A stretch of DNA of 36,551 nt from an uncultured beta proteobacterium. Lineage in GTDB: Bacteria; Pseudomonadota; Gammaproteobacteria; Burkholderiales; Burkholderiaceae_C. Each line of letters opens with the position of its first letter. The stretch's first letter is position 1. Shown in pieces: positions 1 through 36,551 of the stretch. The stretch is taken from contig CAIQYP010000251.1 of the NCBI GenBank assembly GCA_903876045.1, positions 1 to 36,551 on the forward strand. The letters run 5' to 3'. The position numbers and the translations under genes are program-made. Under the pieces are notes generated by a model that was given only the letters and a program-made list of their open reading frames with translations, had not been told where the DNA came from and ran no database searches.

Positions 1-207
1 AATTTCAAGATGTTTGACATGGTGAACCTGCTGACCTCGGGCGGTCCGGGCTCCACCACCGAGGTGGCCTCCATCACCCTCAAGCGCGAGGCGTTTGAGA
101 AATGGCGCACCGGTTATTCCTCGGCCTTTGCCATCATTTTGTTTGTCGCCGTATTTGGTCTGGCCAACATTTATGTCAAAGCCCTTAACCACATCAAGAA
201 CCGGTAA
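1..207 (+). CDS. Carbohydrate ABC transporter permease (MalF-type), C-terminal part; 5' end lies outside the window
   Basis: Frame open from base 1 (NFKMFDMVNLLTSGGPGSTTEVASITLKREAF...), typical C-terminus of sugar ABC permeases; followed by a MalG-type permease. Confidence 0.8.
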   Translation, partial: NFKMFDMVNLLTSGGPGSTTEVASITLKREAFEKWRTGYSSAFAIILFVAVFGLANIYVKALNHIKNR

Positions 208-213
208 CGCACC

Positions 214-1170
214 ATGCGCAAAGGCATCAGCACCGCCCACTCGGTCGTCGAACCCTCATCCCAAACACGCTGGCTGGCTGGCGTGCTGGTGGTGTTCTAT
301 GCACTGGTCACCATCATTCCGCTGGCCTGGATCATCATGACCGGCTTCAAGACGCCAGCCGACTCGATCAGCTATCCGCCCAAGGTTGTTTTCAGTCCCT
401 CCATCGAAGGCTATTGCAACCTGTTCACCACGCGCTCGCGCCAGACGCCCGAATACATTGCCAGCCTGCCGCCGTCAGCCAGCGAGTGCGAAAGCATCGC
501 GCGCAACCAGCAGATGGTGGTGGCTGGCCCGTCCAACTTCACGCCACGCTTTACCAACTCACTGATCATTGCTTTTGGCTCCACCGTGTTGTCGGTCGGC
601 TTTGGCGTGATGGCGGCCTACGCGTTCTCGCGCTTCAAGGTGCCGCTCAAAGACGACTTGCTGTTCTTCATTTTGTCCACGCGCATGATGCCGCCGATTG
701 CGGTGGCCATTCCCATTTACCTGATGTACCGCGAGTTGGGTTTGTCAGACACCCGGCTCGGCATGATCCTGCTCTACAGCGCGGTCAATGTGTCGCTCTC
801 GGTCTGGTTGCTCAAGGGCTTTATTGATGAGATCCCGCGTGAGTACGAAGAGGCCGCCATGGTCGACGGCTACACCCGCTTGCAGGCCTTTCGCAAAGTG
901 GTGTTGCCGCAGGCCACCACGGGCATTGTGGCCACCGCCATCTTCTGCCTGATCTTTGCCTGGAACGAATACGCCTTCGCTGTGTTGCTGACCTCGGGCG
1001 AGGCACAGACCGCACCGCCTTTCATCCCCATCATCATCGGCGAAGGGGGCATGGACTGGCCTGCCGTCGCTGCCGGTACCACGCTGTTCCTGGTGCCCAT
1101 CCTGGTCTTCACCGTGCTCTTGCGCAAACACCTGTTGCGCGGCATCACCTTCGGCGCCGTGCGCAAATAA
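214..1170 (+). CDS. Carbohydrate ABC transporter permease (MalG-type)
   Basis: EAA-loop motif EYEEAAMVDGYTRLQAFRKVVLPQA; multiple TM segments; operon context. Confidence 0.9.
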   Translation: MRKGISTAHSVVEPSSQTRWLAGVLVVFYALVTIIPLAWIIMTGFKTPADSISYPPKVVFSPSIEGYCNLFTTRSRQTPEYIASLPPSASECESIARNQQMVVAGPSNFTPRFTNSLIIAFGSTVLSVGFGVMAAYAFSRFKVPLKDDLLFFILSTRMMPPIAVAIPIYLMYRELGLSDTRLGMILLYSAVNVSLSVWLLKGFIDEIPREYEEAAMVDGYTRLQAFRKVVLPQATTGIVATAIFCLIFAWNEYAFAVLLTSGEAQTAPPFIPIIIGEGGMDWPAVAAGTTLFLVPILVFTVLLRKHLLRGITFGAVRK

Positions 1171-1186
1171 AGCGGAACTACACGCC

Positions 1187-1432
1187 ATGTCCAATCCACA
1201 AACCGATTCTTATTCCGCACCCGGCGTCACCGGCCAAAACAACGGCAATAGCGGCAGCAGCTGGCCCCGCTGGCTGCGCCGCAACACCCTGGAGCTTGTT
1301 GCCTGCGCCGTCATCGGCTTTGGGCTGCTGATGTTGCTGCAGCCTTTTGCATTGGTGCTTTACACCTGGTCTTTTGTCACCATGCTGGCGGGCACCGTCA
1401 TGTTCATGGTGGTCTCCAAGTTTCCCGAGTAG
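1187..1432 (+). CDS. Small two-TM membrane protein within the ABC transporter operon
   Basis: 81 aa, two hydrophobic stretches, tightly packed between permease and ATPase genes. Confidence 0.65.
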   Translation: MSNPQTDSYSAPGVTGQNNGNSGSSWPRWLRRNTLELVACAVIGFGLLMLLQPFALVLYTWSFVTMLAGTVMFMVVSKFPE

Positions 1433-1437
1433 TCGCC

Positions 1438-2565
1438 ATGGCTGAAATACGTATTCAAAACCTGCACAAGGCCTTTGCCGATTTCACCGCAGTCAAGGAC
1501 TCGTCCTTTGTGGTGAATGACGGCGAGTTTTTCTGTCTGTTGGGGCCCTCGGGTTGCGGCAAGACCACCACGCTGCGCATGATTGCCGGGCTGGAGCTAC
1601 CCACCTCAGGCGAAATCTATTTGGGCGGTGAAGATGTGACGTTCAAGCGCGCCTCAGCGCGCGACATCGCTTTTGTGTTTCAGATGTTTGCGCTCTATCC
1701 GCACATGTCGGTGCGCCAGAACATTGCCTTTCCGCTGGTCTCGCAAGGCATGGCGCGTGCCGAGATTGATGAGCGCGTGGCCAGTGCCGCCCACACCCTG
1801 CACATCACCCTTTTGTTGAAGAAGTCGGTCTCGGGCCTGACCAGTGGCGACCGCCAGCGTGTGGCACTGGGTCGGGCCATCGTGCGCCAGCCGTTGGCCT
1901 TCATGATGGATGAACCGTTAGGCGCATTGGATGCCGAGTTCCGCGAGCTGATGTGCCAGGAGTTGCGCGCCCTGCATGACCGCCTGGGCGCCACCACCGT
2001 CTACGTCACGCACGACCAGCGCGAGGCCATGTCCATGGCCGACAAGATCGCCATCATGAACCAGGGCGTGATCGAGCAATTGGGCGCACCCCAGGAAATC
2101 TATGAACGCCCGGCCAGTGTTTTTGTGGCCGACTTTATGGGCTCGCCCTCGATGAATTTCATTCCAGCTAACACGGCTCTAGAACGTGGCGCAACCTCCA
2201 TCAGTCTCGGGCCAGTCGCCCTGGACATGCCCGCTGTGTGCGAAGCGGTCAGTCAGCGCCCGTTGCTGTACGGTGTGCGCCCGGAACACATCCGCTTGTC
2301 GACTGATGCGCCTTTGCGTGCTGAAGTGCTGGGGGTGGAATACCTGGGCAACTGCCAGATCATCACCCTGAACACGGCGCAGGGTAGCGTGTTGCGTGCC
2401 AAGGTCGATGTGCAGGTGCAGGCACAACGCGGCGACCAGGTCGGGCTCGCATTTGAAAGTTCTGAGATGACACTCTTTGACCAGGCCAGCGGACGCGCCA
2501 TTCGTACCGCGCGCGACGACATTGCGCTTAGCGCCGTCGGAACCCGAAAGGCGGCCCATGGCTGA
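1438..2565 (+). CDS. ABC transporter ATP-binding protein (sugar type) with degenerate signature motif
   Basis: Walker A GPSGCGKTT, Walker B MMDEP, H-loop YVTHD; signature reads LTSGDRQRVALG instead of LSGGQ. Confidence 0.9.
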   Translation: MAEIRIQNLHKAFADFTAVKDSSFVVNDGEFFCLLGPSGCGKTTTLRMIAGLELPTSGEIYLGGEDVTFKRASARDIAFVFQMFALYPHMSVRQNIAFPLVSQGMARAEIDERVASAAHTLHITLLLKKSVSGLTSGDRQRVALGRAIVRQPLAFMMDEPLGALDAEFRELMCQELRALHDRLGATTVYVTHDQREAMSMADKIAIMNQGVIEQLGAPQEIYERPASVFVADFMGSPSMNFIPANTALERGATSISLGPVALDMPAVCEAVSQRPLLYGVRPEHIRLSTDAPLRAEVLGVEYLGNCQIITLNTAQGSVLRAKVDVQVQAQRGDQVGLAFESSEMTLFDQASGRAIRTARDDIALSAVGTRKAAHG

Positions 2566-3589
2566 TCTCAAACTCGAAGGTGTCAGCAAGCACTTTGGCT
2601 CGCAGTCCGCCGTGAGCGGCCTGAACATCGACATTGCCAGCGGTGAATTCGTCGTGTTGCTCGGCCCCAGCGGTGCCGGCAAGACCACGACGTTGCGGCT
2701 GGTGGCCGGCCTGGAAAAGCCGGATGCCGGTGAGGTCTGGATTGACGGACGCAATGTGACGGCGTTGGCACCGGCGCTGCGCGACGTCACTTTTGTGTTC
2801 CAGCAATATTCGCTGTACCCACACCTCAATGTGTACGACAACCTGGCCTTCCCCCTGCGCTCGCCCCTGCGCAAGATTAGCGAGGAAGAAGTCAAGGCCA
2901 AGGTGCTGGAAGTGGCACACATGCTGCGCATGGAAGACAAATTGCAAAGCCCCGCCACCAAGCTCTCGGGTGGGCAAATGCAACGCGTCGCCATAGGCCG
3001 CGCACTGGTGCGCAACCCGGCGGTGTATTTGATGGACGAGCCCCTGTCGTCGCTGGATGCCAAGTTGCGCAATGACTTGCGGCTGGAGCTCAAGCGCATC
3101 CAGCAGGACACCGGTGCCACCATGTTGTATGTCACCCATGACCAGGTCGAGGCATTGACGCTGGCCAACCGCATTGGTGTGCTCGACCATGGCCGCCTGG
3201 TGCAACTCGGCACACCCCAGCAGGTCTATCAGGACCCGGACACGGTGGCCGTTGCCAGCCGCCTGGGCTCACCCCGCATCAATCTGATTACGCGTGCGGC
3301 CTTGCCGCAATTGGCTATGCCAGAGGGGGTGAAGACCATTGGCGTGCGCGCCGAGCACATGCTCATTCATGCGGCCGACGCCCGCGTGGCGGATGGCGTG
3401 CCAGCACTGGTGCTGCGCCTGGAACGCCTGAGTGACCAATATCTGGTGCATGTACGCCTGCAGGGTAGCGGGCAGGAACTCATCGTCTCCTGCGGCCCCG
3501 GCCATGTGGCCCAAGCCGGTCAGGACGTGCAAATTCAGTTTACGCAATGCCTGTGGTTTGATGCAGCAGACCAACGGGTTCGGACTTGA
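2558..3589 (+). CDS. ABC transporter ATP-binding protein (sugar type), canonical
   Basis: Walker A GPSGAGKTT, signature LSGGQMQRVAIGRALV, Walker B LMDEP; start MADLKLEGVSKHFG overlaps the end of the preceding ATPase. Confidence 0.9.
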   Translation: MADLKLEGVSKHFGSQSAVSGLNIDIASGEFVVLLGPSGAGKTTTLRLVAGLEKPDAGEVWIDGRNVTALAPALRDVTFVFQQYSLYPHLNVYDNLAFPLRSPLRKISEEEVKAKVLEVAHMLRMEDKLQSPATKLSGGQMQRVAIGRALVRNPAVYLMDEPLSSLDAKLRNDLRLELKRIQQDTGATMLYVTHDQVEALTLANRIGVLDHGRLVQLGTPQQVYQDPDTVAVASRLGSPRINLITRAALPQLAMPEGVKTIGVRAEHMLIHAADARVADGVPALVLRLERLSDQYLVHVRLQGSGQELIVSCGPGHVAQAGQDVQIQFTQCLWFDAADQRVRT

Positions 3590-3611
3590 AACTTTCAACA
3601 GGGACATTGAA

Positions 3612-4244
3612 ATGCCATTGAACGACATCATTCACAACGCAACGCAAACGCTGGTCGACCACCTGGAAGAACTGACCACGCTGGATCAGGCCATCGGTGA
3701 CGGCGACCACGGCCTCAACATGAAACGCGGCGCCCAGGCGATTCAGGCCAAGCTGCCCGACCTGCGCGTGATGGCGCTGAACGACGCGCTCAAGATCATG
3801 GGCAAGACCTGTGTGGCCATGATTGGCGGCTCAAGCGGCCCGGTGTTTGGCACGCTGATGATGACGCTCGGCAAAGAGTTGCCCGAGCAGGCAACCGCCG
3901 CCGACCTGGCGGTGGCGCTGCGTCGAAGCATCGAAGCGCTGACCCGCTTGGGCAAGGCCGAGGTCGGCCAGAAGACCTTGCTCGACGTGCTGGACCCGGT
4001 GCAAAAAGTGTTGGCCGCCGGTGGCCCGGATTTGATTGCGCGCGTGCGCCAATGCGCTTTTGACAGTGCGCTGGCCACCGCCGATATGGACGCCACACGC
4101 GGGCGCTCTTCCTTTTTGGGCGAGCGCGCCAAGGGCCATGTGGACCCCGGCTCGCGCTCCATGGCCCTGATCATTGGTTCGGTCTGCGACAGCCTGAGCC
4201 CGCCTGAAACCTCCTCTATTAATCAACCTGTGGGTGCGCTATGA
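3612..4244 (+). CDS. dhaL: Dihydroxyacetone kinase-like subunit DhaL
   Basis: LDQAIGDGDHGLNMKRG and IGGSSGPVFGTLMM motifs; start MPLNDIIHNATQ; ATGA overlap with downstream gene. Confidence 0.85.
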   Translation: MPLNDIIHNATQTLVDHLEELTTLDQAIGDGDHGLNMKRGAQAIQAKLPDLRVMALNDALKIMGKTCVAMIGGSSGPVFGTLMMTLGKELPEQATAADLAVALRRSIEALTRLGKAEVGQKTLLDVLDPVQKVLAAGGPDLIARVRQCAFDSALATADMDATRGRSSFLGERAKGHVDPGSRSMALIIGSVCDSLSPPETSSINQPVGAL

Positions 4245-5230
4245 AAAATTTGATGAACAACGTGGATACCGTGCTGGCCGAGTCGCTGGACGGTTTTGCT
4301 GCTGCACACGCAGACATTGTGGCCCTGGGGGCCGACCGGGAATTTATCCGGCGCCAGAACGTCAAGCCGGGCAAGGTGGCGCTGATCTCCGGTGGCGGCA
4401 CCGGGCATGAACCGCTGCACGCGGGCTTTGTGGGCTATGGCATGCTGGATGCGGCCTGCCCCGGCCAGATCTTTACCTCGCCCACGCCCAACCAGATGCT
4501 CAATGCAGCACAAGCGGTGGACGGCGGTGCCGGTGTGCTGTTCATCGTCAAGAACTATTCCGGCGACATGATGAATTTCCAGATGGCCTCCGACATGCTG
4601 GACCAGGAGAACGCGGTGGTCATCGTCAACGACGACGTGGCCGTGGAAGACTCCACCTACACCACCGGCAGGCGCGGCGTGGCCGGCACACTCATCATCG
4701 AGAAAATACTGGGTGCAGCGGCCGAGCGCGGTGACACCCTGCAGCAACTGCAAGCCCTGGGCAATGCGGTCAACAAGGCCACCGCCTCGATGGGTGTGGC
4801 GCTGACTTCGTGCACCGTACCGGCTGCGGGCAAGCCCACGTTTCAGATTGGCATGCATGAGATGGAGGTGGGTGTGGGTATCCACGGTGAGCCGGGCCGC
4901 CGCCGCGTGCCATTGGCCAGCGCCGACGAGATTGCTGAAGAACTCACTGGCGCGGTGCTCAAGGACTTGGCACTGAGCGCCGGGCAGGAAGTTATTTTGC
5001 TGGTCAATGGTTTTGGTGGCACGCCCTTACTGGAGTTGTATCTGATGGTCAACGCGGCCCGCACGGTGCTGGAACGCGGTGGCGTGAAGGTGGTGCGTTA
5101 CCTGACCGGCTCGTACGTCACATCCCTGGAGATGGCGGGCTGCTCCATCACCGTGACGGCGGTGACACCGGAGTTTCTGGCGCTGTGGGATGCGCCGGTG
5201 CACACCGCCGCGCTGCGTTGGGGCATGTAG
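4241..5230 (+). CDS. dhaK: Dihydroxyacetone kinase-like subunit DhaK
   Basis: ISGGGTGHEPLHAGFVGYGMLDAACPG, VKNYSGDMMNF, IHGEPGRRR motifs. Confidence 0.9.
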   Translation: MKNLMNNVDTVLAESLDGFAAAHADIVALGADREFIRRQNVKPGKVALISGGGTGHEPLHAGFVGYGMLDAACPGQIFTSPTPNQMLNAAQAVDGGAGVLFIVKNYSGDMMNFQMASDMLDQENAVVIVNDDVAVEDSTYTTGRRGVAGTLIIEKILGAAAERGDTLQQLQALGNAVNKATASMGVALTSCTVPAAGKPTFQIGMHEMEVGVGIHGEPGRRRVPLASADEIAEELTGAVLKDLALSAGQEVILLVNGFGGTPLLELYLMVNAARTVLERGGVKVVRYLTGSYVTSLEMAGCSITVTAVTPEFLALWDAPVHTAALRWGM

Positions 5231-5253
5231 CCTGAAGGCTTGTAGCGTCGTAA

Positions 5254-6432
5254 CTATTCCACAGCCGTCCAGCGGCCACCGGCGCGGCTGGAGGCGACCG
5301 CCGCGTTGATGAATTGCATGCCGCGCAAGCCGTCTTCCACACCGGGCACGGTGCAGGCTAGCGGATCGGCAGCGCGGCCTTGCCAGCGTGCGTGCAATTG
5401 CTCTGCCACATCCCGGTACAACTGGGCAAAGCCTTCCAGATAACCTTCCGGATGTCCTGCAGGAATGCGGCTTGCATGGCTTGCCGCCGGGCCTGCACCT
5501 GCGCCCGCACGGGTCAGCAGTCGGGGTGTTTCACCCAGCGGCGTAAACCATAACTGGTTAGGATTTTCCTGGTGAAATTCCAGACCCGCCTTGCTGCCGT
5601 AGATGCGTAGCTTGAGGTTGTTTTCATTGCCCGGCGCCACCTGGCTACACCACAGCATGCCGCGCGCACCATTGGCATAGCGCAGCAGCACATGGGCGTT
5701 GTCGTCCAGTTGGCGGCCTTCTACAAAGGAGGACACGTCAGCACACACCTCGCTCAATTGCAGACCGCTGACGTATCGCGCCAAGTGTTCTGCGTGGCTG
5801 CCAATATCACCCAGCGAACCTCCGGCACCGGCGCGCAGCGGGTCGACCCGCCAGGCCGCCTGCTTCTGGCCGCTGTCTTCGAGCTTGGTGCTAAGCCAGT
5901 CCTGTGGATATTCGGCCTGCACCACCCGGATATCACCCAGGTCACCGGCAGCCACCATGGCGCGGGCCTGTCGCACCATCGGGTAGCCGCTGTAGTTGTG
6001 GGTCAGCGCAAACAGACAGCCGCTGCGGCGCACTGTGTCCACCAGTGCCTGTGCATCGGCCAACGTGGAGGTCAGGGGCTTGTCGCAAATCACATGAATC
6101 CCGGCCTCCAGAAAGGCGCTGGCAATGGGTGCGTGCAGGTGGTTGGGCGTGACGATGGCGACCACGTCAATACCGTCTTCGCGCGCCGCCTCCGCGCGCG
6201 CCATGGCGGCGTAATCGGTGTAGCTGCGCTCAGGCGCAATGTGCAGATCGGCCGCACTGTCGGCGGCGCGCTGCGGGTCGGACGAAAGCGCGCCCGCCAC
6301 CAGCGTGTAGCCATCGTCCAGACGCGCCGCCATGCGGTGCACACCACCGATAAAGGCGCCTTGTCCGCCGCCCACCATGCCCAGACGGATGCGCCGTGGC
6401 GCGCCCGTTTGTTTGCCAGCTTCAATCGCCAT
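5254..6432 (-). CDS. Gfo/Idh/MocA family oxidoreductase
   Basis: Rossmann start RLGMVGGGQGAFIGGVHR, CDKPLTST motif. Confidence 0.88.
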   Translation of the reverse strand: MAIEAGKQTGAPRRIRLGMVGGGQGAFIGGVHRMAARLDDGYTLVAGALSSDPQRAADSAADLHIAPERSYTDYAAMARAEAAREDGIDVVAIVTPNHLHAPIASAFLEAGIHVICDKPLTSTLADAQALVDTVRRSGCLFALTHNYSGYPMVRQARAMVAAGDLGDIRVVQAEYPQDWLSTKLEDSGQKQAAWRVDPLRAGAGGSLGDIGSHAEHLARYVSGLQLSEVCADVSSFVEGRQLDDNAHVLLRYANGARGMLWCSQVAPGNENNLKLRIYGSKAGLEFHQENPNQLWFTPLGETPRLLTRAGAGAGPAASHASRIPAGHPEGYLEGFAQLYRDVAEQLHARWQGRAADPLACTVPGVEDGLRGMQFINAAVASSRAGGRWTAVE

Positions 6433-6443
6433 GGGTTGTTTCC

Positions 6444-7499
6444 TCAGGTTATGCCGAGCATCTTTTTGTTGGCCGCGGCGTCCACTCCGCCACCGGCAAA
6501 GTCATCAAAGCTGCGTTCGGCCACCCGGATGATGTGGTCGCGGATAAAGATAGCGCCTTCGCGTGCGCCATCTTCCGGGTGCTTGATGCAGCACTCCCAC
6601 TCCAGCACGGCCCAACCGGGGAAGTCGTACTCCGCCATCTTGGAGAAGATGGCGGCAAAGTCCACCTGCCCATCACCCAGCGAGCGAAAACGCCCGGCCC
6701 GCTTCAGCCACGGCTGGTAGCCGCCATACACGCCTTGTTTTCCGGTCGGGTTGAACTCGGCGTCCTTGACGTGGAAAATCTTGATGCGTTCGTGGTAGTA
6801 GTCGATGTAGTCCAGGTAGTTGAGCTGCTGCAGCACGAAGTGGCTGGGGTCATACAACAGGCAGGCACGCTTGTGGTTGTTGACTCGCTCCAGAAACATC
6901 TCGTAGCTCACGCCATCGTGCAGGTCTTCGCCCGGATGCACTTCGTAGCAAACGTCCACGCCAGCGTGGTCGAAGGCATCAAGAATGGGTCGCCAACGCT
7001 TGGCCAGTTCATCAAAGGCGCCTTCGATAAGTCCTGCCGGACGTGGCGGCCAGGAGTACAGATACGGCCAGGCCAGCGCGCCGGAGAAAGTAACGTGGGC
7101 CGTCAGGCCCAGATTGGTTGAGGCCTGCGCAGCCCACATCATTTGCTGCACGGCCCACTCCTGACGCAGTGCCGGATTGCCCCGCACCTCGGGTGCCGCA
7201 AAGCCATCAAAGCCGGTGTCATAGGCCGGGTGCACCGCGACCAGCTGACCCTGCAAGTGGGTGGAGAGCTCGGTGATTTCCAGGCCGTGTGCGGCCAGCG
7301 TACCCTTGATTTCTTCGCAATAGGTTTTGCTGTGCGCTGCGGTTTTCAGGTCAAACAGGCGCGCATCCCAACTCGGAATCTGCACCCCTTTGTAGCCCAG
7401 CGAGGATGCCCATTGGGCAATCGCCGGCAGCGAATTGAAGGGTGCCGCGTCACCGGCAAATTGGGCCAGAAATATGGCCGGGCCTTTGATGGTCTTCAT
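6444..7499 (-). CDS. Sugar phosphate isomerase/epimerase (xylose isomerase-like TIM barrel)
   Basis: VCYEVHPGEDLHDG, LLYDPSHFVLQQ, IKIFHVKDAEF, WAVLEWE motifs. Confidence 0.85.
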   Translation of the reverse strand: MKTIKGPAIFLAQFAGDAAPFNSLPAIAQWASSLGYKGVQIPSWDARLFDLKTAAHSKTYCEEIKGTLAAHGLEITELSTHLQGQLVAVHPAYDTGFDGFAAPEVRGNPALRQEWAVQQMMWAAQASTNLGLTAHVTFSGALAWPYLYSWPPRPAGLIEGAFDELAKRWRPILDAFDHAGVDVCYEVHPGEDLHDGVSYEMFLERVNNHKRACLLYDPSHFVLQQLNYLDYIDYYHERIKIFHVKDAEFNPTGKQGVYGGYQPWLKRAGRFRSLGDGQVDFAAIFSKMAEYDFPGWAVLEWECCIKHPEDGAREGAIFIRDHIIRVAERSFDDFAGGGVDAAANKKMLGIT

Positions 7500-7686
7500 G
7501 TGTATTTGCTCCACTGGTTCGTTGAAAGCATAGCCGCTGAACTGCTACTTTGACAAGTTCGGGTCAGTCCCTAGAGGGCGCCTTGGCGACCGGGTCGGGA
7601 GAGACGAAATACCGACATAACCATACCTTGCCAGTGGGTTTATGTGTAGCTCCAAAATCCACGCAACTTAAATCCAGGAGTCGAAG

Positions 7687-8367
7687 ATGAAGATGGTTGC
7701 AAAAGTGACTTGCGTGGCGGTCGTCGGCATGGTGGCTTTGGCGGGCTGCAGCACGATACAGTCCGGGCCAAAAGCCATGACCTTTTTTGTGACCAGCACG
7801 GGTCCGGGCAACGGTGGTGATCTGGGCGGGCTTGAAGGTGCGGACCAACACTGCCAAAAGCTGGCCACTGCGGCGGGCGCCGGTGAGCGCACCTGGCATG
7901 CCTACCTCAGCACGCAAGCCCCCAAGCTCGCTGACCCGAACTTTGTCAACGCACGCGACCGCATTGGCACCGGGCCATGGCAGAACGCCAAAGGCGTAGT
8001 GATTGCACAGAATGTGGAAGAACTGCATTCGGCCAAAAACAACGTGAACAAGCAGACGTCGCTGGACGAAAACGGCTATCCCGTGAATGGCCGGGGTGAC
8101 ACGCCCAACAAGCACGACATGCTGACCGGCTCACGTCCGGATGGCACAGCATTTCCTGGAGCCCCCTTTGCTGACATGACCTGTGGCAACTGGACGAAGT
8201 CCACCGCCGAGGGTTCTGCCATGACGGGCCACCACGACAGCTTGGGACCGCTGGATAGTGCCTGGGCCAAGTCCTGGAACTCGACCCATCCCACCTTGGG
8301 TTGCAGCCCCGAGAAGATTCGCCCCACCGGTGGCGACGGATTCTTCTATTGCTTTGCGGTTAAGTGA
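7687..8367 (+). CDS. Putative lipoprotein with lectin/endostatin-like domain
   Basis: Lipobox VALAGCS after hydrophobic signal; NGGDLGGLEGADQHCQKLA resembles the GDLGGLxGADxxCQ repeat of this class. Confidence 0.6.
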   Translation: MKMVAKVTCVAVVGMVALAGCSTIQSGPKAMTFFVTSTGPGNGGDLGGLEGADQHCQKLATAAGAGERTWHAYLSTQAPKLADPNFVNARDRIGTGPWQNAKGVVIAQNVEELHSAKNNVNKQTSLDENGYPVNGRGDTPNKHDMLTGSRPDGTAFPGAPFADMTCGNWTKSTAEGSAMTGHHDSLGPLDSAWAKSWNSTHPTLGCSPEKIRPTGGDGFFYCFAVK

Positions 8368-8386
8368 GGGACATTCGAGCCGCAAT

Positions 8387-8421
8387 TTGCAAGCTGCTAT
8401 AGCTTGTAAGTCGTTGCGACT
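8387..8421. terminator. Tandem small hairpins downstream of the lipoprotein gene
   Basis: TTGCAAGCT-gctat-AGCTTGTAA (one mismatch) followed by AGTCG-TTG-CGACT; no long T-run. Confidence 0.4.
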
Positions 8422-8553
8422 CTGTGCGTTTGCGCAAGCCTGATTTTCAGAATTGGGCGTAGGATGATTTTGCGAGCATGCGGCCACTGAAATAAAACGA
8501 AAAGCGTTAAAAAGGCTTGCGTCGCACGGCTCGCTGTACGCAAGGAGCGCACC

Positions 8554-8937
8554 ATGTCCCATTACCACGCACTCGTTTGGATTGATCACGTGGAGGCCCA
8601 CGTGATGCACATCAGCCCGGATGATGTGGAGAAGTCGGTGATTCAGCCGAACAGTCCGCACCACAAACTGCATTCCAAGGTCGGCACGCTGGGGGATGGC
8701 CGCGCACCGGAAGACCAAGACTACTACCACCGCGTGGCAGAGGCTTTGGCAGGTGCCTCTGAAATTTTGATCGTCGGCCCGGCACAGGCCAAGCTGCAAC
8801 TGATCAAGCATATTCATGCTCACGACGCGAAGCTGGTGAGCAAAGTGGTGGGTGTGGAAACCGTCGATCACCCGACGGACGGCCAACTGGTGGCCTACGC
8901 GCGCAAGTACTTTCACGCCAAAGACCGGATGCTCTAG
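8554..8937 (+). CDS. Small protein of the 'translational machinery protein' type (eRF1-like fold inferred)
   Basis: MSHYHALVWIDHVEAHVMHI... and ILIVGPAQAKLQLIKHI... resemble this family by eye. Confidence 0.55.
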   Translation: MSHYHALVWIDHVEAHVMHISPDDVEKSVIQPNSPHHKLHSKVGTLGDGRAPEDQDYYHRVAEALAGASEILIVGPAQAKLQLIKHIHAHDAKLVSKVVGVETVDHPTDGQLVAYARKYFHAKDRML

Positions 8938-8972
8938 AGCGGTGCCTGGAGGCGGCGGCTTTATGATGGGTC

Positions 8973-9245
8973 ATGTTCAAAATTTACTGGACCGATGCTG
9001 ATTCAAAAGCCTGCTCGCAAGACGAAGAGTTGCTGACGAAGGCTCTCGACATTGTCAAAGCCAGGCGCGACGCCGGGTACTCCTTTGTCACCATGGTCGC
9101 AGAGGATCCAAGCCATGTAGGCAAACCGGGTGTGGATGCCGTAGTGGACGGGAAAACACCGGACGGCCACGACTACGAATGGTCCAAGGCGGGGCGCGCC
9201 GGTAAGTCGCGCAAGCACGATAAAGTGGTCGTCAAGGACCGCTGA
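8973..9245 (+). CDS. Hypothetical protein, 90 aa
   Basis: Complete ORF in phase with local gene direction. Confidence 0.55.
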   Translation: MFKIYWTDADSKACSQDEELLTKALDIVKARRDAGYSFVTMVAEDPSHVGKPGVDAVVDGKTPDGHDYEWSKAGRAGKSRKHDKVVVKDR

Positions 9246-9252
9246 GCGTCGC

Positions 9253-9993
9253 TTAGTCTGCCGCCATCCAGCGGCCGGTTTGCGGGCACAAGGTCGCACG
9301 CGCACCATTCACCTGAACTTGTTCATCAGCCAATAACAAAGCCGTCGCAGGTTGCGTGTCGAAGCCAATCCGGAGTGTGTGCGCAACGTCGGCCTGCTCA
9401 ATCGGCAACTCCCAAGTCAAAAACACCTGCGTACAGTCCCGCTCGCCTGCGAAGTCGGCCATGTCAAAGCCATTGCTGTGACGCGCAATGACGGCGTGGG
9501 GCTGGCCGGTGTCGAACACCACCGCCGTACCTCTGACCAGCGGGATGCGGTGGCCGGTGGTGGCAAAGTGCAAGTCCAAGCCTTTGTCCTCACTGAGAAA
9601 GAGATTGCAAAAGGCGGCGCCACCATATTGCGCGCCGTCGTGGTGGTACCTGGCGCCGCGGCAGGCCATCAACGCGACCTCGCTGGTAATCAGCACATCA
9701 CCCAGACCCAGCCCGCGTGTCCAGTCGGTCATCGCCTGCACACAGCGTGGGTAGTCGGGCCAGCGCATGCGTGCGCGCGGCAAGGGCAGTGACTCCACGT
9801 CGCCCGGCTCCAGGCCCAGGCGAACTTCAACATCCCTTTGCCAGTCGGCTACCAGCCGGGCAGGTGGAGTTGGCACATCCAACGTGGCGGATAGCACCAC
9901 ATCGCTCACGCTGCGACTGCGCATGACATCACCACTCCGGTAAAAGGAAGTAGCAATGTCTTGTGTACGCTGTCGCAGTTTGGTGTGGGTCAT
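9253..9993 (-). CDS. Putative 2-oxoglutarate/Fe(II)-oxygenase-like protein
   Basis: HHDG...//...DTGQPHAVIAR suggests an HxD...H metal site; start at MTHTKLRQRTQD. Confidence 0.45.
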   Translation of the reverse strand: MTHTKLRQRTQDIATSFYRSGDVMRSRSVSDVVLSATLDVPTPPARLVADWQRDVEVRLGLEPGDVESLPLPRARMRWPDYPRCVQAMTDWTRGLGLGDVLITSEVALMACRGARYHHDGAQYGGAAFCNLFLSEDKGLDLHFATTGHRIPLVRGTAVVFDTGQPHAVIARHSNGFDMADFAGERDCTQVFLTWELPIEQADVAHTLRIGFDTQPATALLLADEQVQVNGARATLCPQTGRWMAAD

Positions 9994-10104
9994 GGGGTTT
10001 GATTTTGTCCCACCCGCGCCGGCCAATTAGCAGTTGCCGCGGCAGGGCTATTCAGGCCGCTAAGGTGACGTCATAAAATCGCGAATTCCTCGAAAGCCCA
10101 AAAA

Positions 10105-11964
10105 ATGCCCATCTATCGCTCCAAGACTTCCACCGCCGGCCGCAACCAAGCGGGTGCCCGTTCCCTATGGCGCGCCACCGGCATGAAGGACGCTGATTTC
10201 AGCAAGCCCATCATCGCCGTGGTTAACTCCTTCACCCAGTTTGTGCCGGGTCATGTGCACCTCAAAGACTTGGGTCAGTTGGTGGCCCGCGAGATTGAAG
10301 CGGCAGGCGGTGTGGCCAAAGAGTTCAACACCATTGCCGTGGACGACGGCATCGCCATGGGTCACGACGGCATGCTGTATTCGCTGCCCAGCCGCGACAT
10401 CATTGCCGACAGCGTGGAATACATGGTCAACGCCCATTGCGCCGACGCCATGGTCTGCATCTCCAATTGCGACAAGATCACCCCCGGCATGCTGATGGCC
10501 GCCATGCGGCTGAACATCCCTGTGGTGTTTGTGTCGGGCGGCCCGATGGAAGCGGGCAAGGTCAAGCTGCTCAACCCCACCACCCAGAAAATTGAATTCA
10601 AAAAGCTCGACCTGATCGACGCCATGGTGATGGCCGCCGACGACAAGGTGAGCGATGCCGATGTGGCCGAGGTGGAACGTTCCGCCTGCCCGACCTGCGG
10701 ATCGTGCTCGGGCATGTTCACCGCCAACTCCATGAACTGTTTGACCGAAGCGCTGGGCCTGGCCCTGCCGGGCAACGGTACGGTGGTGGCCACCCACGCC
10801 GACCGCGAGCAACTGTTCAAGCGTGCCGGTCATCTGGCAGTCGAACTGTGCCAGCGCTACTACGAGCAGGACGACAGCAGCGTGCTGCCACGCTCCATGG
10901 GCTTCAAGGCCTTTGAGAATGCCATCACCCTGGACATCGCCATGGGCGGCTCGACCAACACCATTCTGCACATTCTGGCCATCGCCCAGGAAGCCGAAAT
11001 TGATTTCACCCTGGCCGACATCGACCGCCTCTCGCGCAGCGTGCCCCAGTTGTGCAAGGTGGCGCCCAACACCAACAAGTACCACATTGAAGACGTGCAC
11101 CGTGCCGGTGGCATTTACGGCATCCTGGGCGAACTGGACCGTGCCGGCAAGTTTCACACCGATGTGCCGACCGTGCACAGCAGGACCTTCAAGGAAGCGC
11201 TGGACCTGTGGGACATTGCCCGCAATCCTTCGGACGCCGTCAAGAAGTTCTATATGGCCGGCCCCGGTGGCATACCCACGCAAGTGGCGTTCAGCCAGGA
11301 TGCGCGTTGGCCCAGCCTGGACATTGACCGTGTCGAGGGCTGCATCCGCTCCGGCGACCATGCCTTCTCCAAAGAGGGTGGCCTGGCCGTGCTGCGCGGC
11401 AATATCTCGTTGGACGGCTGCGTGGTCAAGACCGCCGGCGTTGACGACAGCTTGATGGTGTTTGAAGGCCCGGCCCATGTGGTCGAGAGCCAGGACGAGG
11501 CGGTGGAACACATCCTGGCCGATCAGGTCAAGGCGGGTGACGTGGTCATCGTGCGTTACGAAGGCCCCAAGGGTGGCCCCGGCATGCAGGAAATGCTCTA
11601 CCCCACCAGCTACATCAAGTCCAAAGGTCTGGGCAAAGCCTGCGCCTTGCTGACTGACGGCCGCTTTTCCGGCGGCACCTCTGGCTTGTCGATTGGTCAC
11701 TGCTCGCCCGAAGCGGCAGCCGGTGGCGCGATTGGTCTGGTGCGCAATGGCGACCGCATCCGCATCGATATCCCAAACCGTTCGATCAACGTTTTGGTCA
11801 GTGACGAAGAGTTGGCCAAGCGTCGTACCGAGCAGAACGCCAAAGGCTGGAAGCCCGCACTGCCACGTCCACGCAAGGTGTCGGCCGCTCTCAAGGCTTA
11901 CGCCAAGCTGGTGATGTCGGCCGACAAAGGCGCCGTGCGCGATTTGTCGCTGCTGGAAGACTGA
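10105..11964 (+). CDS. ilvD: Dihydroxy-acid dehydratase
   Basis: 619 aa; [66 protein letters not shown]. Confidence 0.97.
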
Positions 11965-12024
11965 ACGTCCATAATCAAAGCAGCCCGGGCGCTTGTTCCC
12001 GGCTTGAAATTCAGGAGTACATGA

Positions 12025-12402
12025 ATGGCGATTACCGCACGACGCGTGTTGGGTTCTTTTATTGGTTTTCTGGTGGTGGCAGCCTTGCTGTTTGCGGGCT
12101 ATACCGCCGTGGTGCTGAAGTGGAGCTACTCCGCCGGTGAGCGCGCGGGCTTCATGCAAAAGCTCTCGACCAAAGGGTTTGTCTGCAAGACCTGGGAAGG
12201 TGAACTGCAGTTGGTGGCCCTGCCTGGCAGCATGCCGGAGAAGTTTTTGTTCTCGGTACGAGACGACGCGGTAGCAGCGCGCATAAACGCCACCATGGGC
12301 AAGCGCGTGGCGCTGACCTATGAGCAGCACATCGGTGTGCCCACGTCCTGTTTTGGCGAGACCGAGTACTTTGTGACCGATGTGAAGGAAGTGCCGAACT
12401 GA
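12025..12402 (+). CDS. Conserved hypothetical membrane-anchored protein, 125 aa
   Basis: N-terminal TM helix, SD-like GGAG upstream, single cysteine pair. Confidence 0.6.
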   Translation: MAITARRVLGSFIGFLVVAALLFAGYTAVVLKWSYSAGERAGFMQKLSTKGFVCKTWEGELQLVALPGSMPEKFLFSVRDDAVAARINATMGKRVALTYEQHIGVPTSCFGETEYFVTDVKEVPN

Positions 12403-12411
12403 TTAGTTAGT

Positions 12412-12525
12412 GCCCCAAGCTCCCCCGCGGCGCGTGGGTCGCGGCCCCCGAGGGGCGCAACTCCGCTTGGGGCGGCCCGGCGCGGAGTTATTTCCCCCTA
12501 GCTCCCCCGCTGCGCGTGGGGCGGG
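12412..12525. repeat. GC-rich intergenic repeat with inverted arms, possible bidirectional terminator
   Basis: CCCCAAGCTCCCCCGC...GCTTGGGGCGG, then a second partial copy CCCCCTAGCTCCCCCGCTGCGCGTGGGGCGG; lies between convergent genes. Confidence 0.6.
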
Positions 12526-12531
12526 CTGAGC

Positions 12532-13176
12532 TTAGTAGCGGTACAGCAGACCCAACGAGGCGCTGGGCAGGGCAGACAGGCCGCTCAGCGAGTCGCGAAT
12601 TTTCTGCGTTTGTGCGTCCACGTCGGCCTGGGTAATCCCGGCCTTGCCGACCACCGATGTGGTGGTGTCGGCGGTAAAGGTGCCAACCATCACGCCCAGG
12701 TCGGCATAAAAGCCGAAGCCCTTGACATCGCTTTTCTGGTGGCCATAGCCAATGCCCAGGTAAGGCGTAGTGCTGGGGAACTTCACCTGCACATTGAAGG
12801 TTTCACCCGTCATATCGACGGACTTGCCGTTTATGGTGGAATTGCCACTGCCAAGCCCGGTGAAGTCGGCTTTGATGTCGTTGACGGTCAAGCCGCCCAC
12901 CAAACGAAAGCCACCGCCCAAAGGGAACCAGTCGGCAAACGCGCCAAAGCGGCTGGCCTTAAAGCTTCCTGTGACGTTTACGCCGTCCTGATTGCCATCT
13001 TTGTTGACAGACAGCCCACCCGCATATTCACCACGCAAACCCAAGCTAGGGCTGGTGGAATAGGCGTAGCCTAAGGTGTAGAGGCCTGGTAGCCCCAATC
13101 CTATGTAACTGTCCTGGGCGTAGGCGGCGCCGCCAATAACGGCCAGAGCGGCCAGCAATGCGAGTTGCTTTTTCAT
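12532..13176 (-). CDS. Outer-membrane beta-barrel-like protein
   Basis: Signal peptide MKKQLALLAALAVIGGAAYAQ; alternating beta-strand pattern; C-terminal aromatic (LLYRY). Confidence 0.65.
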   Translation of the reverse strand: MKKQLALLAALAVIGGAAYAQDSYIGLGLPGLYTLGYAYSTSPSLGLRGEYAGGLSVNKDGNQDGVNVTGSFKASRFGAFADWFPLGGGFRLVGGLTVNDIKADFTGLGSGNSTINGKSVDMTGETFNVQVKFPSTTPYLGIGYGHQKSDVKGFGFYADLGVMVGTFTADTTTSVVGKAGITQADVDAQTQKIRDSLSGLSALPSASLGLLYRY

Positions 13177-13299
13177 GGTTGAAATCCCTTCTTCTGTAAT
13201 GTCATGCGGGATTTCCCACCCGCTTGAAAAACAGTGTCACACAAATCAAGGGCGTTCTCAATGTGGAAAAGTGTAAGCAATTACCTTTATTGATGTGGG

Positions 13300-14805
13300 T
13301 CAGCGGCTGCTCGGAAATGCAAACACCGTGCCCTCGCGCACACCAGCCGAGGGCCAACGCTGGGTGATGGTCTTGCGCTTAGTGTAAAAGCGCACGGCAT
13401 CCGGGCCGTAGGCATGCAGATCACCAAACAGGCTGCGTTTCCAGCCACCAAACGAGTGGTAGGCCACCGGCACCGGCAGCGGCACGTTGACGCCCACCAT
13501 GCCGACCAGGATGTTGTCGGTGAAGTAACGCGCCGCTTCGCCGTCGCGGGTGAAGATGCAAGTCCCGTTGCCGTACTCATGGGCGTCGATCAGGTCCATG
13601 GCTTCCTGCAGGGTCTTGACGCGCACCACGCCCAGCACCGGGCCGAAGATTTCTTCCTGGTAAATCGTCATGCCAGGTTTGACGTTGTCAAACAGGCAGG
13701 GGCCGAGGAAGTAGCCATCCTCATGGCCGGCCACCTTCACATTGCGGCCATCCACCAGTAGCGTGGCGCCTTCCTTTACGCCTTGATCCACATAGCCGCG
13801 CACCTTCTCGAAGTGCGGCCGGGTGACCAGCGGGCCCATGTCGCTCCTGGCATCGAAGCCTGAGCCTACGGTCATTTTGGCCATCTCGACTTTGAGGCCG
13901 GCGATCACCGCTTCGGCGGTTTCGTCACCCACGGCCACCACCAGCGGAATCGCCATGCAACGCTCGCCACAGGAGCCAAAGGCAGCACCCATCAGGGCGT
14001 TGACGGCGTTGGGCACATCGGCATCGGGCATGACGACGGCGTGGTTCTTGGCGCCGCCCAAGGCCTGCACGCGCTTGCCATGGGCGCAACCCGTGGCGTA
14101 GATGTACTCGGCAATCGGCGTCGAGCCAACAAAGCTCACGGCCTTGACGCGCGGGTCGGTCAAGAGCGTGTCCACAGCTTCCTTGTCACCGTTGACGACG
14201 TTGAGCACGCCGGGTGGCAGTCCGGCTTCCAATGCCAGTTCGGCCACGCGCAGCGTGGAACTGGGGTCGCGCTCGGAAGGCTTCAGCACAAAGGTATTGC
14301 CGCAGGCCACGGCCATGGGCCACATCCACAGCGGCACCATGGCCGGGAAGTTGAACGGGGTGATGCCTGCTGTCACGCCCAGCGCCTGGAATTCACTCCA
14401 CGAGTCGATCGCCGGGCCCACGTTCTTGCTGTGCTCGCCCTTAAGCAGTTCGGGCGCATAAGACGCGTATTCCACATTTTCAATGCCGCGCTGTAGCTCG
14501 CCCAGGGCATCGCTTAACACCTTGCCGTGTTCGGCAGTGATCAGCTGGCAGAGCTCTTCGGCGTGTTGTTCCAGCAAGACCTTGAGGTTGCTCATGACGC
14601 GGGCGCGTTTCAGCGGCGGCGTGTTGCGCCAGGCTGGAAATGCAGCTTGCGCGCTGGCAATCGCGTCTTCCACGGTGGCCTTGGGGGCCAGCAGCACGCG
14701 CTTCTCGGCGCGTCCGGTGGCGGGATTGAAGACGTCTTGTGCGCGGGTGCCGGTGGTCACAGATTTGCCGTCAATCAGGTGGCCAACCAAAGGGAGATTA
14801 GACAT
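13300..14805 (-). CDS. mmsA: CoA-acylating methylmalonate-semialdehyde dehydrogenase
   Basis: ALDH fold; VGSTPIAEYIYATGCAHGKRVQALGGAKNHAVVMPDAD, GSCGERCMAI; start taken at MSNLPLVGHLIDGK. Confidence 0.92.
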   Translation of the reverse strand: MSNLPLVGHLIDGKSVTTGTRAQDVFNPATGRAEKRVLLAPKATVEDAIASAQAAFPAWRNTPPLKRARVMSNLKVLLEQHAEELCQLITAEHGKVLSDALGELQRGIENVEYASYAPELLKGEHSKNVGPAIDSWSEFQALGVTAGITPFNFPAMVPLWMWPMAVACGNTFVLKPSERDPSSTLRVAELALEAGLPPGVLNVVNGDKEAVDTLLTDPRVKAVSFVGSTPIAEYIYATGCAHGKRVQALGGAKNHAVVMPDADVPNAVNALMGAAFGSCGERCMAIPLVVAVGDETAEAVIAGLKVEMAKMTVGSGFDARSDMGPLVTRPHFEKVRGYVDQGVKEGATLLVDGRNVKVAGHEDGYFLGPCLFDNVKPGMTIYQEEIFGPVLGVVRVKTLQEAMDLIDAHEYGNGTCIFTRDGEAARYFTDNILVGMVGVNVPLPVPVAYHSFGGWKRSLFGDLHAYGPDAVRFYTKRKTITQRWPSAGVREGTVFAFPSSR

Positions 14806-14824
14806 TTGTGAAGTTTCCAAATTT

Positions 14825-14850
14825 CAAAAAGCAAGGGCCTCGCAAGGCCC
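14825..14850 (-). terminator. Intrinsic terminator-like hairpin just upstream of mmsA
   Basis: On minus strand GGGCCT-TGCG-AGGCCC followed by TTGCTTTTT. Confidence 0.6.
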
Positions 14851-14909
14851 GGGATAAAAATGGACCGGGGCCAGCCTGGCGGCCGCCCCGGCAGTTGTCA
14901 GCAATGCAA

Positions 14910-16286
14910 TCAGGCCGTCGCGTTAATCGCTTCACCCAGGGCGTTGACCAGGCTGTCGATCTCGGCTTCCGTGCTGATGAAGGGCGGTGCCAGTTGGATG
15001 GTGTCGCCGCCGTAGCGCACGTAAAAGCCTTTTTCCAGGCACTTTTCGGCGATCTGGAACGGGCGCTTGGCGGGCTCGCCCGGCACTGCGGCAATGGTGA
15101 AGCCAGCCGCCAAGCCGCAGTTGCGGATGTCGGTGATGTGCTTGCTGCCTTTCAGGCTGTGTACGGCGTTCTCGAAATACGGGGCCAGCTTGGTCACGCG
15201 CTCGACCAGGTTTTCCTTCACCAGCAGGTCCAGCGCGGCAATACCGGCGGCGCAGGCCACCGGGTGGGCCGAGTAGGTGTAGCCGTGGGCAAATTCCAGC
15301 AGGTAGTCCGGGCCACCGGCGGCCATGAAGGTGTCGTAGATTTCCTTCTTGGCTACCACCACGCCCAGGGGCTGGGCGCCGTTGGTGATCTGCTTGGCGG
15401 CGTTCAGAATGTCAGGGGTAACGCCAAACGCAGCCGAGCCGGTGTAGGCGCCCATGCGGCCAAAGCCGGTGATGACTTCATCAAAAATCAGCAGGATATT
15501 GTTGGCCGTGCAAATCTCGCGCAGACGCTGCAAATAGCCCACGGGTGGCACCACGACTCCGCCGGAGCCGGACATCGGTTCGACGATGACGGCGGCAATG
15601 TTGCTGGCGTCGTGCAGGGCAATCACGCGCAGCAGTTCATCGGCCAGTTCGGCGCCGTTCTTGGGCATGCCGCGCGAGAACACATTGCTGGCCAGTTGGG
15701 TGTGGGGCAGGTGGTCGGCTTCGACGCCCTGGCCAAACATCTTGCGGTTGGCGCCAATGCCGCCCACCGAGATGCCACCGAAGTTGACGCCGTGGTAGCC
15801 CTTTTCGCGGCCAATCAGGCGCGTCTTGGTACCCAAGCCTTTGGAGCGCCAGTAGGCACGTGCCATTTTGAGCGAAGTGTCGGCGGACTCGGAACCCGAG
15901 CCGGTGAAGAACACATGGTCCAGGCCCTGGGGCATCAGTTCGACAATCTTGTTAGCCAGTGCAAACGACAGCGGGTGGCCGTACTGGAATGCGGGCGAGT
16001 AGTCCATGGTGGCAGCCTGGCGGCCAATAGCTTCGGCAATTTCGGTGCGGCTGTGGCCCAAGCCACAAGTCCAGAGGCCTGACAGACCGTCAAAAACCTT
16101 GCGTCCACTGGCGTCGGTGTAATAGGCGCCCTTGGCGCTCACCATCATGTGCGGATTGGCCTTGAAGTTGCGGTTGCCGGTGTAGGGCATCCAGTGCGCT
16201 TCCAGGAAACCAGGGCCTGCCGAATAGGGCGTAGTGCTGATGACGGGGTCGGCGCTTGTGGCGGTGGATTTGTCGTTGAGGTTCAT
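14910..16286 (-). CDS. Aspartate aminotransferase family / omega-amino acid:pyruvate transaminase
   Basis: Class III PLP signature LLIFDEVITGFGRMG; start MNLNDKSTATSADPV; next to mmsA. Confidence 0.88.
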   Translation of the reverse strand: MNLNDKSTATSADPVISTTPYSAGPGFLEAHWMPYTGNRNFKANPHMMVSAKGAYYTDASGRKVFDGLSGLWTCGLGHSRTEIAEAIGRQAATMDYSPAFQYGHPLSFALANKIVELMPQGLDHVFFTGSGSESADTSLKMARAYWRSKGLGTKTRLIGREKGYHGVNFGGISVGGIGANRKMFGQGVEADHLPHTQLASNVFSRGMPKNGAELADELLRVIALHDASNIAAVIVEPMSGSGGVVVPPVGYLQRLREICTANNILLIFDEVITGFGRMGAYTGSAAFGVTPDILNAAKQITNGAQPLGVVVAKKEIYDTFMAAGGPDYLLEFAHGYTYSAHPVACAAGIAALDLLVKENLVERVTKLAPYFENAVHSLKGSKHITDIRNCGLAAGFTIAAVPGEPAKRPFQIAEKCLEKGFYVRYGGDTIQLAPPFISTEAEIDSLVNALGEAINATA

Positions 16287-16368
16287 GGCGGTCTCCTTTG
16301 TGGGACAGATAGCGAAACAGTGGGCAAAGAGGCAGAAAGGCGATTGTGCGATGTCTGGATACTTCGAT

Positions 16369-16388
16369 ATAGTGAGAGTTATCACTAT
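16369..16388. promoter_or_regulatory. Candidate LysR-type operator between aminotransferase and LysR gene
   Basis: Perfect inverted repeat ATAGTGA-N6-TCACTAT in the divergent intergenic region. Confidence 0.55.
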
Positions 16389-16402
16389 TCAGTTAGCAAA
16401 TT

Positions 16403-17338
16403 ATGAAACTAAAAAGCCGCGCCGCCTTGGGGCAAATCAGCGATATGGATTTGCGTCTGCTGCGGGTGTTTCGCACGGTGGTGGATTGTGGCGGTATGGC
16501 GGCGGCAGAACTGGAGCTGAACATCGGCACCTCCACGGTCAGCCGCCACATCAAGGACCTGGAAACGCGTCTGGGCTTGACGCTGTGCCGGCGCGGCCGT
16601 GCTGGTTTTGCACTCACGGCAGAGGGCGAACAAATCTACGCGCAGAGCGCGCAATTGCTCTCCGCCACGGAGGCCTTTCGCAGCGGGGTTGATGAAATCC
16701 ACCAGCGCATGGGTGGGCAGTTGCATGTGGCGGTGTTCGACAAGACCGCCAGCAACCCGGCTTGCCGCATCGCGCAGGCTATTCGCTCATTTACCGAACA
16801 GGCGCCGGATGTCAGCCTGAACCTGCATGTGTCCACTTTGAATGGCATCGAGCGCGGTGTGCTGGACGGTCAGTTCCAGATTGGCATCATCCCCGGCCAC
16901 CGCAATTCCGACACGCTGGAGTACACCCGTTTGTTTGACGAGTCCATGCTGCTGTACTGCGGCGTGGGTCACGATTTATTTCAGGCGGATGCGCCGGGGA
17001 TGGATTGGGACAGTCTGCGCAAACATGCCTTTGCCGGTCTGGGCTACCACTCGCCCAATATGGAAATCAGCCAGGCCCAGCGCATGGCACGCAGCGCTAC
17101 CGGGTTCGATCAGGAGTCGATCGCCACGCTGATCCTGTCTGGCAAGTTTCTGGGTTTCTTGCCGATTCACTATGCGCAAAGCTTTGCCGCGGCCGGTCAA
17201 ATGCGGGCGGTGCGGCCTGAGCTGTTTCACTATGCGTGCGATTTTTTCGGAATCGTCCGGCACTCGCCGCAGCCCTCACGGGCGACGCGGGCGTTTCAGG
17301 CATGCCTGGAGCAGGCGCATGCATCAGCGGCGCGTTGA
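16403..17338 (+). CDS. LysR family transcriptional regulator
   Basis: HTH MDLRLLRVFRTVVDCGGMAAAELELNIGTSTVSRHIKDLETRLG; divergent from aminotransferase. Confidence 0.88.
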   Translation: MKLKSRAALGQISDMDLRLLRVFRTVVDCGGMAAAELELNIGTSTVSRHIKDLETRLGLTLCRRGRAGFALTAEGEQIYAQSAQLLSATEAFRSGVDEIHQRMGGQLHVAVFDKTASNPACRIAQAIRSFTEQAPDVSLNLHVSTLNGIERGVLDGQFQIGIIPGHRNSDTLEYTRLFDESMLLYCGVGHDLFQADAPGMDWDSLRKHAFAGLGYHSPNMEISQAQRMARSATGFDQESIATLILSGKFLGFLPIHYAQSFAAAGQMRAVRPELFHYACDFFGIVRHSPQPSRATRAFQACLEQAHASAAR

Positions 17339-17374
17339 CTGGCCGTCAGCCTGCGGCCCTGTAGGCGCCACGGC

Positions 17375-18676
17375 TCAATAGCCGTAAAACTTGAAGTTCA
17401 TGTCCGGCTTGCTGCCGCTGATCAACTCAGCAACCGCCTTGCCGGACCCCGCACCATGGGTCCAGCCCAGCGTGCCGTGTCCGGCGTTCACCCACAGTTT
17501 TTGCACCTTGCTCTTGCCGATGTACGGGATGTTGGTGGGCGTGGCGGGGCGCAGGCCGGTCCAGAACTGCGGGTTGCCGCCTTCGGTTTCAAGACGTGTG
17601 TCGCAGACGCCGGGGAACACCGTCTCCACCCGTCGTGCCAGCATGTGGCAGCGCGCGCGGGACAGGCTGCTGTCCAGACCAGTATCGTAGCCGCCGACCT
17701 CAATCGTGCCCGCGATGCGCAATGTGTCGCCCAAGCGGCTCATGGCGCACTTCACCGAGTCATCGATGAAGCTGACCTGGGGTGCCAGTTCGGGTTTCAA
17801 TATTTTGAAGGTGGCGCTATAGCCCTTGCCGGGGTAAATCGGTAGGTTCACGCCGACGCTACGCAACAGCGGCGCTGTGTACGAGCCCATGGACAGCACG
17901 AACTGGTCGCTGTGCAGGGCGCTCACCTTGCCGCTGGCGCGGTCCTGAACGCTGACCGAATCCAGCGTTCCCATCCGTTGGTTGAGCGCCAGCACGTCGT
18001 GGTTCCATAGAAACTGCACGCCGCGCTCGGCGCAGCGCAATGCCAATTGCTGGGTGAATTCGCGCGCATCACCGCTCTCGTCGCTGGGGGTATACGTGCC
18101 GCCCACGATATGGTCGGCGTATTGTTTGAAGGCTGGCTCGATCTTTAGCAGTTCATCGCGGCTGACCACACGGCGCTCTACGCCGTACTTGGCCATCAGG
18201 GCGGCGGCACCTGCGGCTGCGTCAAAGGCTTTTTGATCGACGTAAAAGTGGGCAATGCCTTTTTCCAGCCGGTTGTATTCAATGCCGGTGGCGGTCACGA
18301 TGTCTTTCAGCGCGCTGTGGCTGTAGGAGCCCAGTGCAACGAGCTGCTGCACATTGCGCTCAAAGGCCTCATCGTTGCAGTTAGCCAGAAATTCCAGACC
18401 CCAGCGGTACTGGTGCCAGCCCTTGCCCAGAGGCATTTGGGGGCGAAATAGCAATGGGGCCTCTTTGCTGAACATCCATTTCAGCGCCTTCCAGGGCGCC
18501 TCTTTGTTGGCCCAGGGTTCGCAATAGCTGACCGAGATTTGTGCCGCGTTGGCAAAGCTGGTTTCCAAGGCAGCGTCGGGCTGCCGGTCCACCACGGTGA
18601 CCTCGTGCCCTCGCTCCGCCAAATGCCATGCGGTGCTCACGCCCATGATGCCCGCGCCTAAAACAAGTATTTTCAT
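17375..18676 (-). CDS. dadA: D-amino acid dehydrogenase
   Basis: MKILVLGAGIMGVSTAWHLAERGHEVTVVDRQPDAALETSFANA; C-terminal NAGHGTLGWTHGAGSGKAVAELISG. Confidence 0.9.
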   Translation of the reverse strand: MKILVLGAGIMGVSTAWHLAERGHEVTVVDRQPDAALETSFANAAQISVSYCEPWANKEAPWKALKWMFSKEAPLLFRPQMPLGKGWHQYRWGLEFLANCNDEAFERNVQQLVALGSYSHSALKDIVTATGIEYNRLEKGIAHFYVDQKAFDAAAGAAALMAKYGVERRVVSRDELLKIEPAFKQYADHIVGGTYTPSDESGDAREFTQQLALRCAERGVQFLWNHDVLALNQRMGTLDSVSVQDRASGKVSALHSDQFVLSMGSYTAPLLRSVGVNLPIYPGKGYSATFKILKPELAPQVSFIDDSVKCAMSRLGDTLRIAGTIEVGGYDTGLDSSLSRARCHMLARRVETVFPGVCDTRLETEGGNPQFWTGLRPATPTNIPYIGKSKVQKLWVNAGHGTLGWTHGAGSGKAVAELISGSKPDMNFKFYGY

Positions 18677-18762
18677 GGCGCCAGTGTCACTGAATTGCCT
18701 CAAATCAAGAACGTTCGGCGTGAAAGATTGCAAAACCATTAGCGCCGTTAATAATGGGGGCC

Positions 18763-19716
18763 ATGCGAACCTTTGATGCTGATGCACTGGAATGTCTGGC
18801 CGCCATCGTGGAAGAGGGAGGCTTTGAGCGCGCCGCTGTGCGGCTATCGGTTACACAGTCTGCCGTCTCGCAGCGCCTGCGCTCGCTCGAAGCCCAGGTC
18901 GGTACGGTGTTGCTGGTGCGAAGTCGGCCCATCCGCCCCACCACCGCCGGGCGGCTGCTGATCAAACATGCGGTGCAATTGCGCCTGCTGCGTTCCGATC
19001 TGGAAACCGACCTGCAGGACTTGACCCCAGGCGCCAAGACCCAGCGCGAGGAAGACCGGATATCGATTGCGATCAACGCCGACAGCATCGCCACTTGGGC
19101 TTTGCCTGCGCTTAGCACTTTGGTGAATGGTGGGCTGCCGTTGGAAATCATCACCGACGACCAGGACTTCACCCATGAGTGGTTGCGCGAAGGCCAAGTG
19201 CTGGGTTGCGTCACCACTCTCAAGTTGGCGCTGCGCGGATGCAAGGTCTTGGCCTTGGGAGACATGCATTATGTGGCGGTGGCCAGTAAGTCCTTTGTCG
19301 ATGCCCAATGCCCGCAAGGCCTTACACCCCACAATTTCCGCCAGATTCCCTTCATTGCCTTTAACCGTAAAGACGATATGCAGGCTGACTTTGTCGGCCG
19401 CGCCCTGGGTCTGCGGCGCGTCGCTTTGAGTCAGCGCTTTGTGCCCAGTTCGGAAGGCCAAGTGCACGCCGTGCAGGCGGGATGGGGTGCCAGCGTGGTG
19501 CCGCGGTTGTTGGTGAAAGACCAGATCGCCAGCGGCGAACTCGTCAATCTGACCCCTGATTTCAGCCTGCCGGTCAGCCTGTATTGGCATTGCTGGAATC
19601 TGGATTCAGAGGTGATTGATCGCCTGACACAGGCCTTGGCCGAAGGTGCTGCACAGGCCCTGAAAGCCGCAGTAAAACCGGTGAGTCACAAAATAACCCC
19701 ACAAGCCACAAAATGA
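18763..19716 (+). CDS. argP: LysR family regulator, ArgP-like
   Basis: MRTFDADALECLAAIVEEGGFERAAVRLSVTQSAVSQRLRSLEAQVGTVLLVR; FNRKDDMQADF. Confidence 0.75.
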   Translation: MRTFDADALECLAAIVEEGGFERAAVRLSVTQSAVSQRLRSLEAQVGTVLLVRSRPIRPTTAGRLLIKHAVQLRLLRSDLETDLQDLTPGAKTQREEDRISIAINADSIATWALPALSTLVNGGLPLEIITDDQDFTHEWLREGQVLGCVTTLKLALRGCKVLALGDMHYVAVASKSFVDAQCPQGLTPHNFRQIPFIAFNRKDDMQADFVGRALGLRRVALSQRFVPSSEGQVHAVQAGWGASVVPRLLVKDQIASGELVNLTPDFSLPVSLYWHCWNLDSEVIDRLTQALAEGAAQALKAAVKPVSHKITPQATK

Positions 19717-19738
19717 CGCAGATGGCTAAACTTCCGGC

Positions 19739-20362
19739 ATGAAATCCAGCAACGTCGTCAAGGTGTCCTTTAAGGAGCAGATGCTGCAGGCGCGTGAGGA
19801 CGCCATCATCCGCACCGTCAATTTACTTTTGGCGGAAAAAGGCTTTGAAGCCATGACCGTGGACGAGGTAGCCGCCTCTGTCGGTATTGCCAAAGCCAGC
19901 CTCTACAAGCACTTTCCCAGTAAGGAAGACCTGGCCGCGGCCGCCATGGTCAGCGTGATGCGTCGGGCCCAGGACTTTATTGCCACCTTGCCCGCTGACG
20001 TCGCGCCGGTCGATAAGTTACGTGCCGTAGTGCGCTGGACCTTGGAGGTGAAACTCGCCGGCGAAATGCCTTCGCTGCCTAGCCAAAACTCGAAGTTGCG
20101 CGCGGCGCTAATCAGCAACCGCAATTACATGGACGGCCTGATGGAGGTGAGCGATGCGCTGGGCAGTTGGATTGAAGCAGCCCAAGCCCAAGGGGCGATC
20201 AGCGCCGGTATCCCTGCCATCGCCATTCTGTACACCGTCTATGCACGCGCGTGTGATCCGGTGTTGGAGTTCTTGAAGATGGGCGGCCAGCACAGTGATA
20301 TGCAAATCATCGAGTTGGTGATGAGCACCTGCTTTGATGGGCTCAATGCCCGCCCCGACTAA
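19739..20362 (+). CDS. TetR/AcrR family transcriptional regulator
   Basis: TetR HTH: LLAEKGFEAMTVDEVAASVGIAKASLYKHFPSKEDL. Confidence 0.88.
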   Translation: MKSSNVVKVSFKEQMLQAREDAIIRTVNLLLAEKGFEAMTVDEVAASVGIAKASLYKHFPSKEDLAAAAMVSVMRRAQDFIATLPADVAPVDKLRAVVRWTLEVKLAGEMPSLPSQNSKLRAALISNRNYMDGLMEVSDALGSWIEAAQAQGAISAGIPAIAILYTVYARACDPVLEFLKMGGQHSDMQIIELVMSTCFDGLNARPD

Positions 20363-20371
20363 GTCGCCCGC

Positions 20372-21163
20372 TCAGATTTCGATGCAGGTCGCTGGCTGGA
20401 AGTGCGCTTGCTCATTCTTGCGCGCATATCCCAACGGATTCGCCACCACCCGACAGCCCTCAGCCAGATAGTCAGACGGCGCGTGTAAATGTCCGTGCAA
20501 CCAGAGTTGGGCTTGAGGCAACAAAGCGTCCAGTGCATTGCAAAAGCCTGCTGTGCCGGGCGTGAGTCCGTAGCGCGGGTCAGTGCTCTTAAGGCTGGGT
20601 GCAAAGTGGGTCACCACGACGGTTCCGCCATCAAAAGGCTTGGCCAGTTCGGCCTGCAGCCACTCCTGACACACCAAACCTTGCTCGCGCAGCTGCTCGG
20701 CCAGGAAAGGTTCGCCTTGTCGCGTGGTGCCGGTCTTCTTCAAGTAGTAGTTGGCGGCACGAAAGGCCTTTTCTGGCGCGTTCAGTGCGGCAAAGTCGCT
20801 CCACAGCGTGGTGCCGACAAAGCGCAGGCGTCGGCCGTGTCGATCGGTCCATGGCGACACAAAGGTTTCGCGTTCCAGCCAGATCATGCCGAGGCGCTCG
20901 CAGGTTTCGCGCAATCGTGCGTGGGCAACATCGAAGTCCAGCATGTCGTATTCATGGTTGCCGGGGACAAAAATGACAGGCGTGGGCCAGCCCGTCAGTG
21001 GCGAAAACGGACGCAGACCGAAGTCGTCGTCTGCCATCTGGTGGCCAGGCTGGTACGAGCCGATGTCGCCGGCCAATACCAGCACATCCGATCCCGGTGC
21101 CGGAGTGGGCTGCCAGTTCGGATGCGTTTCCAGATGCAGATCGCTCAGCAGTTGAATTTTCAT
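20372..21163 (-). CDS. Calcineurin-like metallophosphoesterase
   Basis: LLSDLHLETH, VLVLAGDIG, VPGNHEYD, VVTHFAPS, LWLHGHLHAPSDY. Confidence 0.9.
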   Translation of the reverse strand: MKIQLLSDLHLETHPNWQPTPAPGSDVLVLAGDIGSYQPGHQMADDDFGLRPFSPLTGWPTPVIFVPGNHEYDMLDFDVAHARLRETCERLGMIWLERETFVSPWTDRHGRRLRFVGTTLWSDFAALNAPEKAFRAANYYLKKTGTTRQGEPFLAEQLREQGLVCQEWLQAELAKPFDGGTVVVTHFAPSLKSTDPRYGLTPGTAGFCNALDALLPQAQLWLHGHLHAPSDYLAEGCRVVANPLGYARKNEQAHFQPATCIEI

Positions 21164-22125
21164 GCGGGAAACGCTTTGTTTGCCAGTGCCTGCACCTTGG
21201 CGCGTAACCACGCGTGGGCGCTGGAGCCGTCCTGACGCTGGTGCCACAGTGCGTCCACATGAACCACAGGGACGTCAAACGGCAACTCACGTTGCAGCAA
21301 TTGGTCGGCAAAGCCGGTCACATTGATAAAGTGGCGCGGCAGCACCGTCAGCAAGTCAGAGTTGGCGACCACCTTGCCAGCGGTGAAGAACTGGTTCACG
21401 GTCAGCACCACGCGACGCGTGCGCCCGACCAGTGCCAGGGCCTCGTCGACGAAGCCAAAGGCACGTCCGGAAAAGCTCACCAACATATGGCGCGCACTGC
21501 AGTAGCGGTTGAGTGTTAAGGGGCCCGTGGCAAAAGGATGCCCCTGGCGCATTACGCACACATATTCGCCTTGAAACAGGCGGTGGTGCAAAAAGGCCAC
21601 CGATTCACCCACCTGCGCACGTGCGCTCAGGTCAGCCAAGGCAGCCGGAAAGTGGCCTATGGCCAGATCGGCTTGCCCTTCGTCCAGCAGTTTGCGCGGG
21701 TCGCGTGTGGTCAAGGGAACGATGCGCAGGCTGACTCCCGGCGCCTCTTCGCCCATGACAGCCACCAGACCTGGCATAAGTTCCGCTGCAGTGGCATCTG
21801 CCATGGCCAGCACAAAGGCGTTGTCAGCAGTAGCCGGCTTGAATACGCTGGGTGCCAGCGCGGCTTGTAAGCCCCCTAGCGCCTCGCGCACCCCGGGCCA
21901 AAGCTCCAGTCCTCTCGCGGTGGGCTCCAGGCCACGGCCTTTGCGTACCAACAGTTCATCACCCAATGCCTCACGTAAACGGCGCAAGGCATTGCTAACG
22001 GCGGGCTGTGTCAGAGAGAGATGTTTGGCGGCTTTGGTCAGGCTGCGCTCGGCCATCACTTCATCAAAAACCTTGAGCAGGTTGAGATCAAAAGTGCGCA
22101 GATTAAAACTGGACGTGGCGTTCAT
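21160..22125 (-). CDS. LysR family transcriptional regulator
   Basis: LRTFDLNLLKVFDEVMAERSLTKAAKHLSLTQPAVSNALRRLREALGDELLVR. Confidence 0.9.
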   Translation of the reverse strand: MNATSSFNLRTFDLNLLKVFDEVMAERSLTKAAKHLSLTQPAVSNALRRLREALGDELLVRKGRGLEPTARGLELWPGVREALGGLQAALAPSVFKPATADNAFVLAMADATAAELMPGLVAVMGEEAPGVSLRIVPLTTRDPRKLLDEGQADLAIGHFPAALADLSARAQVGESVAFLHHRLFQGEYVCVMRQGHPFATGPLTLNRYCSARHMLVSFSGRAFGFVDEALALVGRTRRVVLTVNQFFTAGKVVANSDLLTVLPRHFINVTGFADQLLQRELPFDVPVVHVDALWHQRQDGSSAHAWLRAKVQALANKAFPA

Positions 22126-22199
22126 CCATTCATTATATGAATAGATAAGATCACCAACCGAAAGTAGACTGGTACTAGTAGTAACCCTATGATAACCCC

Positions 22200-22661
22200 A
22201 TGTCTACATTTAACACGCTCTCTTTCAATCTCTCGCGGGAGTTTGCAATGGCACGCTTCGCTGAACCCCATTTGGCTTCTCCCTCGCACGACCAAGTCAA
22301 TACTAGCCCGCTGTTGATTGGCAACATGGGTTCTGCCCTCGACGGCTCCCGCGCCTTGGCGGGCATGTTGCTGGCCGTCGTGATGGCCGCACTGCTGGTA
22401 GTGGCTGATCAGGTTATTGAAACTTGGACCGATGGTCATTTGTTGGCTGGTTGGGTTGCGTTATGGACCGTGGCTTTTGCGGCTTTAGCCTTGCTGGCGC
22501 CGCCCTTGCGTCACGTAGCGGTTTTCACCGCTGGTGGTTTGGGTCGTCGCCTGCAGACTTGGCGCATGGCCCGCGAGGAATCCCGCATGTGGGAAATGGC
22601 CAGCCATGATCCGCGCGTGGTGGAAGAAATTCGCGCGGCGATGTCGCGCTACGCAACCTAA
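22200..22661 (+). CDS. Hypothetical two-TM membrane protein
   Basis: Two hydrophobic segments; start could be 22248. Confidence 0.55.
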   Translation: MSTFNTLSFNLSREFAMARFAEPHLASPSHDQVNTSPLLIGNMGSALDGSRALAGMLLAVVMAALLVVADQVIETWTDGHLLAGWVALWTVAFAALALLAPPLRHVAVFTAGGLGRRLQTWRMAREESRMWEMASHDPRVVEEIRAAMSRYAT

Positions 22662-22680
22662 GTAAAAGGTTTCAAACCAA

Positions 22681-22713
22681 AAAGAAAGCCACCGCATGCG
22701 GTGGCTTTCTTTA
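22681..22713. terminator. Strong bidirectional intrinsic terminator
   Basis: AAAGAAAGCCACCGCATGCGGTGGCTTTCTTTA inverted repeat between convergent genes. Confidence 0.9.
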
Positions 22714-22715
22714 TA

Positions 22716-22745
22716 GAGGCACCCTCCTGGGGTGCCTTCTTCTTG
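22716..22745. terminator. Second tandem terminator hairpin
   Basis: AGGCACCC-TCCT-GGGGTGCCT followed by TCTTCTT. Confidence 0.7.
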
Positions 22746-22752
22746 TGCTGGT

Positions 22753-24636
22753 TCAGGCTGTCAGGCGTTGTTCCAGCTTTGCTTTCGTCTCTTCGAGTTC
22801 CTTGGGCAAATGGTAGGCGAGTTGCGAGAACAACTCAGTGTGGAGGGCAAATTCCTGTTTCCAGGCATCCTTGTTCAGGCTGGTGACGGAGTCGAACTGC
22901 GCAGCGCTGAAGTCCAGACCCTTCCAGGTGATTTCTGCATAGGCCGGGGCGATGCCAAAGCCGGTTTCCACGCCAGGGGTCGTACCTTCCAGACGATCAA
23001 TCATCCACTTCAGCACGCGCATGTTTTCACCGTAACCGGGCCAAACAAACTTGCCGTCGTCACCCTTGCGGAACCAGTTCACACAGAAGATCTTGGGCAA
23101 TGTGTGACCGGATTCTTCGAGCTTGTGCTCCATGTCCAGCCAATGCTGAAAATAGTCGCTCATGTTGTAGCCGCAAAAGGGCAGCATGGCGAAGGGGTCG
23201 CGGCGTACTACACCCATTTGGCCCACAGCAGCAGCGGTGGTTTCCGAGCCCATGGTGGCTGCCATATAGACGCCTTCGACCCAGTTGCGGGCCTCGGTTA
23301 CCAAGGGCACGGTAGTCGAGCGACGGCCGCCAAAGATAAAGGCGTCAATGGCTACACCGCCAGCATCGTTCCACTGGGCGTCAAGCGCCGGGTTATTGGT
23401 GGCAGTAACGGTGAAGCGGGCATTTGGATGCGCAGCTTTGGCTCCTGTTTCCTTAGCAATGGCCGGTGTCCAGTCTTTGCCCTGCCAGTCAATCAGGTGC
23501 GCGGGAACTGTGCCAGTGTCTTTTTCCATTCCTTCCCACCAGATATCGCCGTCATCGGTCAGCGCGACATTGGTGAAGATCACGTCTTTGTCCAGGCTGG
23601 CCATGCAGTTGGGGTTAGTGTGGAAGTTGGTACCTGGAGCAACGCCAAAGTAGCCAGCCTCTGGATTGATGGCGTAGAGCTTGCCATCGGTATGTGGTTT
23701 GATCCAGGCGATGTCGTCACCAATGGTGGTGACTTTCCAGCCGTCAAAGCCTTCGGGCGGAACCAGCATGGAGAAATTGGTCTTGCCACAGGCGCTGGGG
23801 AAAGCCGCTGCAACGTGGTACTTCTTGCCCTGTGGATTGGTCACACCCAGAATCAGCATGTGCTCAGCCAGCCAGCCTTGATCACGACCCATGTTCGATG
23901 CAATGCGCAGCGCAAAGCACTTCTTGCCTAGCAAGGCGTTGCCGCCGTAGCCTGAGCCATGCGACCAGATTTCGCGAGTTTCGGGGTAATGCACGATGTA
24001 CTTGGTTGGGCTGCAGGGCCACTGCACATCGGCTTGGCCAGCCTCCAGAGGCGCACCGACGGTGTGCACGCAGGGCACAAACGCGCCATCCACACCCAGC
24101 ACATCGTAAACGGCCTTGCCCATGCGGGTCATGATGCGCTGGTTTACCGCCACATAGGCGCTGTCGGAGAGTTCAATGCCAATGTGGGCGATATGCGAGC
24201 CCAGTGGGCCCATGGAGAAGGGCACCACATACATGGTGCGGCCTTTCATGCAGCCGTCGAACAGGGCTTTCTTGCCATCCTTGCCGGTTTGCAACAACGC
24301 GCGCATCTCGGACGGTTCCATCCAGTTGTTGGTCGGGCCGGCGTTTTCTTTCTTGGCGCTGCAAATAAAGGTTCTGTCTTCCACGCGGGCCACGTCGCTG
24401 GGGTCGGAGCAAGCCAGGAAACTGTTGGGGCGTTTGGCGGGATTGAGACGCTTGAAGGTGCCGGCAACTACCAGTTGTTGGCACAGGCGCTGATACTCTT
24501 CTTCAGAGCCGTCGCACCAGTAGACATGAGCAGGCTTGCAAAGTGCGGCCATTTCGGCGACCCAAGCGATAAGGCGTGCATTCTTGACGTAGCTGGGAGC
24601 ATCCAGCGTCAGTCCTTGCATACGGGGTGAATTCAT
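22753..24636 (-). CDS. pckG: Phosphoenolpyruvate carboxykinase (GTP)
   Basis: 627 aa; [17 protein letters not shown]-loop; [24 protein letters not shown]. Confidence 0.97.
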
Positions 24637-24836
24637 GAAAAAACTCCTAGTTTGAAAATCGTCTTTTCAAAGCAAGCAGCGGATCACTTTGAAAAGGCGA
24701 CTCCCACATACGCCAAAAGAAGGCGGCGATTTGGGCTGGTCGTCAATTCTATGAACCGGTACCGGAGTTACCAAGCAATTGCATGGGAATGTTATGCAAA
24801 AAATGCATTGCGATATGCGGAGTTTTTAGCGTGAGG

Positions 24837-25430
24837 TCAATTGACGTTCAAGGCGCGATCAATGTCGGTCAGGAGTTTTGTGTCCTGCGGGCTGACCGCA
24901 CTTGCGTAGCTGGAGATCACCTTGCCGTCTCGACCAATCAGGTATTTGTGGAAATTCCACTGAGGTGTCTTGCCCGTGGTTTGCCCCAACTCACGGTATA
25001 GCGGGTTCGCGCCAGACCCGCTGACTGCAGACTTTTCAAACATAGGAAACTTCACGCCGTACGTGTTGGCGCAGAAGTCCGCAATCTGTTTGCTGCTGCC
25101 CGGCTCCTGTCGTCCAAAGTCATTGGAGGGGAAGCCCAGAACCACAAATCCTTTTTCCTTGCGCTCGGCATGCAGTTTCTCCAGTCCTTCGTACTGAGAG
25201 GTGAAGCCACAGTAGCTGGCAGTGTTAACAACGAGGAGCACACGGCCTGCGTATTGGCAAAGGTCTTGCGGCGCATCGTCTTGCAGGCGATTAAAGGTTT
25301 TGTGGAGCAGGTTGCTGCAGGCTGGTGCAGTGGGCGTTACCAATGCCTGGGATAGCGCACTGGCGCAAAGAACCAGCATAGAAGCACCAATCGCAAACTT
25401 GGCAGACAAGAAATATCTAGGAACTTTCAT
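24837..25430 (-). CDS. Glutathione peroxidase, exported Cys-type
   Basis: NTASYCGFTSQYEGLEKLH, VLGFPSNDFGRQEPG, WNFHKYLI; N-terminal signal from MKVPRYFL. Confidence 0.9.
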   Translation of the reverse strand: MKVPRYFLSAKFAIGASMLVLCASALSQALVTPTAPACSNLLHKTFNRLQDDAPQDLCQYAGRVLLVVNTASYCGFTSQYEGLEKLHAERKEKGFVVLGFPSNDFGRQEPGSSKQIADFCANTYGVKFPMFEKSAVSGSGANPLYRELGQTTGKTPQWNFHKYLIGRDGKVISSYASAVSPQDTKLLTDIDRALNVN

Positions 25431-25764
25431 AAGCCACCTTTTCAGGAAAAACAACACGTCAGGTGCCAACGGCGCATAAAAGCAAGAAGGTGCCTTTAAG
25501 GGCCGCTGTTCCTGTGGAAAACGCAACGGATAAAAACATTAGGCCATGGAAATGGCGAAGCAGGCGGGCATGAAAATTAACCCTGACTTGGAGAGTGGAA
25601 ACACCAGAAGTCCTGAGCTTGCGTTGACCATAGTGCCAACTGCAGCGTTGAACGCTAGATGAGTTCGAAGCCCAAATTCAACTTTGTAAGTTAAGGTAAA
25701 CCGCCGCTGTTTTCCAACCCGGTGTCAACCGATTACTTGCGTGGTGCGTCAATAGCACTAGGGA

Positions 25765-26109
25765 ATGCACGAAACATGTGACACGCATCCTTGTTCTAAG
25801 ACTTGCACCATATATATGCACAGAAATACGATTCAGGTTCCTGAAAAGGGTACCTATAAATGGCAGCTATTCAATTACTGGTCCGACGAGTATCGCCAGA
25901 CACACAATGACCATTCGGCTTATATAGCTCTAAATTTTGCCGGCGCTTTAGATACTTGCCGCAGCAAATTGCAGACTTTGATTCAGCATCACCGCCAGCA
26001 GGCCTCTAAGTCCGCAACTTGTGAACGTCACAACCGGGCTATCGCCCGCCTTCAAGCGACCATGACAGGTGCTGCCATGGCATTTGAAAGCGGCTTCCAC
26101 CGCCATTAA
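25765..26109 (+). CDS. Hypothetical protein
   Basis: ORF only; start may be the internal MHRNTIQVPEKG. Confidence 0.4.
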   Translation: MHETCDTHPCSKTCTIYMHRNTIQVPEKGTYKWQLFNYWSDEYRQTHNDHSAYIALNFAGALDTCRSKLQTLIQHHRQQASKSATCERHNRAIARLQATMTGAAMAFESGFHRH

Positions 26110-26162
26110 GCGCCGCACCTTCCAGGGTGCTGGCAATTCGCCGGGGCGGGTATGAAGCTGTA

Positions 26163-28007
26163 TCAGGTCAACGTCACTACCCGCAAAACTTCCTCGGCAT
26201 AGGCTTCCAGTTTCTTCGCACCAATGCCACTAATGCCTTGCAGATCCTCCAATGACTGCGGTGCTCGCTGTGCAATGGCTGCCAATGTGGCGTCATGAAA
26301 AATCACGTAAGCCGGAAGGTTGTGTTGCTGGGCTACTTCAGCACGCCAGGCCTTTAGCGCGGAATAGCGCAGCAAGGCTTCGCTGTCCAAAGCGATCGGT
26401 GCCTTGACCACGGCACCGAGGCGAGCACTTCTTTTAGGTTTGCGTTCCTTTTCAGCAGCTGATTCACGCAATTGAACGGTGACCTCCCCACGCAAAACTG
26501 CACGTGATTCTTCCGTCAGTTGTAGCGTGTTAAACGCTTGACCATCCACTCGCACCGCGCCCATGGCAATCAGTTGCCGGAGCACGCCACGCAGTTGTAT
26601 TTCAGTCAGGGCGGCGCCAACGCCAAAAGTGCTGAGTGCCGCATGGCCGTACTGGGTAGTCTTTTCGGTGGTTTTGCCGCGCACAATGTCCATTACGTGG
26701 CCGGCACCAAAGCTGACCCCGCTCATTTGCTGAATGCGGTAAATCGTGCTGAGCAACTTGCGCGCCGCATCCGTGCCATCCCAGACGGCAGGCGGGTGCA
26801 GGCAGTTGTCGCAGTTGCCACAGGGCTGACTCGCTTCACCGAAGTAGCCCAACAATCGCATGCGACGGCAATCTGTGGCTTCAGCCAGACCTAACAGCGC
26901 ATCAAGCTTGCCGCGCATGACCTGCTTGAACTCCTCACCGGCAGGGCTTTCATCGATCATGCGTCGCTGATTCACTACATCCTGCAGACCGTAGGCCATC
27001 CATGCCTGGGCTGGCAGACCGTCACGACCTGCGCGCCCCGTCTCCTGGTAATAGCCTTCAATGTTCTTGGGCATGTCGAGATGCGCCACAAATCGTACAT
27101 CCGGCTTGTCAATTCCCATGCCGAAGGCGATGGTGGCCACCATGACGATACCGTCTTCGCGCAGAAAACGATCCTGGTGCTTTTGCCTCAATGCGTGGTC
27201 CATTCCGGCGTGATAAGGCAAGGCATCGATGCCTGCATCCACCAGTGTTTGCGCCATGTCATCCACCTTGCGCCGCGACTGACAATAAACGATGCCTGCT
27301 TCACCTTCATGTTCGCGCTCAATGAAACGCAGCAACTGCAAGGTGCTGTCGCGTTTTTCCACGATGGTGTAGCGGATGTTGGGCCGATCAAAGCTACTGA
27401 CAAAGGCGCGCGCGCCTTCGAGTTGCAGTCGCTCCAGAATGTCGTCGCGTGTTAATGCATCAGCCGTGGCCGTCAGCGCCATGCGCGGAACGCCCGGGAA
27501 ACGCTCGTGCAGTACGGTGAGCGCGCGATAGTCCGGACGAAAGTCGTGCCCCCACTGGCTGACGCAATGTGCCTCGTCAATGGCAAACATACTCAAATTG
27601 CCGCGCGCAAACAGCGAGTCCAGTAGTGCCAGAAAACGCGGTGTGGTCAGCCGCTCAGGCGCTGCGTACAAAAGCGTAATTTCGCCGCGCAGCATGCGCT
27701 GCTCCACTTGATAGGCATCGTCAGTACTTAGGGTGGAGTTGAGAAATGCGGCACTGACGCCGGCCTCATGTAAAGCGCCAACCTGATCGTGCATGAGCGC
27801 GATTAGCGGTGACACCACGATGGTGACACCGTGCCCCGCGCGCTGCCGGGCAATGGCCGGAATCTGGTAGCACAAGCTCTTGCCGCCACCTGTAGGCATC
27901 AGAACCAGCGCGTCGTGACCCGCCACCATGTGTTCTACGATGGCCTGCTGGGGCCCGCGGAAATGGTCGTAACCAAAAATTTCGTGAAGAATCTGCAGGT
28001 GGGACAA
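26163..28007 (-). CDS. recQ: ATP-dependent DNA helicase RecQ
   Basis: [64 protein letters not shown] domain at C-terminus. Confidence 0.97.
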
Positions 28008-28157
28008 GGGAACTTTGCTAAGCGGTTGGGTTGCGCCGACAACGCAAAGCGTTGGCGCGGGGGCAAAAGCGAATGGTCGCGTTATCGGCCTATTGTCCCG
28101 CCTTTTTTGTTATCGCCTCGGTCGGCTTCTGTTGCCACATTTAAGACGCGGTGTGCG

Positions 28158-28745
28158 CTAATGACCAACGGGCCTCTGTGTCGCTGGTGTGCTGACGCTT
28201 GTCAACTCTTCACGCATCGCAGTGGCCAGGCGCGCATACAACTTGAGTTGGCGATTGGTATCGCGCAGGCGCTCAGCGATATTGGCGGACACGCCCAGCA
28301 ATAGTCGTGCGGCAACCACCGGGTCACGCGTGATCATGGTCTCAATGCCTTCACGGGTCAGGATTGCGCACCAGACATCGGTCCCTGCTGTGCACGAGGC
28401 TGAGCGCGGTTCTTTGTCCACCAAGCCGATTTCGCCGATCAAACTGCCCGGCCCCAGCACGCGGATGGTCACAGGCTCGGTGCGGCTTACGGTCACCCGC
28501 TCGACTACCACATCGCCTTCAATCAGTAGCGCCATAAAGCCACTGTCGCCGGCATCTCCCTCGCGGATAAAAGTGGTGTTTGCTGGAAAGAAGCGGGGAG
28601 TCATGTACCGCACCACTACCCGTGCCTCTTCCATGGTGAGACCTGTCAGAGCCTCCGGCGCAGAAAGAAGCTGCGCCGCCAATTCCGCTCCCGAAACGCC
28701 AGGGGCCACGGGTATTTGATCAATGTGTTGTAGTTTTGAGTTCAT
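28158..28745 (-). CDS. Cyclic nucleotide-binding domain protein (no obvious HTH)
   Basis: cNMP-binding fold: FIREGDAGDSGFMALLIEGDVVVERV...GPGSLIGEIGLVDKEPRSASCTAG. Confidence 0.82.
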   Translation of the reverse strand: MNSKLQHIDQIPVAPGVSGAELAAQLLSAPEALTGLTMEEARVVVRYMTPRFFPANTTFIREGDAGDSGFMALLIEGDVVVERVTVSRTEPVTIRVLGPGSLIGEIGLVDKEPRSASCTAGTDVWCAILTREGIETMITRDPVVAARLLLGVSANIAERLRDTNRQLKLYARLATAMREELTSVSTPATQRPVGH

Positions 28746-28860
28746 TGTGTGGCGTCCTGCGCGTGCTCCCTAAATGGGGCTTCATGGTAGCGCACACCGG
28801 TTTGCAGCGCACCAATTTTAGAGATCTGGCAATTTTTACGCTGTGGCCTGTGCGGCTGAA

Positions 28861-30272
28861 TTACAGGGAGTTGGGACCGCTTTGACGGTATTGCATGGCC
28901 TCGGCAGCATGTGCCAAGACAATTTCGTCGCTGCCAGCCAGATCGGCAATGGTGCGTGCGATTTTGAGCGTTCGGTGAATGCCCCGTGCCGACCAACCCA
29001 GGCGAGATGCTGCAGTGCGAAGTAACTGGCTGGTCACGGTATCGAGTGGCGCGTACAAATCAATCTCTTGTCCGACCAGTGCGTTGTTTGTCTTGCCTTG
29101 GCGCGCCAGTGCACGTTCGCGCGCAGCGCTGCAGCGTGCGCGCATGTCGGCGCTGGCTTCACCCGCTGGTGCGCGAAGCACGTCATCTGCAGGCAGGTTG
29201 GGGACTTCCACGTGGAGGTCGATCCGGTCCAACAGCGGGCCACTCAGTTTGCTTTGGTAACGGGTTACTTGATCTGGCGTACAGCGGCAGTGGTGCGAGG
29301 GGCTGCCCAAATAGCCGCAAGGACAGGGATTCATGGCAGCGATGAGTTGGAAGCGGGCCGGGAATTCAGCACGCCGCGCCGCCCGCGCAATGGTGATGTG
29401 ACCGGTCTCCAGAGGCTCGCGCAGTGATTCAAGCGCGGCTCGGTTGAACTCTGGAAACTCGTCCAGAAAAAGAACACCGTGGTGTGCCAAAGATATTTCA
29501 CCTGGACGCGGCGGAGATCCGCCCCCTACCAGAGCTACCGCACTGGCAGAGTGGTGCGGCGAGCAGGTTGGTCGCTTACCCCAACGATCCAGGCTGAAGC
29601 GTCCGCTCAGGGAGTGGATAGCGGCACTTTGCAAAGCTTCTTCCGGACTCATGTCCGGTAGCAGCCCGGCAAAACGTTGCGCCAGCATGGACTTGCCCGA
29701 GCCGGGCGGGCCCACCAATAGCAAGCTGTGTCCGCCCGCCGCCGCAATTTCGAGCGCGCGCTTGGCGCCGGCTTGTCCTTTTACATCCGCCATATCGGGT
29801 AACACCTCCCTGGCCGCTGGAGCAGCGGGCTCCATTCGGCACCAGCCATCTGTCAAGGTTGGGTCCTCGGCCTCGGCCATATCAACGCCTGGCGGCACAA
29901 ACTGGCGAACCACATCCAACAGGTGACGCGCGCGGTAAATGCTTACGCCGGGCACCAGCGCCGCTTCTTCTGCACTGCCGGGTGGAAGAACCAGCTTGAT
30001 CTGCGGGCTTGCATCCATGACGGTCAACGCCATGGCCAGCGCGCCCCGAACCGGTCGCAACTCGCCCGAAAGTGATAGTTCGCCAGCAAACTCATGGTCT
30101 TTCAAGCGCTGTGCATCGATTTGACCGCTGGCCGCCAGAATGCCCAGGGCAATGGGCAGGTCCAGTCGACCGGAATCCTTGGGCAGGTCCGCTGGTGCCA
30201 AATTCACCGTGATGCGCTTATTGGTTGGGAACTCCAGGCCCGAGTTCTGTATGGCGCAGCGCACACGTTCGC
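28861..30272 (-). pseudogene. comM: comM/yifB (Mg-chelatase-like AAA+ protein), 5' truncated
   Basis: ITVNLAPADLPKDSGRLDLPIALGILAASGQ and LLVGPPGSGKSMLAQRFAGLLP are ComM-like; homology begins abruptly at ERVRCAIQNSGLEFP, the usual ~50-aa N-terminus is absent and replaced by unrelated codons. Confidence 0.88.
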
Positions 30273-30459
30273 TGACTGAAAAAATATATGTTGTCGGACC
30301 CAAAATATAAGCTGATCGGGTTTTGATGTGGTCGGCGGAGCACATTTTGGACTGCACACGCTACTGAACAAGCTGCACTGGGCCAGCTCTCATGGGAAAT
30401 TGTTCAATTCACTCAATTGAGTCCAACGCCCAGACCACATCGTCAGACCTCAGTCCGTC

Positions 30460-30810
30460 TTAGGTAACTGCGCTGCTTTGCCAAGCTCCATGGACCATGT
30501 TGAACTCCGTTGTAATGTCTCGGTCCCGTAGAACACCGTTCAGCTCCTTCCAACGCGCCCAAAGTCTTGCGCCTTCTAGATGCCGACCAGACTGACCAAC
30601 CAACTGAAAAACCCGGTGGCTTGCGGAAGCGCCCACACCAAGGTCCCGATCAAACATCAAAATGGCCGAGCTGACCTGGGCCAGACCCAATTCTTCCGCG
30701 TAGCCCACGAAGTGCCGCGTCCAAGGTGCATCTGAACCATACAAGGGAACTTCATATACGGACCAGTGCGTCAGTTCGACTAGCGGCTCTTTTTCATAGG
30801 TTGATGGCAT
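30460..30810 (-). CDS. Hypothetical protein, candidate SOS-regulated gene of the mobile region
   Basis: ORF start MPSTYEKEPLVELTHWSVY preceded by AAAGGAGAGATCC (SD); LexA-like box upstream is split by the IS. Confidence 0.55.
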   Translation of the reverse strand: MPSTYEKEPLVELTHWSVYEVPLYGSDAPWTRHFVGYAEELGLAQVSSAILMFDRDLGVGASASHRVFQLVGQSGRHLEGARLWARWKELNGVLRDRDITTEFNMVHGAWQSSAVT

Positions 30811-30837
30811 GGATCTCTCCTTTGTTCTGCAAATAAA

Positions 30838-30853
30838 AGTACTGTATATATAA
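30838..30853. promoter_or_regulatory. Left part of split LexA (SOS)-like box, including left TSD copy
   Basis: AGTACTGTATATATAA; joined to the right flank it gives AGTACTGTATATATAATCAGTACT. Confidence 0.7.
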
Positions 30854-30894
30854 ACGGGGTATCCCCTTAGCTCCAAGTCTGCCAGAATTGCGAT

Positions 30895-31863
30895 ATGGCG
30901 GCAAACACGGAAATTCCCAAGGCTGGACTGGACTATCCCAGGACTTGGGTGCAGTTCTTAGACTGGTTCCATTCAGAGGATGCGTGCCGCGAGTATCTGG
31001 ATAATCTTCGCTGGCCAAACGGATTCATCTGCCCGAAGTGTGGCGTAGCCGACAAGCCGTGCCGTTCCACCCGCGGTCGGCTCATGTGCTCTCATTGCAA
31101 ATTCCAAACGACTGTTACGGCTGGCACTGTCTTCGACAAGACGCGAACTGAACTACGTGTTTGGTTCGCAGGGATCTGGTACATCACCAACCAAAAGCAC
31201 GGGATCAGTGCACTTGGTTTGCAACGTGTTCTCGGACTTGGGAGTTATGAGACGGCCTGGACCATGCTGCACCGGCTACGCCGGGCCATGGTGCGTCCGG
31301 GAAGAGACCTTCTGCATGGGGAGGTCGAAGTAGACGAATCGTACCTTGCGATCACCGGCCGCAAGAACCCTATAAGTGCAGTTGGCAGAAAGAGCAACAC
31401 CAGCAAAGTGTTGGTCGCCATAGCGGTTGAAATGCTCCAGCCGAAGGGATTTGGACGGATCCGAATTAGGCAAATCCGCGAAGGTGATTCCGAGAGCCTG
31501 ATGCCGTTCATCCAGGAGACTGTTCGACCAGGCTCGCTGATTCACAGCGATGGATCGGCGGCCTACAGAAACCTCGACGAACTTGGTTACCAGCACCGTA
31601 GAACGGTGCACCTCGGATCCGACACACCGGCCCACGAGTCGATGCCTGGCGTGCACCGGGTTGCAGCACTTCTGCAGCGATGGCTACTCGGGACCCACCA
31701 TGGAGCAGTGCAGCCGGGACAGCTGGACTACTACCTTGATGAGTTTGTATTCCGATTCAACAGGCGAACCTCAGCTTCAAGAGGCTTGCTGTTCTATCGG
31801 CTGTTGCAACAGGCTGTCGTCACGGAGCCGGTGACTTATGACGTTGTTGTACAGCGGCGATGA
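30895..31863 (+). CDS. IS1595-family transposase (ISXO2-like, DDE-type) with N-terminal zinc ribbon
   Basis: CPKCGVADKPCRSTRGRLMCSHC zinc ribbon; GEVEVDESYL; IHSDGSAAY; C-terminal LLQRWLLGTHHGAVQPGQLDYYLDEFVFRFNRR. Confidence 0.93.
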   Translation: MAANTEIPKAGLDYPRTWVQFLDWFHSEDACREYLDNLRWPNGFICPKCGVADKPCRSTRGRLMCSHCKFQTTVTAGTVFDKTRTELRVWFAGIWYITNQKHGISALGLQRVLGLGSYETAWTMLHRLRRAMVRPGRDLLHGEVEVDESYLAITGRKNPISAVGRKSNTSKVLVAIAVEMLQPKGFGRIRIRQIREGDSESLMPFIQETVRPGSLIHSDGSAAYRNLDELGYQHRRTVHLGSDTPAHESMPGVHRVAALLQRWLLGTHHGAVQPGQLDYYLDEFVFRFNRRTSASRGLLFYRLLQQAVVTEPVTYDVVVQRR

Positions 31864-31864
31864 A

Positions 31865-31893
31865 TTGCTTAAAGGAAAGTTTTGTGATAGACT
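31865..31893 (+). promoter_or_regulatory. Candidate promoter for the intra-IS RNA
   Basis: TTGCTT - 17 nt - TAGACT with extended -10 TGaTAGACT; starts immediately after the transposase stop. Confidence 0.5.
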
Positions 31894-31898
31894 TGCGA

Positions 31899-31998
31899 CG
31901 AGTCGGGAGTGCTGTCCTTGTCACAGTACGTTGGGCGATTGTTCCACTCGGCTTACCAAATTCTCAAAAAGGATCGCTGCGCGATCCTTTTTTTTTTT
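31899..31998 (+). ncRNA. Candidate structured RNA upstream of the DUF3800 gene
   Basis: P1 31899-31908/31942-31950 (CGAGU-C-GGGA with UUCC-ACUCG, one bulged C, one GU); P2 31909-31915/31923-31929 (GUGCUGU/ACAGUAC, one GU); ends in intrinsic terminator. Confidence 0.6.
31966..31998 (+). terminator. Intrinsic terminator between transposase and DUF3800 gene
   Basis: AAAAAGGATCGC-TGC-GCGATCCTTTTTTTTTTT, perfect stem plus long T-run. Confidence 0.92.
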
Positions 31999-32015
31999 GG
32001 AAAACCTGGAGCTTT

Positions 32016-32777
32016 ATGTACCTGCTATACCTCGATGAATCAGGCCATTCTCACGATCCCAATTCTGAATTTTTTGTATTGGCTGGATTTAGCGTTTTCG
32101 AACGCCAAACTCATTGGCTAGATGCTGCTATCGAGCCGATAGCAAAACGATTCAATAGCATAAATTCTTCCGACATTGAATTTCATGGATCTCCAATGAG
32201 AACGGGAAAAGATGGATGGCACGGAATCCCACCATCAGATAGAGTTCAGGCTGTTGTCGATATTCTTTCCTTGCTGTCAAACAGTCAACTTAAGGTTAAA
32301 GTATTTGCGTCTGTGATTGAAAAATCACTTCTCGCTCCCGATATAATTTTGAGTCAGTCGTTTGAAAATGTAGTAACCCAATTCGATAATTATCTTGCGA
32401 CACTTTATCTAAGGAAAAATCCACAAAGAGGATTGGTTATCTTAGATAAGACATCATACGAAAGAAAATTACAAGCACTGTCTCACTTTTTTAAACATCA
32501 GGGGCATGCAAATGGAAAGCTCAGGAATTTGGCTGAAGTTCCATTGTTTTTAGATTCAAAGGCATCACGATTGATTCAAATGGCTGACTTAATCGCGTAT
32601 TGGATCTTCAGATACTACCAATCATCTGATGATAGGGGGTTCAATTTAATTAAACCATATTTCCATACATACGGCGGTGTTCAGCATGGTTTTGTGAAAA
32701 GCGTAACCCAAGCGACGGATGAACGATTAAATAATCTAACCGCATCACTGAATCCATTCCCGATTGCTACTATTTGA
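32016..32777 (+). CDS. DUF3800 domain protein, IS passenger gene
   Basis: MYLLYLDESGHSHDPNSEFFVLAG N-terminal motif, DIEFHGS, VILDKTSYE, QMADLIAYWIFR; SD-like TGGAG before ATG; AT-rich relative to the transposase. Confidence 0.85.
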   Translation: MYLLYLDESGHSHDPNSEFFVLAGFSVFERQTHWLDAAIEPIAKRFNSINSSDIEFHGSPMRTGKDGWHGIPPSDRVQAVVDILSLLSNSQLKVKVFASVIEKSLLAPDIILSQSFENVVTQFDNYLATLYLRKNPQRGLVILDKTSYERKLQALSHFFKHQGHANGKLRNLAEVPLFLDSKASRLIQMADLIAYWIFRYYQSSDDRGFNLIKPYFHTYGGVQHGFVKSVTQATDERLNNLTASLNPFPIATI

Positions 32778-32798
32778 ATATGATTATTCAAATAGTAG
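32767..32798. terminator. Perfect hairpin at the DUF3800 stop codon, near the IS right end
   Basis: CTACTATTTGAATA-TGAT-TATTCAAATAGTAG (14-bp perfect arms); stop codon lies in the left arm; no T-run. Confidence 0.7.
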
Positions 32799-32823
32799 TA
32801 TTGGAGCTAAAGGGATACCCCGT

Positions 32824-32839
32824 ATATATAATCAGTACT
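32824..32839. promoter_or_regulatory. Right part of split LexA-like box, including right TSD copy
   Basis: ATATATAATCAGTACT. Confidence 0.7.
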
Positions 32840-33250
32840 ATGCCAGAACTCACTCAAAGAAATAACCCTTTTTCGTAAAACATTTAATAAAGAATTCTTG
32901 TTGGCGGTGCAAGCGTGGCGCTTCCGACTTAAGCCAAGGATTGCATCAATTTCTAGTGGGTCTTGGATCATCGGGTTTGGACCGGCGGCTTTGCGGCGCG
33001 CACTTCTCAGCTGACTAACAGATTTGCGTCCAGCTGGCTTATGTAATTTTGCAAATTCGTCGCAAAGAGGGCAAGAAACGCATCAAAGAGAACCTTGATT
33101 TGTTCAAACTGAGGTTCCACTACTTGGTCAAGGTCTTTTGTGCATAGGTACGTAACGCATAACCTGGGCAAACATCCAAGCAATATTCTTTAAATAGTTA
33201 TTGCAAAAATTAGAGAATGTTTCTACACTGCCATTTCACACAGTCACCGC

Positions 33251-33451
33251 ATGTTTATGACAACAGCTTGCCTCAACGACAAAGTACGCATCAAGTCTGG
33301 CGATCTTGCCGGTGCGCGCGGCATAGTTTTGTCTTGCAAAGATGAACGGAATCTTCAGCTTAGATTGGTGAAGGATTGTTGGCGCGCGTCCAATATTCCT
33401 CAGGCGTGCGCGCCGAGCGAATACTCAGGGAATGCAGCCAGTCTTGAATGA
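33251..33451 (+). CDS. Small hypothetical protein, possibly KOW-like
   Basis: DKVRIKSGDLAGARGIVLS resembles a KOW core; weak. Confidence 0.3.
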   Translation: MFMTTACLNDKVRIKSGDLAGARGIVLSCKDERNLQLRLVKDCWRASNIPQACAPSEYSGNAASLE

Positions 33452-33514
33452 CTGACCTGTGGATAAGTTTAGCCCACGGATAGTTTTCAATACAACTTCA
33501 TATTCATTCACAGC

Positions 33515-33573
33515 CAGCGTGGAAAGCCGCGCAGGGCGTAGCCCGAAGCGGATTTCCACGCTGAGCAGGTGTC
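33515..33573. repeat. Inverted repeat next to the istB remnant
   Basis: CAGCGTGGAAA ... TTTCCACGCTG, 11-bp perfect arms. Confidence 0.6.
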
Positions 33574-33883
33574 AGAACGGCACCTCCTGGTCTGATCCTT
33601 TCGGTCGCTTGGTTTGTTCCCTGGCTTTGATGCGCGACTTCGCTGTGGCTGTGCTGTGGCGGAACCTGTAGGACTCATTGCCAGTCTCCACGATATGACA
33701 GTGGTGTGTGAGCCGATCCAGCAATGCCGTGGTCATCTTCGCGTCGCCAAACACACTGGCCCACTCCCCGAACGTCAAGTTGGTGGTGATCATCACGCTG
33801 GTGTGTTCATAGAGCTTGGATAGCAGATGAAACAGCAGTGCACCACCGGCTTGGCTAAATGGCAGATAGCCCAGTTCATCAAT
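33572..33883 (-). pseudogene. istB: IstB-like ATPase of an IS21-family element, N-terminally truncated
   Basis: [68 protein letters not shown] is the IstB C-terminal half; Walker A half and istA missing. Confidence 0.88.
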
Positions 33884-33909
33884 AAATGTTGAGCTCAACA
33901 TTTATTGAT
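33878..33909. repeat. 32-bp perfect palindrome at the istB/RIT junction
   Basis: ATCAATAAATGTTGAGCTCAACATTTATTGAT. Confidence 0.9.
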
Positions 33910-33925
33910 TAATGTGATGTCCGCT

Positions 33926-34004
33926 GTAATGTGGAGTAGCACAAAAGACTGTATCGGCCATACAGGCACAAACACCGATCTTTCTGTTGACTTCTCCACA
34001 TTAC
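33926..34004. repeat. 11-bp inverted repeat at the recombinase-trio end, candidate recombinase-binding sites
   Basis: GTAATGTGGAG (33926-33936) and CTCCACATTAC (33994-34004); a related TAATGTGATG copy just outside. Confidence 0.65.
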
Positions 34005-34006
34005 GA

Positions 34007-35038
34007 TCAGAGGCGGCGAAGCCAAGCGGTGACGTTGTCGTCGTGGAAGATAAAGGCACCGCCCTTTGGCGGTGCAAGCACTTCAGGGAAGACTTGTGCG
34101 AGCGCTTGACGTTTAAGGTCGAGGTCAGCGCGCGCGTAGCGCATGGTGGTGTTTAGGCTCGCGTGGCCGAGCCATTGGCTGATGGTAGCGAAGTCCACCC
34201 CTGCCTTGAGCAGATGAATTGCAGTGGTGTGCCTCAATGAATGCGGGTGAATCCGTTTGGCGGCCAATGTCGGTTCGGTTTTTGCGCCTGCGGTGATGTG
34301 CCGCTGCAGAAGGTATCGAACACCGAAGCGGGTCATCGGGACGCCATGCGCGTTGAGGAATACGTGTCGAACAGCAGGATCGTCGTCACCATCGCGCTGG
34401 TTCTCTATCAGTTCCCACAGCAGGCGGGCAATACGCGGCCAGATCGGACAAATGCGCACCTTGTTGCCTTTGCCCGTGAAGCGGACTTGGCAGGGAGGTT
34501 CAATTCGAATATCTCGAACCCGCAGATCGACGATCTCTTGCACCCGGGCGCCGGTATTGAACATCAGCGAGAACATCGCGTAGTCCCGTCTGCCGGCTGG
34601 TGTCTTTCGATCAATGCTACCCAACAGGGCCTCGATCTCCGTCTTCTCCAGATATTCGATTGGGGTGGCCTGAGCTCCTCGTTTGAATGGAATTCCGAGG
34701 ATTTGCTGCAAGGCCGCCATTTGCTCGGGATGGTCGCTTACAAGGTAGTGAGCAAAGGTATGCATGGCGGCCAAGCGGACATTGCGGGTAGAGATGGTAT
34801 TCCCGCGCTCAGCCTCCAAGAAGGTGAGGAAGCGACAGATCCGATCGGCAGTTATGTCGGACAGTTCGAGAGATTCGATTGGCCGATGACAGTCCTTGGC
34901 GGCAAACCCAAGGAACAGAATCATGCAGTCACGATAGCTTTGAATCGTGTGACGACTCATACCGCGCAGTGTCGGGAGGTATTCCTGGAAGAAGCGAACA
35001 ACGGCACGGCCAAGTTGTGTCGGTTGATACTTCTTCAT
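34007..35038 (-). CDS. Tyrosine recombinase (third gene of trio)
   Basis: NTGARVQEIVDLRVRDI, HPHSLRHTTAIHLLKAGVD, ISQWLGHASLNTTMRYARAD; ATGA overlap with upstream gene. Confidence 0.92.
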   Translation of the reverse strand: MKKYQPTQLGRAVVRFFQEYLPTLRGMSRHTIQSYRDCMILFLGFAAKDCHRPIESLELSDITADRICRFLTFLEAERGNTISTRNVRLAAMHTFAHYLVSDHPEQMAALQQILGIPFKRGAQATPIEYLEKTEIEALLGSIDRKTPAGRRDYAMFSLMFNTGARVQEIVDLRVRDIRIEPPCQVRFTGKGNKVRICPIWPRIARLLWELIENQRDGDDDPAVRHVFLNAHGVPMTRFGVRYLLQRHITAGAKTEPTLAAKRIHPHSLRHTTAIHLLKAGVDFATISQWLGHASLNTTMRYARADLDLKRQALAQVFPEVLAPPKGGAFIFHDDNVTAWLRRL

Positions 35039-36012
35039 GATGTGGCCTCGTCAACAACACCGCCGAAAGCGGCTTCGAACCGCTCACTGGCCAGCTCGCG
35101 CATGGTCGGCACGAAGTGCAGGTAATGGGCGGTCGACACGATCGAAACGTGACCCATAAACATAGCTAGGCGGGGCAAGTTGGACTGAACGTCAGCGCCA
35201 TCGCGGTACCAGCGAATCAGAGCCTGAACGGCGAAGCTATGCCTAATGTCATGGACTCTCGGGCGACGCCCTTCGCTGTCTTTTACGTCCGCTGCGACGA
35301 ACAGGCGATTGACAGCCTGCCCCAATCCGGCACCGGTGTACCCGTGATGACCACATGCTCCACAACACACCAGTGGTGCGCAGGCCGCGGAATCAAACGG
35401 TGTCGCTAGACGTTGGCGCAAATAGACCCGCAGAGCATCGCTGGCGTCCAGTGACAGCGGCACCAGTCGCGACTTGTGGAATTTGGATGATTTGATACGG
35501 AGCAGCCCAGTCTTTGCATCAACGTCATCCAAGGTTAAGCGGACCAATTCACCACGCCGCAGTCCTGTCGTATATAGCAAGATTACGGCCATGCGCATGA
35601 CTGCCGGCAACAACGGTGAATTGCTCGTTGCCACCAGTGTGTCGGCAGCGACCAGCAGTCGCGCCACCTGCTCTGGCTCGACGATCACCGGTCGGCGATA
35701 GGGAAGCATGCGAGCGAAGTGCAGTGGATCGGGAACGAAACAGTCGGGTTCGGTGCGCTGACGGTAGCGACAGAACTTGCGCACAATCAGTTGGCGGCCC
35801 CGCCGTGTCGTAGCGGACAGCTTGCAAAAAGAATTGCACCATAGATCAAAGCCGGCCTGATCGAGATCTGCGTTGTTTGTTGTTGCGAGGAAGGCTCGTA
35901 GGTGTTTGAGAATCCACTCTGTGCCGTCGTAACTGCGACCCAGCGAACGTTGGTGCCGAAGCCAGATGGCGATCCATTGATCCAGCGGTGTTGAAGGTGC
36001 CTTCTCATTCAT
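35035..36012 (-). CDS. Tyrosine recombinase (second gene of trio)
   Basis: TTGLRRGELVRLTLDDVD, RVHDIRHSFAVQALIRWYRDG, FMGHVSIVSTAHYLH; start MNEKAPSTPLDQW. Confidence 0.9.
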   Translation of the reverse strand: MNEKAPSTPLDQWIAIWLRHQRSLGRSYDGTEWILKHLRAFLATTNNADLDQAGFDLWCNSFCKLSATTRRGRQLIVRKFCRYRQRTEPDCFVPDPLHFARMLPYRRPVIVEPEQVARLLVAADTLVATSNSPLLPAVMRMAVILLYTTGLRRGELVRLTLDDVDAKTGLLRIKSSKFHKSRLVPLSLDASDALRVYLRQRLATPFDSAACAPLVCCGACGHHGYTGAGLGQAVNRLFVAADVKDSEGRRPRVHDIRHSFAVQALIRWYRDGADVQSNLPRLAMFMGHVSIVSTAHYLHFVPTMRELASERFEAAFGGVVDEATS

Positions 36013-36551
36013 GGCCGCCTCCATTGACTGGCGCAGGCACTGGTAATGCAACCGTGCGCAACATGTCGGTGTCGACTCGCAAGTAAACACAGGTGGCCTC
36101 CAAGCTCCGATGTCCCAGCAAGTCACCAATGGCCTTGACACCGACACCACGCCGAAGCAAACGCATTGCGAAGGTATGCCGCAGCGAATAAGACGAGACC
36201 CCATCAAGAGGGAGGCCGCTCTTAATTGCCCGGTAGTTGAAAACATCGATGACACCGTAATGCTTCAGCGCTTTAATCGGGCTCCGAATGCGCAGGAATA
36301 ACTGTGGCAAATCGCAGGTCGGCCTAGCGACCGCCAAGTAACGGCGCAGTAGCCGCAATGTCCGTTCGACGAGCGGCAGAATAAGCACGGAGTGCGTCTT
36401 GCATTGTTCGACTCTTAGCGTGCCGGCCTTCCAATCGATGGAATCAAGCCGCAAGGCGGCCACCTCGGATGGGCGCAGGCCGTAATAGGCCATCAAATGC
36501 AAAATGGCATAGTCACGCCAATCTCTGGGACTTCTCCGCCGGATCGAAGCG
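36005..36551 (-). CDS. Tyrosine recombinase (first gene of trio), partial
   Basis: YYGLRPSEVAALRLDSIDW, SYSLRHTFAMRLLRRGVGVKAIGDLLGHRSLEATCVYLRVD; reading frame remains open to the window edge. Confidence 0.9.
   Translation of the reverse strand, partial: ASIRRRSPRDWRDYAILHLMAYYGLRPSEVAALRLDSIDWKAGTLRVEQCKTHSVLILPLVERTLRLLRRYLAVARPTCDLPQLFLRIRSPIKALKHYGVIDVFNYRAIKSGLPLDGVSSYSLRHTFAMRLLRRGVGVKAIGDLLGHRSLEATCVYLRVDTDMLRTVALPVPAPVNGGGHE

Follow-up and report, generated by a model that had tools for sequence, protein, structure and literature searches.

A DUF3800-VI RNA and a gene for a predicted RNase HII-like protein as cargo of an IS1595-family transposon: a candidate RNA-antitoxin module

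In type III toxin-antitoxin (TA) systems, an RNA is followed by a terminator and a toxin gene (PMC5086642). The ToxIN, CptIN and TenpIN systems have this order of RNA, terminator and endonuclease gene, and their RNAs are tandem repeats with an H-type pseudoknot. In the type III-like AbiF system of C. difficile, an approximately 100-nt RNA with an Rfam motif precedes a terminator and there is no second promoter; the toxin is neutralised by its RNA in cis and in trans (PMC12373285). Proteins of the DUF3800 family have been described as having an RNase H fold in which the catalytic residues are rearranged (PMC10910872), and occur as accessories of some V-A2 and VI-F CRISPR loci (PMC10910872, PMC12669027). 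One of the RNAs found upstream of their genes, DUF3800-VI, is Rfam family RF02915, whose entry is labelled 'Cis-reg' and gives no function. Transposons, too, can carry TA modules: in the Tn3 family, exchangeable TA cargo lies beside the transposition genes (PMC7157771).

The window analysed here, a 36,551-nt stretch of DNA from an uncultured beta proteobacterium, contains an IS1595-family element in which a DUF3800-VI RNA and a DUF3800 gene lie behind the transposase gene (Table 1). The RNA family was known beforehand, but its context as IS1595 cargo and the exchangeable slot that it occupies appear to be new; that context, the promoter and terminator anatomy, and the orphan and tandem copies described below are added here to the Rfam entry.

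Table 1. Positions of the cassette, the element that carries it and adjoining features in the window
Feature	Position	Strand	Basis or sequence
116-aa ORF of no known family	30463..30812	-	
Left 8-bp target site duplication	30846..30853	.	ATATATAA
IS1595-family element with cassette, 1,970 bp	30854..32823	+	inverted repeat arms, ends, target duplication
IS1595-family transposase, 322 aa	30895..31863	+	Pfam PF12762, PF12760; NCBIfam NF033547
Probable promoter: TTGCTT, 17-nt spacer, TGA-TAGACT (extended -10)	31865..31893	+	sequence; equal placement in relatives
DUF3800-VI RNA, RF02915, three-way junction	31900..31954	+	Rfam match, covariation
Semi-conserved single-stranded tail, about ACCNAATTC	31955..31964	+	alignment A2
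Intrinsic terminator between RNA and gene (stem 31966-31992 plus T-run)	31966..31998	+	12-bp stem; scan versus shuffles
DUF3800 protein, 253 aa, RNase HII-like predicted fold	32016..32777	+	Pfam PF12686 3.5e-21; AlphaFold2; Foldseek
Right 8-bp target site duplication	32824..32831	.	ATATATAA, exact copy of the left one
Truncated IS21 IstB fragment, then three adjacent tyrosine recombinase genes	33572..36502	-	

The element has the features of its family: an IS1595-type transposase with zinc ribbon and DDE domain, imperfect terminal inverted repeats (ACGGGGTATCCCCTTAGCTCC) and target duplications of the 8 bp expected for IS1595. No second copy was found in its own genome, which is fragmented into 578 contigs. 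ISCsp2 and ISRama1, of the same family, have transposases 67-70% identical to that of the window, similar inverted repeats and the same SOS-box target, but they carry no cargo, the slot being 56-63 bp in these elements and 942 bp in the window. Downstream, the IstB fragment and the recombinase genes suggest that another mobile element adjoins this one.

The RNA is the sole Rfam match in the window. It scores 39.9 bits against a curated cut-off of 35 and matches the covariance model over its full length (1-52), and it lies upstream of a gene with the PF12686 domain, as do other members of the family; the earlier note had pointed to DUF3800-motif RNAs, and the Rfam check it asked for thus bears this out. 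A promoter-like element with an extended -10 lies directly behind the transposase stop, where the note had placed one, and an equivalent element occurs at the same position in most relatives, but it is weak by strict consensus score and absent from the consensus-scan list. The intrinsic terminator is as described, with a 12-bp stem and a T-run that ends at about 31998, 17 nt ahead of the DUF3800 ATG (32016); a scan found one terminator where 0.2 were expected in shuffles. Since this spacing admits no other arrangement, the gene would be expressed by terminator read-through, as had been proposed. The reading frame is open through the RNA (31860-32777), but a coding start there was rejected, since conservation of the RNA and terminator is at the RNA level and alignments with relatives begin at one and the same internal start.

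The conserved fold is a three-way junction with helices P1 (8 bp), P2 (7 bp) and P3 (5 bp), of which the 9-bp bulged stem capped by a 7-bp hairpin seen earlier is a partial version. Folding energy (z = -0.68 for the isolated RNA, z = -2.31 with the terminator) does not by itself set the window RNA apart; covariation does. Across 20 sequences, 97.1% of cells are paired and two-sided changes occur in 11 of the 20 pairs, with a strong signal in all three helices. None of 500 shuffles reached the observed value for pairing or for two-sided changes, and pairing falls to 37-44% when helix partners are slid by 1-3 columns. Twelve held-out sequences, aligned with the same model, which favours it somewhat, gave 96.2% paired and two-sided changes in 13 of 20. 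Pairing of the RNA loops with the tail as a pseudoknot was no better than in shuffles, and terminator/antiterminator pairing with the RNA gave no signal (mean z -0.38).

The cassette is not specific to IS1595. All DUF3800 relatives examined that share more than about 40% identity have such an RNA upstream of the gene, and no intact gene in that range lacks an RNA of this fold; the homologues without upstream structure that would have counted against the earlier proposal were not seen there. In one viral locus (L101) the RNA was missed by the model, but by eye it has the same topology and it folds as the same junction (z -3.40); two further viral loci with partial gene matches (L102, L104) were left out of the count. 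Relatives near 27% identity (L020, L105) gave no RNA match; the one at L020 (2073-2753) lies near an integrase in a Pf1-like filamentous phage. RNA-bearing relatives occur on plasmids of Agrobacterium, Rhizobium, Paraburkholderia, Burkholderia, Pandoraea and Sphingomonas, in Pseudomonas phages, IMG/VR contigs and chromosomes, and on small enterobacterial plasmids. On the latter (L017, L110, L111; Shigella, Klebsiella, E. coli; ColE1-like where typed), a DUF3800-VI-type RNA, a terminator and a DUF3800 gene follow one another; these RNAs score 22-31 bits with model R1, and that of L017 is below the Rfam cut-off. A homologue of the protein on a ColE1-like plasmid has 230 aa. Searches of viral contigs with a single protein and with the RNA pattern gave no matches; an alignment query gave 12 loci. 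For none of the other cassette copies found, whether on a plasmid, a phage or a chromosome, was a surrounding IS1595 element recognised.

The order of promoter, RNA, terminator and gene is kept in relatives at 41-70% protein identity. In most loci, the -35/-10 pair ends no more than about 7 nt from the RNA, and the RNA ends some 51-66 nt before the start codon. A clear terminator precedes the gene in 24 of 28 loci; in L019 and L096 the T-run behind the hairpin is poor, and L091 and L099 have no terminator. The RNA is single-copy in the window and in almost all relatives, the exception being L092 (3843-3946), where a truncated DUF3800 gene is preceded by two DUF3800-VI RNAs in tandem. At seven loci the RNA is intact and the gene is absent (L004, L005, L093), truncated (L092) or interrupted (L106, L107, L108), and the orphan RNAs at L004 and L005 retain promoter and terminator.

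The suggestion that the protein is an RNase H-like nuclease had come from its acidic motifs, and structure prediction is in keeping with it. An AlphaFold2 model built with 14 sequences (pLDDT 86.7, pTM 0.89) was compared with the PDB by Foldseek, and the top 15 matches were all RNase HII or RNase H2 (probability 0.60-0.99, E 0.004-0.06, TM about 0.3-0.5). The conserved acids in the alignments are D7, E8, D124, D144 and D191; D7 (YLDESG), D144 (ILDK strand) and D191 (MADLIAY) are among the invariant ones, and E8 is invariant in alignment A1. The predicted fold together with these residues would place the protein in the RNase H superfamily. The predicted likeness to RNase HII/H2 is at the level of fold, not close homology: profile comparison (hhalign) with RNase HII of related genomes gives no alignment, and sequence-level homology to RNase HII was rejected on this ground. 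No sequence relatives were found in the PDB, and no Pfam matches other than DUF3800.

Sister elements of the IS hold different genes in the same place. All five elements with transposases at least 83% identical, that of the window included, have cargo in this slot, which runs from the transposase stop to the right repeat; elements at 60-78% identity with mapped ends have none. In place of the 942 bp with RNA and DUF3800, the slot of L084 (940 bp) holds genes for RHH, DUF433 and DUF5615 PIN-like proteins, and that of L076 (1,597 bp) holds genes for RHH-like, PIN-like and DUF29 proteins, the PIN-like call in L076 resting only on a sequence motif and partial PADLOC matches. Given these gene sets, and since experiments have shown PIN-COG2442 (DUF433) pairs to be a TA type (PMC3834315), two of the other four slots appear to hold TA modules, an association by position and in small numbers. 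The slots of L085 and L078 (449 and 494 bp) each contain a small coiled-coil gene, which does not belong to any recognised TA type. In these two (L078 2740-3280 and L085 1180-1670, oriented with the transposase forward), a promoter directly behind the transposase is followed by a leader with a conserved hairpin sequence (AAAACAYGCCCAGRGGGTTCRCCCTTTGGGYG), a gene for an 83/97-aa coiled-coil protein and what looks by eye like a terminator. Rfam gave no match for them, and these slots are possibly another RNA-protein cargo. The clade thus resembles the TA-bearing Tn3-family transposons in its exchangeable cargo; it belongs to another transposon family, and one of its cargos is an RNA-protein pair.

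Because the layout matches that of type III TA systems, and closely that of AbiF, we lean, by a modest degree, towards reading the cassette as an RNA-antitoxin/protein-toxin module of type III-like layout. The starting points are what was established directly, namely the element borders, the RNA family and fold, the terminator, the gene, the conserved linkage and the predicted protein fold; from these we infer transcription, nuclease activity, toxicity, inhibition by the RNA and a biological role. The promoter just behind the transposase would yield an abundant RNA of about 100 nt, comprising the three-way junction and terminator, and occasional read-through would give the mRNA of DUF3800, a putative RNase HII-like, metal-dependent nuclease. 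The RNA would bind and inhibit this protein, which loss of the element, or a disturbance such as phage infection, would set free. The exchange of slot contents with TA-like gene sets in sister elements suggests the same. Also on this side are the covariation of the RNA, the RNase HII/H2 fold matches, the tandem copies at L092, and the seven loci where an RNA stands with a broken or lost gene, as against no whole gene lacking such an RNA above about 40% identity.

By strict membership, the cassette is not a ToxIN, CptIN or TenpIN system. The RNA-terminator-gene order of type III systems, which start from one promoter, is present in the sequence, so that the earlier comparison with them may hold as the best fit by layout; it does not extend to a tandem array, of which L092 with its two copies is the only hint, to an H-type pseudoknot, the RNA being a three-way junction, or to the protein, which is unrelated by sequence to ToxN, CptN and TenpN. 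The likeness to AbiF (abiF-motif RNA, RF03085) covers the promoter, an RNA of about 100 nt with an Rfam motif, the terminator, a nuclease gene (putative in the cassette) without its own promoter and the phage and mobile context, but the AbiF toxin is a HEPN RNase and not RNase H-like, and its RNA differs in sequence and fold. Several points count against a TA module. DUF3800 is not a known type III toxin; there is no supported pseudoknot and the RNA is almost always single-copy; L091 and L099 lack a terminator, and the cargo of L078 and L085 is not a recognised TA. Persistence of the RNA after gene loss may reflect recent loss only, and loss of the RNA would usually remove the promoter as well.

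The main rival, which we consider unlikely, is that the RNA acts as a cis-regulatory leader at the 5' end of the DUF3800 mRNA, bound by DUF3800 itself or by a ligand, that controls read-through or translation of a protein that is no toxin. The Rfam label is in line with this, as is the strict linkage of the RNA upstream of the gene, in one orientation and with a terminator in between. However, the RNA starts directly at the promoter and the whole of it precedes the terminator, a terminator is missing at some loci, and orphan RNAs with promoter and terminator exist at two loci, although these may be recent gene losses only; the TA genes in sister slots also argue against it. Riboswitch-like attenuation by terminator/antiterminator pairing was rejected, as the terminator arm has no conserved pairing to the RNA. 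A discrete RNA rather than a switch is favoured because such pairing is absent and the promoter abuts the RNA.

It is improbable that the RNA serves a DUF3800 nuclease as guide or activating cofactor in the cleavage of foreign or target-site nucleic acid. The predicted RNase H-like fold, the occurrence of DUF3800 in CRISPR loci noted above and the mobile-element context would suit such an effector. An RNA-guided nuclease of the OMEGA or CRISPR kind, however, combines a scaffold with a variable guide, and no variable segment of guide length was found in the 20-sequence alignment (A2) or its flanks, where only the short loop of P2, paired positions and the terminator vary; the transposon-borne RNA-guided nuclease considered in the earlier note therefore finds no support. 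In addition, the place of the RNA is ahead of the gene rather than at an end of the transposon, and copies outside IS elements retain the same RNA. Least probable of all is a housekeeping nuclease of mobile elements (for example for primer RNA or R-loop removal), with the RNA as decoy or buffer and no role in addiction or defence, which the RNase HII/H2-like predicted fold and the frequency of the cassette on plasmids, ColE1-like replicons included, would allow, but against which stand its sporadic distribution (RNA in 5 of 399 phylum genomes), the often broken gene and the TA genes that sister elements carry in the corresponding slot.

Fixing the borders of these elements also showed where they insert. 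The clade follows the pattern CTGT-N8-xCAG, inside LexA/SOS boxes: of the 16 distinct elements for which both ends were mapped, 14 have CTGT adjoining the left 8-bp repeat and all 16 have xCAG adjoining the right one (ACAG in 12). The chance probabilities are about 1e-33 for CTGT and 4e-27 for xCAG, with window base frequencies and sites assumed independent. Such sites lie at 30838-30853 / 32824-32839 of the window and at L074, L073, L080, L081, L079, L076, L085, L078, L086, L036, L038, L040 and L082. Genes next to insertions encode RecA (L080), a dinB-like Y-family polymerase (L074), a UvrD-type helicase (L076), SRAP (L040), ImuA (L038, L082) and PA0069-family radical SAM proteins (L073, L081). 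In the window, the SOS-box-like site that holds the IS is upstream of the 116-aa ORF; uninterrupted relatives of this ORF (L131, L132) have intact SOS-box-like sequences upstream, one of them perfect, and the ORF is thus probably an SOS-controlled gene. A partial literature search found no published account of IS1595 insertion in SOS boxes. The targeting may be due either to a transposase that reads the sequence or to LexA or the SOS state guiding insertion.

Taken together, these features could describe an IS1595 clade that targets LexA/SOS sites and has an exchangeable addiction slot, one of whose cargos is an uncharacterised class of RNA antitoxin with an RNase HII-like DUF3800 toxin, a proposal that we hold tentatively and at less than even confidence. 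A transposon that seeks out LexA operators would represent a new type of target selection and would tie transposition to DNA-damage control. No function was found for the DUF3800 RNA motifs in Rfam, while DUF3800 proteins occur beside class 2 CRISPR effectors; if the proposal is true for DUF3800-VI, other DUF3800 RNA motifs may be antitoxins too. The TA slot of the sister transposons and the precedent of AbiF turn this into a directly testable hypothesis, that of an RNA antitoxin for an RNase H-like toxin.
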